From an uncultured Synechococcales cyanobacterium (GTDB lineage: Bacteria; Cyanobacteriota; Cyanobacteriia; Thermosynechococcales; Thermosynechococcaceae), in contig CADCWO010000257.1 of NCBI GenBank assembly GCA_902806435.1, positions 1 through 54,969 on the forward strand: a DNA stretch of 54,969 nucleotides, given 5' to 3'. Positions 1 to 54,969 of the stretch are shown in pieces. A program made the position numbers and the translations under genes. Numbering within the stretch: the stretch's first letter is position 1; each line of letters opens with the position of its first letter. The notes beneath the pieces are model-generated. The model saw nothing but the letters and a program-made list of their open reading frames with translations, was not told where the DNA came from and did no database searches.

Positions 1-297
1 TGCACCCGCAAAGGGGGAAAGATTCTCTTTTTTGCCGAGTTCCCGGACGAGATGGAAATACCGATTAACCCCAACCTGCTCTACCGCCGGGAAATTGATC
101 TGATGGGCAGCTACAGTTCTTCTTACCGGGTTCAGTCTCTCGCTGCCGACATTGTGTTTAAAAAACAAATTGATGTAGATGCCCTGATTAGCGATCGCTA
201 CTCCTTACGGGACTTAGATGCTGCCGTGGAACGCGCCGTCGCTCCAGGGCCAGAAACCTACAAGATTCTCATCTATCCAGAAGCGGTAACGTCGTAA
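1..297 (+). CDS. zinc-dependent dehydrogenase, C-terminal fragment (truncated by window edge)
   Basis: The frame is open from the first base and ends at a TAA at 295-297. The 98 visible residues look like the C-terminal part of a medium-chain (sorbitol/threonine dehydrogenase-like) zinc-type dehydrogenase: the glycine-lysine strand (TRKGGKILFF) that follows the Rossmann fold, a conserved NPNLLYRREIDLMGSYS stretch, and a closing YKILIYP strand. Catalytic and zinc residues lie upstream of the window, so substrate cannot be inferred. A start codon is not visible; the ATG at 52 is internal. A decayed second copy of this same 3' end lies at about 1394-1782. HIP1 (GCGATCGC) occurs inside the gene near 190. 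Confidence 0.75.
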   Translation, partial: CTRKGGKILFFAEFPDEMEIPINPNLLYRREIDLMGSYSSSYRVQSLAADIVFKKQIDVDALISDRYSLRDLDAAVERAVAPGPETYKILIYPEAVTS

Positions 298-446
298 AGT
301 ACTGCAAATAGAAGCGTAGTTGAGAATAAATCGCAGTTGACTCCTGGCAGCAAAGTGAAGTAACTTAGGTCGCGGTCTAGTAGCTGATTAGTGCCTACTA
401 TTAACGACCACCGCATCTTCTAACTAAACTTCAGGCCAGGAGCGCC

Positions 447-1286
447 ATGACATTAGCCGTAACAATTCCCACGCGTAATCGACCGCATAAGCTGTACCGC
501 TGTCTCTCTGCGCTGGCAGCAGCCCGAAAGCAGTTAGCCTTTCCTGTCCAAGTCTGTGATTCTTCCGATACTGAAAAATTGCAAACAAAGGTCCGCAAGG
601 TCTGTGAACCGTTCAATTTTGTCAGCTACCACCCGCACAAGGGTAAAAACGTTGCTGCTGCTCGCAATATCTGTGCCAAGGTAGTGGATGCCGACTTAAT
701 TGTGAACGTCGATGACGATGTCTACGTCAAGCCAGATGCAATTAGTCAGCTTTTCAATGCCTATAATGCTGCTAGTCAGCCCCGGGTTGTCGCCGGAAGT
801 GTTGCTTGGGGAGACGACTGGAGTGCACCAATCGTCATGCGCCCAATTGGTTACGGGCGCAAAGCAGCACCGGGGGAGGCTCCAGATTTTCTGATTGGGG
901 CCTTCTTCATCTACCCGCGAGCTTTCGCGCTTGCTTGGCCGTGGAACGAGAGAATTCGCACTTCTGATGATCGATTTATGGGAGCGCTTTGGCGCAGTAA
1001 AGGAGTGCAGCTACTATACGAACCGTGTGCCCAGGCCGTTCATGACCAGCAGCACGTCAGTTACGACGTTAAAGAGCAAGAGAGCCACATCTATGCCAAC
1101 CTGTTTGACACCCTAATTGCCAACCCCAACCCAATGCGGTGTGTCTCTTACGAGCTACTGGGCTTTGCTGCTGGTGCGAAACTTTATTTTCGCAAGCCTG
1201 CTTCTGCCCTAGCCTATATTCGAGCGTGGATCAAAGGACATAGAGCATTGCTGCGAGATTGGCAGTTCCTTCAGCGATACCGTTGA
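447..1286 (+). CDS. family 2 glycosyltransferase
   Basis: The 279-residue protein opens with a GT-A fold start (VTIPTRNRPHKLYRCL), has a conserved N-A-A-R-N segment (NVAAARNIC), and a metal-binding acidic motif VDDDVYV with the aspartates around residues 89-91. This is the layout of family-2 (GT2) enzymes that transfer sugar from a nucleotide-sugar donor; an acidic acceptor-site motif (TSDDRFMGA) follows near residue 175. There is no membrane segment, so it is probably cytosolic or peripheral. The acceptor is unknown. It sits alone between a dehydrogenase 3' end and a degraded copy of that same 3' end, suggesting that the locus was rearranged. The ATG at 447 follows a modest CAGGAG ribosome-binding site. 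Confidence 0.8.
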   Translation: MTLAVTIPTRNRPHKLYRCLSALAAARKQLAFPVQVCDSSDTEKLQTKVRKVCEPFNFVSYHPHKGKNVAAARNICAKVVDADLIVNVDDDVYVKPDAISQLFNAYNAASQPRVVAGSVAWGDDWSAPIVMRPIGYGRKAAPGEAPDFLIGAFFIYPRAFALAWPWNERIRTSDDRFMGALWRSKGVQLLYEPCAQAVHDQQHVSYDVKEQESHIYANLFDTLIANPNPMRCVSYELLGFAAGAKLYFRKPASALAYIRAWIKGHRALLRDWQFLQRYR

Positions 1287-1393
1287 CTTAATAGGTAATC
1301 AGAGCTGTAATAATTGCAGGTATCGTCGGTTGACTGGTAGCCTCACCTGAACCGCCCCGCTCCCAAACCTCCACAAGCGGAGCCGCCGCGTTT

Positions 1394-1782
1394 GATCCTC
1401 TTGATTCTGAGCGGGTGACCAAACTCCACACACTGTTGGGGGCATGGGGTGGATACTAATCTCCTGGTTTCCAGTGACAAAGCCTTCTTGCAGGCTCTAG
1501 ACTACACCCGCAAAGGGGGAAAGATTCTCTTTTTTACCGAGTTCCCAGACGAGATGGAAATACCGATTAACCCCAACCTGCTCTACCGCTGGGAATGGAA
1601 CTGATGGGCAGTACAGTTCTTCATTTCGAGGGCAACCCTGGCCGCTCACATTGTGTTTAACAAACGAATTGATGAGATACCTGATCAGCGATCGCTATTC
1701 CTTCGGCTTAGATGCAGCGGTAGAAAGGACAACCGCCCCCAGACCAGAAACCCATAAGAGGCTGATCTATCCCTAGGAAGCT
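1394..1782 (+). pseudogene. decayed duplicate of the dehydrogenase 3' end
   Basis: Translating pieces in shifting frames recovers the same dehydrogenase: DPLDSERVTKL from about 1394, then after a frame change GHGVDT and KAFLQALDYTRKGGKILFF. The stretch 1506-1595 matches 4-93 with only three base differences, all transitions. Beyond 1595 the similarity continues to about 1780 but with several small indels and stops, so no intact product is possible. Recognisable remnants there include the metal-free C-terminal segment (AHIVFN) and a HIP1 octamer at the position equivalent to that in the intact gene. Only the C-terminal part is represented. Confidence 0.8.
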
Positions 1783-1823
1783 GAGGCTTTGAAGTATACA
1801 TCCTAAAAACTTCTATACAGCTT

Positions 1824-1862
1824 TATCCTAAGGTAGAAGCTCTGATCGCAAAGCTTAGGATA
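1824..1862. repeat. 9-bp inverted repeat
   Basis: TATCCTAAG at 1824-1832 is perfectly complementary to CTTAGGATA at 1854-1862, with 21 nt between the arms. It lies between the pseudogene and the c-di-AMP-type leader. It could be a weak terminator, an operator or chance; there is no T-run. Confidence 0.35.
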
Positions 1863-1930
1863 TATTTCCTAGCTAGGTTAAGTCAGCCTAATTCAGCCTT
1901 TAACTGATTAGTGACCACTTTTCATAAAGT

Positions 1931-2080
1931 TAAGGCTGGAGCGGAGGAACCATTCCAGGGGGCGAATCTCTTCCATCTCTTCTACTAATTTAAGAGATAC
2001 AGCCAGAGAAGGACATCTCTCAGTCCTAGCCCGGCAGCTAACTTCGTCGGCGTTGAGAGGAGACTGAAGAGCCAGCATTT
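1931..2080 (+). promoter_or_regulatory. ydaO-yuaA type (c-di-AMP) riboswitch, upstream of the antiporter gene
   Basis: The conserved blocks of the ydaO-yuaA leader occur in order: GAGCGGAGGAACCA (about 1939-1952), GGGGCGAATC (about 1958-1968), a variable stem region, then CCCGGCAGCTAAC followed by TTCGTCGGCGTT and GAGAGGAGA (about 2030-2063). A closing helix can pair GCTGG at 1935-1939 with CCAGC at 2072-2076. This family binds cyclic di-AMP and often controls potassium, osmotic-stress and cell-wall genes, including in cyanobacteria. The next gene on this strand is a cation:proton antiporter about 400 nt downstream. The expression platform is unclear: a weak stem (CAGAC 2109-2113 with GTCTG 2138-2142) follows, and there is no obvious T-run. 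Confidence 0.85.
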
Positions 2081-2475
2081 TCGAGATGTTTGAGCCTCAC
2101 AGTGTCCTCAGACTATAGCAGCACTATCTTTCGGTAGGTCTGCCTTTGACTAAAGGAGGTTCAAGTGATATTTTTAGATTCATTTTGAATATTACTGCTG
2201 CGGTAATTTGAGCAGGTACTGGCTGAACTGAATTTAACCTAGGTTTCTAGGGTGGTTTTGGTTGAGTTTTAACTGGAATCACGGGAAGCTCTGATGATTT
2301 CAGTTCATCTGACTATTTAAGCTCTACGTCGTCTTGCTGACCTTGTTGATACGTCTAGATATCCGTTTGCGCAAGCTACTGAAGGGATGACAGCTAGTAG
2401 TTCACTTGCTTCATCGTTACTGCCACTGTGATCAAACGCCCAATCTAACAAATCAACTTCATACCTTGAAAAACC
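2081..2475 (+). other. 395-nt leader between riboswitch and antiporter
   Basis: No conventional gene is visible here. It contains a strong ribosome-binding sequence (AGGAGG at 2154-2159) five bases before a GTG that opens a frame of only seven codons (2165-2188). The antiporter ATG at 2476 itself has a weak ribosome-binding site. The stretch is probably untranslated leader or holds the antiporter promoter. Confidence 0.4.
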
Positions 2476-4638
2476 ATGCATCTAGACACTGTTGTCCTGG
2501 TCCTGATTGAAGTCTTAATCGTGATTGGGCTTTCCCGGTTGATGGGATTAGGGTTTCAAAAGATTCACCAACCACTGGTGATTGGGGAGATTGTTGCTGG
2601 GATTATGCTAGGTCCTTCTTTGCTGGGGTTAGTTGCCCCTGACTTAGCAGGAGCGTTGTTCCCAGCGGAGGCGGTGCCCTTTCTGAATGTGCTCTCGCAA
2701 GTGGGCTTAATTTTCTTCATGTTCTTGATTGGCCTGGAACTAGACCCAAAGTACCTCAAGGGCCAGATGGACATTGCGATCGTAACGTCCCACGTCAGTA
2801 TTCTGGTGCCATTCGCTCTCGGTACACTGCTGGCACTGCTACTTTATCCGATCTTGTCGGATGCCAGTGTTTCATTTACGGCTTTTACCCTCTTTCTGGG
2901 ATCAGCCATGTCGATTACTGCTTTCCCGGTGCTGGCGCGGATCATCACTGAGCATAATTTACAGGGTACTCGCTTAGGCACCCTCGCTTTGACCTGTGCT
3001 GCCGTGGATGACGTTACCGCCTGGTGCTTGTTGGCATTGGCGATCGCGGTTGCCAATACCAACAGCATGGTGGGGGCCTTGCCGACTTTAGCGTGGTCAG
3101 CTCTTTATATCGCCTTAATGGTGACTGTAGGACGGAAGCTGCTCCAGCGGCTCTCAAATTACTACGACCGGATGGGCCGGCTCTCTCAGTTCGCTTTGGC
3201 GGGAATTTACATGGGGGTGCTAGTTTCGGCCTTGATCACGGAAATCATTGGCATTCACCTGATCTTTGGCGCCTTTTTGCTCGGGGCAATCATGCCCAAA
3301 AATGGCGGGCTAACTCACGAACTTGCGATTAAAACAGAAGACTTTGTCCTCACCTTTCTGTTACCTGTTTTCTTCGCCTATAGTGGCCTGCGCACACAAA
3401 TCGGTTTATTGAATACCCCCAGGTTGTGGCTGATTTGCGCCCTTGTTGTCGCTGTCGCGATCGTTGGCAAATACGTGGGCACCTATGTCGCTGCTCGAGT
3501 GAATGGGATAGATCACCGAGAGTCTTCTTCACTCGGATGGTTGATGAATACACGGGGCCTGACAGAACTGATTGTGCTGAACATCGGTTTGAATTTGAAT
3601 GTCATCTCCCCGGTTATGTTCACCATGCTTGTGATCATGGCCTTAGTCACCACGTTTATGACTGCTCCCCTGCTGGAGTGGACCTATCCAAAACGACTGA
3701 TCAAGTTAGATATGGTAGAGCCAACGGCAGAGGTGGAACCCGACTATAAGGTGCTGGTGCCGATCGCTAATCCCAATACGCAAAAGGGTTTAGTTCAACT
3801 GGCAGCGATGATTGCCTTTGATGCTAATAACCCATCTTCAAAACAGTCGGCCGTCTATCCCCTCAGCTTAATCGGATTGGAGGGGGACTACGCTTTTGAG
3901 AGTATGCCTGCTGAGGTGACTCGTCAAGTCAATAAGCGGCGGGAGCGCCTAGAGGAAATTGGGCAAAGCTTAGAGCCACCAGAGCTGCGTGCCTTGATCC
4001 ACCCTATGGTTCAGGTCGCGAACGATATCGGGCCAGAGCTCGCCCGAATTGCTGAGGCAGAGCGCATGAACCTAATTTTACTGGGCTGGCACCGCTCGAC
4101 CTTTAGACAAAACCGCTTAGGTGGGCCTGTCGGCCAAATTCTCAACTTAGCACCCGTCGATGTCGCAATTTTTGTGGAAAAAGAACCCGATTATGCTTGG
4201 CAGAATTTACTGGTTCCCTACGCCGGCACGATCCATGATGACTTGGGAATTGAATTAGGCTTACGCCTATTGGGGAGTAACCCCAACCGTCACTTAACCA
4301 TCCTGCGAGTCGCTCAGCGCAGCGAAGGTTCCGTGGAACTCAGCTATGAACTACGCGAAGCCCTAGACCAGTTACCTGATCAAGTTCATGAGCGCATCAA
4401 GCTGCCGATGGTTGAAACAGATAACAGGCTTGAAACCGTCATTTCAGCATCCAACGAGGCAGATTTAATGATTGCTGGGGCAAGCCGAGTTTGGGGAATA
4501 GAACGCCAAATCTTAGGCCGTCATACCGATGCTCTGGCAAGAGATTGTCAATCGTCCCTGTTAATTACCCGCAAGTACAGTAAAGTTAGCGCTCCTGTTA
4601 CTTCTGTTAGGACTCCAAACACATCAGCCCGTGCTTAG
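2476..4638 (+). CDS. CPA2 family cation:proton antiporter with C-terminal universal-stress-like domains
   Basis: Residues 1 to about 405 form a hydrophobic bundle of around 12 membrane segments with CPA2 (NhaS/KefB-like) hallmarks: the GEIVAGIMLGPSLLG block near residue 35 and an acidic FLIGLELDP segment near 80. Residues about 415-565 and 570-705 are soluble and look like two universal-stress-protein-type domains (KVLVPIANP, NLLVPYAG strands; glycine-rich nucleotide-loop-like segments). It should exchange K+ or Na+ for H+ across the plasma or thylakoid membrane, with the cytoplasmic tail sensing nucleotide or redox state. The c-di-AMP-type leader upstream fits ion homeostasis control. The next gene starts 10 nt downstream, suggesting co-transcription. 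Ion selectivity cannot be read from sequence. Confidence 0.88.
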   Translation: MHLDTVVLVLIEVLIVIGLSRLMGLGFQKIHQPLVIGEIVAGIMLGPSLLGLVAPDLAGALFPAEAVPFLNVLSQVGLIFFMFLIGLELDPKYLKGQMDIAIVTSHVSILVPFALGTLLALLLYPILSDASVSFTAFTLFLGSAMSITAFPVLARIITEHNLQGTRLGTLALTCAAVDDVTAWCLLALAIAVANTNSMVGALPTLAWSALYIALMVTVGRKLLQRLSNYYDRMGRLSQFALAGIYMGVLVSALITEIIGIHLIFGAFLLGAIMPKNGGLTHELAIKTEDFVLTFLLPVFFAYSGLRTQIGLLNTPRLWLICALVVAVAIVGKYVGTYVAARVNGIDHRESSSLGWLMNTRGLTELIVLNIGLNLNVISPVMFTMLVIMALVTTFMTAPLLEWTYPKRLIKLDMVEPTAEVEPDYKVLVPIANPNTQKGLVQLAAMIAFDANNPSSKQSAVYPLSLIGLEGDYAFESMPAEVTRQVNKRRERLEEIGQSLEPPELRALIHPMVQVANDIGPELARIAEAERMNLILLGWHRSTFRQNRLGGPVGQILNLAPVDVAIFVEKEPDYAWQNLLVPYAGTIHDDLGIELGLRLLGSNPNRHLTILRVAQRSEGSVELSYELREALDQLPDQVHERIKLPMVETDNRLETVISASNEADLMIAGASRVWGIERQILGRHTDALARDCQSSLLITRKYSKVSAPVTSVRTPNTSARA

Positions 4639-4647
4639 CCCTAAATC

Positions 4648-5118
4648 ATGAACCACTTCACCCCCAAATCTTTGATTTTTTATGCCGTGGCAATTGGCTC
4701 AGTGGTACTCCTGTTCAACCGAGTCACCGCCTACGGCAATCGTAACCTGCAAGCTTCCCAAAATATCGAGGGCAATTATCTGATTAAGGCTGAAAATTTG
4801 CCGCAGTGTCTAAAGTCTGACGATTTAGCCCTCAAGCTTCAGCAATCTGGAGTTTATCTAGTTGGCTCATTAACGAACAACTTGCGCAAGGCGGCAGCCT
4901 CAGCTGAAGAAAGACCGACCCTGACAGGAGAGTGGCGAGGCGGGCAGCTCTCCCTCAAGGGCCCGCTTAAAAATGAGGCCTGCCCTGACACTCAAATAGC
5001 GATCGCGGGTTCAATCACGCAGAAAGCCCTCAACGGCCAGCTCAATATTAATGCTGAGCCGCCTGTGAAGTTTACAGCCCAGCGACAACCAGTGGCTCAA
5101 ACCAAGGAAGGCAAGTAG
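4648..5118 (+). CDS. small membrane-anchored or secreted protein of unknown function
   Basis: The 156-residue protein has an N-terminal hydrophobic segment (about residues 9-25) that could be an uncleaved anchor or signal sequence, followed by a polar domain with two cysteines (about residues 54 and 111) that could pair outside the cytoplasm. I do not recognise the family. It begins 10 nt after the antiporter stop, so it is probably in the same transcript and may assist ion-stress physiology; that link is inferred from position only. Confidence 0.65.
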   Translation: MNHFTPKSLIFYAVAIGSVVLLFNRVTAYGNRNLQASQNIEGNYLIKAENLPQCLKSDDLALKLQQSGVYLVGSLTNNLRKAAASAEERPTLTGEWRGGQLSLKGPLKNEACPDTQIAIAGSITQKALNGQLNINAEPPVKFTAQRQPVAQTKEGK

Positions 5119-5296
5119 CTCTAACAAGAGGGCTTGAGTGGCAGGAGTAAGGCAGCTGAGACAAAAGGCTAAGGGCGGTAGAAGAGAAGAATGACCCCTC
5201 AAAGGTCGACAAGTAGGACTAGATCCATTGTCTATAGAGCTTCCGCCGCAGGCGTAAACCACGCAGAAGGGGTAGCAATATCTCAGGCAAAGACCG

Positions 5297-5839
5297 ATGA
5301 ATCTACACTTATTACTTCACGCACTTAAGCTACCCGGTCTAGACAACTGGGGTCAAGCTCTAGGTTGGTCGTTGATCAAGCGAATGATCCGCACCACGTT
5401 TCCCGATGTGCAACCTATTTCAACCCATGCACTAGCTACTCAATTAGAAGACCCTAGAACAGAAAAGCCAATCTTGCTAGATACGCGAGCAGTAGCAGAA
5501 TACCTTGTCAGCCACCTACCCAACGCCCAGCAGGTTGATCCAAGCTTGGAGGATGTGACTGACCTCAATCTACCGAACTTAGAGCAGTCGATTGTTACCT
5601 ACTGCTCTGTAGGCTACCGTTCCGCTGCGATCGCTGAGCTTTTACAGAAAGCTGGATATACCAATGTGGCTAATCTGGAAGGCTCGATCTTCCAGTGGGC
5701 GAATGAAGGACGATCTGTCTACCGCAATGGTCAAGTAGTATCGCAAGTCCATCCCTACAATCAACTTTGGGGACGCCTTTTGAATCAACGGTTGCATACC
5801 TATGAAGTCCCTGCAGACGCTGGAAATAAACGGCGATAA
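5297..5839 (+). CDS. rhodanese-like domain protein
   Basis: The 180-residue protein has a single rhodanese domain (about residues 40-145): the LLDTRAVAEYLVSHLPNA substrate-side strand and an active-site loop CSVGYRS with the cysteine at about residue 103. Rhodaneses carry sulfur as a persulfide; the specific acceptor is unknown. The N-terminal 35 residues form an amphipathic extension not needed for the fold. The Rad52-family gene begins just after its stop, or overlaps it if the earliest possible start is used, so the two may be co-expressed. Confidence 0.85.
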   Translation: MNLHLLLHALKLPGLDNWGQALGWSLIKRMIRTTFPDVQPISTHALATQLEDPRTEKPILLDTRAVAEYLVSHLPNAQQVDPSLEDVTDLNLPNLEQSIVTYCSVGYRSAAIAELLQKAGYTNVANLEGSIFQWANEGRSVYRNGQVVSQVHPYNQLWGRLLNQRLHTYEVPADAGNKRR

Positions 5840-5885
5840 AATGAAGGTTCCCGTACCCCTCTCATCAAAGTGCAGGTATGGCCAG

Positions 5886-6806
5886 ATGGACATCAATACG
5901 CAAGACTTAATGGCTCGCTTAAAGGAGCCTTTCGCCGTAACAGAGCACAAAGAGCGAAAACTGCCGGGGGGTGGGCGCTGGTTTTATATCCCCTGGCAGA
6001 CCATCCGCGATCGCCTGGAAGCACTTTTTCCTCTAGATTGGACGGCGACCTACAGTGATCCTGTGGTTGTCGGGGACTACACCGTCATTCGCTGCCAGTT
6101 GACCATCTTACTATCTCAAGGTGGAATTACTAGAGAAGGGGTGGGCAATGACAAAGCTTTTCCAGAGCTGAATCAACAGGGTAAATCTAAAACGATTGGC
6201 ACCCCGCCCGAGCGAGCGAGGGCAGATGCCTTTAAAGGAGCTGCTGAGGAATTTGGAATTGGCGCTTACCTAGACGACCAAAAGTTTGTGATCCGCCACA
6301 TGCAGACTGTGGGAGATAGTAGGGCTTACAAGTTTGCCAAAGAAAACGACTGGTTAGATCACGGCTTGCCGACAGCTAATGAGGGGCGGTCCAGCGATCC
6401 AATTAGCCCCTTGAGCAAGCCAATGGCTCCATCAGCCAATGGAACCTCATCCCAACCCCCATCGCTGGGGATAGACCCTGCACCACCTGATCTGGGAGTG
6501 CCGCTGCAAGGAGCAACCACTCCTACCAAGCAGCAGCCAGCAAATTCTCGACCTGTAGGAAGTGAAGCTGTTGATTACCCGGCACCCACAGCACCATCGG
6601 CAAGTATCCCTGAAATGAGCCCAGTAGATGTTTTAGAGCATATCTCGACTGAGTTGAAACGAGTGGGTTGGACAAATACTCAAGGTCGTGATTATTTGAT
6701 CAAGACCTATGGCAAGCGATCGCGACAGCAATTAAGCGAGACTGAACTTTGGGATTTCCTGATCCACTTACGGTCTTGTAGCCCAGTTGTCGCGGATCCA
6801 TTTTAA
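5886..6806 (+). CDS. Rad52/Rad22-family single-strand annealing protein
   Basis: The N-terminal domain (about residues 1-150) carries the cyanobacterial Rad52/22 pattern: LKEPFAVTEHKER, GGGRWFYIPWQTIRDRL, a GVGND loop and AFKGAAEEFGIGAYL. Such proteins anneal complementary DNA strands in recombination and repair. A proline/serine-rich linker (about 155-240) leads to a conserved C-terminal helical domain (VDVLEHISTELKRVGWT to LWDFLIHLRSC) often seen in cyanobacterial members. Start choice is uncertain: ATG at 5886 gives MDINTQDL, as I remember for relatives; ATG at 5841 or 5802 would lengthen it, the latter overlapping the rhodanese. It is followed 37 nt later by the HVA1 gene. Confidence 0.85.
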   Translation: MDINTQDLMARLKEPFAVTEHKERKLPGGGRWFYIPWQTIRDRLEALFPLDWTATYSDPVVVGDYTVIRCQLTILLSQGGITREGVGNDKAFPELNQQGKSKTIGTPPERARADAFKGAAEEFGIGAYLDDQKFVIRHMQTVGDSRAYKFAKENDWLDHGLPTANEGRSSDPISPLSKPMAPSANGTSSQPPSLGIDPAPPDLGVPLQGATTPTKQQPANSRPVGSEAVDYPAPTAPSASIPEMSPVDVLEHISTELKRVGWTNTQGRDYLIKTYGKRSRQQLSETELWDFLIHLRSCSPVVADPF

Positions 6807-6843
6807 GGAAATATTTTAAGGGTAACTCTAGGAGGGAAAGTTA

Positions 6844-7062
6844 GTGGCTGACGAATTCAAAAAAGGAGACCGAGTCGAGTGGAACACGCCCCAGGGCAAA
6901 ACAATCGGCAAGGTTAAGCAAAAGTTGACCTCACCGACTGACGTGAGTGGCCACCACGTTAACGCCTCCCAGGACAATCCCCAATACTTAGTGGAGAGCG
7001 AGAAAACTGGCAAGGAGGCAGCTCACAAACCTGAATCCTTGAAGAAACTTGACCACAAGTAG
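6844..7062 (+). CDS. HVA1/DUF2945 tudor-like small protein
   Basis: The 72-residue protein begins FKKGDRVEWNTPQGKTIGKV and ends with a lysine-rich tail (KPESLKKLDHK), the pattern of the hypervirulence-associated tudor-like (HVA1, DUF2945) family. The start is GTG, supported by AGGAGGG eight bases upstream. Its role in bacteria is not established; the fold suggests a small SH3-like binding module. It follows the Rad52-family gene on the same strand and may be co-transcribed. Confidence 0.82.
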   Translation: MADEFKKGDRVEWNTPQGKTIGKVKQKLTSPTDVSGHHVNASQDNPQYLVESEKTGKEAAHKPESLKKLDHK

Positions 7063-7098
7063 TTTTATGGGCAGAGATTCAATAACCGCCTAGATCTG

Positions 7099-7689
7099 TC
7101 ACTCCTTCACGTTCGGTTGTTTGACGGTTGGCAGTTCGGGTAAAAAGCTTTGAAAGGCCTGTCCTCGGTGGCTAAGGCGATGCTTCAACTCTGGAGGCAT
7201 TTGGGCGAAGGTCATGCCTTGCTCTGGGACATAGAAAATTGGGTCATAACCAAAGCCCTGTGAACCCCGGGGAGCATTAAGAATCTCTCCCTGGCAGGTA
7301 CCAACAGTCTCCAGGGCAATAGAGCCATCCGGTCGAGCCAAAGCGATCGCACAGACAAATTGCGCTTTCCGGTTAGCCGTTGCTCCCAGTTCATGGAGCA
7401 ACCGATTAATCCGCTCTGGATCAGTCTTGGCGTAGCGAGCAGAGTAAATCCCCGGTGCACCGTTGAGGGCCTGCACTTCTAGACCAGAATCATCGGCGAT
7501 CGCCCACTCTTCCATTGCTTTGGCAATGCTAGCAGCCTTAAGGCGAGCGTTGGCTAAAAAAGTTGTGCCTGTTTCCTCAATCTCTAGTTCTGGTGGCTTC
7601 AGCACCAGTTCCCATTCCGGATCGCTGAGATAGGCTTGGATTTCCTGTAATTTACCTGGGTTAGAAGTAGCAACGACTAATCGGGTCAC
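7099..7689 (-). CDS. rdgB: non-canonical purine NTP pyrophosphatase RdgB/HAM1
   Basis: The protein opens with the family signature VVATSNPGKLQEIQ, has the metal-site segment IADDSGLEVQALNGAPGIYSARYA in the middle, and a C-terminal GFGYDPIFYVP and LSHRGQA. RdgB hydrolyses dITP, XTP and ITP to monophosphates, keeping deaminated purines out of DNA. Length (196 residues) is normal. It converges with the HVA1 gene. Confidence 0.95.
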   Translation of the reverse strand: MTRLVVATSNPGKLQEIQAYLSDPEWELVLKPPELEIEETGTTFLANARLKAASIAKAMEEWAIADDSGLEVQALNGAPGIYSARYAKTDPERINRLLHELGATANRKAQFVCAIALARPDGSIALETVGTCQGEILNAPRGSQGFGYDPIFYVPEQGMTFAQMPPELKHRLSHRGQAFQSFLPELPTVKQPNVKE

Positions 7690-7797
7690 AGTGCAGTTAG
7701 TTCCTAATGGCTGAGTATAAACTTATCCTCACGGACGTTCTTGTTACCGTACTCTAAACTAAAGATGAGTGTATCTATCCTGTACAGGAGTTGGGTA

Positions 7798-7980
7798 ATG
7801 GGTAGCTTAATTGGCCTTATTCTTGTTGTGGTTTATGTAGCCGGAGTCTGGAAGTTTTGGAGTGGGTTTAACCGGACTAACTTTAGCCAAGGGCGGTTGC
7901 CTCTATCGTTGCTGTGGCCAGTCCTTCTGGTATCGAACAAGTCCTATCGCAAAAACTTCAACAAGGCATTAAAGGGCTAG
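7798..7980 (+). CDS. small single-pass membrane protein
   Basis: From the ATG at 7798, preceded by AGGAG nine bases away, the product is 60 residues: a hydrophobic segment (residues 2-18), then a basic, tryptophan-rich tail ending NFNKALKG. The frame stays open upstream to 7741 but the ribosome-binding site favours the shorter form. The layout resembles small conserved cyanobacterial membrane proteins; function unknown. Confidence 0.6.
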   Translation: MGSLIGLILVVVYVAGVWKFWSGFNRTNFSQGRLPLSLLWPVLLVSNKSYRKNFNKALKG

Positions 7981-8005
7981 TTAAGTAGGATCACAATGGT
8001 TTGCA

Positions 8006-8025
8006 AGAGGAGTTGAAGCTCCTCT
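8006..8025 (+). promoter_or_regulatory. 7-bp hairpin immediately upstream of the methyltransferase start
   Basis: AGAGGAG (8006-8012) pairs perfectly with CTCCTCT (8019-8025) around a 6-nt loop, ending five bases before the ATG at 8031. The AGGAG in the left arm is 18 nt from the start codon, too far for ordinary ribosome binding. It could attenuate or position initiation, or close the upstream transcript. Confidence 0.4.
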
Positions 8026-8030
8026 GAAAT

Positions 8031-8750
8031 ATGTCCAACCCTAAAAATCAATCATCAGGCTGGTTTGGTGCTTCCTCTGACGTTTGGCAAGCTCAGGTTC
8101 TAGCAGTAGCAGAGCGCTTTAACCACGAATACCGGGGAGAGCCGTTTGAGCTACCAGCCGAAGTAGAGGCTTTACCAATTTTTCGAGAGCGGATCTCAGG
8201 CAAACTTCAGACCAAAGTTGCCTCTGAATTTTGGCAGCTTGTGCGACCGCAGAAGAACCAACGGTGTTTGGATATTGGCTGCGGTATTAGCTTTTTAATT
8301 TATCCTTGTTGGCGAGAGTGGAACGCTCTATTTTACGGTCAGGAAATGAGTGCTGTGGGGCGGGATATATTGAACAGTCGTGGTCCCCAGCTGAATTCAA
8401 AGCTGTTTAAAGGTGTCCAGTTAGGCCCAGCCCATCATTTGGCCTATGAGGAGGCTCAGTTTGACTGGGCGATCGCCACAGGCTGGAGTTGTTACTATCC
8501 TCTGGATTACTGGCAACAAGTCATGGCAGAAGTAAAGCGAGTGCTTAAACCCGGGGGCCAGTTTGTCTTTGATCTGCTTGACCCAGAAGCCCCATTGGCG
8601 GAGAATTGGGCGATTCTAGAAACCTACCTAGGTGCTGAGGTTTTCTTGGAACCTTTAGCGAATTGGGAAAAAATGCTCCAGGCTAGCGGTGGCAAGATTA
8701 CGAAACGGCTGCCAGGGGAACTATTTCAGCTTTATAAAGTTCAGTTTTGA
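8031..8750 (+). CDS. class I SAM-dependent methyltransferase
   Basis: The 239-residue protein has the SAM-binding motif I as CLDIGCGISF (about residues 78-87), an acidic QFDWAIATG motif near 145, and a post-motif VLKPGGQFVFDLLDPEA. Substrate is not recognisable. The stop codon TGA overlaps the TTG start of cobK by four bases, so the two are translationally coupled; a role near tetrapyrrole or cobalamin metabolism is possible but rests only on position. Confidence 0.85.
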   Translation: MSNPKNQSSGWFGASSDVWQAQVLAVAERFNHEYRGEPFELPAEVEALPIFRERISGKLQTKVASEFWQLVRPQKNQRCLDIGCGISFLIYPCWREWNALFYGQEMSAVGRDILNSRGPQLNSKLFKGVQLGPAHHLAYEEAQFDWAIATGWSCYYPLDYWQQVMAEVKRVLKPGGQFVFDLLDPEAPLAENWAILETYLGAEVFLEPLANWEKMLQASGGKITKRLPGELFQLYKVQF

Positions 8751-9541
8751 GCCTGCGAGGAACCAAGCGCATTTGGCTGATTGGCGGCACCGCCGAAAGT
8801 GGGCAATTGGCTAGAGCCATTGTGCAAGCTGGGCTGCCCTGTCTTGTCTCAGTCACAACCGAGGCTGCTAAAACGCTTTATCCAGTAGTGCCGGAACTGC
8901 AAGTGGTGGTAGGAAAGTTTAGCGATCAGCAGTTTGAGCATTTTTTGGTGGCAGAAAATATTGGGGCAATTTTAGATGCCTCCCATCCCTACGCTTTAGC
9001 AATTTCCCAGCTGGCGATCGCTGCTGCAACACAACACCAGATTCCTTACCTCCGCTTTGAGCGTCCAGGATTGAAAGAAAGCACAATGGCTGATCAACCA
9101 ATCATCCACTTGAATAGCTTTGATGCGCTTCTCGCAGGCAATTACCTCCAAACAGAGCGGGTATTACTGACGGTTGGCTACAAACCCTTATCTTTGTTCA
9201 AAAACTGGCACATCCAGACAACACTGTTTGCTCGGATTCTTCCCTCTGTCGTTGCCTTAGAAGCAGCCTTAGCCGCCGAATTTAAGCCAGAGCGTTTATT
9301 TGCAATGCGGCCACCAGTCCCCCTGGAGATAGAACGGGCACTCTGGCAGCACTGGCAGATCTCCTGTGTGGTGACTAAGGCATCCGGTCAGCCGGGGGGA
9401 GAGGACATTAAACGAGTCCTAGCGGCTGAATTGGACATTACCTTAATTGTGATCACGCGACCCGAATTATCCTACCCCCAGCAAACTAGTGACCTGTCGA
9501 CTGCCTTAGCTTTTTGCCGTCAGTCTGCTTTGAAGGTTTAG
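8747..9541 (+). CDS. cobK: precorrin-6A reductase (CobK/CbiJ)
   Basis: The N-terminal RIWLIGGTAESGQLARAI is the nucleotide-binding opening of CobK/CbiJ. Further markers are GAILDASHPYA near residue 78, LTVGYKPL mid-protein and a C-terminal TKASGQPGG segment. It reduces precorrin-6A in corrin ring synthesis. The TTG start at 8747 lies inside the previous gene's stop region. Its stop interlocks with that of the convergent bcp gene (9538-9541). Confidence 0.9.
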   Translation: MSLRGTKRIWLIGGTAESGQLARAIVQAGLPCLVSVTTEAAKTLYPVVPELQVVVGKFSDQQFEHFLVAENIGAILDASHPYALAISQLAIAAATQHQIPYLRFERPGLKESTMADQPIIHLNSFDALLAGNYLQTERVLLTVGYKPLSLFKNWHIQTTLFARILPSVVALEAALAAEFKPERLFAMRPPVPLEIERALWQHWQISCVVTKASGQPGGEDIKRVLAAELDITLIVITRPELSYPQQTSDLSTALAFCRQSALKV

Positions 9542-9978
9542 ACCGCAGCTAGCTCCGCCAAAACATCTGTGGCATGAGTGGCTGTCTGCACACTGTCATA
9601 AACGTGGCTGATTGTGCCATTCTCGTCAATGATATAGGTCACGCGCTTGGCATAATTTCCGTTATCCACGTCATAGGCTTTGATGATTGAGCGATCGACA
9701 TCTGCCAACAACGGAAATGGCAGATTGTACTTCTGCGTGAATGCCTGATGAGCCGCTTCATCGTCTGCGCTGACGCCCAGCACTACAATGTTCTTACTTT
9801 GGTAGTCGGCGTAGTTATCGCGGAAGCCGCAAGCTTGTTTGGTGCAGCCCGGCGTGTCGTCTTTGGGATAAAAGTATAAAATTACCGTTTTACCCGCGTA
9901 ATCAGATAAAGAAACGGTATTGCCGTTGGTATCTTTAGCTGTAAACACGGGAGCAGTGGTACCAGTAGATAAAGTCAT
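9538..9978 (-). CDS. bcp: thioredoxin-dependent peroxiredoxin (BCP/PrxQ type)
   Basis: The protein has the PrxQ/BCP core ILYFYPKDDTPGCTKQACGFRD with the peroxidatic cysteine at residue 45 and a partner at 50, the five-residue spacing of atypical two-cysteine members. It reduces hydroperoxides with thioredoxin. Length (146 residues) is normal. It is divergent from petG and ends overlapping cobK. Confidence 0.94.
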   Translation of the reverse strand: MTLSTGTTAPVFTAKDTNGNTVSLSDYAGKTVILYFYPKDDTPGCTKQACGFRDNYADYQSKNIVVLGVSADDEAAHQAFTQKYNLPFPLLADVDRSIIKAYDVDNGNYAKRVTYIIDENGTISHVYDSVQTATHATDVLAELAAV

Positions 9979-10126
9979 AAATAGGCCCTCAGTTAGAACT
10001 CAGACAATCTACCTGACATCGTAGACCGTTTGATTGATCTAAATCTCGCTGTCAGGGGATCTAACCAGTAAGATGAGAAAGTGAGCAATCAACGTAATAT
10101 TCTGTTTCTTAATTCAGGAGTCTGAC

Positions 10127-10249
10127 GTGATCGAACCACTGCTTGATGGAATTGTGCTAGGTCTTATTCCAATCACCCTTGCCGGACTATTTGTTGCGGC
10201 TTACCTCCAGTACCGCCGAGATAAAGATTTAGGTGTTGGTGGCGGCTGA
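10127..10249 (+). CDS. petG: cytochrome b6f complex subunit PetG
   Basis: A GTG at 10127, preceded by CAGGAG, opens a 40-codon frame whose product has the PetG sequence: [28 protein letters not shown], then a short polar tail ending GVGGG. PetG is a single-pass subunit required for cytochrome b6f stability in thylakoids. Size and membrane segment match the family, with a few extra C-terminal residues. A TAATAT at 10095-10100 could serve as a -10 element. It stands alone between bcp and rsmD. Confidence 0.96.
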
Positions 10250-10272
10250 TTAAATTTAGATATGGTGCGCCG

Positions 10273-10812
10273 CTAATTCATCATGCGGTAAAACGTCAGA
10301 GCGGTATTGCCATAGACTTTTTGCCGGGATACCTCTAGGTTGCTAACATGCTGATTGAGCAACCGTTGAGGATGATGCTCAACAGCCATCTCTCCATCAG
10401 GAGTTAGTAGTGCGTAGTCAGCGATCGCCGTGATTACTGGCTGATAAAGTTCGCTTCCATAGGGAGGATCAAAGTAGATCCGGTCAAAGGCTTGGCCGGA
10501 TAGTTTTTTGAGTTGCTGCACTACATCCCCTCGCAGAACTTGGAACTCTTGCGGGGGAACGGCAATCTGCTGCCAATTCTGCTGAATCACCCCGCAGGCC
10601 CGGTGTGACTGCTCGATACCTATGACATAGGCTGCGCCGCGGCTGAGGGCCTCGGCTCCCATTGCGCCACTACCGGCACACAGATCCAGCCAGCGACAGC
10701 CCTCAACTTTTCCTTGCCAAATATTAAACAGAGCTTCTCGTACCCGCGCAGGCGTAGGACGGGTTACCAACCCGGGCAGGGTTTTAAGTTGGCGATTGCC
10801 ATGAATCCTCAT
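10273..10812 (-). CDS. rsmD: 16S rRNA (guanine966-N2)-methyltransferase RsmD
   Basis: The protein shows the RsmD opening RPTPARVREALFN, SAM motif LDLCAGSGAMG (about residues 42-52), and the N-methyltransferase motif IYFDPPYG (residues 112-119). It methylates G966 of 16S rRNA. Length (179 residues) is typical. It follows hisH with two bases between stop and start, so they are probably cotranscribed. Confidence 0.93.
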   Translation of the reverse strand: MRIHGNRQLKTLPGLVTRPTPARVREALFNIWQGKVEGCRWLDLCAGSGAMGAEALSRGAAYVIGIEQSHRACGVIQQNWQQIAVPPQEFQVLRGDVVQQLKKLSGQAFDRIYFDPPYGSELYQPVITAIADYALLTPDGEMAVEHHPQRLLNQHVSNLEVSRQKVYGNTALTFYRMMN

Positions 10813-10814
10813 CC

Positions 10815-11450
10815 TTAAACCAGAACGGTTGAGCGTACCTGCTGCACAAAATTAGACAGAATTTGCAGACCTGTCGTTGAGGATTTTTCCGGGTGGAACT
10901 GAACCGCCATCAGGTTGTCACGAGCAATCGCAGCTGTCACCGTTTGGCTGCCATGGGTGACCGTCGCCGCCCGAACTTGGGACTCAACGGGATCGACGTA
11001 GTAGGAATGGACAAAATAAACCCAGGACTGAGGTGTTAGCTGCTGCCAGAGGGTGAGCTGCGGTTGTGTAAGTTCTAGATGATTCCAGCCCATATGGGGG
11101 ATGGTAATTCCAGGTTCGTGGTGGAAGCGCTTTACCGTCCCAGCAATAATTCCCAACCCCGGTTCGCTGCCTTCTTCACTACCTTCAAACAGGATTTGCA
11201 ACCCTAAACAAATGCCCAAGAATGGCTTGCCACTGGCAATCACATCCTGAATGACAGGTACTAGCCCTCGCGATCGCAGCTGTTGCATCGCCGGGTCAAA
11301 GGCGCCAACTCCCGGCAAGACCACAGCATCCGCTCGCTCTAAGTCATGAGGTCGATCTGTAATCTGAGTTTTGGCTCCAGCTTTCTCCAGACCTTTACAC
11401 GCAGAGTGAAGATTTCCCATGTCGTAATCAATGACTGCGATCACTGCCAT
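10815..11450 (-). CDS. hisH: imidazole glycerol phosphate synthase, glutaminase subunit HisH
   Basis: A class-I glutamine amidotransferase: VIDYDMGNLHSACKGLE start, nucleophile elbow GICLGLQ with cysteine 81, and the histidine-glutamate pair in QFHPEKSS near the C-terminus. HisH supplies ammonia to HisF for imidazole ring formation in histidine synthesis; hisF is not in the window. Length (211 residues) is normal. It lies between panB and rsmD on the same strand. Confidence 0.95.
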   Translation of the reverse strand: MAVIAVIDYDMGNLHSACKGLEKAGAKTQITDRPHDLERADAVVLPGVGAFDPAMQQLRSRGLVPVIQDVIASGKPFLGICLGLQILFEGSEEGSEPGLGIIAGTVKRFHHEPGITIPHMGWNHLELTQPQLTLWQQLTPQSWVYFVHSYYVDPVESQVRAATVTHGSQTVTAAIARDNLMAVQFHPEKSSTTGLQILSNFVQQVRSTVLV

Positions 11451-11505
11451 TAATCTGCTCCTTGGACTGGATACTGAAAACTAACACTTCAACTGTACAT
11501 TACCG

Positions 11506-12291
11506 TTATTCCCCCGGTGGAAACTGGTGCTCCCGGACTTCTGCACTAAACTGCTGCACCGCCTGGGTAATGTCTTGCCGCAACGTGGCATAAAGCTTGG
11601 CAAAAGGAGGTTGCCATGCCGAGAGCCCCAACAAATCAGCAGTGACTAACACTTGCCCATCACAGTGGGGCCCGGCCCCAACCCCAATCGTTGGAATGCT
11701 GAGTTTCTTGGTGATCTGCATAGCCAAATCTGCGGGAATGTGTTCCAAGACAATGGCAAACGCGCCTGCTGCTTCTAGGGCGATCGCTTCGGAAATAATT
11801 TTCTCAGCGCTGTCTGGCGACTTGCCCTGTTTGCGATACCCACCCAGTTGACGAACAGACTGAGGAGTGAGTCCCACATGTCCCATCACGGGGATACCCG
11901 TTTGCACCAGACGGCTCACGGTTTCCGCCAGCGCCGGGTAACCACCTTCTAGCTTTACTGCCTGAGCCCCCGCCTCCTTTAAGACTCGTCCCGCTGCGTG
12001 CAGGGCCTGTTGCGGGCTTTCTTGGTAGCTTAAAAATGGCAAATCACAAACGACTAAAGCCTGCTGAACACCGCGTTGGACCGCTTTAGCATGGTGCAGC
12101 ATTTCCTCCAAAGTAACCGGCAGAGTCGTTTCATAACCCAGAGCAACCATTGCTAGGGAATCCCCAACTAGGACAATATCAACGCCAGCTTGATCGATCA
12201 CTTGTGCTAAAGCGTAGTCCCAGGCAGTCAAGGCAACGATAGGCCGTCCTTGTTGTTTGCACTGCAGTAGTTTCTGGATCGTGACTGCCAT
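11506..12291 (-). CDS. panB: 3-methyl-2-oxobutanoate hydroxymethyltransferase PanB
   Basis: The protein has the PanB signatures [30 protein letters not shown] (metal and substrate site), [18 protein letters not shown] and the [15 protein letters not shown] block near the C-terminus. It makes ketopantoate for coenzyme A synthesis. Length (261 residues) is normal. hisH follows about 55 nt downstream. Confidence 0.95.
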
Positions 12292-12330
12292 CAGGTTTAG
12301 AGCCTATTGGAAAAGTAGGTACACGAATGC

Positions 12331-12588
12331 TTATTTCTCCAGGCGAGTTGCATACCACTGCAGAAACTGCCCAGGCCCAACATCTAGCTCACAAGCGGTA
12401 TCTAGAAGGCGCTGGGCCTGGGCGTCCACGGAAGGAAGCTGTTGCAAATCCTGAGGTAAATTGTCCTGACGCTGCCCTAAGACTGTTTTTAATTTTTCTA
12501 ACAGTTCGGCCACTGTCAAAAACTGCTCTGGTTGATCTGCCTCCAGCAGTACAAAGATCTCCTGCTCATACATCAAAGAATCTGGCAT
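12331..12588 (-). CDS. chlororespiratory reduction 7 (CRR7)-like protein
   Basis: This 85-residue acidic protein has the features I recognise from the CRR7 family (formerly DUF3571): MYEQEIFVLLE, QFLTVAELLEKLK, LPQDLQ and a C-terminal ELDVGPGQFLQWYATRLEK. In plants CRR7 is needed for accumulation of the chloroplast NAD(P)H dehydrogenase-like complex; the cyanobacterial homologue is presumed to help NDH-1 assembly. It lies between panB and the Ycf37-like gene on the same strand. Confidence 0.85.
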   Translation of the reverse strand: MPDSLMYEQEIFVLLEADQPEQFLTVAELLEKLKTVLGQRQDNLPQDLQQLPSVDAQAQRLLDTACELDVGPGQFLQWYATRLEK

Positions 12589-12628
12589 CTATCGTTGTCT
12601 CCTACCGACTATCGATTGCTGAGAACGT

Positions 12629-13159
12629 TTATTTTGCCGGAGCTATCCGCTTACGTAAGCTTTCGGCACGACGCTTTGAAACCTGATTGTCAGGAGAGCG
12701 GGTTAAAGCTTCTTCATAAACTTCCAGTGCTTGAGCGGCCAACTTCTTCCGCTCGTAAGCATGACCCAAGTTATTTAGCGCGGCCACGTAACCAGGGTTT
12801 ATTTTTAATGCTTCTTTGTAGTGGCGAATCGCTAGGTCGTACTGTTCCTGACCAAAATAAGCATATCCTAGACCGTTGTAAACGGGGGCAAGATTCTCTT
12901 CTTGCTCAACATCCTCCGCTTTCAAGGCTTTCTGAAACTCGGAGATCGCCTGGGTATATAACTTTTTGCTTAAATAAATGCTGCCTAGCTCGTAATGCTC
13001 TTGTACAGTCCCTTGCTCTTTATTTAGTTTTTTTTGTAACCGAGACAGGGCCATCTCAACCTTGCGAGTCTTTAGAATTTGACGCAGGAGCGTCCAGGCA
13101 ATAGCAGCAAGAAACGCTAAAAGAATAGAGACGTAAACAGTTGGCAGAACGTCGTTCAT
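12629..13159 (-). CDS. membrane-anchored TPR protein, Ycf37-like photosystem I assembly factor
   Basis: The 176-residue protein has an N-terminal membrane segment (about residues 6-25), a basic linker, then about three TPR units (residues 55-160), including APVYNGLGYAYFGQEQYDLAI and AALNNLGHAYERK. Size, anchor and TPR arrangement match Ycf37, which assists photosystem I assembly. Because TPRs are common, the specific assignment is moderately sure. Neighbouring photosynthesis genes support it. Confidence 0.75.
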   Translation of the reverse strand: MNDVLPTVYVSILLAFLAAIAWTLLRQILKTRKVEMALSRLQKKLNKEQGTVQEHYELGSIYLSKKLYTQAISEFQKALKAEDVEQEENLAPVYNGLGYAYFGQEQYDLAIRHYKEALKINPGYVAALNNLGHAYERKKLAAQALEVYEEALTRSPDNQVSKRRAESLRKRIAPAK

Positions 13160-13215
13160 AAACCGGAGTGACCTGAAACTTTAATTACCTTCTTCCAGCC
13201 TATCAAAAGGGGTTT

Positions 13216-13998
13216 TCATTGTTTGCGAATCGGTAGTCCCCAATAAAGGCTTCGTGCTTTCAACCAACCTGTTGATTGCCACAGGCTAATAGCTTCATTC
13301 ACCCGCCGTCGCAGCTCCTCATACTGTAAACCTTTGGGTGACACAACCGCTAAGGGCTCGGCGGAGAGAAGAAAGGGTAGTTGGTGGTATTGGGGCAATT
13401 CCTGCACCCAGCCACTCAAGACACTGGCGTCTGCGGCAAAAGCTTTCACGTTGTTGGTTTCCAGCAATGATCTCGCTGCTGAATAGGAGTCAACCCCGAC
13501 CAATTTTGCGGTTGGCAAAATAAATCGCAAGCTAGCAATCGTGCTAGATCCCTTAAGAACCCCAATCCTTTCAGCTGAGAGTCCAGAAAGAGTTTGAATG
13601 GCTGGATCTAGTGTGATGATAGCAGTGCCATCTGTGTAGTAGGGGGGGCTGAAGTTCACCAGCCGCGATCGCGCTGCTGTTGCCGTCATCCGGGCAATTA
13701 CCAAATCAACTTGTCCTTCTAGCAGCACGGACAGCCGGGCCTCGTTGGCAACGGGGCGCAGCACAACCGCCTCTTTGCGGCCTAGCAAGGCTTGTGCTAA
13801 CCCTTGAGCAACCTCAATCTCTAGGCCTTTAAGTTGTCCTGCTGCATTCTTATACCCCAGCGGCCGCAGGTTATCTTTGACGGCAACAATTAAATAGCCC
13901 CGTTGTTTAATCTCCCTCAGGTCCGCTGCCTGGCTTGGCAGGCCGATCAGAGCCAGCAAAATACTGAGGCTGAATAGTAATCGAAGCTGACGACTCAT
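13216..13998 (-). CDS. ABC-type amino-acid-like solute-binding protein (family 3), orphan
   Basis: From the ATG at 13998 the protein begins with a signal peptide (basic MSRQLR, hydrophobic core, cleavage after about PSQA) and continues with a family-3 solute-binding domain: LREIKQRGYLIVAVKDNLRPLGY, LKGLEIEVAQGLAQ, VDLVIARMTATAARSRLVNFSPPYY. There is no lipobox cysteine, so the protein is probably free in the periplasm. An in-frame start at 14058 would bury the signal. No permease or ATPase gene is adjacent, so it either serves a transporter encoded elsewhere or has a sensory role. Ligand unknown. Confidence 0.83.
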   Translation of the reverse strand: MSRQLRLLFSLSILLALIGLPSQAADLREIKQRGYLIVAVKDNLRPLGYKNAAGQLKGLEIEVAQGLAQALLGRKEAVVLRPVANEARLSVLLEGQVDLVIARMTATAARSRLVNFSPPYYTDGTAIITLDPAIQTLSGLSAERIGVLKGSSTIASLRFILPTAKLVGVDSYSAARSLLETNNVKAFAADASVLSGWVQELPQYHQLPFLLSAEPLAVVSPKGLQYEELRRRVNEAISLWQSTGWLKARSLYWGLPIRKQ

Positions 13999-14296
13999 AG
14001 CTAACAATAGTACTGGTTTGGGCCATCCTAGCTTGACAGCTAGCTGAAATATAACCACTTGTTCAGCGACAAAACTGTAAATTATTGTGCCTAAATGTGG
14101 GAACTACAACTTATTTTTTACGGTTAACCGAGTCTACAAGAGCCGAAGAATAACTAAATTAAAAGAAGAAAAGTAAAGCTGCTAAGTGGGACTGAGCACC
14201 AAGCCTAGAACTTTAACTACTCGATTTGACTTGAAATTTTTCCGTCTTGCTTACAGGTAAGTTTGTTTTTAAGAGTTCAAAAGAGGTAAAGAGATT

Positions 14297-14839
14297 ATGG
14301 CACTTATTCGTTGGGAACCGTTGTCAGAAATGTCTACTCTGCGTCGTCAAATGGATCGGTTGTTTGATGAACTGATGCAAGCTAGATCCAATTCGCCAGA
14401 GTTTACCCTCAGCAACGGTAATACCTGGGTACCAGCCGTGGAAGTAAAAGAAACTGATGCTGAGGTGGTTCTGCGAGCTGAGATTCCTGGCGTAGAAGCA
14501 AAAGACTTAGATGTTCAGGTGACTCAGAAAGCGGTGGCAATTACTGGTGAGCACCGGTATGAAAAAAAATCTGAACAGAAAGGTCACTTACGCTCTGAGT
14601 TTCGCTATGGCAAATTCCAGCGGGTCGTACCACTACCCGCACAAGTGCAGAATGATCAAGTAAAAGCTCAGTTGCAGGATGGCATTTTGACGTTGAACTT
14701 GCCCAAGGTAGAAGCGGAGCAGCGCAAGGTTGTCAAGGTGACAATTGGGGGAGAAGCTTCTGCCCCAGCCATGACACCAGCTACTAATGGTCACACTGAG
14801 ACTGAGAACTCTGAGCCTGCCGACTCCGCGATCGCTTAA
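14297..14839 (+). CDS. hspA: small heat-shock protein of the Hsp20/alpha-crystallin family
   Basis: The 180-residue protein has the alpha-crystallin domain at about residues 45-140 (VPAVEVKETDAEVVLRAEIPG, ITGEHRYEKK, RSEFRYGKFQRVVPLP) and the usual LTLNLPK strand. The N-terminal MALIRWEPLSEMSTLRRQMDRLFDE is characteristic of cyanobacterial HspA (Hsp17-like). The C-terminal tail after 145 is longer than usual and alanine/threonine-rich. It holds unfolded proteins and stabilises membranes under heat and light stress. dnaK follows on the same strand about 220 nt on, a natural chaperone pairing. The ribosome-binding site is AAGAGG. Confidence 0.93.
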   Translation: MALIRWEPLSEMSTLRRQMDRLFDELMQARSNSPEFTLSNGNTWVPAVEVKETDAEVVLRAEIPGVEAKDLDVQVTQKAVAITGEHRYEKKSEQKGHLRSEFRYGKFQRVVPLPAQVQNDQVKAQLQDGILTLNLPKVEAEQRKVVKVTIGGEASAPAMTPATNGHTETENSEPADSAIA

Positions 14840-14903
14840 GCCAACTAAAGGTAGCTGGATCGTTGGGTGATCGCTAATCACAGTTAAACGATTTGTTATC
14901 CTG

Positions 14904-14932
14904 GCCGGGGCTAGGCCCTAAACCGCCCCGGC
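14904..14932. terminator. 8-bp GC hairpin between hspA and dnaK
   Basis: GCCGGGGC (14904-14911) pairs with GCCCCGGC (14925-14932) around 13 nt, about 65 bases after the hspA stop. No clear T-run follows. It may terminate hspA partly or act as a processing site in the hspA-dnaK intergenic region. Confidence 0.5.
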
Positions 14933-15058
14933 TAAGGTTCGGTAAATACCCCTTCATACCAAGGCAGATCGCCCGCAGTATAGAAGATAAGCATTAAACA
15001 TTGTTTTCTTACTGGTTGCTTAAATACCAGTTGTTCATTCTGAAACCGGAAAAATCCT

Positions 15059-16966
15059 ATGGCAAAAGTTGTTGGTATTGACTTAGGGACAACGAACTCG
15101 TGTGTTGCTGTCATGGAAGGTGGTAAACCCACCGTCATCGCAAACGCAGAGGGTTTCCGGACGACTCCCTCTGTTGTTGCCTTTGCAAAGAATGGTGATC
15201 GCTTAGTTGGCCAAATTGCTAAGCGTCAGTCTGTGATGAACCCAGAGAATACTTTTTACTCGGTCAAGCGGTTCATTGGCCGTCGCTTCACTGAAATTAC
15301 CCATGAAGCCACTGAAGTTTCCTACAAAGTTCTGGATGTTAACGGGAATGTCAAACTTGACTGCCCTGCTGCCGGCAAAAAGTTTGCTCCAGAAGAAATT
15401 TCAGCCCAGGTATTGCGGAAGCTAGTTGATGACGCGAGTAAGTACTTGGGTGAGCAAGTAACCCAGGCCGTGATCACTGTTCCTGCCTACTTCAATGACT
15501 CCCAGCGGCAAGCAACCAAAGACGCAGGTAAAATTGCCGGCGTCGAAGTGTTGCGGATCATTAACGAGCCGACTGCTGCTTCTCTCGCTTACGGCCTAGA
15601 TAAGAAGAGCAACGAGACGATTTTGGTGTTCGACCTAGGGGGTGGGACGTTCGACGTTTCGATTTTGGAAGTCGGAGATGGGGTGTTTGAAGTCCTTTCT
15701 ACCTCTGGTGATACTCACCTGGGTGGTGACGACTTTGACAAGAAGATCGTCGACTACATGGCAGAAGAGTTCAGAAAGGCTGAGGGTATTGATCTCCGTA
15801 AAGACAAGCAAGCCCTGCAACGCTTAACGGAAGCTGCGGAGAAGGCCAAGATGGAACTCTCTAGCGTCACCCAAGCCGACATTAACTTACCCTTTATCAC
15901 CGCTACTCAAGACGGTCCTAAGCACCTGGACACAACCTTGACCCGTGGTAAGTTTGAAGATCTTTGTTCTGACTTGATCGAGCGTTGCCGGATTCCGGTT
16001 GAGAATGCGGTACGTGATGCCAAAATTGACAAGAGTGCGATCAACGAAGTCGTCCTAGTGGGTGGTTCTACCCGGATTCCGGCCATCCAGGAAGTTGTGA
16101 AGCGAACCCTAGGTAAGGACCCCAATCAGACTGTTAACCCGGATGAAGTTGTTGCCGTTGGGGCTGCGATTCAGGCTGGGGTGTTGGCTGGGGAAGTTAA
16201 AGATATCCTGCTCCTGGATGTTACACCGCTATCCCTTGGTGTTGAAACCCTAGGTGGTGTGATGACCAAGATCATCCCACGCAACACCACGATTCCGACA
16301 AAGAAATCTGAGGTTTTCTCCACTGCGGTCGACGGGCAGTCGAACGTCGAAATTCACGTTCTCCAAGGTGAGCGTGAAATGTCGAACGACAATAAGAGCC
16401 TGGGCACCTTCCGTCTAGATGGTATTCCATCTGCTCCGCGAGGCGTACCCCAAATTGAAGTCACCTTTGATATTGATGCCAACGGCATTCTTAACGTCAA
16501 AGCAAAGGACAAAGGTACGGGCAAAGAGCAGTCGATCAGTATCACAGGTGCATCAACCTTGCCCTCCGATGAGGTTGACCGGATGGTAAGAGAAGCAGAG
16601 CAGAATGCTGCTACTGACCAGGAACGCCGCGAGAAAATTGAGGCGAAGAACCAGGCAGATACGCTGGCTTACCAAGCTGAAAAGCAGATCAATGAGCTAG
16701 GAGATAAAGTTCCTGCTACGGAGAAGGAAAAGGTTGAAGGCATGATCAAGGACCTGCGAGAAGCGGTTAGCAAAGAAGATCATGACCGGATTAAGACCTT
16801 AACCACGGAGCTGCAACAGGCCCTTTACGCGATTAGCAGCAACCTCTACCAGCAAGCTGGCGGAGCTCCTGAAGCTCCAACGGGTGACGGCGCAGGTACC
16901 AGTGATAATACGTCTGGCAGCTCAGACAACGATGTAATCGACGCAGAGTTTTCTGAGACTAAATAA
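15059..16966 (+). CDS. dnaK: molecular chaperone DnaK (Hsp70), DnaK2-like
   Basis: The full 635-residue Hsp70 is present: phosphate-1 loop [17 protein letters not shown], phosphate-2 [13 protein letters not shown], adenosine loop [14 protein letters not shown], the [14 protein letters not shown] linker, substrate-binding domain, and a helical lid ending with a Gly/Ser/Asp-rich tail and [10 protein letters not shown]. The sequence resembles the cyanobacterial DnaK2 class, the essential stress-responsive cytosolic form; the number 2 is inferred. Neither dnaJ nor grpE is adjacent. Confidence 0.96.
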
Positions 16967-16992
16967 TAAGGAGAAGTCCTTATCTTAAACAG

Positions 16993-17028
16993 GTAATCCC
17001 CCTGAGCCAGCCGGCTCAGGGGGATTAC
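16993..17028. terminator. 16-bp perfect hairpin between convergent dnaK and the DHS-like gene
   Basis: GTAATCCCCCTGAGCC (16993-17008) is the exact reverse complement of the last 16 bases (17013-17028), with loop AGCC. It is 26 nt after the dnaK stop and 10 nt before the end of the convergent gene, so it could stop transcription from both sides. Neither flank is T-rich, so it is a stable but not classical Rho-independent terminator. Confidence 0.8.
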
Positions 17029-17037
17029 TATTGGTTC

Positions 17038-18228
17038 TTACTTCCTAGCTTGAGCAATCGGTGTCCCACAGGGATAGGTTGCGACAGGTTGGGAGGATGG
17101 GGTTGTTGTCGTAGCAGCTTTATGCTCTTGAGTTGAGCGCATTTGTAAGTAATCGTATGTGAGCCGCGCCAGTAGTTCTTCCCGACGGTCGTAGAGTCGC
17201 TTTAAGGGGCGGGGTGGGCATTGACTGATCACGTAGGCTGTCATGATCGGTAGGGCAATGGTGCTATCGGTGTAGCAAACGACGGTATCTCGCAAAGCAT
17301 CCGGCTCAACTTTACCCCAACTTACAGCCTCACTAGGGACTGCCCCAGAGAGCCCGCCAGTATCGGGACGGGCATCGGTAACTTGGATGAAATAGTCGTG
17401 CCCTCGCTCCTCTAAACCTAAAACCTCATGGATTTGTGGTTGGGTTTGAAGCAAGAAGTTCTTAGGGCTGCCACCTCCAATAATCAGGGCTGCACTTTTA
17501 CCCTCTGTGCCAGGCGTCTCAGACTCCCGAGCAAAGTAGGCGATCGCAGCGGTCTCGTTGACATCTAAAGAGGGGTCAAGGACCAGTGAGGATCCTTCCA
17601 AAGCAAGAGCGGCTACGTTCATGCCGATCGAGCTATCTCCCGGCGAAGAGGTGTAGATCGGTACCCCACACTCGTAGGCGGTAGCAATTAGGCAAGAACT
17701 CTCGATACCCAGTTGCTTTTCCACTTCCCGGACATACTTGCCCAACAGATGATGGAATTCCGCGGTCCCCATCCGTTTCTGAAAAGCGGGTGCTCGCAGA
17801 ATTTGCCGAATAAAGGCATCTGTTTCCAGCAAGACATCGTAGTCAAAGATAATGTCGTAGATCCGAATCCGGCTTTCTTGACGCAGCTTGACATCATCGA
17901 CAAAGGGATGGCTGGCGTAGAGGCTGAGCCCTAAGCCATAGTGCATATCGTGGTAAAGATTTGCGCCTGTACTGATGATGTAGTCAATAAACCCGTTGCG
18001 AACTAAGGGAGCCAGTACTGACACCCCAAAACCCGCTGGAGTCATGGCACCAGACAAGCTCAGCCCCACGGTAACGCCTTCGCGCATTACCTCCTGGCTC
18101 AATAAATGACAGATCTCGCGCAGGCGGGCAGAGTTGTAAGCAGTGAAGTAAGTATCAATTAAATCAACCACACCAATGTTGGCAGGCATGGGGGTGGGTG
18201 CAATTTTACGGCTGTAAAGTTGGGACAT
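17038..18228 (-). CDS. deoxyhypusine synthase-like protein (homospermidine biosynthesis type)
   Basis: The 396-residue protein is a deoxyhypusine-synthase fold member: the [14 protein letters not shown] nucleotide-binding start, [13 protein letters not shown], and [13 protein letters not shown] near residue 300, which keeps the lysine of the active site that forms the enzyme-imine intermediate in eukaryotic DHS. Bacteria lack the eIF5A target, and such proteins in cyanobacteria are linked to homospermidine formation from spermidine and putrescine. Which polyamine it makes is an inference. It converges on dnaK. Confidence 0.85.
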
Positions 18229-18872
18229 TTCGGTACTCCGGCGGCAGTCAAAAGCATAAACAACAAAGAAGTGGATAAAAGCGCGGGTTTTTAGTGCTTG
18301 AAAGTCAGATTAATCCCTCTAGCAAAGAACTACCGTGATTCGTTAGCCCTAAAAATTCTGGAGCTAACCTTCTAAATAGCTTTGAACTAACTGGGAGAAA
18401 ATCTTCCGCTCAGCCCCACGCAGGAGGCCAAAGTAACCTCCGTGCAGTAGCATCTACCTACTGCAATCGCAGCAACGAGTTAAACAAGTTATTGCTAGAA
18501 GAGTTGATCGACCCAGCTTGCGCTCCAACCCAAACTGGAGGCTGGCGGGTGGCAAACCTAAAGTTGCAGGCCGATCAAGTCATACTAGGCGCTTCACAGC
18601 GATCAACCCAGGATAAGGCTGGGTCAGATAATCGCTTCCGCTTTAATTTCATTTCTAGATACCACAGGGGTTGCCAGGGGTATCCAGTTAAAGTTGTGAA
18701 TTTCAATTCAGTTTAAGCAACTTTACTTGACATAGATTAACATTTATCCTGCCCTGTTGAGGGTTAGCAAGTATCACTCTAAAGGACTAATCTTAAGGCA
18801 AGCCCTCTAGCGTAGCAGATTACGCTTATCGAGTAAGCGATTGAAGTTTCAACTTTGTACTTTAAAGCCCCA
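18229..18872. other. long intergenic region with three hairpins upstream of the adenosyltransferase
   Basis: No gene is convincing in 18229-18872. On the + strand there are three stem-loops: CCAGC+CTCCA (18513-18527) with TGGAG+GCTGG (18536-18545); ACCCAG (18606-18611) with CTGGGT (18619-18624); and GATACC (18658-18663) with GGTATC (18679-18684). They could belong to a structured leader of the downstream gene or a separate RNA. I do not recognise a cobalamin riboswitch. The promoter of the convergently oriented DHS-like gene also lies here. Confidence 0.4.
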
Positions 18873-19553
18873 ATGCAGACTAACCCTAATTCAACCGAAA
18901 TTGAACTACAAGCGTCATCTGCGAATGCTCCAGCCACTGCTGAGCAAACGTCTTTAGATGCCGATCAGTACCAGCAAAAAATGCGGCGGCGAAAGGAAGT
19001 GCAAGCCCAACGTTTGGCTGAGCGCTCTTTAGAAAAAGGATTGGTGATCATCCACACAGGTAACGGCAAGGGCAAAACAACTGCCGCTCTAGGGATGGTC
19101 CTGCGATCGCTGGGTCATGGCTACCGGGTGGCGATCGTCCAGTTCATCAAAGGTGCCTGGGAACCGGCAGAAAAAGCAGCTTTTAGTCACTGGGGGGAAC
19201 AGATTGAGTTCCACGCCTTAGGTGAAGGCTTTACGTGGGAAACTCAAGACCGAGAGCGCGATATTCAAAAAGCGCAACAGGCTTGGGAAACTGCCCTAAG
19301 GTTTATCCAGAACCCCGAATTTAAACTGGTATTGTTAGATGAAGTGAATGTGGCGCTGAAACTTGGCTATCTGAATGTGGAGCAGGTCCTGGCTGGCTTA
19401 AACCAAAAGCCAACAGACTGCCATGTGATCTTGACAGGCAGAGGAGCACCCACAGAGCTGATCGAGCGCGCCGATTTAGTTACGGAAATGACGTTAATCA
19501 AACATCCCTTTCGAGAACAGGGAGTTAAAGCTCAGCCTGGTATCGAATACTGA
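18873..19553 (+). CDS. cobO: cob(I)yrinic acid a,c-diamide adenosyltransferase (CobO/BtuR type)
   Basis: The protein (226 residues from the ATG at 18873) has the P-loop GNGKGKTTAALG preceded by VIIHTGN, then VAIVQFIKGAW, LVLLDEVNVALKLGYL and VILTGRGAP, all hallmarks of the CobA/CobO/BtuR adenosyltransferase family. It transfers the 5'-deoxyadenosyl group from ATP to cob(I)yrinate or related corrinoids. A TTG six codons upstream is a less likely start. The first 45 residues are a low-complexity, glutamine/alanine-rich extension. No cobalamin operon surrounds it; cobK is 9 kb away. Confidence 0.93.
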   Translation: MQTNPNSTEIELQASSANAPATAEQTSLDADQYQQKMRRRKEVQAQRLAERSLEKGLVIIHTGNGKGKTTAALGMVLRSLGHGYRVAIVQFIKGAWEPAEKAAFSHWGEQIEFHALGEGFTWETQDRERDIQKAQQAWETALRFIQNPEFKLVLLDEVNVALKLGYLNVEQVLAGLNQKPTDCHVILTGRGAPTELIERADLVTEMTLIKHPFREQGVKAQPGIEY

Positions 19554-19682
19554 AACTCTAACTCTTGTGTACCAGTCAACATGAATACTACGTAGCAAGC
19601 CAGCTCCACATCTATTGGTGAGATTATTCGTGGATTGGGTGGTACGTTTTAGCCCCCACGCACCCAATTAAATGAATTCACT

Positions 19683-20243
19683 ATGGCGATAACCGTATAT
19701 AAGATTGCTGAATACTTAGATAACAGAGGTTGCAGTTACAAGCTGGATGTCGATCACTCTCGGATCACCATTAAGGTGCAAGCAGAGAACCTAGCGGATC
19801 TGACGCTGATTGTGCAGTTGGACGATGACGGACAATTCTTTAAACTGTTTGCGCCAGAGGTACTTTGCGGTATCAAAGACCATCCCTACAAAGATGTTAT
19901 TCTCCAAACCATGCTCTGCATTTCCTGGGAAACTAAAATGCTGCAATGGGAGTATGACCCCTCTGATGGTGAAATCCGCGCAATTATTGAGTTTCCCTTA
20001 GAAGATGGAACGTTGACACAACGACAGTTTTACCGTTGCCTTAATGGTCTAGTAGAAATGGTGGATGACTTTGCGATGCCCCGACTGCAAACGGTCATGC
20101 AAACGGGAAGAGATCCGGGAGATCAAGAGCTCGGAGAGCGATTACTCCTGGAGCTGCAAGAAGAATCGCCCAGACTGCTTGACCTGCTAGAGCGAGCGAT
20201 GGAAGCTCGGAAGCACCGGGGAGCATTGCCCTTTGAAGAATAG
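19683..20243 (+). CDS. YbjN-like protein of unknown role
   Basis: The 186-residue acidic protein has the two-layer fold signature of YbjN-type proteins: an N-terminal helix (IAEYLDNRGCSYKLD), antiparallel strands, ILQTMLCISWETKMLQWEYDPSDGEIRAIIEFPLEDG, and a long C-terminal helix (residues 130-175). These cytosolic proteins are often chaperone-like or regulatory; function in cyanobacteria is unknown. It stands alone with about 130 nt on either side. Confidence 0.75.
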   Translation: MAITVYKIAEYLDNRGCSYKLDVDHSRITIKVQAENLADLTLIVQLDDDGQFFKLFAPEVLCGIKDHPYKDVILQTMLCISWETKMLQWEYDPSDGEIRAIIEFPLEDGTLTQRQFYRCLNGLVEMVDDFAMPRLQTVMQTGRDPGDQELGERLLLELQEESPRLLDLLERAMEARKHRGALPFEE

Positions 20244-20379
20244 CCTTAAGTTACTACTTGGCGTTACCCGTAGTGGGTTAGACAGGATCACTGCTTTTCA
20301 ACCACAATTGAAGCACTCAAGCAAAGAATATCGTCTTGTCCGCGCAGAAAGTTTAGAGTCTGAGTTTTACTCAATTTGA

Positions 20380-23133
20380 ATGGAAATTCTGGCCGTTGCC
20401 CTGAAAAACTTTAAATCTCACCGAGATGCCTACTTTAAGTTTCAACCGGGGACCAACGCGATATGTGGGGAAAATGGCGCTGGTAAAACCAGTATCTTAG
20501 AAGCGATCGCCTGGGGGTTATTCAATTACAAAGGGGTGTACAAAACTGAAGATTTAATCCGCGATAGTGCTTCCAGCGGACAGGTGCGGATTTGCTTTAT
20601 CTCCAGCTTGGATGGCCGCACTTATGAAGTCCAGCGCTGTACAACCAAGGGCTACCAAGTCTACGACCCACAGCTTAAAGTCAGCCTGGAATTGCACCGG
20701 ATTGAAGAGGATGTACTGCCCTGGCTGCGCCAGCATTTGGGAGTGCCCCCTGGTACCGATTTAGCCCGTCTATTTGCCAACACGGTTGGAGTGCCCCAGG
20801 GCACCTTTACTGCGGACTTTCTCAAGCCTGCTAGGGAGCGTAAAGCAACCTTTGACGCCATGCTGAAGGTGGAAGAATACCGCCAGGTTTACGAGAACTT
20901 TTCCTCGCTAGAAAAGTACGCCAAGACAGAGGTAGAAAAGCTAGAACAGGCAATCGCCCAGTACAACGACCACCTCAGTGACTGGGAAATATTTGAGGCG
21001 AAACAGCAGCAGTTGGGGCAGGAAGTTGCCACAGTCCAAACTGCCTTGCAGCAGTGTCAGATCCAGCTGGATCAACTGGAACAGGAAAAAGAGAGTCTCA
21101 GCGCCCAGGCAGCTCAAATGCAACGCCTGGCTACGCGATTCGATTCCTTGATGTCCCAGATCTGCTCCCAAAAACAACTAAGCGATCGCTTAGCGCGAGA
21201 GTCCCAACGCGCCCAGCAAGCAGTAATGGTTTGTACAAACAATCGAGAGGGCTACCACCAGTTTTTAGACGCAGAGACTACTCTCCAGGTGTTGGAGCGA
21301 CAACGGCAGCAGCAGCAAATTCTTCTAGATCACCGCCAAGCTTACCGCGATCAGCTCACGGAGGGCACCAGCCAACTGGCAACCTTAAACCACCAGCTGG
21401 AACGTTTCGCCACTATCCGAGGACAAGTAGAGCAGTTAACCCCGTTGGTAGAGCAACAAGCCCATTTAGAACAGCAGCAGCAAGCTGTGGTCCAAGCACT
21501 TCAGGAATGTCGCCAACTTCGGCACACTGCGCAGACAGAGGCCAATAGGCTGCAGCAAATTCAAGTTCGCTTGGCCAAACAGGTAGCAGAAATTACGGCG
21601 ATCATTGCTCTAGAAAAAAGAGTTCAACAAATTCCCGTCCTAGAAGAACAGCAGCAATACTACCAGCAGCAACTAAGCCGTGTAGAAGCAGCGCAGCAAT
21701 TTGCCGTAGAGTTGCAGCAAATCATTGCCGTAGGAGAAGAGCACCGGGAGCAGCACCTGAAGCAAGTCAACCAAGCTCAGGCTGCTGTGGCCCAAATTCA
21801 GCAAGCTATGCCGCTGTTTGGTGATGTACAACCTATCCTGACAGCCCTACACAGGGGTGTGGAGCTGAATCAACAACTTTTGAAGACTTTACAAACCATT
21901 CTGCAAGGTTGCTCACAATCTTCTTTGCAACTGGCGCAGCAGTTACAGCAAGTGCAACAACAACTCCAGGCCGCACGTCAAGAGCAGCTTCAGTTTTCCC
22001 GGCTGGAGTCGTTAATGGCTGAGCAGGCTGAGCTGAAGCAGCAAGCGCAAGAGTTGCAAGCCTATTTAGCCCACCTGCAAACCCGTTACGTCAAGGAACC
22101 GGAATTGCAACAGCAGCAAACACAACTCACCGCTGACTTGGTAGCTTTGAATAATCCTCGTGGGCTGAAACGGCTGTATCAACAGGAGTTACAGCAACAA
22201 GCTGCGGTTGAAATCCAACTCCAGAACACTGAGCAATCCTGGCAAGCCAGCCAGCAAGCGATCGCCGAACTGGAAACACAACTAGGTAAATTTGCTGAAC
22301 TAGCGGAGCAGGTTCAGATCCAGCAGCAACAACGTGCGGGCTCCCAGATTGCCTATCTCACTTATTTAGAGCATCAACAATTAGCAAACAGTTTTAAGGA
22401 GCGCCAAGCAGAGCAAACAGCGGCGATCGCTCAGTTACAAATTCTAGAAGCAGAGGCAACAAAGGTAGCATTAGAGCGAGATCAACTAGCCCAAATTTTT
22501 GATGCCCAACGCTTTGAAGTCGTTCAGTCATCTTACAAAGTTGTAGAAACCGAAAAGATTACCCTCGGTGCCCGGTTACCGGAAATTAGCAAGCGGCTAG
22601 AAGATGTCGAAATCCAGCTCCTCAGTCTGAAGGCGATTCAACAGAAGCGCGATCGCGCCGTAGCTGAGCGCAAGCAGCGAGAAAAAATTAAACAGTTTAT
22701 CACCTTTGCTCGTAAAACTTATAAGCAAGCGGGTCCCCGGATTACAGAGCGCTACGTTCAAAATATCTCCCGCGAAGCCGACAAATTATTCCGGGAGTTA
22801 CTCAACCGCCAAAATGTAGCCCTGGAATGGACACGAGAGTATGAAATTATGGTTCAGGAAGGTGCCCACTCGCGGCGATTTGTTAATCTTTCTGGAGGTG
22901 AGCAGATGTGCGCGGCTCTAGCAGTACGACTGGCACTTTTGAAAGTTTTAGCAGATCTTGATATTGCTTTTTTTGACGAACCGACAACCAATATGGACCG
23001 TCCTCGACGGGAGCAACTGGCAGAAGCGATCGCCAACATCAAGACCTTTCGCCAGCTCTTCGTCATTAGCCACGATGACACCTTTGAAAAAGTCACAGGT
23101 AACGTTGTCCTAGTCGAGCGACAGGTGGAATAG
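20380..23133 (+). CDS. SbcC/Rad50-like SMC-family ATPase without a zinc hook
   Basis: The 917-residue protein has an N-terminal ATPase half with FKSHRDAYF and Walker A GENGAGKTS (about residues 31-38), a long coiled coil of glutamine-rich heptads from about residue 175 to 740, and a C-terminal half with signature VNLSGGEQ (about 837) and Walker B AFFDEPTTNMD (about 862). This arrangement is SbcC/Rad50-like and implies a DNA-end or strand processing role. The coiled coil contains no CXXC zinc-hook motif, and no SbcD/Mre11 nuclease gene is adjacent, so it may act with another partner or in another way. The residues before the Walker A match SbcC better than SMC. Confidence 0.8.
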   Translation: MEILAVALKNFKSHRDAYFKFQPGTNAICGENGAGKTSILEAIAWGLFNYKGVYKTEDLIRDSASSGQVRICFISSLDGRTYEVQRCTTKGYQVYDPQLKVSLELHRIEEDVLPWLRQHLGVPPGTDLARLFANTVGVPQGTFTADFLKPARERKATFDAMLKVEEYRQVYENFSSLEKYAKTEVEKLEQAIAQYNDHLSDWEIFEAKQQQLGQEVATVQTALQQCQIQLDQLEQEKESLSAQAAQMQRLATRFDSLMSQICSQKQLSDRLARESQRAQQAVMVCTNNREGYHQFLDAETTLQVLERQRQQQQILLDHRQAYRDQLTEGTSQLATLNHQLERFATIRGQVEQLTPLVEQQAHLEQQQQAVVQALQECRQLRHTAQTEANRLQQIQVRLAKQVAEITAIIALEKRVQQIPVLEEQQQYYQQQLSRVEAAQQFAVELQQIIAVGEEHREQHLKQVNQAQAAVAQIQQAMPLFGDVQPILTALHRGVELNQQLLKTLQTILQGCSQSSLQLAQQLQQVQQQLQAARQEQLQFSRLESLMAEQAELKQQAQELQAYLAHLQTRYVKEPELQQQQTQLTADLVALNNPRGLKRLYQQELQQQAAVEIQLQNTEQSWQASQQAIAELETQLGKFAELAEQVQIQQQQRAGSQIAYLTYLEHQQLANSFKERQAEQTAAIAQLQILEAEATKVALERDQLAQIFDAQRFEVVQSSYKVVETEKITLGARLPEISKRLEDVEIQLLSLKAIQQKRDRAVAERKQREKIKQFITFARKTYKQAGPRITERYVQNISREADKLFRELLNRQNVALEWTREYEIMVQEGAHSRRFVNLSGGEQMCAALAVRLALLKVLADLDIAFFDEPTTNMDRPRREQLAEAIANIKTFRQLFVISHDDTFEKVTGNVVLVERQVE

Positions 23134-23191
23134 CCTGGCAGCGACCAACAGGGGACTCCTACACCCAAAAAATATAAATCCCAACAGCGAT

Positions 23192-24148
23192 TTAAGAGGC
23201 AGGAATATAATTGCTGAAGTTGCGCGGACCTTGATAGCCAGAAGCCTGAGCTAGCTCCTCTAGGCTTTGCGTACCTGTGTAGAGTTTGCCATTAATTTCC
23301 CAACTTGGGTAGCTCTCAATTTTAGCCACTTGGCAGGCCTTTGGTTGAGGATTCACACCCCTAGGATCACACTCAATGTAGGTAAATTCACGTGCTGCCG
23401 TTTTACCAAAAAGCTGCTTTTGATCATGGCAGTGAGGACACCACCAAGCGCCATACATTTTGGCACCCACCTGTTTCAAGTGTTGAGCTAGGGCAATTTC
23501 TGCAGGACCAGAGTCTGTTGTTATCTCGACGACAGTAGAGCCGCTACCAGAAGTGGCAGTGGTAGGATTACTGGCCTGAGCATAGACTCCTAAGGTGGCA
23601 ATTAAGGCGATCATGCCAATCACAATCGCGGTGAAAAACAACTGACCAATATCACGCCATTTTCGACCAATCACAGTTAATACCAGTAAAGTAACGGTAA
23701 GGAGGGCAGAGGCCAGACAATAAAGACAAAGAGCTTGGATCTTAAACGCCAACAAGTACATTAGGTAGGCACTAAAGACTACCATTGCTACCGCCCCAGC
23801 AAATAATAGTAGCCAAGTCCAGCCTTCCAGTTTAGAACGAGCTTCCTTTTGCGGATCTGAATTGAGCGCCAGAGGGGCAATGGCCATTACTCCCATACCG
23901 GCATAAGCCAAAAAACCAAATAGAGTGAGCGGCAAGCCAAAAACCGTAGCATAGGGACTAGAAAGCACCTGCTCACAACCACTGGTGGGACAGGCAGCAG
24001 AACCTCCTGTTAGCTTAACCACAGTAAGGTAAGCCGTTCCCAGAGCACCAATCAGAGCAACGGCACCAATTAGAGGTCGGGACCAGCGATGAATCCAGGG
24101 GACAGGACGACGGCGGCTCATAGAATCTAAAGGGACTAGAACGCTCAA
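23192..24148 (-). CDS. vitamin K epoxide reductase (VKOR) fused to thioredoxin-like domain
   Basis: Residues 25-190 form a four- to five-helix VKOR domain with loop cysteines 53 and 58 (ACPTSGC) and the active CXXC at 141-144 (CLYC). Residues 195-318 form a thioredoxin-like domain with WCPHC at residues 236-240. This fusion, known from cyanobacteria, forms disulfides in secreted and thylakoid-lumen proteins using quinone as electron acceptor. An ATG at 24121 is an alternative start. It converges on the SbcC-like gene and follows btpA on the same strand. Confidence 0.95.
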   Translation of the reverse strand: MSVLVPLDSMSRRRPVPWIHRWSRPLIGAVALIGALGTAYLTVVKLTGGSAACPTSGCEQVLSSPYATVFGLPLTLFGFLAYAGMGVMAIAPLALNSDPQKEARSKLEGWTWLLLFAGAVAMVVFSAYLMYLLAFKIQALCLYCLASALLTVTLLVLTVIGRKWRDIGQLFFTAIVIGMIALIATLGVYAQASNPTTATSGSGSTVVEITTDSGPAEIALAQHLKQVGAKMYGAWWCPHCHDQKQLFGKTAAREFTYIECDPRGVNPQPKACQVAKIESYPSWEINGKLYTGTQSLEELAQASGYQGPRNFSNYIPAS

Positions 24149-24174
24149 GGAGACTACTACTGAGGCAGAAACTA

Positions 24175-25026
24175 TTATTCGGAATGAAGTGCCAGAGAAG
24201 AAATAGAGCGAGACTGCGCTTGGGAAGAGACACTACGCCGCATCGCTTCCACAAAACGGCTAACCCGGATTGGGTCTACAGGCTGATCACGTCGCCCATG
24301 CCGCTTCAGGGAACTTGAAACAATCACTCCATCAGCAGCTTGGATCAGTGTGGGAATATTCTCCCAATTCGCGCCACTACCGATGAACACAGGGGTACCG
24401 CCTGCAGCATTGATTGCCAGTTCCAAATCTTCCAAACCAGGTGGGCTACCCGTTGACCAGCCGGAGAGAATGATTCCATCGGCCAGTCCCCGTTCGATTG
24501 TATCCTGAACAGCTGTGGTTAAGTTGGGGGACCCTAAAGGTCGAGCATGTTTGACTAGTACATCTGCCAAAATTTTGATATCGCTTCCCAATTCCCGGCG
24601 ATAGCGTAGCAGTTGGTGAGCCTGACCTTCAATCAACCCCTGGTCGGTTGCCATTACGCCCGTGAGCACGTTGACCCGGATAAACTGTGCTCCTATACAG
24701 GTGGCTATCCCTAGAGCACTGCGAGCATCATTGCGTAGAACATTAATGCCGATTGGTAAGGTCACTAAGTTCATCACCCGTTGCCCGATCAAACTCATCG
24801 CACTAACAACGGCTGGATCAACTTGATCTTTGGTAAAAGGGGCATCAAAAAAGTTTTCTAACATGATGCCATCTACCCCACCAGCAGCTAGCGCCGCAGC
24901 TTCTTGTTCAGCTCGATCAACCACTGCTTTGAGGCTGCCTCCCCAACGGGGGGAAGTCGGCAGGGCCAAGAGATGAACGACACCGATAATCGGGTTAGAG
25001 GTTTTAAATATCTGCTTTAAATCCAC
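24175..25026 (-). CDS. btpA: photosystem I biogenesis protein BtpA
   Basis: The protein matches BtpA: PIIGVVHLLALPTSPRWGG, GGVDGIMLENFFDAPFTK, LPIGINVLRNDARSALG, RVNVLTGVMATDQG and DGIILSGWSTGSPP. It is a TIM-barrel protein at the thylakoid surface needed for photosystem I accumulation. I place the start at the GTG at 25026, which aligns with the known start (VDLKQIF versus MDLVSLF, from memory); an in-frame TTG at 25053 would add nine residues. The C-terminus is serine-rich. It is followed by the VKOR gene 26 nt downstream. Confidence 0.93.
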   Translation of the reverse strand: MDLKQIFKTSNPIIGVVHLLALPTSPRWGGSLKAVVDRAEQEAAALAAGGVDGIMLENFFDAPFTKDQVDPAVVSAMSLIGQRVMNLVTLPIGINVLRNDARSALGIATCIGAQFIRVNVLTGVMATDQGLIEGQAHQLLRYRRELGSDIKILADVLVKHARPLGSPNLTTAVQDTIERGLADGIILSGWSTGSPPGLEDLELAINAAGGTPVFIGSGANWENIPTLIQAADGVIVSSSLKRHGRRDQPVDPIRVSRFVEAMRRSVSSQAQSRSISSLALHSE

Positions 25027-25053
25027 GTGTTCTTCAATTGGACTTAGCAACAA

Positions 25054-25371
25054 ACTGAACTGAATGTCTTTGAGCTAGATAACCAGCCTTAGATTGCTTT
25101 CGTCTCCCTGTCTTATAGCTCCCTTTAGCAAGGAAATAAAGAAAGTTTAGCGAGGCATCTGGACTGGTAGAATTTGACATCTGTGCTTGACATCCTTACG
25201 GTACATTTTACCCCTTTGTGGTCAAGCTCTATGGTAAAGGGAAATGCTTTGAAAGTTGTTAGCATTCGCAGCCCTCTTCTGTCGAGCAATCATGGTGGTT
25301 GAATTTGGTATGCCATGCCCAAAGTAGAAGCTTACAACTGATCGGCCCTATCTAAAATTCAAACTCTTCAA
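25054..25371. other. divergent intergenic region between btpA and folK
   Basis: No gene is visible in these 318 bases. TTGACA at 25174-25179 and TACGGT at 25197-25202, spaced 17, could form a sigma-70-like promoter for folK; a second TTGACA lies at 25187-25192. A weak stem (CCCTTT with AAAGGG near 25220 and 25240) is also present. Confidence 0.35.
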
Positions 25372-25881
25372 TTGATTCGCTCACTAAGCATATCCAGTAA
25401 AATCCAAACAGCGATTGCCCTTGGCAGTAACTTGGGTGAATCCTACAGAATTTTAGAAGGAGCGTTGCAAGTATTAGGGAACACGCCAGGCATTGTCCTG
25501 CAAGCTCACTCCCATTGGTACCAGACCGTTGCTGTTGGCCCACCACAGCCTGATTATTTAAACGGCTGTGCCCTGTTGCGAGTTTCCCTGTCTCCCCAAA
25601 AACTTTTGGCAAGCTTGTTGAGGATTGAAACTCAGTTTGGTCGGGTCCGCCACCAGCGGTGGGGCGCGCGATCGCTGGATTTAGATTTATTGTTATATGA
25701 CGATTTGATTTTGGATACACCTGCCCTCCAAATACCACATCCCCGGATGCAGGAACGTGCTTTTGTCCTCGTACCCTTAGCCGAGATCGCACCAACTTTA
25801 CGCCACCCGGTTTCTGAAAAAACCATTGCCCAGCTAGTTCAGGCAGTAGACTGTAGGGGAGTTCGCTTGGCAGAGTTATAA
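25372..25881 (+). CDS. folK: 7,8-dihydro-6-hydroxymethylpterin pyrophosphokinase FolK
   Basis: The protein has FolK signatures: IALGSNLGESYRILE near the start, YQTVAVGPPQPDYLNGC, the core RWGARSLDLDLLLYDD (about residues 96-111) and IPHPRMQERAFVLVPLAEIAP. It activates the pterin with ATP for folate synthesis. The only plausible start is the TTG at 25372, since a stop lies 33 bases upstream and no ATG or GTG precedes the conserved region. The NUDIX gene follows three bases after the stop. Confidence 0.93.
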   Translation: MIRSLSISSKIQTAIALGSNLGESYRILEGALQVLGNTPGIVLQAHSHWYQTVAVGPPQPDYLNGCALLRVSLSPQKLLASLLRIETQFGRVRHQRWGARSLDLDLLLYDDLILDTPALQIPHPRMQERAFVLVPLAEIAPTLRHPVSEKTIAQLVQAVDCRGVRLAEL

Positions 25882-25884
25882 AGT

Positions 25885-26436
25885 ATGCCCGTGCACCCAG
25901 AACCACCCCAACTGCTGCAACAAAAACTCCTTTACCGGGGCGAGAAATTTGATTTTGATGTGAGTGCGTTGCGCTTGCCCAATGGTTCGCAGGGGGATTG
26001 GTTGTGTGTGCGCCATCCGGGGGGGGCTTTGGCGGTTCCAGTCACGGCTGATGGCAAGCTGGTATTGGTGCGGCAGTATCGATTTGCTGTACAGGGGAGA
26101 TTATTAGAATTTCCGGCCGGAACTGTGGAACCCCAAGAAAGCCCGGAGGTGACGATTAAGCGGGAAATTGCGGAAGAGACGGGCTACCGGGCCCATCGCT
26201 GGCAAAAGCTGGGCCAGTTTTTTCTGGCTCCTGGGTACTCCGATGAAATTATCTATGCTTTTTTGGCTCAAGACTTGGAACTGCTAGATCTTCCCCCAGC
26301 TCAAGATGCTGATGAAGATATCGAAACTGTGTTGATGACCCCTCAAGCTCTGGAACAGGCAATTCTGAATGGCGATGCAGTGGATGCCAAATCGATCTGT
26401 GCCTTTTTTATGGCCCGTGCCTTTCTAAACTTTTAA
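25885..26436 (+). CDS. NUDIX hydrolase, ADP-ribose pyrophosphatase type
   Basis: The NUDIX box is GTVEPQESPEVTIKREIAEETGY-like, with the conserved REIAEETG at about residues 91-98. The upstream strand LVRQYRFAVQGRLLEFPAG matches ADP-ribose pyrophosphatases that hydrolyse ADP-ribose or related nucleotide sugars. Length (183 residues) is usual. It is separated from folK by three bases and is probably in the same transcript. Confidence 0.88.
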   Translation: MPVHPEPPQLLQQKLLYRGEKFDFDVSALRLPNGSQGDWLCVRHPGGALAVPVTADGKLVLVRQYRFAVQGRLLEFPAGTVEPQESPEVTIKREIAEETGYRAHRWQKLGQFFLAPGYSDEIIYAFLAQDLELLDLPPAQDADEDIETVLMTPQALEQAILNGDAVDAKSICAFFMARAFLNF

Positions 26437-26473
26437 ACTAAAGTGGACGCTTATTTTATTGAGTGAAAGCTTC

Positions 26474-27904
26474 ATGGGAGATGTGGTTCTCTTCTGGCAC
26501 CGGCGTGACTTACGAACTGCTGACAATGTTGGGCTAGCTGCTGCGCGCCAACGGAGCGCCAAGGTTGTGGGGGTATTCTGCCTTGATCCGAACATTCTAG
26601 AGCGTGATGATCTAGCACCAGCTAGAGTGACCTACATGATTGGCAGCTTGCGATCGCTACAAGTACGTCATGAAGAGGCGGGCGGCTCGTTACTGATCCT
26701 CAAGTCTGATCCGCGGCAAGCCATTCCTGCTTTAGCTGCAGCCCTAAAAGCTCAAGCGGTCTTTTTTAACCTGGATGTTGAGCCCTACGCGAAGGAGCGA
26801 GATCGTGCCGTTATTGAGGCCCTTCAAGCAGCAGGCATTGCGGTCTCTACCCACTGGGATCAACTGCTACACTCCCCGCTAGAGATCAAAGCGAATGCTG
26901 GGCAACCCTACACGGTCTACGGCCCCTTCTGGCGCAACTGGATCAGCAAACCGAAAGCAGTTCCCGTAGAAGCTTTGCAGAAGGTTGAGAGATTGACGGA
27001 ATTAGAGCAAGCAGCTGCCCAGTCGGCCGGAGCGATCGCTTTGCCCACACCACCTGAGCTGGGGTTTAGCTGGGATAATTCTCTGGTAATTGAACCGGGG
27101 GAGTCAGCCGCCCAGGAGCGCTTGGACAAGTTCTGTCACCATGCAATCAGTGAGTACCAGCAACAACGGGACTTTCCCGATGTTAATGGCACCTCTCAAC
27201 TTAGCGCTGCCTTAAAGTTTGGGGTGATTGGAGTACGCGAGGTCTGGGCTGCCACAACCGCTGCCTTAGCCGACAGCCGCAGCGATGAAGTACAAGCTAG
27301 TATCCAGACCTGGCAGCAAGAGTTGGCCTGGCGAGAGTTTTACCAGCACGCCTTGTATCACTTCCCAGAGTTGGCAACTGGCCCCTACCGGGATGAGCTG
27401 AAGGAGTTTCCCTGGACCGATAACGAAGACTATTTTCAAGCTTGGTGCGAAGGCAGGACGGGTTACCCAATTGTGGACGCTGCTATGCGCCAGATGAAGA
27501 CAATCGGCTGGATGCACAACCGCTGCCGGATGATTGTCGCCAGTTTTCTGACCAAGGATTTGCTGATCAATGGAAGGCGAGGCGAGAAATACTTCATGCA
27601 ACACCTGATTGATGGCGATCTCTCCGCCAACAATGGCGGCTGGCAATGGAGTACCTCTAGTGGCATGGACCCCAAACCACTACGAATTTTCAATCCTGCC
27701 ACTCAAGCCAAGAAATTCGATCCAGAAGCAGAGTACATTCGGCATTGGCTACCAGAATTGAGCAGTATTGATACTGAAGCTTTGATCAGTGGCAACATTC
27801 CGCTGGAGGAGCGCGCCGCTGTAGGCTACCCGGCCCCGATTGTCAACCATAACCAGCAGCAACGGATATTTAAGGAACTTTACCAGCAGCAAAAGCAGCG
27901 TTGA
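26474..27904 (+). CDS. phrA: deoxyribodipyrimidine photolyase (class I CPD photolyase)
   Basis: The protein begins VVLFWHRRDLRTADN, typical of photolyases, and ends with the FAD-binding catalytic domain: GWMHNRCRMIVASFLTKDLL, WRRGEKYFM-like segment (GRRGEKYFMQHL), the WSTSSGMDPKPLRIFNP block and WLPEL. It repairs UV-induced cyclobutane dimers in light. The antenna domain fits an 8-HDF-type or similar cyanobacterial enzyme; antenna choice is inference. A TTG at 26459 adds five residues. About 477 residues is normal. Confidence 0.93.
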   Translation: MGDVVLFWHRRDLRTADNVGLAAARQRSAKVVGVFCLDPNILERDDLAPARVTYMIGSLRSLQVRHEEAGGSLLILKSDPRQAIPALAAALKAQAVFFNLDVEPYAKERDRAVIEALQAAGIAVSTHWDQLLHSPLEIKANAGQPYTVYGPFWRNWISKPKAVPVEALQKVERLTELEQAAAQSAGAIALPTPPELGFSWDNSLVIEPGESAAQERLDKFCHHAISEYQQQRDFPDVNGTSQLSAALKFGVIGVREVWAATTAALADSRSDEVQASIQTWQQELAWREFYQHALYHFPELATGPYRDELKEFPWTDNEDYFQAWCEGRTGYPIVDAAMRQMKTIGWMHNRCRMIVASFLTKDLLINGRRGEKYFMQHLIDGDLSANNGGWQWSTSSGMDPKPLRIFNPATQAKKFDPEAEYIRHWLPELSSIDTEALISGNIPLEERAAVGYPAPIVNHNQQQRIFKELYQQQKQR

Positions 27905-28070
27905 ACTTGCGGTTTGTCGAGATCATGGGCGGGTAGTCAAGGCTAGTGTCACTACTAGTTTGGTACTCCATTCTTGCTGGTTCAGCCTAAAGCCATCTTC
28001 TAGATAGATGTTCGCGTTGTCATAAAATCCTTTAATCAAAAGGTTAATCTTCAATGGAAGTCAAGTTTTT

Positions 28071-28433
28071 ATGGGTTGGTTAAATCGACTATTTGGTAAA
28101 AATAAGCCGCCAGCAGCTGCCTCTGTGTTTAAGCAGTCGGAAGCTCAAGAGGTTGTCTCCGAGGCACCTCCCAATACTCCCAGCATTCCAGCGGAACGCA
28201 AGGGATTGCATGGAGAATATGACGAGAGCGGACTCGCCAAAAGGGTTGCACTTGCTTTAGATGAAGATCCTGATCTAGATGACATTGAAACCGTTTACAT
28301 TGCCCAGACAGGGGGTAGAGTGGTTATCAAAGGACGAGTTCCCAGTCAGGATCTTTTAAACCAAATCGTTAATGTTGCCAAAAGAGTCGAGGGGGCAACA
28401 GGGGTTGATACCAATCAAGTTGAACTTGGTTAA
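28071..28433 (+). CDS. BON-domain protein
   Basis: The 120-residue protein starts MGWLNRLFGKNKPPAAAS, a short amphipathic N-terminus, followed by a linker and a BON domain (about residues 58-117: LAKRVALALDEDPDLDDIETV, VVIKGRVPSQDLLNQIVNVAKRVEGATGVDTN). BON domains bind phospholipid or bridge membrane surfaces; no signal peptide is apparent, so it may act at the cytosolic membrane face. Function unknown. Confidence 0.78.
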   Translation: MGWLNRLFGKNKPPAAASVFKQSEAQEVVSEAPPNTPSIPAERKGLHGEYDESGLAKRVALALDEDPDLDDIETVYIAQTGGRVVIKGRVPSQDLLNQIVNVAKRVEGATGVDTNQVELG

Positions 28434-28449
28434 ATCCTCAACGTTTGCA

Positions 28450-28517
28450 CCAACACAGAGCCAGTATTGCTGCGGTTGAGAAGAGACGAGCCAAATGTTA
28501 CCTAGGCTCTGTGTTGG
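28450..28517. repeat. 13-bp perfect inverted repeat with 42-nt loop
   Basis: CCAACACAGAGCC (28450-28462) is exactly complementary to GGCTCTGTGTTGG (28505-28517). It lies between the BON gene and the next gene, whose start is 35 nt later. It is followed by GGAAAAATAC rather than a T-run. It could be a structured RNA element, a termination or processing signal, or an operator. Confidence 0.6.
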
Positions 28518-28551
28518 GGAAAAATACTGAGGACACGCGACGGGTAATTCT

Positions 28552-28908
28552 TTGACTCATACCTTCTTGTTGGATACTGGTCGTTGGACGCTGGTGGGCA
28601 GTTGGCTAGAGCGCAGTGGTTTGTTGACCCCCCTTGAAGGCAAAACCATTGTGGAGTGGAGTCAAGATGATTGGTTCACCTCTGCTACAAAGCTGACATT
28701 TTTAGATGTTAAGCCAGATAAACCTTCTGCTCACCCCGCAATTACCATGCAGTATCGAGGCCGACTGGGTGCTGGTCATCGCCAATACACCTTTGTGCTC
28801 CAGCACAGCCAATTAGGACAGGTTGAGGGAGAGGGCTGGGTTGCTCCAGAGTCAATCGTGCAACGTTACTGGGCCATTAATGACCGTGAACGGCGCAGTG
28901 GGTTTTAA
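28552..28908 (+). CDS. conserved-looking small protein of unknown function
   Basis: The 118-residue protein contains tryptophan-rich strands (GRWTLVGSWLERSG, WSQDDWFTSATKLTFLD, YRGRLGAGHRQYTFVLQHS, VQRYWAINDRERRSGF), suggesting a small beta-barrel-like domain. The start is TTG at 28552, the only option before a stop 24 bases upstream. I do not recognise a named family. The end faces the hemH end. Confidence 0.6.
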   Translation: MTHTFLLDTGRWTLVGSWLERSGLLTPLEGKTIVEWSQDDWFTSATKLTFLDVKPDKPSAHPAITMQYRGRLGAGHRQYTFVLQHSQLGQVEGEGWVAPESIVQRYWAINDRERRSGF

Positions 28909-28935
28909 ACGCTGCATCGCCTTACAGATAACCAG

Positions 28936-28954
28936 TACCACCTCTCTAGTGGTA
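28936..28954. other. short hairpin between convergent genes
   Basis: TACCAC (28936-28941) pairs with GTGGTA (28949-28954) around a 7-nt loop in the 118-nt gap between the unknown protein and hemH. An outer ACCAG/CTGGT pairing adds weak support. It may be a weak bidirectional terminator. Confidence 0.3.
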
Positions 28955-29026
28955 TCATGGCTGGTCATTACTTGATCAGTACCATGGAAGCAACGTTAGA
29001 GCGGCAACTGGGTTGGCGGTGAGTGC

Positions 29027-30190
29027 TCATAACAGGCCAATAAAGTGTAGTGGACCATGACCACTGAGCAATTCGACCAGTAGGGAGATAAAACCTAGCA
29101 TTGCCAAACGGCCATTCCAACGTTCGGCAGTAGTCGTCAAGCCCCAGGCTCGGTCTTCCTGGGGATAAATTTTCACTGGTTTTTGGGGGTGCATCACCTG
29201 ATCAAACTTGCGGCTAGGCGAATCCAGGGTTTCCAGGACCAAATCAGCTAAATCGTTGATAAATCTCGGATGCGTATTTAAGGCTGGAACGCGTCGGAAG
29301 TTATGAATTCCTACCTCCTCAGCTAATTCCCGGTATTCCATATCGATTTCTTGCAGTGTTTCAATATGTTCGGAGATAAAACTGATCGGCACAACCACTA
29401 GGTCCTGCACTCCTTGAGACCCTAAATCTCGAATTACGTCTTCCGTATAAGGTTTGAGCCACTCAACTGGACCTACTCGACTCTGATAGCCCAAAATATG
29501 GTGATTGGGGCGGTTTAATCGCTCCATGATTAAGGCTGTGCAGGTCTCAATTTCTTGCTGGTAAGGATCGCCTGCCTCCTCAACGTAGCTCTGCGGCACA
29601 CCATGGGCACTAAAGAAAATTGGTACCTTGTTGGGATGGGGAAACTGGTCCAGTTCTTGGGCAATGGACTCTGCCATGGCCTGGATATAACCAGGGCGAT
29701 CATACCAAGAGGGAATTACGGTGTAATCAACCTGCTCAAGAACGGGGTCTTCCTGCCAAAGCTGCTCTAGTAAACGAAAGCTGGAACCACTGGTACTAAT
29801 TGAAAACTGGGGATACAGGGGTAAAATGACTAAGCGATCAATCTGGTCGCGTTTAATTCGGGCAATCGCTTCTTCGGTAAACGGGTGCCAGTAACGCATC
29901 CCAACGTAGACGTTGGCCTCTTGACCTTTTTGTTGCAAACTTTCGGCCAAGGCCCATCCTTGTTCTTCCGTGATCCGCCGCAGTGGCGACCCACCCCCAA
30001 TTAGCCGGTAATTTTCTTGAGATTTTCTAACCCGCAGTGTTGAAATCAACCAAGCTAGCGGTTTTTGCAACCCCGGAAAAGGCAAGCGAATGATCTCAGG
30101 GTCAGAGAACAGGTTAAACAGAAAATGACGAACATCGTCAAGTTGATCCGGTCCACCCAAATTCAGCAGTAAAACGCCAACCTGACCCAT
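29027..30190 (-). CDS. hemH: ferrochelatase with C-terminal chlorophyll-binding-like membrane segment
   Basis: Residues 1 to about 320 form ferrochelatase: [46 protein letters not shown] with the metal-site histidine, [17 protein letters not shown], and [17 protein letters not shown]. It inserts iron into protoporphyrin IX. The C-terminus (after about 350) adds a conserved linker and a single membrane helix with [12 protein letters not shown], the chlorophyll a/b-binding-like motif typical of cyanobacterial ferrochelatase, which helps coordinate haem and chlorophyll branches. The ATG at 30190 is preferred over an upstream one at 30238. Confidence 0.96.
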
Positions 30191-30283
30191 AGTGACAATA
30201 ATATTTGAGGCTTCCAGTTTCGTTACTGATTTTAACAATATATTCTTTCAAAAGTTCGTTTACTACCTGGCGCGGTCTGATTA

Positions 30284-30955
30284 ATGGAGCTTCTATTTAT
30301 CCGCCACGCGGAATCGCTCGGCAATGTAGCAAAGCAGATGCAAGGGCAAGCGGACTCTGAACTTTCCGGCCAGGGCAAAATCCAGGCAACTAAGCTAGCC
30401 CAGCGATTAGTCGCCGAAACCGGGTGGCCTGACTGCATTTATACGAGTCCGCTTAAGAGAGCTACCCAAACCGCCGAAATCTTAATCAAGCAACTTCAAC
30501 ATACCCCTGCCCCTGCTCCAGCGATTTCACTCCAGTACGCGGTGGAACTGCAGGAATTGCACAATGGGATTTTGCAAGGGCTCACCTGGTGCGAGGCCCA
30601 AGCTCGTTATCCGGCTTTGTGCCATGCCTTAGAAACTACCCCGCAGTGGTTGCCAATTCCCGGTGCAGAATCGTTATCCCAGGTTCGCGATCGCGCCTCT
30701 GTCTTTATCCAAACTTTACTGAAGCGACACAGCAATAGCGATCACGTTTGGATTGTGACCCACGGCGGAATGTTGCAGTTTTTGATTGCCGAGTTGCTGG
30801 GAAGCGATCGAGTCTGGGGGCTCCGGATCAATCCTACCGCTCTATTTGAATTTTGCTTGGACCTGTCGCAATGGTCCGTCAAAGATCAAAATCGCTGGAA
30901 TACTGCTCTGTGGCAAATTCGTCGCTTCAACGACACTCAACACCTCAACCTTTAG
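30284..30955 (+). CDS. histidine phosphatase family protein
   Basis: The protein opens LLFIRHAESLGNVAKQ, the phosphohistidine loop (R7-H8), continues with a YTSPLKRATQTAEIL arginine motif and ends with VWIVTHGGMLQFLIAELL carrying the second catalytic histidine. It belongs to the phosphoglycerate-mutase/cofactor-dependent phosphatase superfamily; the substrate is not identifiable. Length is 223 residues. It ends interlocked (four bases) with the convergent MgtC gene. Confidence 0.87.
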   Translation: MELLFIRHAESLGNVAKQMQGQADSELSGQGKIQATKLAQRLVAETGWPDCIYTSPLKRATQTAEILIKQLQHTPAPAPAISLQYAVELQELHNGILQGLTWCEAQARYPALCHALETTPQWLPIPGAESLSQVRDRASVFIQTLLKRHSNSDHVWIVTHGGMLQFLIAELLGSDRVWGLRINPTALFEFCLDLSQWSVKDQNRWNTALWQIRRFNDTQHLNL

Positions 30956-31431
30956 CGATCGCGGTTTTTGCGCCTCCGCACGTACTCCTCTACCCTTTTG
31001 ACGCCGCTCAGCACAAACCAAGCCATCAAGACACCAATTAACCCACTCACCCATAACCCACAGCCGACAACAATTCCCAAGGCTGCAGAAACCCAAATCG
31101 CTGCAGCAGAGGTTAGCCCTCTAATTTTTACCTTTTCAGATTGGGCCTGCGACTCTCGCAGGATTTCCCCGGCCCCTAAAAAACCAACTCCAGCCGCAAT
31201 ACCCTGAATAACGCGGCTCAGCGCATCAGGACTACGTTCAGCTTCACCAAGTTGAATCGGTACCAAAATTAACAATGCCGACCCCAAACTCACTAGCATG
31301 TGGGTTCTTAAACCCGCTGGCTTACCTCTAATTTGGCGGTCCCATCCAATCACACCACCAGCCAGCAACGCAAGACTAAGCCTAATGGTGATACTTAACC
31401 AATCATCTGGAGAAACGTCAGTGCCAAACAA
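30952..31431 (-). CDS. MgtC/SapB family membrane protein
   Basis: This 159-residue protein has about four to five membrane helices and the family block GGVIGWDRQIRGKPAGLRTHMLVSLGSAL, then IAAGVGFLGAGEIL and KIRGLTSAAAIWVSAALGIVVGCGL. MgtC proteins modulate the membrane ATP synthase or magnesium-linked physiology in pathogens; in cyanobacteria the role is unproven. A basic tail (RRRKNRDR) follows. Confidence 0.85.
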   Translation of the reverse strand: MFGTDVSPDDWLSITIRLSLALLAGGVIGWDRQIRGKPAGLRTHMLVSLGSALLILVPIQLGEAERSPDALSRVIQGIAAGVGFLGAGEILRESQAQSEKVKIRGLTSAAAIWVSAALGIVVGCGLWVSGLIGVLMAWFVLSGVKRVEEYVRRRKNRDR

Positions 31432-31738
31432 CGCTGATCAAAAAGCAAAGGACTCGAGCAGTATACAAGCTCTGGAGGCGGACTTAACCTCCTTTTAACG
31501 ATTGAAACGGTCTTGGCAAAAATGTGTATTCTTACCAAAACACGCTTGCCAGGTGAGTTCTTCACCGCTTAAATGGGCATCTTAACTTAAAGGTTAGCTG
31601 CTGAAAGGAGCTGCTTACTGACCCAACTCTAGTATTTAGCCCTATTGGGCCTTTCATTTGGACTAGCCACGCCCCAAAGCACCGGCCTTGAGGATTACGT
31701 TCTCGGCACTGTGAAGTTGAGCATTCGCACGCAAAGCC
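31432..31738. other. intergenic region upstream of the sensor kinase operon
   Basis: No gene is visible in these 307 bases between divergent genes. It presumably holds the kinase operon promoter and the mgtC promoter. A weak stem GGAGG (31474-31478) / CCTCC (31488-31492) followed by TTTT is the only structure noted. Confidence 0.35.
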
Positions 31739-34609
31739 ATGACACTGCGTAAGACAATTTTACTGATCATTGGTGTGTTGCTCACAGGGCTACTCGGGGC
31801 TTTGTATGCTGCCTCAGCCACCATCTTATTAAGTAGCCTTGAGAAAGCAGAAGCTGAGAACACCCGCCAGGCGGTCAAGGGGTTCCGTAATGTCTTTGCT
31901 CAGGTTCAAAATGACTTCAGTTCTCGCGCTGCCCAATGGTCTGCCTTGGATGAGACTTATGCCTTTATCAAAGCTGCTAACCAACAGTATATTGAATCAA
32001 ATCTTGGTCCAGAAGCCCTAGCAAAATCCAGGATCAATCTCGTACTGTTAGTCGATGGCTCTGGTCAGATTGTTTATGGCACAGGGTTTAATTTAAAAGC
32101 GAAGCAAAAAACACTGCTATCAAAGGTTCTACAACAATACTTATCGGCCAACCGCCTCCTCTCGCGCCACCCCAATATCAGTAGCAAACTAGCAGGAATC
32201 ATCCTCCTGCCTGAAGGCCCAATGTTGATCGCCTCACAACCTATTTTGAGCAGTGAAGGCAAGGGCCCGAGCCGCGGAACACTGTTCTTGGGGCGCTATC
32301 TAGATGCTAGCGAAATTACTAGGTTGGGTAGAACAACCCAGTTGTCTCTTGCCATATATAGTTTTAACCGAAACCAAATACCGCCAGATTTCCAAGCAGC
32401 GCGTTCTCTGTTATCTACCCAGAGCGAGCACCGCTCAACCATCGTCCGGCCACTAAACCCAGACTATGTTGCTGGATATACCCTGCTCAGGGACCTTTAT
32501 GGGAAGCCTGGCCTTTTAGTGCGCGTGGACAGTCCCAGAACCATTTACCAGCAAGGCCAAAATATTTTTCGCTATCTTGCCTTGTCTCTCATCTTAGTTG
32601 TGGTGGTATTTGGTGTGGCGACTGTATTGCTAGAGAAAATGGTACTGTCTCGGTTGTCTCGCCTCAGTGCTGGTGTTAGTAGTATTCGGATTAGCGGTGA
32701 CCTCTCCGCCCGTGTGCCCTTGATTGCTGGAAAGGATGAGTTGTCGAGCCTGACTGTGACTATCAACGGCATGCTGGCAGCGTTGGAGCATTCCCAGCAC
32801 GAGCAGCGGCAGAGCGAACAACGTCTGCGCAGACAGAGTGCGGTGCTTGCGGAGCTGGCGAAGCGCAAGGTGCTCGATCATCCTGATTTGCAGACTAGCT
32901 TACGGGAAATCACAGAGGCGGCCGCCCGTACCCTTGAGGTAGAGCGGGCCAGTGTTTGGTTATACAATCAAGACCAAAACTCCTCTGGAGACACTCCGCG
33001 AACCAAAATTCGCTGTATCGACCTGTACGAACAGAGTATAGGGCGGCATTCGGAAGGGGCTGAGTTAACCGAAGCAGGACATCCCGCTTATTTTCAGGCT
33101 TTGGAAGCGGATCGGATCATTGCAGCACACGATGCCCACACTGATCCGAGAACCAAAGAATTTTCGCAGCTCTATTTTTCACCTCTCGGTATTACCTCTT
33201 TGTTGGATGCACCGATTCGCTTAGGCGGCCGCATGATCGGGACCGTTTCTCACGAACATGTGGGGCAACCTCGCCGCTGGGCGCTAGAAGAGCAGAATTT
33301 TACTGGTTCGATCGCGGATTTAGTTTCCCTAACCATGGAAGCTTGGGAACGTCAGCAGTCAGAAGAAGCACTACAACAGAGCGAGAAACATTTTCGCTCA
33401 CTGATTGAAAACGCTTCAGACATCATCACGATTGTGAACAGTGACAAAACCATTCGTTACGAAAGCCCCTCGGTTGAACAAGTACTAGGCTACAGACCGG
33501 AAGACTTAACCGGCAAGAACATCCTTGAGTTTGTTCACCCTGAGGATTCGGTAATTGTGATTGGTGCCTTCACACAAGTCAGGCAAAATGTGGATGCCAC
33601 CCCATCAATTGAGTTCCGGTTCCAGCACAAAGATGGCTCGTGGCGAATTCTAGAAGCGATTGCAGGTAACCTACCGCCCAGCTCGGATGTTGCGGGTGTG
33701 ACACTTAACTCCCGTGATATTACTGAGCGCAAACGGACTGAGGAAGAACTGAAAACCTTTGCTAGAAAGTTAGAACAAAGCAACCGCGAGCTACAAGACT
33801 TTGCTTCAGTGGCCTCCCACGATTTACAAGAGCCGCTACGCAAAGTTCAGGCGTTCGGCGATCGCTTGAAGGCCAAATGTGGCAATGCACTGGGTGAGGA
33901 AGGGGGCGATTACCTGGAGCGGATGCAGAATGCAGCGCAACGGATGCAAACTTTGATCAATGATCTGCTAACTTTTTCTCGCGTTACAACTAGGGCTCAG
34001 CCCTTTGTGCCCGTTAATCTTGCCCAGGTGGTGCAAGAGGTGTTGTCTGATTTGGAGGTGCGCATTGAGCAGAAAGGGGGCCAAATCGAAGTGAGCGATT
34101 TACCGATCATTGACGCCGATCCAACTCAGATGCGTCAACTGCTACAGAACCTGATCGGCAATGCACTGAAATTCCACCAATCTGGAACGGCACCAGTGAT
34201 CAAGCTCCGGAGTCAATTTCCACGGCAGAAATCGGAGATATCCCGTTCACGCCTTAGAGAAACTGCCTATGTTGGCTGGGCTAAAGATTCTACACTCCTT
34301 TCTTCTCCACCCATCCCAGACACGCACTTCTTGGTTAGTCCGCAGAGCGCCAAGTGTCAAATCATTGTCGAAGATAACGGTATCGGGTTCGATGAAAAGT
34401 ACCTAGATCGCATCTTCACTGTGTTCCAGCGCCTGCATGGTCGCACTGAGTATGAAGGGTCGGGAATCGGCTTGGCAGTCTGCCGCAAAATTGCTCAGCG
34501 ACATGGCGGCAGCATTACGGCGAAAAGTACACCAGGCCAAGGAACGACCTTTATCGTCACACTGCCAATTAAACAACCTCAGGGGATAACCGAGCATGAA
34601 CCAACTTAG
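31739..34609 (+). CDS. membrane-bound hybrid-input sensor histidine kinase (CHASE4-like, HAMP, GAF, PAS)
   Basis: Domains in order: membrane helix (about residues 7-28), periplasmic domain of about 240 residues resembling CHASE4 (QWSALDETYAFI), second helix (about 275-300), HAMP (to about 350), GAF (about 365-540, no bilin-binding cysteine apparent), PAS (about 550-670, NASDIITIVNS to NSRDITERK), HisKA with the phospho-acceptor in ASVASHDLQEPLRK (about residue 693), and HATPase with N box QLLQNLIGNALKFHQ, DNGIGF (about 878) and GSGIGLAV. The stretch between N and G1 boxes is about 66 residues, some 35-40 longer than usual. It overlaps the next gene by 14 nt. Confidence 0.92.
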   Translation: MTLRKTILLIIGVLLTGLLGALYAASATILLSSLEKAEAENTRQAVKGFRNVFAQVQNDFSSRAAQWSALDETYAFIKAANQQYIESNLGPEALAKSRINLVLLVDGSGQIVYGTGFNLKAKQKTLLSKVLQQYLSANRLLSRHPNISSKLAGIILLPEGPMLIASQPILSSEGKGPSRGTLFLGRYLDASEITRLGRTTQLSLAIYSFNRNQIPPDFQAARSLLSTQSEHRSTIVRPLNPDYVAGYTLLRDLYGKPGLLVRVDSPRTIYQQGQNIFRYLALSLILVVVVFGVATVLLEKMVLSRLSRLSAGVSSIRISGDLSARVPLIAGKDELSSLTVTINGMLAALEHSQHEQRQSEQRLRRQSAVLAELAKRKVLDHPDLQTSLREITEAAARTLEVERASVWLYNQDQNSSGDTPRTKIRCIDLYEQSIGRHSEGAELTEAGHPAYFQALEADRIIAAHDAHTDPRTKEFSQLYFSPLGITSLLDAPIRLGGRMIGTVSHEHVGQPRRWALEEQNFTGSIADLVSLTMEAWERQQSEEALQQSEKHFRSLIENASDIITIVNSDKTIRYESPSVEQVLGYRPEDLTGKNILEFVHPEDSVIVIGAFTQVRQNVDATPSIEFRFQHKDGSWRILEAIAGNLPPSSDVAGVTLNSRDITERKRTEEELKTFARKLEQSNRELQDFASVASHDLQEPLRKVQAFGDRLKAKCGNALGEEGGDYLERMQNAAQRMQTLINDLLTFSRVTTRAQPFVPVNLAQVVQEVLSDLEVRIEQKGGQIEVSDLPIIDADPTQMRQLLQNLIGNALKFHQSGTAPVIKLRSQFPRQKSEISRSRLRETAYVGWAKDSTLLSSPPIPDTHFLVSPQSAKCQIIVEDNGIGFDEKYLDRIFTVFQRLHGRTEYEGSGIGLAVCRKIAQRHGGSITAKSTPGQGTTFIVTLPIKQPQGITEHEPT

Positions 34610-35072
34610 GAAACCAATCCCAATCCTGTTAGCTGATGATGATCCGGACGACCGGATGCTGGCCCAGGAAGCACTAGACGAAAGCCGATTGGCCAATCAT
34701 TTGTACTTCGTCAAGGATGGTGAAGAATTGATGGACTACCTTTACCATCAGGGTCACTACACTGGGCGCCATCCTGACGGTGGCGATCCTGCACCCCGCC
34801 CTGGGCTGATCCTGCTTGATCTGAATATGCCGAAGAAAGATGGCCGGGAAGCGCTCAAGGAGATCAAGGCCGATCCGGCGCTGCGCCAAATCCCAGTCGT
34901 CATCTTGACAACCTCGAAGACACAGGAAGACATCTATCGCAGCTACGATTTGGGCGTCAACTCTTTTGTCACCAAGCCGGTGACGTTTGAAGCTTTGGTC
35001 GAGTTAATGAAAAGTTTAGGAAAGTACTGGTTTGAGATTGTGGAGCTACCGCTTGAAAGCACTGGAGTCTGA
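34596..35072 (+). CDS. Rcp1-like single-domain response regulator
   Basis: A stand-alone receiver domain of 158 residues: acidic pocket LADDDPDDRML, phospho-acceptor aspartate at about residue 75 in LILLDLNMPKKDG, the TTSKT switch and VTKPVTFEAL lysine loop. The DNMPKKDG-type loop and the insert HQGHYTGRHPDGGDPAPRP resemble Rcp1-type regulators paired with cyanobacterial phytochrome-like kinases. It is coupled by overlap to the kinase and lies one base before the next gene. Confidence 0.92.
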   Translation: MNQLRKPIPILLADDDPDDRMLAQEALDESRLANHLYFVKDGEELMDYLYHQGHYTGRHPDGGDPAPRPGLILLDLNMPKKDGREALKEIKADPALRQIPVVILTTSKTQEDIYRSYDLGVNSFVTKPVTFEALVELMKSLGKYWFEIVELPLESTGV

Positions 35073-35073
35073 T

Positions 35074-37692
35074 ATGCAAAGCGGTAGATTGAGGATACTG
35101 CTGGTTGAGGACGATGAAGATGATTACGTGCTCACCCAAAATTTACTCGCTGAAATTCAAGCAGCCAAGTTTACTTTAGATTGGGTCGCTACCTATGAGA
35201 TGGCCCTAGAGATCATTGGCCGGAACCAGCACGATGTATATCTTCTCGACTACCGGTTAGGCGATCGCAACGGCTTAGAACTTTTGGGCGAAGCGGTGCG
35301 CAACGGCTGCACGGCACCGATCATCTTGCTGACGGGGCAAGAGGATCAGGAAGTAGACGTTAAAGCAATGGAGTTCGGGGCGGCGGATTATTTGATTAAA
35401 GGGCAGATCGAAGCGCCACTACTGGAGCGCTCAATCCGCTACGCCCTTGAACGCGCCCGCACTTTGGACAGCGAGCGCAAACAGGCGGAAGAACTATTAC
35501 ACCAGCAATCAGCGGCGATGAAGGCCTCGATGGATGGAATCGCGATTCTCAACCAGAACCAAGAATATGTCTATTTAAACAATGCTTACGCCAAAACCCA
35601 TGGGTACGATAGTCCGCAAGATCTGATCGGGAGATCCTTGGAGTTTCTATATGGGGAAGCAGAACGCACAAGGTTTCAACAGGAGATTTTGCCCGCATTT
35701 TGGCAAAGTGGCCAATGGCAAGGAGAAGTCGTGGGCAAGCGCTGTGACGGCAGTATCTATCCCCAAGAGATTTCTCTCAGCAGGATCACTGGCGGTGGGC
35801 TTGTTTGTGTAGTTCGCGATATCAGCGTCCGTAAGCAAGCAGAAGAGGAACTTGAGCGATCTCTTTCTATACTGCGGGCCACCTTTGAATCAACTGCCGA
35901 TGGCATTCTGGTGGTCGATGGGCAAGGAGGAATGGTGAGTTTTAATCGCAAATTTGTGGAAATGTGGGCTATTCCTGATGCGATTATGACCACACTGGAT
36001 GATGGTCAAGCTCTAATGTATGTTTTAGAGCAGCTCAAAGATCCCGCAAGTTTCTTAGCCAAAATAGAGGAATTGTACGCTCAGCCAGATGCTGAGAGCT
36101 ATGACATTCTAGAGTTCAAGGATAGACGGATTTTCGAGCGATACTCCCAGCCACAGCGCATTGGAGACAAAAACATTGGGCGAGTGTGGAGCTTTCGGGA
36201 CATCACGGATCGAAAAGTGGCTGAGGAGCAACTTTTATATAATGCCCTGCATGATGGGCTAACGGGTTTGGCAAATCGGGCTCTATTCATCGATCGGTTG
36301 GACCATGCGATCGCGCGCAGTAAACGCTACTCTGCCACCGGCACCCCACCTTTATTTGCCGTGCTCTTCCTAGATTTAGATCGCTTCAAGGTTGTTAACG
36401 ATAGCCTGGGACACTTGATTGGGGATCAACTACTGGTGGCGCTGGTTCAAAGGCTAAAAGCCTGTGTCCGGCCTGGAGATACAGTGGCGCGGATTGGTGG
36501 AGACGAGTTCACGATCCTCCTAGAGGATGTCCAGGCTGGTCCACAAGGCAGATGCCCTGATGCAGCAGGCGTGGCAGAGAGAATCCACAAGGAACTGGCT
36601 TTGCCCTTCAATTTGGCCGGGCAAGAAGTCTTCACCAGCGCCAGTATTGGTATTGCCTTCGGCATCAAAACTGATCCAGAGGGCAAGGGATATCCTCCGG
36701 CTGGCTCCTATGAGCAGCCGGAGGATATCCTGCGAGACGCTGATGCTGCCATGTATCGAGCCAAAGCGCTAGGGAAGGCCCGTCATGAAGTGTTTGACAT
36801 CACCATGCATACCCAAGCACTGGCAAGCTTACAGTTAGAAAATGATCTGCGGCGGGCGATCGAACGCCAAGAATTTCAAGTTTACTACCAGCCGATTGTA
36901 TCGCTGCTCGATCTTTCAGAACCCTTGGCGGAGGCATCTTTGAAGATTACGGGTTTTGAGGCTCTGGCTCGCTGGCAACACCCAGAGCGTGGTTTAATTT
37001 CCCCAGCTGAGTTTATCCCGCTCGCGGAGGAAACTGGCCTCATTACCCCTCTTTGCCAGTGGATACTCCGCACAGCCTGCCATCAAATGGGTATCTGGCA
37101 GCAGTGGTTTCTGTCTGAGCCGCAGGAGAGGGGCGCTGCGATGTCCCCACCTCTGACAATTAGCGTCAATATTTCTGGCAAACAATTTTCGCGGCCTGAT
37201 CTAGTTGAGCAGATCAACCAAGTTCTGCAACAGACGGGTCTAGATGCCCGGAGTTTGAAGCTTGAGATCACTGAAAGCGTGGTTATGGAAAACGCTAAAT
37301 CTGCCACTGCTATGCTTTCAGAGCTGAAAAGTTTGGGTGTTCAGCTCTATATTGACGACTTTGGCACGGGCTATTCCTCTCTCAGCTATCTCCACTGCTT
37401 TCCCGTTGATGCGTTGAAGATCGATCGCTCCTTCGTCAACCGCATGGGTATTGATCGTCAAAACTCACAGATTATCCAAACCATCGTTGCCTTGGCACAC
37501 AATCTAAACATGGATGTGGTTGCAGAAGGGGTAGAAACCCTCGAGCAACTAATTCAACTCAGAGAACTGGGATGTAAATATGGCCAAGGATACTTTTTAT
37601 CCAGGCCCTTGAACAGCGAAGCAGCCGGGATGCTGATTGCCACCAATTGCAGAAGTAGAAATGATCAAACTTCAATTTCTTTAAGACGATAG
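35074..37692 (+). CDS. REC-PAS-PAS-GGDEF-EAL c-di-GMP turnover protein
   Basis: Residues 1-125 form a receiver domain (LVEDDEDDYVL; phospho-acceptor D59 in LLDYRLGD). Two PAS domains follow (about 150-260 and 275-395). The GGDEF motif is intact at about 475-479 with an inhibitory RXXD site (RPGD) five residues upstream. The EAL domain starts at about 629 (FEALARW) and retains SVNISGKQF, EITESVVMEN, DDFGTGYSS and LKIDRSFV. Both synthase and phosphodiesterase active sites look complete, so net activity is uncertain; phosphorylation by the upstream kinase probably tunes it. The ATG at 35074 fits the spacing after the regulator stop. It holds an internal DNA palindrome (36688-36730). Confidence 0.93.
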   Translation: MQSGRLRILLVEDDEDDYVLTQNLLAEIQAAKFTLDWVATYEMALEIIGRNQHDVYLLDYRLGDRNGLELLGEAVRNGCTAPIILLTGQEDQEVDVKAMEFGAADYLIKGQIEAPLLERSIRYALERARTLDSERKQAEELLHQQSAAMKASMDGIAILNQNQEYVYLNNAYAKTHGYDSPQDLIGRSLEFLYGEAERTRFQQEILPAFWQSGQWQGEVVGKRCDGSIYPQEISLSRITGGGLVCVVRDISVRKQAEEELERSLSILRATFESTADGILVVDGQGGMVSFNRKFVEMWAIPDAIMTTLDDGQALMYVLEQLKDPASFLAKIEELYAQPDAESYDILEFKDRRIFERYSQPQRIGDKNIGRVWSFRDITDRKVAEEQLLYNALHDGLTGLANRALFIDRLDHAIARSKRYSATGTPPLFAVLFLDLDRFKVVNDSLGHLIGDQLLVALVQRLKACVRPGDTVARIGGDEFTILLEDVQAGPQGRCPDAAGVAERIHKELALPFNLAGQEVFTSASIGIAFGIKTDPEGKGYPPAGSYEQPEDILRDADAAMYRAKALGKARHEVFDITMHTQALASLQLENDLRRAIERQEFQVYYQPIVSLLDLSEPLAEASLKITGFEALARWQHPERGLISPAEFIPLAEETGLITPLCQWILRTACHQMGIWQQWFLSEPQERGAAMSPPLTISVNISGKQFSRPDLVEQINQVLQQTGLDARSLKLEITESVVMENAKSATAMLSELKSLGVQLYIDDFGTGYSSLSYLHCFPVDALKIDRSFVNRMGIDRQNSQIIQTIVALAHNLNMDVVAEGVETLEQLIQLRELGCKYGQGYFLSRPLNSEAAGMLIATNCRSRNDQTSISLRR
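36688..36730. repeat. perfect 16-bp inverted repeat inside the GGDEF coding region
   Basis: GGATATCCTCCGGCTG (36688-36703) is the exact reverse complement of CAGCCGGAGGATATCC (36715-36730) with an 11-nt loop. It encodes KGYPPAGSYEQPEDIL, where the right arm carries the conserved QPEDILRD of the GGDEF domain and the left arm encodes a proline/glycine insert that looks foreign to the family. A fold-back duplication of the right arm is a simple origin. Confidence 0.85.
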
Positions 37693-37886
37693 CTATTGGT
37701 TAGGCAGCTGTGAAATACTAACCGCATTGTGATAATCCGTAGCAACTCTAAGAAGTGGACTTAGAGTGCATAGAGTCCTGTCGGCCAATCACAGTGATAC
37801 CGATGAACCTTCTTCTGGGAAAGCTCAGAGCAGCACTCTGTTCTTCAGCCTCTAGCTGCCTTGTCTTAACCCCCGGTAAGAACTAT

Positions 37887-39338
37887 ATGAGCGAACAAAG
37901 TTTCGAACGGTTTACTCACTACGAAACGGTTAATACTAACTATTTGAGCCGACGTCGGCTCCGAAAGAAGGTTGGTTGGCAGCTGTTATGGGGGTTAGGT
38001 GTGGGTGCGGTCATTTCAGGGAACTTCTCTGGTTGGAACTTAGGTCTAGCAGCGGGTGGCTTCTGGGGTCTGGCGATCGCGACCTTCCTGACGGCAATCA
38101 TGTACGTTTGTCTGGTCTACACTATTGCTGAGTTAACAGAAGCACTCCCCCATGCTGGTGGCTTCTACTCCTTTACCCGCAATGCATTTGGTCCGTTTGC
38201 CGGCTTCATCTGCGGTGTAACCATTACGATTGAGTACGTCCTAACGCCAGCTGTGATTGTTTTCTTTATCGGTAGCTACTTGAATACCCTGCTACCTGGT
38301 ATCCCTGTTCCCTTTTGGTGGTTGCTATTTTATATAGTCTTTGTCGCGATTAACATCCGCAGTGTAGAACTGACATTTAAGGTAGGTCTATTCTTTACGC
38401 TAGTAGCGGCTGCGGTACTAATTATTTTTTACTATGGAGCGCTAACAAATCTTGAAGCATTTCAGCTAGAACTCCTCTTTAACGTGGCTCCCGAATCCGG
38501 CCAATCAGCCAATTGGCTGCCCCAGGGCTGGTTTGGTGTCTTTAAGGCTGTTCCTTACGCTATCTGGTTCTACCTGGCAATAGAGCAACTGCCATTAGCA
38601 GCAGAGGAGGCACGTGAGGATAAGGACATCACGGAAGCACTGACTTGGGGTATCTTTGCCCTTTTATTTTTCTCGCTCTGTACGCTGGTATTAAATTCTG
38701 GAGTCGGGGGAGGCGCTGTCGAAATCGGTCAGTCAGCCATGCCACTGGTAGATGGAATCAAAGATGCTTATGGGCAGAGCCCTGTGACTGTAGCTTTGGC
38801 GGTGGCTGCCCTAACGGGTTTAATTGCTAGCTTTCACACCGTTATTTATGCTTACGGACGGGTCCTATTTGCTCTGTCTCGGGCCGGATACTTCCCGCGC
38901 TGGATTTCCGTTACGAATAAAAGTCATACACCTGCCAGAGCTTTAATCCTTGGCGCTGTGGTCGGTCTTGTTTGTACCGCAGCGATTCAAATTGCCGGTC
39001 AAGGTATCGTGGGGGCAGCACTACTGAATATGGCTGTCTTCGGGGCTGTGATCTCATACATTCTGGTCATGGCCAGCTACATCAAGTTGAAAATCAGCCG
39101 CCCTGAGTTAAAGCGCCCTTACAATAGTCCTTTAGGAATTAAAGGCGCTGCTGTAGGGGCCGTACTAGCTCTTTTGGCCCTTTTTGCTTGCTTCTCCGAC
39201 CCCGCATACCGGCCAGGGCTCTGGGGAGTCGGGCTCTTTCTGGTGATTGCGACGCTCTATTTCTGGCTCTACAGCCACAAAAAGCTGGTGGCACAGGCTC
39301 CAGAAGAAGCGGAGGCACTGCTGGCTGGGAGATATTAA
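37887..39338 (+). CDS. APC-superfamily amino acid or ethanolamine permease
   Basis: From the ATG at 37887 the protein (483 residues) shows about 12 membrane segments: LLWGLGVGAVISGNFSGWNLG, LVYTIAELTEALPHAGGFYSFTRNAFG, and VSILVAALTGLIASFHTVIYAYGRVLFALSR-like regions. The closest features match the ethanolamine/amino-acid permease branch of the APC superfamily (GGFYSFTRNAFGP, EEAREDKDI). Substrate cannot be settled. An ATG at 37755 would add 44 non-conserved residues. It stands alone. Confidence 0.85.
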   Translation: MSEQSFERFTHYETVNTNYLSRRRLRKKVGWQLLWGLGVGAVISGNFSGWNLGLAAGGFWGLAIATFLTAIMYVCLVYTIAELTEALPHAGGFYSFTRNAFGPFAGFICGVTITIEYVLTPAVIVFFIGSYLNTLLPGIPVPFWWLLFYIVFVAINIRSVELTFKVGLFFTLVAAAVLIIFYYGALTNLEAFQLELLFNVAPESGQSANWLPQGWFGVFKAVPYAIWFYLAIEQLPLAAEEAREDKDITEALTWGIFALLFFSLCTLVLNSGVGGGAVEIGQSAMPLVDGIKDAYGQSPVTVALAVAALTGLIASFHTVIYAYGRVLFALSRAGYFPRWISVTNKSHTPARALILGAVVGLVCTAAIQIAGQGIVGAALLNMAVFGAVISYILVMASYIKLKISRPELKRPYNSPLGIKGAAVGAVLALLALFACFSDPAYRPGLWGVGLFLVIATLYFWLYSHKKLVAQAPEEAEALLAGRY

Positions 39339-39391
39339 GGGGATAATCTCTGTTGAGCAGTCGATGAATTGAGCGTTGCGGTCCGGAAGTC

Positions 39392-41086
39392 TTACTCGAT
39401 CGAAACTCCACGAAATGTAGCTGAGCGTCGTCGCGCCCCGATTGGAGCTTTTTGGGCTTCTCGTTCCCGCCTATGGTGAGTTTGAAAGTAGTTTTGCCAT
39501 AGGGCTGGAGCATTGAGGGTGTCACCGCCATGAGCTGTCAGGCGCTGGCGGACCTGGCACAAAACCGGGGTATTAACACACATCCCGGCAATAATTACCT
39601 GTCCTTTCGTCAGTGACGGTAACTCCTTGAGTAGATCCCGTCCAGCTGCTTCCACACCGTACTTCAAACTTTCTTGATCTACCGGGTTGACAATCCGCAT
39701 GATGAACTGACTCATGCACTGAGAAAGCACGTCTGCGTCAAGTTTGCCGGGACGTTGCGTGATTAAACCCACCCCAAGGCCGAACTTCCGACCCTCACTT
39801 AAAATGGTACGGATCACAGCTTTACAGCGGGAGGGTTCATGGGCGGGGGCAAAGCGGTGGGCCTCTTCTAGGAGAATAAATACGGGGTAAGGCAAGTAAT
39901 TTTCGTCGTCTGGAGCAATATTTTCTTTTTGAGTATTCATCCGGGCGTGATTGGTTTGCCGCAGCACGGCCGCACAGATTACCTGCTGTTCTTCCTGGCT
40001 GATTTCGTTCATCTGCAGCACGGTGACCTGACCAGGTTCAAACAGGTCTTTCGGAGCCAGGTGGTTAAAAGCATGGAAATAAGGCGATCGCGCTAAGCGG
40101 TCTAATTTCCACTCCAGGGCGGGGGCAGAGGTTCCCGTTTTCTCATTGCCTTCGTCATCTTGGGTGCGATCAGCTTCAAATACCGCATGGATTAGATCAT
40201 TGATATCCCAGCGGGCACTACTACGATTTTGTTTTTTGACAATTGTGAACGCCTTGTTGAGAATAGATTGCTGGCGATCGCTCATTTCTGGCAGCAGGGT
40301 GAGAATGTCATGGTAGTCCAGGGAAGAAATCCGGATTTGCACCTGCTCTGGGGTGAGGACTTTCACCTTTGGGCTGTAGCCATCCTCCGCCTGGAAGGCC
40401 TGGTGGCCCCGGAGCTCCGCCAGGGTACCGTACTCACCATGGGGATCAAAAATCAGAACTGCTGCCCGGTTATGGGGTAACAGTAACTCTTCCACCAGCA
40501 CCCCGGCGGTGTAGGACTTACCGGAACCTGTACCTGCCAGGATTGCCATGTGGGTGCTAACTAGATCCTTGACATCTAAAGCGACAGGAACTGCACCACC
40601 TTCGCGTAGGAGCAGGGAACCGATGTGGGCCGCTCCCACTTCTAATGGTTGCTTCTTATTCACCACCTGTCGCAGCAGGGTATCACTGGCCATATAGACT
40701 TTGGTTCCCGGTTGTGGTGGTTTACGCGGGTTTAAGAAGCCCAAGGCGGGATGAAAGTAGCCAATTACATCCACAGCCACTTCATAGATTTCGGGACTGG
40801 CGTGCTTAAAGCCGATTAAAGCGGCGATCGCTTGGGGTTCAATTTCTGTATCCGCAAAAATGCGATCGGGTAAATGATCGACTAATCGGCAGGCGGTGAT
40901 CTTCCCCAAGATGGAGTGAGTAGCCTCTGGCTCTAGCAATTGGTAGTAGACAAACTCACCAATTTTGACGTTTCGGGTATCCGCTGTGATAAACAGATAC
41001 TGATTGCCGTTGTCTCCCGGTCCTTTAACCGTGCCCACAACGTTGGACGATAGAGCGGCCGGATCAGAAAGCTGAGCTGGAGCCAT
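39392..41086 (-). CDS. HerA-like ATPase (DUF87 family)
   Basis: The 564-residue protein has an N-terminal barrel (residues 1-150), Walker A AGTGSGKSYTAG (about 184-191), IFDPHGEYGTL nearby, and Walker B VFILLEEAHRFAP, followed by GLGVGLITQRPGKLDADVLSQC. These features match the FtsK-HerA superfamily ATPase HerA, a hexameric DNA translocase that in archaea works with the NurA nuclease in end resection. No nurA gene is adjacent. It converges with the permease gene. Confidence 0.9.
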   Translation of the reverse strand: MAPAQLSDPAALSSNVVGTVKGPGDNGNQYLFITADTRNVKIGEFVYYQLLEPEATHSILGKITACRLVDHLPDRIFADTEIEPQAIAALIGFKHASPEIYEVAVDVIGYFHPALGFLNPRKPPQPGTKVYMASDTLLRQVVNKKQPLEVGAAHIGSLLLREGGAVPVALDVKDLVSTHMAILAGTGSGKSYTAGVLVEELLLPHNRAAVLIFDPHGEYGTLAELRGHQAFQAEDGYSPKVKVLTPEQVQIRISSLDYHDILTLLPEMSDRQQSILNKAFTIVKKQNRSSARWDINDLIHAVFEADRTQDDEGNEKTGTSAPALEWKLDRLARSPYFHAFNHLAPKDLFEPGQVTVLQMNEISQEEQQVICAAVLRQTNHARMNTQKENIAPDDENYLPYPVFILLEEAHRFAPAHEPSRCKAVIRTILSEGRKFGLGVGLITQRPGKLDADVLSQCMSQFIMRIVNPVDQESLKYGVEAAGRDLLKELPSLTKGQVIIAGMCVNTPVLCQVRQRLTAHGGDTLNAPALWQNYFQTHHRREREAQKAPIGARRRSATFRGVSIE

Positions 41087-41361
41087 GAGCCTCTGTGGTT
41101 GTTTGATAGTTTCATCAATAGTAATCGAGCCTTAAATAGTTTGGGCTTTTCCCCTGAATTCCGGCTAAGGCTTAAAGCTGAGAGGCTTTTGCAGGGTTAT
41201 CGCCACTCTATAAGGAAGCATCGATACATTCTGCTGACCCACCGGATTTTCAGGAACTAACCAGGGGTCGTTTGTAGTCTTATTACCAGCACCGGGGGGT
41301 AATACAAATTGTCCTAGGCTTTTTTTGTGCCTTGCCTAGAGACCCAAGGAACTTTAAGTCA

Positions 41362-41508
41362 ATGGAAGAATTACTTGTCTGGAGCAACCAGGTGATTAGC
41401 TATCTCAATTTGAAACGTTTATCGGTAGGGTTGAACCTAGAAGAACAACGCCTACTGAGTGGCCTGCAAGGAGCTATTAATCAAGCAGTAGCCACTGAAA
41501 GCCTGTAA
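41362..41508 (+). CDS. possible small 48-residue protein
   Basis: An ATG at 41362, in a 467-nt gap, opens a 48-codon frame ending TAA. The predicted product has amphipathic helix character (SYLNLKRLSVGLNLEEQRLLSGLQGAINQAV). Codon use looks bacterial-coding, but no ribosome-binding sequence is obvious beyond AAGGAAC about 15 bases upstream. No family recognised; it may be a small regulatory or binding protein. Confidence 0.42.
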   Translation: MEELLVWSNQVISYLNLKRLSVGLNLEEQRLLSGLQGAINQAVATESL

Positions 41509-41553
41509 CTGTGTCCTAGTTATTCCCCACTAGTCTTGACTAGATTAGGCTCA

Positions 41554-41916
41554 CTAAAAGGTGGTTGCGTGCCCCTCAACTGGGTACTTAAAGGCTTGCC
41601 ACGCGGCCAAGCCACCTTTTAGCTCTGCCACGCTATGAAAGCCAGCTGCCCGCAGCCGACTTGCTGCGTCTGCTGTTTGTTCGTCCGTTTCCCCATAAAC
41701 GTAAATGTCGCGAGTAGATTCCAAGCTATTCAAGGCCTGCTCTACCAGCTCTTCTACGGGCATTGAAATAGCGCCGAGAATATGGTTCGCGTGGAATAAG
41801 CCGCGATCGCGTACGTCTAAAATAGTTAACGCTGGTTCCCCCCAATCCAGCCGAGTTTTCAAGTGTTGGACACTTGCTTGTGGAGTAAGTGGTGAAGGAT
41901 CGGGAAGAATATTCAT
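41554..41916 (-). CDS. rhodanese-fold protein lacking the catalytic cysteine
   Basis: A 120-residue single-domain rhodanese fold: ALTILDVRDRGLFHANHILGAISMPVEEL and a C-terminal GFHSVAELKGGLAAWQAF. At the active loop the expected cysteine is replaced: IYVYGETDEQTADAA has glycine at residue 75. It therefore cannot form the persulfide and may act as a binding or regulatory module, as is known for inactive rhodanese homologues. Confidence 0.85.
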   Translation of the reverse strand: MNILPDPSPLTPQASVQHLKTRLDWGEPALTILDVRDRGLFHANHILGAISMPVEELVEQALNSLESTRDIYVYGETDEQTADAASRLRAAGFHSVAELKGGLAAWQAFKYPVEGHATTF

Positions 41917-42253
41917 CTCATGATTGCCAACATTCAGCGTAGCAGTATTCTCAAGTTGACTGGGCTAGTCTTATTGACCTTAAACCGCCACCGGTACTAG
42001 TGCTTGACCTAACTCTCAGTTAGCTATTGCCTCTATATTTGACTGTCTTAACCCCTAATCAGCTCGAGTCTAAGGGTGATTAGCGATCTCTCGATAAATT
42101 AACAGCAAATTTTACAAAAAGCAAACTTTTGTAAACAAAGAGCTAATACTACAGCACTACTACAAAGATTGACTGGTAACTATACAAGGGTGTTACCGCT
42201 GGTTGAGTGAGAAAGTTCTCGCACAAGTTACCGAGAACTGTGGATTGTAGTTT
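41917..42253. other. intergenic region with AT palindrome and terminator-like hairpin
   Basis: No gene is visible. It contains a perfect 9-bp palindrome TTTACAAAA (42111-42119) / TTTTGTAAA (42127-42135) around 7 bases, and a hairpin at 42214-42239 near the end of the IMS-domain gene. The promoter of the rhodanese gene also lies here. Confidence 0.4.
42214..42239 (-). terminator. 8-bp hairpin downstream of the IMS-domain gene
   Basis: AGTTCTCG (42214-42221) pairs with CGAGAACT (42232-42239) around 10 nt, 15 nt past the stop of the minus-strand gene at 42254. On that strand it is followed by TTTCTC, a modest pyrimidine tract. It is plausible as an intrinsic terminator. Confidence 0.55.
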
Positions 42254-43390
42254 TTACTGGTTTGTTCGCTCGGGGGTTGAGCCATCAGCAGTTTTGTAGT
42301 CAGCAATTTTCCACTTACCATTATCTGACTGCAAGCTATAGCGGACTAAGCGAGTCTGAAAGTCTGTCCGGCTGGGGTCTACTTTGCCATTGCGGTAAAG
42401 CGTCCGGTCTTCCGTCACCCTAACCTCGATTGTCGCCTTGTCCCGATTGGCCAGGAATCGCTCTACCGATTCGATTTTTTGTACCCCAAAGCGATAGTAA
42501 GCATTGTTCTTTTTCAGCCAAGCAACAGTACCGTCTGGCTTGACAAGCTCTGTTGCTAGTTCCCCTGCTGTCAATGCCACAACTGATTGCGTGTTAAAAG
42601 GCGGGGCAAATACCTGCTGCTTCGCTTGCAACCATTGATTAATTATGTTTACGGCTTGATCTTGAGTTATTGGAGCTGCCTGAGATGGAGATTGAGCTAG
42701 TGCTGGAGGTTGGGCAGAAGAAGAGGTAGGACGAGCCCGGGCGATATAACCTTCTACACTCCGAATAGCTGCAGTGGCGTAAGGGTTACCAGGGCGCTCA
42801 CTCAAAGCTCTGCGGAAGTTGATTAGGGCCGTCTGATAATCTTTTTGATTCACCGCAGCGTATCCTACTCGCATATAGCGATCGTACGCAGATTCCTGCG
42901 GCTGAGCTGGTGGTGATTGCTTGGAACTCAGTTGTCGCTGGTAGAAATTAAGCACTTTCTCAGTATAAGGAGCAGTCTGAGCATTGCTATAGCGGTTGGG
43001 GTCACCAGTCATCCACCAAGCAGCAGTGCGGCGCACAGCCACAGATTGATCGTTGCCGCTAGCTTTGTACTCGTCTTTCAGGACATCGGTGATCACGCAG
43101 GTCACAATAGAGCGCGCCGTTGCTGGGTTGGCTTCGAATTGAGTAGCTGAAAGTTCTTGTCCAGTACACGCTTTTGACCAGCGGGGGATGTTCCCGGCTA
43201 AGACCTGCCAGTCACTGTAGAGCCCGTCATTCTTAATACCAGTTTGAGGCGCTGCTTGGCGTAATGCCTCAACCAGTGCCCCTACTTGGACCGTTGAAAT
43301 CTGTGCTTGCGCCGGTAGCCCACCCAGCACCACACCAATCAGCAGACCACTTAGTGATAATTGTCGAGCTTGCTTACGACCCATGTGCAT
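42254..43390 (-). CDS. secreted IMS-domain protein (ARC6/CDP1-like C-terminal domain)
   Basis: An N-terminal signal peptide (RKQARQLSLSG... cleavage after about AQA) leads into a 378-residue protein. A middle part has a short TPR-like repeat (AYDRYMRVGYAAVNQKDYQTALINFRRALSERP, about residues 165-200), and a proline-rich linker leads to a C-terminal domain (about 240-370) with the IMS pattern: INQWLQAKQQVFAPPFNT, LKKNNAYYRFGVQKIESVERF and WKIADYKT. In chloroplast division proteins ARC6/CDP1 the IMS domain binds partners in the intermembrane space; here it would be periplasmic. An ATG at 43384 is an alternative start. Confidence 0.82.
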   Translation of the reverse strand: MHMGRKQARQLSLSGLLIGVVLGGLPAQAQISTVQVGALVEALRQAAPQTGIKNDGLYSDWQVLAGNIPRWSKACTGQELSATQFEANPATARSIVTCVITDVLKDEYKASGNDQSVAVRRTAAWWMTGDPNRYSNAQTAPYTEKVLNFYQRQLSSKQSPPAQPQESAYDRYMRVGYAAVNQKDYQTALINFRRALSERPGNPYATAAIRSVEGYIARARPTSSSAQPPALAQSPSQAAPITQDQAVNIINQWLQAKQQVFAPPFNTQSVVALTAGELATELVKPDGTVAWLKKNNAYYRFGVQKIESVERFLANRDKATIEVRVTEDRTLYRNGKVDPSRTDFQTRLVRYSLQSDNGKWKIADYKTADGSTPERTNQ

Positions 43391-43533
43391 TCCTTGAAAT
43401 CAATACCAGAAACAGAAATTAACGTGTTCTAGGCTACCATTGCGTCTACCGTGAGATGGATGCTACAACCTGTTCTAACTCCATATCAGTCGCTAAAATC
43501 AGAAAAACTGGCTGCTCAATTCCGGTGTTTCTG

Positions 43534-43785
43534 ATGCTCTCCAAAGACAAATCCTGCTTAGGATCACCGCAGATCTTAGTCTGCCAGAATCGTACCTGCC
43601 GTAAAGCTGGAGCGAATAAAGTATTGAAAGCTTTTGAGCAGTCAGCTCCACAAGGGATTGAGATTGTCGGCTCTGGTTGTCTGGGGCATTGTGGTTCGGG
43701 GCCGATGGCGTTGGTTTTGCCGGAAGAAGTTTGGTATGACCATGTACAGCCAGGGACTGTAGGGGATATCATCCGGCGACACTAA
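43534..43785 (+). CDS. thioredoxin-fold [2Fe-2S] ferredoxin-like protein
   Basis: From the ATG at 43534 the 83-residue product has QILVCQNRTC (C17, C22) and SGCLGHCGSGP (C49, C53), the CX4C...CX3C pattern of thioredoxin-like [2Fe-2S] proteins. The fold is used in NuoE-type subunits and small electron carriers. Homologues are common in cyanobacteria; partner unknown. An upstream ATG at 43456 would add 26 residues. It diverges from the IMS gene and precedes the DCC gene. Confidence 0.82.
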   Translation: MLSKDKSCLGSPQILVCQNRTCRKAGANKVLKAFEQSAPQGIEIVGSGCLGHCGSGPMALVLPEEVWYDHVQPGTVGDIIRRH

Positions 43786-43888
43786 AACTACCTGGTGAAA
43801 CCCCTCAACCTGGTTAGCCAAGCTTTAGCCAAGTCCTGATCAGAGGAACTAGACTAGAGTGTAGCCCTGCCACCTCAAGTGTAATTTC

Positions 43889-44299
43889 ATGGCCTATACC
43901 GTAATTTACGATGGCAACTGTAACCTTTGTACAGCATTAGTACAGGCCTTAGAAGTTTTAGATCAAGGTGTTCGCTTTCGGTACATCCCGATGCAGTCAG
44001 GAGCACAGCTTCAAGATTACGGGATCACAGCCCAGGATTGTGAGCAGGGAATGATTCTAATTAACAACGACGCACCACAGCAACGGTGGCAGGGTAGCAA
44101 CGCCGCTGAGGAAATAGGTCGCATGCTCCCTCTGGGGCAAATCGTTGTCGATCTCTACCGAGGCTTACCAGGTCCTAAATGGTTAGGAGACCAGATTTAT
44201 GAACAGATGCGGGACAACCGTTATGCTTGGTTTGGTAAGCGTTCAGATACTTACCAGTCAGCCTTTCCTGTCTGTGATACTTGTGCGTTACCAGACTAG
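43889..44299 (+). CDS. DCC-family thiol-disulfide protein (DUF393)
   Basis: The protein begins AYTVIYDGNCNLCTALVQAL with a CXXC (C11, C14) typical of the DCC/DUF393 family, a thioredoxin-like fold presumed to act in thiol exchange. The tail has DTYQSAFPVCDTCALPD, a second CXXC. Length (136 residues) is typical. mutL starts 18 nt downstream. Confidence 0.86.
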   Translation: MAYTVIYDGNCNLCTALVQALEVLDQGVRFRYIPMQSGAQLQDYGITAQDCEQGMILINNDAPQQRWQGSNAAEEIGRMLPLGQIVVDLYRGLPGPKWLGDQIYEQMRDNRYAWFGKRSDTYQSAFPVCDTCALPD

Positions 44300-44317
44300 C
44301 TAAGACTAGAGTATTGC

Positions 44318-46096
44318 ATGCTGGGGATTCAACCCTTACCTGTTGATGTTGTGCATCGCATTGCCGCTGGGGAGGTGATTGACTCCTTGGGGGCTGTCGT
44401 GCGGGAGTTAATCGACAATGCCCTAGATGCAGGCGCAACCCGGATTACCGTCTCCCTCTGGCCGCAAGACTGGCGCATCCGGGTAGCAGATAATGGTAGC
44501 GGCATGAGTTTGGAGGATCTGCAACAGGCAGCCGCTCCCCATACCACGAGTAAGATCCGTAGTCACGCTGACCTGCGGCAGATTGCCAGCTTAGGATTTC
44601 GAGGTGAAGCCCTGTACAGTTTGGCCCAGTTGGCAAGCTTAGAAATTTGCAGTCGTCTTGCAACGTCTATTGAAGGTTGGCAAGCGGTCTACAACGCTCA
44701 AGGTCAGCCAGTAGAACTTACTAGAATAGCGATCGCCCCTGGCACCATTGTCACCGTTAGTCAGTTGTTTGCCAATTGGCCGTCCCGCCGTCAAGTGCCA
44801 GCCCCATCCCAGCAGGTGCGGGCTGTGCAAGCGATAATTCACCAAAGCGCGCTTTGTCATCCCGGTGTTACCTGGCAGGTCCAGCAAAGCGATCGCCCTT
44901 GGTTTGCGATTGCTCCGGGCAGCACTGCCCATGATATTTTGCCCCAGGTTTTGCCCTCTGTCCGGCGAGGGGATCTGCAAGGATTCACATTGGAAGTACC
45001 CTCTAGCTCAGTGTCTGTAACTCATGGCATCAGAGTGCTTCCTAAACCTCCGGCCGTTCCTAAGCCCTCCTTAGAAATAGCTTTAGAGGATACGGTACCG
45101 AATCAAATCGAGGTTGTTCTGGGACTACCAGATCGCTGTCATCGCCACCGACCGGATTGGGTGTGGGTGGCGATCAATGGTCGCCGGGTACGGGTCGGGG
45201 ATGCAGGTATGCCAGACCTAGAGCAGGCAGTTTTTGATACCTTTCGTCAAATGTTACCTCGCAATCGCCACCCGATTTGTTTTGTGCATCTGCGAATTGC
45301 CCCAGAACAGATCGACTGGAACCGTCATCCGGCAAAATCTGACGTCTACCTGCATCAGTGTAGTTACTGGCGTGAACAAATTACCCAGGCAATTGAGCGA
45401 TCGCTGCAAATTGGTAGCTACCAGCCCTCTGAAGCTAACCAGTCTCAACGTGTCACAAAGCTACTGAAAGCGGCGGAGGCCAAAGGGTTCTATCATCTCA
45501 ATCGCTCAGTTTCCTCAACTCCTGAGCTAACCTCCGTCGACAGTGAACCAGCCCTAAACTCCCTGCGGGCAGTGGCGCAGCTCCACAAAACCTACATCCT
45601 AGCGGAGCACCCCACTGGCCTGTGGCTGGTTGAGCAGCATATTGCCCACGAGCGAGTGCTGTATGAACAACTCTGTGAGCACTGGCAGCTGATTCCCCTG
45701 GAGCGGCCAATGATTTTGCCGCACCTGAACGAGGCCCAAATTGAACAGCTTCAGCGTTTGGGTATTACAGTCGAACCCTTCGGGGAGCAAGTTTGGGCAG
45801 CCCGCAATGCCCCTCAGCTTTTGGCATCTAGGGAAGACTGCCCAGAAGCACTTCAAGAATTAAGCTTAGGAGGTGACCTGCGGAGCGCGCAGGTTGCTAC
45901 CGCCTGCCGCAGTGCGATTCGCAATGGCACCCCGCTTAACTTGGAAGAAATGCAATCGTTACTCAATCAGTGGCAGCAAACTCGCCATCCCCGCACCTGC
46001 CCCCATGGACGCCCCATTTACCTCTCGCTGGAAGAATCGGATTTAGCTCGATTTTTTCGGCGACATTGGGTGATTGGCAAAAGCCACGGCATCTAA
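44318..46096 (+). CDS. mutL: DNA mismatch repair protein MutL
   Basis: The N-terminal GHKL ATPase domain is clear: IAAGEVIDSLGAVVRELIDNALDAGA, DNGSGM, TTSKI and LGFRGEALYSL. The C-terminal dimerisation domain has EQHIAHERVLYEQ in place of the usual DQHAXXER endonuclease motif, then ACRSAIRNGTPL and TCPHGRPIY. MutL couples mismatch recognition to strand removal. Length (592 residues) is normal. It is preceded by the DCC gene by 18 nt and converges on the glycosyltransferase gene. Confidence 0.95.
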   Translation: MLGIQPLPVDVVHRIAAGEVIDSLGAVVRELIDNALDAGATRITVSLWPQDWRIRVADNGSGMSLEDLQQAAAPHTTSKIRSHADLRQIASLGFRGEALYSLAQLASLEICSRLATSIEGWQAVYNAQGQPVELTRIAIAPGTIVTVSQLFANWPSRRQVPAPSQQVRAVQAIIHQSALCHPGVTWQVQQSDRPWFAIAPGSTAHDILPQVLPSVRRGDLQGFTLEVPSSSVSVTHGIRVLPKPPAVPKPSLEIALEDTVPNQIEVVLGLPDRCHRHRPDWVWVAINGRRVRVGDAGMPDLEQAVFDTFRQMLPRNRHPICFVHLRIAPEQIDWNRHPAKSDVYLHQCSYWREQITQAIERSLQIGSYQPSEANQSQRVTKLLKAAEAKGFYHLNRSVSSTPELTSVDSEPALNSLRAVAQLHKTYILAEHPTGLWLVEQHIAHERVLYEQLCEHWQLIPLERPMILPHLNEAQIEQLQRLGITVEPFGEQVWAARNAPQLLASREDCPEALQELSLGGDLRSAQVATACRSAIRNGTPLNLEEMQSLLNQWQQTRHPRTCPHGRPIYLSLEESDLARFFRRHWVIGKSHGI

Positions 46097-46115
46097 GGAA
46101 CGGTTACTTTTACGA

Positions 46116-47414
46116 CTAGGCGCTCAGTTCTTTGGGGGCTGCTGTGGGCTGCTCGGTCAACAGGCGAGTATATAGATCACTCAGCTGCGCAGCGACTCCC
46201 CGCCAGCTAAATTTGTCTACCATCCGGGTTCTGGCTGCCTGCCCAAGCTGCTGTTGCCACTCGGGATCGGCCAAGATCCGGTCAATAGCAGCTGCAAAGG
46301 CGGCGGCATCCTTCGGGGGAGCTAATAGCCCTGTTTCCTCTGGCACAACCGTGAATTGCAATCCACCGACATCGCTAGCAACTACCGGGGTTTGACTGGC
46401 CATCGCCTCAATCGCGACTAGGCCAAAGGGTTCATAGTGACTGGGTACCACACAGACATCCGCTGCCGCGTAGTAGATGGCTAAGGCGTCATCAGCCAAC
46501 CGGCCAGGAAATTCCGTAATCTCTGTCAGACCGAGTTCTGCCACAATACCTTCAATGCGATCGCGCTCGATGCCATCACTTTGACCGGGCCGGCTACCGC
46601 CACCAATAATTAGTTGCAGATCCGCGCTAGAGCGCAAACTAGATTGGCCAACGGCCCGCACCAGAGTCTCAATCCCCTTACGCGGGTCAAAGCGGCCCAC
46701 ATATAAAATGACCTTTTTATTCGGGTCAATACCCAATTTTGTCCTTGCTGACTGACGAGAAATGGCACCAAACCGCTCTACATCTGTACCACAGGGGATT
46801 ACATCGATTGCGCCCTGGGTGGAAACCAGCGATCGCATATGCTCTTTCTCCTGGGGGCTAGTGGCGACAATCCGTTCTGCGCTCTCCAGGCAACTTTTTT
46901 CAACTGCCAAACGAGTGGCTGCAATCATTGGGATTTGGGAAACGCTGCGGTACTTGACGGCACCCAAAGAGTGATAGGTGTGGACCTGCACTAAGGGCTG
47001 GTGTTTTTTCAGCTCCATTCCGACCCAACTAGAGATCCAGTAGTTTGTATGAACTAAAGGATAGGTTGCAGCTTCTCGGCTTTGAAAGGCAAGAAATTGC
47101 TGCACAAATTCCGGTGCATGATCGAAGATCTCATCGCGAGGGATAAAGTCCACAGGACCCGCAGCCAAACGCACGGTGCGGCATCCGGGGCTATGTTCCA
47201 CAACATCTTCTTGCTCCGGGCTGACTTTGCGAGTGAACATATCCACTTGCCAGCCCTGTTCAGCTAGCGCTTTACCGACTTGGCGAACATAAACATTCTG
47301 TCCGCCTGCTTCTTCTTTGCCAATTTCAATGGCCGGGTCACCGTGAACGGAGATTAAGGCGATGCGTTGCTTGGGCTGAGATTGTTGGTTCTGGAAAATG
47401 ATAGTCATGCTCAC
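46116..47414 (-). CDS. family 4 glycosyltransferase (sucrose-phosphate-synthase-like)
   Basis: The GT-B protein (432 residues) shows IALISVHGDPAIEIGKEEAGGQNVYV at the N-terminus and the E-X7-E motif EPFGLVAIEAMA with GVPV-like ASQTPVVASDVGG near 330. It belongs to GT4 and resembles the minimal sucrose-phosphate-synthase group or D-inositol-phosphate-type enzymes; the acceptor is not decided. The start is GTG at 47414, or ATG six bases later. A role in sucrose-type compatible solutes is inference only. Confidence 0.82.
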   Translation of the reverse strand: MSMTIIFQNQQSQPKQRIALISVHGDPAIEIGKEEAGGQNVYVRQVGKALAEQGWQVDMFTRKVSPEQEDVVEHSPGCRTVRLAAGPVDFIPRDEIFDHAPEFVQQFLAFQSREAATYPLVHTNYWISSWVGMELKKHQPLVQVHTYHSLGAVKYRSVSQIPMIAATRLAVEKSCLESAERIVATSPQEKEHMRSLVSTQGAIDVIPCGTDVERFGAISRQSARTKLGIDPNKKVILYVGRFDPRKGIETLVRAVGQSSLRSSADLQLIIGGGSRPGQSDGIERDRIEGIVAELGLTEITEFPGRLADDALAIYYAAADVCVVPSHYEPFGLVAIEAMASQTPVVASDVGGLQFTVVPEETGLLAPPKDAAAFAAAIDRILADPEWQQQLGQAARTRMVDKFSWRGVAAQLSDLYTRLLTEQPTAAPKELSA

Positions 47415-47840
47415 TTATGGCGTGCAGTATTTGGGTGCTGGGCTGCTTTCTACAAAAGCGAAAGCATGCTTTGGACTTTTTACGATGCTGTGAAAACTGT
47501 GTTAGCGCCAAAGATCGAGGGACGTGATTTTTACTGTGTAACAGCAGCCCTTAATCTTGTACGCGGTACCCAAGCCTTCTGACCATGACGAAAAATTAAT
47601 TGATGTAAAAGACCCTGTCAAGTTTTAACCCGATAACTATTATCTCAAACTATGCCCACGGAAGTATCTTTAAATGTTTGCATCCAAGTACATTAGGAAG
47701 CTTGGGTAAAACTACATTGGTCAGTTACTGTATTGCACTTCCTGAGGCTAACGTCCCGTATTTCTTGGGCTGCTCTACTGGTCGAACAAGCAACTTAACT
47801 GTAGATATTGAAAACCTCCACCCCACGGCTAGATTTACAT
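47415..47840. other. intergenic region without recognisable features
   Basis: 426 bases lie between the glycosyltransferase start and the end of the unknown gene. No reading frame has coding character (a plus-strand frame at 47678 overlaps the next gene's end), and I see no repeat or RNA signature. The glycosyltransferase promoter must lie here. Confidence 0.4.
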
Positions 47841-48278
47841 TCACTTCGCCTGAAACATGCCCGGATGGGCCTGCCAAACCTGATGAATAAATTGTTGTAA
47901 CCGTTGGCGGGCAGCAAGGGTGGCGGTCTGATGATCGGCTTTATGATCTTGTGACTCCAGTTGTAGGAGTAGCGGCAAGACTTCTGTATCTAGTGCTTCG
48001 CGGAATAGCTTGGTCGGCCAGAGCAAATCAGCCCCTTGCCGCAGGTCATAAAATTGCAGAGTTTGATCTCCATACCCTAGTTGCAGCTCCGTTTCAGTTA
48101 TAGAAGACGAAGACACAACTAAGACCAGTGGTCGTACCCAACAGGTCTGGCGTGCCGCCGCAACTTGAATCACTTCTGCATAGAGCCGTGTATCCTCGTA
48201 CTCTAGGCAGATAATCTGGTAAACCTGAAAGTCTCTCAAGGTATCCACAAGCGGCTTGACACAACCTATATCAAACAT
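47841..48278 (-). CDS. small protein of unknown function
   Basis: A 145-residue acidic protein with strands QVYQIICLEYEDTRLYAEVIQV, WVRPLVLVV and LQFYDLRQGADLLWP, then a C-terminal helix pair (LAARQRLQQFIHQVWQAHPG). I do not recognise the family. It is divergent from the hydrolase gene. Confidence 0.62.
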   Translation of the reverse strand: MFDIGCVKPLVDTLRDFQVYQIICLEYEDTRLYAEVIQVAAARQTCWVRPLVLVVSSSSITETELQLGYGDQTLQFYDLRQGADLLWPTKLFREALDTEVLPLLLQLESQDHKADHQTATLAARQRLQQFIHQVWQAHPGMFQAK

Positions 48279-48359
48279 TTGATCCTGCTGAGTTTATCTT
48301 ATCGGTTAGACTTCACCAAAATAAAATGAGAACCAAGACTTTAGTTGCCATAAGACCTA

Positions 48360-49151
48360 ATGCTACGTAACCAACCCTTTTTCTTGAATGGTGGTGAACA
48401 AGCCTGCCTACTCTTACACGGTTTGGGGAGTGGTGTTTATGAGATGCAGTTATTAGGGCAATATCTCCACCAGCAAGGGCTAACAGTTCAAGCAATTCAC
48501 TATCCTGGCCATGATCAACCTGTATCTAAAATGCCTGCCTCCACTTGGCCACAGTGGTATGGTCACGTGCTAGAAACCTATCAAGCTCTGGCAAAAGATT
48601 ATACCTCTGTCGCTGTGATTGGCTTCTCTACAGGTTGCTTGTTGAGTTTACACCTGGCCGCTGCTCATCCTGTAGAAAAACTGGTTTTGCTTTGTCCTTA
48701 CCTAGCCCTAAGGCGGGAATGGTACTACCCGCTGCCTGTGGAAGCGTATCTGTTTTCCCTTGGTTGGCTGATTCAGGAGGTGCCCCGGCTACGGTTACCG
48801 ATCCAAGACCCGGTCATGCGCGCCGCCGCCGAAAAGGTGGAATTTTTTCGCACCTTTAACCTGGCGGCAGTCCGGAGTGCAATTGAGTTAATCGACCGGG
48901 TTAAAGATGAGATTACGCGTGTTTCAGCCCCAACCTTGATCATTCAGGCCCGGAAGGATACTATCGTTGATCCCGCGGGTGCTGAATGGCTGCGGCAAAA
49001 TTTAACTTCCTCAGTCGAGCTCTCTTGGTTAGAGCACTCAGATCATATTATTCCTCTGGACTTGGAGCGCCAGCAGGTGTTTACCCAAGTGGGCAGGTTT
49101 CTTCGATCTCCATCATCAAGACTAAAGGCGCAGCGATCGCTGGGGGATTAA
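48360..49151 (+). CDS. alpha/beta hydrolase (carboxylesterase-like)
   Basis: The hydrolase fold has the oxyanion region LLLHGLGSGVYEMQ, nucleophile elbow GFSTG (S90), an acid in ARKDTIVDPAG and the histidine in LEHSDHIIPLD, matching bacterial carboxylesterase/monoglyceride-lipase-like enzymes. The substrate is unknown. The start is close to the divergent gene; the stop is 12 nt before rnpB. Confidence 0.83.
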   Translation: MLRNQPFFLNGGEQACLLLHGLGSGVYEMQLLGQYLHQQGLTVQAIHYPGHDQPVSKMPASTWPQWYGHVLETYQALAKDYTSVAVIGFSTGCLLSLHLAAAHPVEKLVLLCPYLALRREWYYPLPVEAYLFSLGWLIQEVPRLRLPIQDPVMRAAAEKVEFFRTFNLAAVRSAIELIDRVKDEITRVSAPTLIIQARKDTIVDPAGAEWLRQNLTSSVELSWLEHSDHIIPLDLERQQVFTQVGRFLRSPSSRLKAQRSLGD

Positions 49152-49162
49152 ACTGGATCTTA

Positions 49163-49592
49163 GGGAAAGAGCAGGCACAGGTGGTTGCGGGCTTACAGCT
49201 TTGGCCGTAAGTCTGAGGAAAGTCCGGGCTCCCAAAAGACCAAACTTGCTGGGTAACACCCAGTGCGGGTGACCGTGAGGAGAGTGCCACAGAAACATAC
49301 CGCCGTTTAAGAGTTACGAGGGCTGAGTTTTGAGTTACTAATTCAAAACTCAAAACTTAAACCGATTACGGTAAGGGTGCAAAGGTGCGGTAAGAGCGCA
49401 CCAGCAACGTCGAGAGGCGTTGGCTCGGTAAACCCCGGTGGGGAGCAAGGTTGGAGGGACAACGGTTGGTCTTTTACCAGTCCCGTCTTTTGAAACCGCT
49501 AGAGGTGTCTGGTAACAGACATCCCAGATAGATAACTGCCCTCCTAGCTTTAGCTAGGAGCACAGAACCCGGCTTATGTCCGGCTCTTTCCC
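49163..49592 (+). ncRNA. rnpB: RNase P RNA
   Basis: The conserved bacterial RNase P RNA blocks occur in order: GAGGAAAGTCCGGGCTCCC (near 49215), ACAGAAACATACCGCC, GGTAAGGGTGCAAAGGTGCGGTAAGAGC-type core, GGTAAACCCC, AGATAGATAACTGCCC and ACAGAACCCGGCTTATG. The ends pair: GGGAAAGAGC at 49163-49172 with GCTCTTTCCC at 49583-49592 (P1 helix). The variable arm holds an AT-rich 11-bp hairpin insert (49326-49357). Together with its protein it matures tRNA 5' ends. rnc follows 17 nt downstream. Confidence 0.97.
49326..49357. repeat. AT-rich 11-bp hairpin inserted in rnpB
   Basis: AGTTTTGAGTT (49326-49336) pairs exactly with AACTCAAAACT (49347-49357) around 10 nt. It lies in the variable P12-like arm of the RNA and differs in base composition from the rest of the gene. 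The AGTTTTGAGTT type is familiar as a dispersed repeat in some cyanobacteria. Confidence 0.7.
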
Positions 49593-49609
49593 GCTTTATC
49601 TTCCTGGAA

Positions 49610-50380
49610 ATGACACTGATGTCTCTTCGCGATCCTCGCCGTCAAAAGCAGTTGCAGAAGCTGATTGAAAAGCTAGGGCTACTGGAAAATGATCCTATTC
49701 AATGGTCTTTACTCGATAGGGCTCTCACGCACCCCACATTCTCGCCGGATAACTATGAGCAGCTTGAGTTTGTAGGGGACGCCGTCATCCGTGTGGCAAC
49801 GGCTCAACTGTTATTTAAGACGTACCCAGAGTCAAGCGTAGGTGAGTTATCAGCCATTCGTTCTGTATTAGTCAGCGATCGCGCGTTGGCCCGGATCGCT
49901 GATAGTTATGGTCTGGAACGTTATCTTCTCGTTGCGCCTAGTGCTGCAAAGGACAGCACTGGCCAGCAATCTCGCCTTGCTGAATCCTTAGAAGCTGTGG
50001 TGGGCGCTCTCTATTTGAGCTGCCATGATCTGACACTCGTTAATCCCTGGCTGGTCCCTCAACTACTAGACTTGGCGCAAGAAGTTCGCCGTGATCCTGC
50101 TCACCAAAACTACAAGGCAGCTTTGCAAGCCTGGACGCAAGCACAATACAAGACATTGCCTGAGTACCGAATTGAGGATACTCAACCTCACCCGCAACAT
50201 CCCAGCTGGCAAGACACACCGCAAAGTCAACAGCTGAGCGAGCATAGATACCAGGCTGAGGTTTGGTTAAAGGGGCAGATCCTGGGCCAGGGTAGAGGGC
50301 GCTCCATTAAAGCGGCAGAAAAAGCGGCGGCGGAAGCTGCCTTTTTAAAGTTGCAAGCAGCTACTTCCGTCGAGTCCTAG
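49610..50380 (+). CDS. rnc: ribonuclease III
   Basis: The catalytic domain (residues 1-150) has the signature EQLEFVGDAVI (about 50-60) and LAESLEAVVGALYLS, with the metal-binding glutamates and aspartate retained. The double-stranded RNA-binding domain (about 160-250) is shown by NYKAALQAWTQAQ and GRSIKAAEKAAAEAAF. It processes rRNA precursors and structured RNAs. ATG at 49610 or 49619 are both possible starts. It follows rnpB by 17 nt, so rnpB transcription may run into it. Confidence 0.95.
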   Translation: MTLMSLRDPRRQKQLQKLIEKLGLLENDPIQWSLLDRALTHPTFSPDNYEQLEFVGDAVIRVATAQLLFKTYPESSVGELSAIRSVLVSDRALARIADSYGLERYLLVAPSAAKDSTGQQSRLAESLEAVVGALYLSCHDLTLVNPWLVPQLLDLAQEVRRDPAHQNYKAALQAWTQAQYKTLPEYRIEDTQPHPQHPSWQDTPQSQQLSEHRYQAEVWLKGQILGQGRGRSIKAAEKAAAEAAFLKLQAATSVES

Positions 50381-50485
50381 CTAGCGCCTACCACTGCCCA
50401 GGATTTCTGAAGCAGGATTTGGTGACCCGATAATGGGTAGGATGGAGGCAGAACCCACTTTTATCCTTGTTGGGGAGAAGACGCC

Positions 50486-51487
50486 ATGAATCTGGTCACA
50501 CTCCAGAATTGGTTGGATAACTATTCCTTTGCAGTGCTATTCATCACGATGCTGGTTTACTGGGGAGTTGCAGCTTTCCCTCGTATTCCCTACCTGTGGG
50601 CTTTAGGAACCACGGGAATGGCGATCGCCAATCTCTGCATGGCTGGTTTACTGGCCGCGCGATGGCTGGAGGCGGGGTACTTCCCCTTGAGTAATCTTTA
50701 CGAGTCCCTATTTTTCTTGGCTTGGGGAATTACAACGGTTCACTTTGTTGGCGAGAATATGAGTCGCAGCCGCTTAGTTGGGGCAGTGACCGCTCCAGTT
50801 GCGATGGGGATCACGGCCTTTGCTACCCTGACTTTGCCCTCCGGGATGCAAGCCTCAGCCCCTCTGGTGCCAGCCCTCAAGTCCAACTGGCTAATGATGC
50901 ACGTCAGTGTGATGATGCTCAGTTATTCAGCTTTGATGGTTGGTTCTCTGCTGGCGATCGCCTTTTTGGTGGTCACGCGCGGTCAGAATGTTGAACTTAA
51001 AGGCAATTCGATTGGTACGGGTGGCTATCGGGAACACAGTTATCGCTTAAACCGCAGGAGCGAGTTAGCGCTAGAAACTGCTTCAACGCAGCAGATTCAC
51101 AATGGCAGCACGGCGGTATTAGAACGGCCTCCCCAGCCGCTAGCCGAACCCCTATCGCCCCAGCGGCTTAGCTTAGCAGACACGTTGGACAATATCAGCT
51201 ATCGGATTATTGGGTTAGGGTTTCCCCTCCTGACGATTGGCATTATTGCTGGTGCTGTTTGGGCAAATGAAGCTTGGGGTGCTCCCTGGAGCTGGGATCC
51301 GAAAGAAACATGGGCCTTAATTACCTGGCTTGTCTTTGCCGCTTACTTGCACGCGCGGATCACACGGGGTTGGCAGGGCCGACGTCCCGCCATTTTGGCA
51401 ACAGCAGGCTTTTTTGTTGTCTGGGTTTGCTATCTAGGGGTAAATATTCTTGGTAAGGGCTTACACTCCTACGGCTGGTTCTTCTAG
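50486..51487 (+). CDS. ccsA: cytochrome c biogenesis protein CcsA (often named CcsB in automatic annotation)
   Basis: The 333-residue integral membrane protein has about eight membrane helices, [15 protein letters not shown] near the N-terminus and the haem-handling WWD-type motif [27 protein letters not shown] (about residues 265-290). This is the system II haem delivery/ligation subunit required for cytochrome f and c6 in the thylakoid lumen. The variable loop (about 170-235) is low complexity. Start has GGGGAG upstream. tilS follows 88 nt later. Confidence 0.94.
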
Positions 51488-51575
51488 ACTGTCTCAGAAC
51501 GTTGCTGATTAGAAAGGGTGGGGGGAGCGTCTTAATTCTTTCTATACTTATCCACTCACCCTTCCAGACCTTGAT

Positions 51576-52583
51576 GTGGAATCATTGCCATCAACACGAC
51601 CGATTTGGACTGCCCTCCACGCGTCACTCCACCGGACTTTGCGCCAGCGGCAGCTACTAGAGAAGAGCCAGCGCCTATTGATTGCCGTATCAGGGGGGCA
51701 AGACTCCCTTGGTTTGCTCAAATTACTTCTAGATCTCCAGCCAAAATGGGGATGGGAGCTAGCGATCGCTCATTGTGACCACCGCTGGCGGCCTGACTCT
51801 GCAGCCAACGCTGCTCATGTGGAACACCTGGCTCAAGCTTGGCAGCTGCCATTTTACAGTCAAGTTGCGGTTGAAGTACCGCGGGCGGAAGCAGAGGCGC
51901 GAGAGTGGCGCTATGGGGTGTTGGCAGAGATCGCGGAGTCAAACCATTACCGATACGTTGTGACGGGTCACACTGCCAGCGATCGCGCTGAAACACTTCT
52001 TTATAATCTTTGTCGCGGCAGCGGAACCGATGGATTACAAGCCCTGGCTTGGCAGCGATCGCTCGGGACTCAGACGCAACTAGTGCGACCTTTATTAGGA
52101 ATTACACGGGCAGAAATCAAGCTGTTTTGCCAAACCTTCCATCTACCGATCTGGGAAGACGCAACTAATCAAGACCTGAAATACGCTCGCAATCGAATTC
52201 GCCGGGAGGTGCTGCCTTATCTTCAAGCTCACTTTAATCCTCAAGTTGAGCAGGCTCTAGCTCAGACGGCTGAGGTCCTACGGGCAGAGGTGGACTATTT
52301 GGAAAACGCAGCAGCGGTTCTTTTGCAAGAGGCTAGGTTACCGTCAGAGTCAAGTCAAGTAGGATTCTTAAGATTGAACCGACACACGTTACGGCAAGCA
52401 CCACTAGCCTTACAACGTCGTGTAGTCCGCCAGTTTCTGCAACAAACGCTCTTAAGCATGCCCAGCTTTGAGCAAATCGAAGCAATGACAACTCTGATTC
52501 AAGCAGCCAACCGGACTCGCAGCCAACCTTTTGCCGGGGGAATAATTGCGGAGGTTGCAGATCCCTGGATTTTGCTCAAGTAG
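51576..52583 (+). CDS. tilS: tRNA(Ile)-lysidine synthetase TilS
   Basis: The PP-loop SGGQDSLGLLKLLL is at residues 39-52, followed by LAIAHCDHRWR, VVTGHTASDRAETLLYNLCRGSG and RPLLGITRAEI. TilS converts the C34 of tRNA-Ile(CAU) to lysidine, changing codon reading to AUA. The start is GTG at 51576. Length (335 residues) is normal for the N-terminal plus middle domains. It ends two bases from the convergent hmpF gene. Confidence 0.94.
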   Translation: MESLPSTRPIWTALHASLHRTLRQRQLLEKSQRLLIAVSGGQDSLGLLKLLLDLQPKWGWELAIAHCDHRWRPDSAANAAHVEHLAQAWQLPFYSQVAVEVPRAEAEAREWRYGVLAEIAESNHYRYVVTGHTASDRAETLLYNLCRGSGTDGLQALAWQRSLGTQTQLVRPLLGITRAEIKLFCQTFHLPIWEDATNQDLKYARNRIRREVLPYLQAHFNPQVEQALAQTAEVLRAEVDYLENAAAVLLQEARLPSESSQVGFLRLNRHTLRQAPLALQRRVVRQFLQQTLLSMPSFEQIEAMTTLIQAANRTRSQPFAGGIIAEVADPWILLK

Positions 52584-52585
52584 GT

Positions 52586-54322
52586 TTATGAGGCGGCCAT
52601 CTCTGGGAACTGGGCCAAGGAGGTAACGAGGCTTCGTAGTTCTGCAATCACTTGCTTTTGCTCATTCCCAGGGTGAGCTTGGGTCAGGCTTGCGTCTATC
52701 TCGCTTAGGGCTTGGCGTAGCTTATTTAAGCGGTCCTGGATCGGCTGCAAGATTGCTTGATAAGCATTTGTATTACCCCACCGCTCTGCCAGCGTTAGCT
52801 TTTGGCTTTGTAAGGCTAGTTCCCATTGCTTCAATTCGTGATGTTTAGCTTCTTGATCTCGTGACTGCTGCTCTAACTCGGCTTGGCTCTGTTGAATGGT
52901 CGCTTGCGCCTGGTCGGCTTGGCTTTGGAGTTTCTGGAGCTCCGCCGCTAGCTGCTGGCGTTGAGACTTTAGTTGCAGCAAGACTGGTTTTAGATTACTC
53001 TCATTCGCTTGGGGGGGGCTTTGTTGGCGCCGCAGCAGGATAGCTTGGTGCTGATGAAGAATCTCTTCTCGCTCTTGCAAAGTACGGCGCTGACCGATCA
53101 AGGTTTCGTTCAGCATTTGGTAGCTTTGCTGCTCAAACTCTAAATCACCTTCGAGGCTGAGGCGATCATATTCACTCACTTGGTTTATTACTTCTTTTAA
53201 TTCTTCGATAGCCTGCTGCTGAAGTGCTAATTCTTCTTCTTGATCTTGAACAAATCGAGATAGCCGCGCTAAGCCTTGTTGCAACGAGTCTACGGTTGCC
53301 TGAAGCTCCTCTAGAGTCATTTGCTCAACGGCTTGCCAGTCCACCTGTTGATTAAACTCCTGGCTCTCAAAACCCTTCACGATGTAGTGAAGATGCTGGC
53401 ACAGTTCTGACTGAACTTGGGCCTGGAGGGTTAAGGCTTGTAGGGAATCTGCTTGAAATCTCAAGCTGTGTCGCTGAAGATTGAAGGCGATTCGAGCTTG
53501 TTCTAAAGCATCTTGGGCGGCTTGCCAGGCTTGCCAGGTATTTTTCAGCTCCCCCGCTTGGCGATCAACTTCCGCTTGCTCTGAGTGCGCAGAGGTTCGC
53601 TGTTGTTCTAACTGGTGCCAGTATTGGTCGAGCATAGCCTGTTGTTGCCCGAGCAGTTCCAATGAGAAAGACAGCTGGCCTTGGATAGATTCAGGTAAAG
53701 CCGTAGCGGCTGCCAATCGATTCAGTAACTCTTCAATGCTCCGAACTTGCCCTGCATCTAGTGTTGTTGAGCGTTCTTGTTGATCTTCTAGCCTACGCAT
53801 TTCTCGGCGTAGGTGTTCCCACGCTCCTTCTAGTTCTTGACGGTTGCGCTCAGCCTCTTCCTGGAACTGCTGAGCTGCCGCCGAGCTGGCCGCAGTGGCT
53901 AAACGTTCTTGCTCCAGTTTCTTCGCTTCTGCTTCTAGCAGCTGTAGTTCTTCTTGCTGGGACTCTAGTTCTACTTCCCGGCGGCCAAGCTCTTGGGCCT
54001 GAAAAATTAAAGATTGCTTCCACCCTTCTATTTCTTCTTCTTGGGTGCGAAATTTTTCCCGCAAGCGCGAGAAGTTCTGTAAAATTCCCACGAGCTGTCT
54101 AGCAGCTTCATTAATGGTTTGGATTTGGCGGCTAGGGTTTAATTCTACAAAAACGAGTGCCCCAGCATTGAAGTGATTAGCCGCTTCCGCTGGAAGAAGT
54201 TCCTCAGCAGGCATCGCACTCCAACTTTGCTCAGATTGCTGACGTGCTAAAAGTCTAAGCTCTGCCCTGCCACCCCTAAATCCACCTTTTTTATTGACCT
54301 CTGCTAGATACAACACGCCCAT
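52586..54322 (-). CDS. hmpF: pilus motility taxis protein HmpF-like
   Basis: The protein starts VLYLAEVNKKGGFRGGRAELRLLAR and continues AEAANHFNAGALVFVEL, the N-terminal features I know from the cyanobacterial motility protein HmpF, then is a long, charged, glutamine-rich coiled coil (about residues 100-560). In filamentous cyanobacteria HmpF is polar and activates type IV pili for gliding and phototaxis. The ATG at 54322 is preferred; an in-frame start at 54391 would add 23 non-conserved residues. It converges on tilS. Confidence 0.85.
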   Translation of the reverse strand: MGVLYLAEVNKKGGFRGGRAELRLLARQQSEQSWSAMPAEELLPAEAANHFNAGALVFVELNPSRQIQTINEAARQLVGILQNFSRLREKFRTQEEEIEGWKQSLIFQAQELGRREVELESQQEELQLLEAEAKKLEQERLATAASSAAAQQFQEEAERNRQELEGAWEHLRREMRRLEDQQERSTTLDAGQVRSIEELLNRLAAATALPESIQGQLSFSLELLGQQQAMLDQYWHQLEQQRTSAHSEQAEVDRQAGELKNTWQAWQAAQDALEQARIAFNLQRHSLRFQADSLQALTLQAQVQSELCQHLHYIVKGFESQEFNQQVDWQAVEQMTLEELQATVDSLQQGLARLSRFVQDQEEELALQQQAIEELKEVINQVSEYDRLSLEGDLEFEQQSYQMLNETLIGQRRTLQEREEILHQHQAILLRRQQSPPQANESNLKPVLLQLKSQRQQLAAELQKLQSQADQAQATIQQSQAELEQQSRDQEAKHHELKQWELALQSQKLTLAERWGNTNAYQAILQPIQDRLNKLRQALSEIDASLTQAHPGNEQKQVIAELRSLVTSLAQFPEMAAS

Positions 54323-54449
54323 GTTCCTCTGGTCACTAGACTTAACTAGTGTTCCCTTAGAATTTCCTGATTTAACCTCAGTGAAAGGCAAGTTAAGCTT
54401 TTAGAAATTTAACGCGGCTAATACTTTGAGGCAAAGCGAGTGTCACAGG

Positions 54450-54878
54450 TCATCGCAGTTTATCGCGATTGATTTCAGTCAGGAGCTCTCGCAGCACCTC
54501 TCTGGTCGGAGGTTCATTATGACAGGCGGCGAACAGCTGGATTCCCATTTGCAGGAGCAGAAATGGGATGCGGGTGACAAAAAATCCCAGAATGCCCAAG
54601 GTAAAGACAGCAAACCAGCGAGCTGGGGAGGCCAGAATGGGTAAAACCGGGTTAGGGCTATCGGTGCGGTTGAATACTTGAGCCCACTGGTCAACCAGAA
54701 CCTGAGCCTGCTGGGGGTGCGTTGCCAGACTGAAAATGTAGCTGAACACGCTTAAAGCCAACCCCAAACTCACTAAGATAATTAAGCTTGACAGGATTAA
54801 TAGCCCGGTTTTTAACCGGTAGTTGAGGTGCTCAAACCGGTTGCGGCGGTGAATCGTATTGCGAGAGGAAGTCTTCAT
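54450..54878 (-). CDS. two-pass membrane protein of unknown function
   Basis: From the ATG at 54878 the 142-residue product has two hydrophobic segments (about residues 28-50 and 86-108), a basic N-terminus and an acidic C-terminal helix (PPTREVLRELLTEINRDKLR). I do not recognise the family. It is upstream of hmpF on the same strand with 127 nt between, so a link to motility is only positional. An in-frame start at 54953 would run through the palindrome at 54920-54943, which argues against it. Confidence 0.6.
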   Translation of the reverse strand: MKTSSRNTIHRRNRFEHLNYRLKTGLLILSSLIILVSLGLALSVFSYIFSLATHPQQAQVLVDQWAQVFNRTDSPNPVLPILASPARWFAVFTLGILGFFVTRIPFLLLQMGIQLFAACHNEPPTREVLRELLTEINRDKLR

Positions 54879-54919
54879 GTACCGGGTAAGTAAAACAACA
54901 GCTAGAGGATCAAATGAAC

Positions 54920-54943
54920 TACCCCGCCGCAAGCAGCGGGGTA
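54920..54943. repeat. GC-rich hairpin, REP- or IS-end-like
   Basis: TACCCCGC (54920-54927) pairs with GCGGGGTA (54936-54943) around an 8-base loop CGCAAGCA. Similar GCGGGGTA hairpins occur repeatedly in cyanobacteria near IS200/IS605-type ends; this is from memory. No transposase is visible before the window ends. Confidence 0.5.
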
Positions 54944-54969
54944 TCAGCATCAAAAAAGAGTCAGTTGCT

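Follow-up and report, generated by a model that had tools for sequence, protein, structure and literature searches.

In Bacillus subtilis, ydaO is an off switch of the terminator type (PMC5575661). Within the cyanobacteria, the c-di-AMP riboswitch of Synechocystis controls slr0753, according to a review (PMC10117731), and a passage of Agostoni et al. that cites Nelson et al. 2013 places osmoprotectant genes under c-di-AMP riboswitches in this phylum (PMC5986932). Cation antiporters have been linked to the same messenger as proteins. CpaA of Staphylococcus aureus and NhaS5 of Synechocystis are proven or putative c-di-AMP binders (PMC5575661, PMC10117731), and NhaS2 is listed with NhaS5 as a putative c-di-AMP binding protein (PMC10117731).

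We identified a riboswitch of this known class, unusual in its probable target and informative in its leader, in a 54,969-nt stretch of DNA from an uncultured Synechococcales cyanobacterium (the window). It shares with ydaO/yuaA of B. subtilis the aptamer core, the P1 stem, the pseudoknot and an ion or osmotic transport gene downstream, but its target is a CPA2 antiporter and, whereas ydaO uses a terminator, the cyanobacterial platform looks translational and ends at a Shine-Dalgarno (SD) sequence. With the Synechocystis riboswitch it has in common the phylum, the riboswitch class and an ion transport target, although that target is slr0753 in Synechocystis and the CPA2 antiporter here. A search run without a positive control found no slr0753-like transporter in this genome. 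The antiporter resembles CpaA and NhaS5 in being a cation:proton antiporter tied to c-di-AMP, but the tie is protein binding in those two cases and would run through RNA in the window. We found no published report of an antiporter combining CPA2 and universal stress protein (Usp) domains as a riboswitch target in a literature search that left Nelson et al. 2013 aside.

The sole c-di-AMP riboswitch returned by an Rfam search of the window is a match to RF00379 at 1903-2067 on the + strand, as are the parts of the leader and the two genes behind it described below. It scores 62.4 bits against a gathering cut-off of 38, with an E-value of 3.8e-12 over the whole window and 5e-14 when 1780-2500 is searched alone. 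This is the covariance check that an earlier sequence-only reading had proposed, and it bears that reading out on the identity of the element. A permissive Rfam search of 1780-2500 brought no further family near its cut-off. The conserved core elements GGAGGAACC, GGGGC and CCCG.CAGCUAAC are all found in order, with a single tolerated change (CCCGGCAGC in place of CCCGUCAGC) that also occurs in another copy. The riboswitch is genuine and belongs to the RF00379 class, and its aptamer is a putative c-di-AMP binder.

The full aptamer extends over about 1881-2062, from the Rfam match and a 5' extension read from covariation in P1; the start of P1 lies about 17 bases 5' of the match start. The Rfam alignment is poor at this end, where it contains two non-standard P1 pairs. 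In a survey of 144 cyanobacterial copies, we located the element G(C/T)(C/T)TAA(T/C) ahead of the core in 115, and its first three bases pair with a 3' GGC or AGC in every one of these 115. The two sides change together (92 GCC/GGC, 13 GCT/AGC, 8 GCT/GGC and 0 GCC/AGC). By this covariation, the 5' strand of P1 in the window is GCC at 1886-1888, with its partner GGC at 2049-2051. The sequence-only reading had set the element at 1931-2080, and this start is too late; its statement that the conserved blocks occur in order was nevertheless correct. P2 is a hairpin at 1894-1938 by sequence and fold, with arms at 1894-1904 and 1929-1938 (CAGCCUUUAAC and GUUAAGGCUG, one bulge). A further stem, GGAC/GUCC at 2011-2026, covaries and carries the loop CUCUCA (2017-2022), which forms a pseudoknot with UGAGAG at 2054-2059. 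Core stems covary among the cyanobacterial copies, and across the 144 copies the pseudoknot partners switch jointly between classes (CUCUCA/UGAGAG, CUUCCA/UGGAAG and CCACUGAAU/AUUCAGUUG).

On the promoter side, the hexamer TANNNT is enriched 19-25 nt ahead of P1 among the 115 copies, with 71 occurrences in these seven positions, or about 10 per position in a zone outside which each position has about 2-3. Two candidate -10 elements stand in the window at the commonest gaps, 19 and 24, namely TAGGAT (1856-1861) and TATATT (1861-1866); no match to a -35 element was found for this candidate promoter. The enrichment supports a transcript start just 5' of the aptamer, at about 1868-1875. Farther upstream, 1503-1772 is a degraded second copy, 83% identical and with frame-breaking gaps, of the gene end at window positions 3-278, and it lies in the intergenic region ahead of the riboswitch.

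Downstream of the aptamer, the leader contains a platform of usual length. Its hairpin, H1 (2057-2109), is predicted to pair 2057-2061 with 2105-2109 and 2063-2066 with 2100-2103 (GAGGAGACTG with CAGTGTCCTC), and is common to leaders of the window type. In a swap test over 144 leaders, the own arms of H1 outscored swapped arms (p = 5e-5, a guide only because the leaders are related by descent). The 5' arm of H1 and the pseudoknot arm share 2057-2059, and thus the two structures cannot both form fully. When 2056-2059 are withheld from folding, a candidate anti-SD strand at 2087-2098 is predicted to pair with 2156-2167, giving a helix of 12 pairs, including G-U, over both the SD and a GTG start. 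This helix was matched in 11 of 1000 shuffles; over the whole family, all classes together, anti-SD/SD pairing was not significant (p = 0.57). The SD itself (AAAGGAGG, 2152-2159) sits at the usual start position of other copies and is followed by a seven-codon ORF, GTG...TGA (2165-2188, MIFLDSF), at the position where the first gene starts elsewhere. We also considered a general anti-aptamer pairing between a TGTCC element and an aptamer stem, which was dropped in favour of H1 because own pairs did no better than swapped pairs (p = 0.15).

The position of this start is that of a normal first gene. Most often, the first gene behind one of the 144 cyanobacterial copies encodes an ABC permease, a Usp protein or an slr0753-like transporter and begins about 90-130 nt past the aptamer, with median distances from the Rfam end of 94, 126 and 88.5 nt, respectively. 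The CitMHS/ArsB-like class of first genes is the one that we take to be slr0753-like. In the window, the GTG (2165-2167) lies about 98 nt past the Rfam end, close to the ABC-permease median of 94. This genome has three RF00379 copies in total and one diadenylate cyclase gene, and 98 of 194 relatives carry RF00379 as well. The other two copies, RS1 (ahead of a glycosyltransferase and an ABC transporter) and RS2 (ahead of a Usp gene), lie together on locus L064. RS1 is like the window copy through its 5' flank and its platform, and RS1-type leaders align with the window platform through an CAGTGTCC element to the SD. RS1 and RS2 differ from the window copy in that their first genes are intact, starting 158 and 125 nt past the Rfam end. 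Profile, blastx and tblastx searches of 2067-2475 found no remnant of a usp, permease or glycosyltransferase gene.

The first full gene behind the leader encodes, as had been proposed, a K+/Na+:H+ antiporter of CPA2 type (2476-4638, 720 aa). The Na_H_Exchanger domain passes its cut-off (PF00999, 7.7e-60), and the CPA2 model TIGR00932 gives 147.6 bits (5e-43), under its curated cut-off of 238.3. Of the two stress-type domains claimed earlier, one is a Usp domain above the Pfam cut-off (PF00582, 3.5e-13, residues 425-565); the second, at about 575-700, was placed by eye and lacks Pfam support. The KdpD-type c-di-AMP Usp motif (PMC8214093) is absent from the Usp region of the antiporter. A leader of about 400 nt had also been described, in agreement with the 424 nt between the 3' end of P1 and the antiporter ATG (408 nt if counted from 2067, where the Rfam match ends). 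It is not, as that description implied, simply one long expression platform, since the platform is of usual length and ends at its own SD and GTG (2165), and the antiporter starts 287 nt after the stop of the seven-codon ORF. A 156-aa protein with no assigned function (4648-5118) follows the antiporter after a 9-nt gap, and a homologue is present in all 80 named antiporter loci. Its gene is probably co-transcribed with the antiporter. The named antiporter orthologues are cyanobacterial without exception.

With a first set of relatives, the pairing of riboswitch and antiporter appeared unique to this genome, and this was overturned by a wider scan of named loci. Orthologues of the antiporter stand behind a riboswitch in Planktothrix rubescens PCC 7821 (L221), Planktothrix PCC 11201 (L243), an uncultured Scytonema (L233) and Rhizonema (L261), and members of a second CPA2-Usp subfamily do so in three further genomes (G055, G173 and G140; L264-L266). 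All seven riboswitches are Rfam-confirmed. Even so, a CPA2 antiporter as the first gene after the riboswitch is rare. The riboswitch scan gave no match in 76 of the 80 closest named antiporter loci, nor in any of the 29 loci L035-L063. In the antiporter tree, the window antiporter falls among Leptolyngbyaceae-like sequences that have no riboswitch, which argues for more than one joining. At least three separate origins of the pairing are likely, as read from a tree without the Scytonema and Rhizonema rows.

These relatives also suggest how a long leader may arise, since in most of the pairings the RNA between sensor and antiporter is unusually long. Planktothrix leaders to the antiporter are 274-278 nt long and those of Scytonema and Rhizonema 435 nt, and in the latter two a spacer ORF matches Usp proteins at its start and at its end with the middle missing. 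From its sequence, this spacer holds the remnant of a deleted usp gene. In the second subfamily, G140 and G173 have a normal-length usp gene between riboswitch and antiporter, and in G055 this gene is gone and about 600 nt are left. Set against G140 and G173, the Scytonema, Rhizonema and G055 leaders point to the long leader as the residue of a decayed usual first gene. By analogy, the window leader would also have lost its first gene. The suggested route is decay of the customary first gene, after which the gene behind it takes over both the sensor and a long leader.

The Planktothrix loci bear more directly on control in cis. An orthologue without a riboswitch (L255) groups with both Planktothrix sequences in the antiporter tree; it has kept the bases that precede the riboswitch (ATAGACAAAATTCAATCAATATG, TAACCT) and the distal leader, with the riboswitch itself absent. 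Provided that these common upstream bases form the promoter, the Planktothrix riboswitch would lie inside the antiporter leader. Control of the antiporter in cis is likely, because the pairing recurs in unrelated cyanobacteria and because in Planktothrix the riboswitch is flanked by a shared promoter region on one side and by the antiporter on the other. The presence and absence of the riboswitch in Planktothrix and L255 make the pair a natural test of its effect on the antiporter. The distal antiporter leader (L221 5850-6007, L243 5852-5989) is strongly conserved with L255 and may have its own control. In Planktothrix it holds a short ORF, MEMARFC(G/C)LLILGNHRYR. A CitMHS/ArsB transporter gene lies two genes behind the antiporter in Planktothrix, and a HEARO RNA (RF02033, L221 1115-1332) lies about 4 kb ahead of the riboswitch-antiporter locus.

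We consider it reasonably probable that the leader is that of an operon which has lost its first gene, and that its c-di-AMP riboswitch is an ordinary one with a platform of the translation type. This riboswitch would head the mRNA that carries the antiporter gene and the small gene behind it. Bound c-di-AMP would fix the aptamer and the pseudoknot 2017-2022/2054-2059, which would block H1 (2057-2109) and free the strand 2087-2098. The free strand could then pair with the SD and GTG (2156-2167) and turn off translation of the leader ORF. The start of this ORF would correspond to the site of a permease, glycosyltransferase or usp gene in other copies, here lost; with only the seven-codon ORF left, the antiporter would now be the first full gene. 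We suppose that the signal would reach it by way of the common transcript, perhaps through altered stability of the untranslated leader. The design of the platform suggests a translational off switch, the direction being that of ydaO in B. subtilis. The earlier reading holds for the riboswitch and the gene annotation; its proposal that one ion-stress messenger controls the antiporter is partly supported, and the coupling past the seven-codon ORF is a matter of inference.

Termination of transcription inside the long leader, as for the terminator-type off switch ydaO of B. subtilis (PMC5575661), is another conceivable means of control. The + strand between aptamer and antiporter does have a terminator-like match at 2238-2251, but it is weak, with a five-pair stem and a poor T tract, and the conserved hairpins of the cyanobacterial platforms inspected have no trailing U-run. 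We regard termination as very improbable. It is possible, though doubtful, that the riboswitch is an orphan left over after gene loss and that a separate promoter in 2190-2475 drives the antiporter, which c-di-AMP would then not control through this RNA. The platform has a ribosome-binding site of its own at its end, most antiporter orthologues lack a riboswitch, and the degraded gene-end copy at 1503-1772 shows that this intergenic region has undergone both decay and duplication. Against this, the pairings of the aptamer, the pseudoknot and the platform are all intact, riboswitch and antiporter came together in further lineages too, and the interval between aptamer and antiporter has only weak terminator-like matches on the + strand. 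A weak promoter-like match occurs at 2146-2174.

The short ORF may instead be no leftover but a functional upstream ORF, gated by the riboswitch and needed for antiporter expression. Its strong SD AAAGGAGG with a well-spaced GTG, and the 12-pair helix over both, would fit such a role, but we found no relative with the same ORF, and a gap of 287 nt is large for coupled translation; we think this unlikely. There is also a somewhat slim chance that a tiny leader ORF is what the riboswitch gates and that its translation, rather than that of the antiporter, sets the fate of the mRNA, so that the sensor of a lost gene controls an antiporter about 290 nt further on, an arrangement that would have evolved repeatedly. 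On the reading that we prefer, that of an operon leader with a lost first gene, the CPA2-Usp antiporter joins the genes under cyanobacterial c-di-AMP riboswitches, probably by several separate joinings. The locus is ordinary as a riboswitch and moderately interesting as a case of regulatory inheritance.

Several other RNA features were also observed. On L064 (4762-10072, G000:C132), RS1 and RS2 lie about 5 kb apart and frame an operon of a glycosyltransferase and an NMT1-type ABC transporter, together with usp; riboswitch pairs a few kb apart are also found in G003, G110, G119 and G136, among others. The CyVA-1 small RNA (RF02965) occurs near riboswitch clusters at L064 13979-14055 and L067 1398-1474. 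In the window itself, a class A RNase P RNA, interrupted in the middle by a long insertion, lies at 49168-49591 (245 bits).
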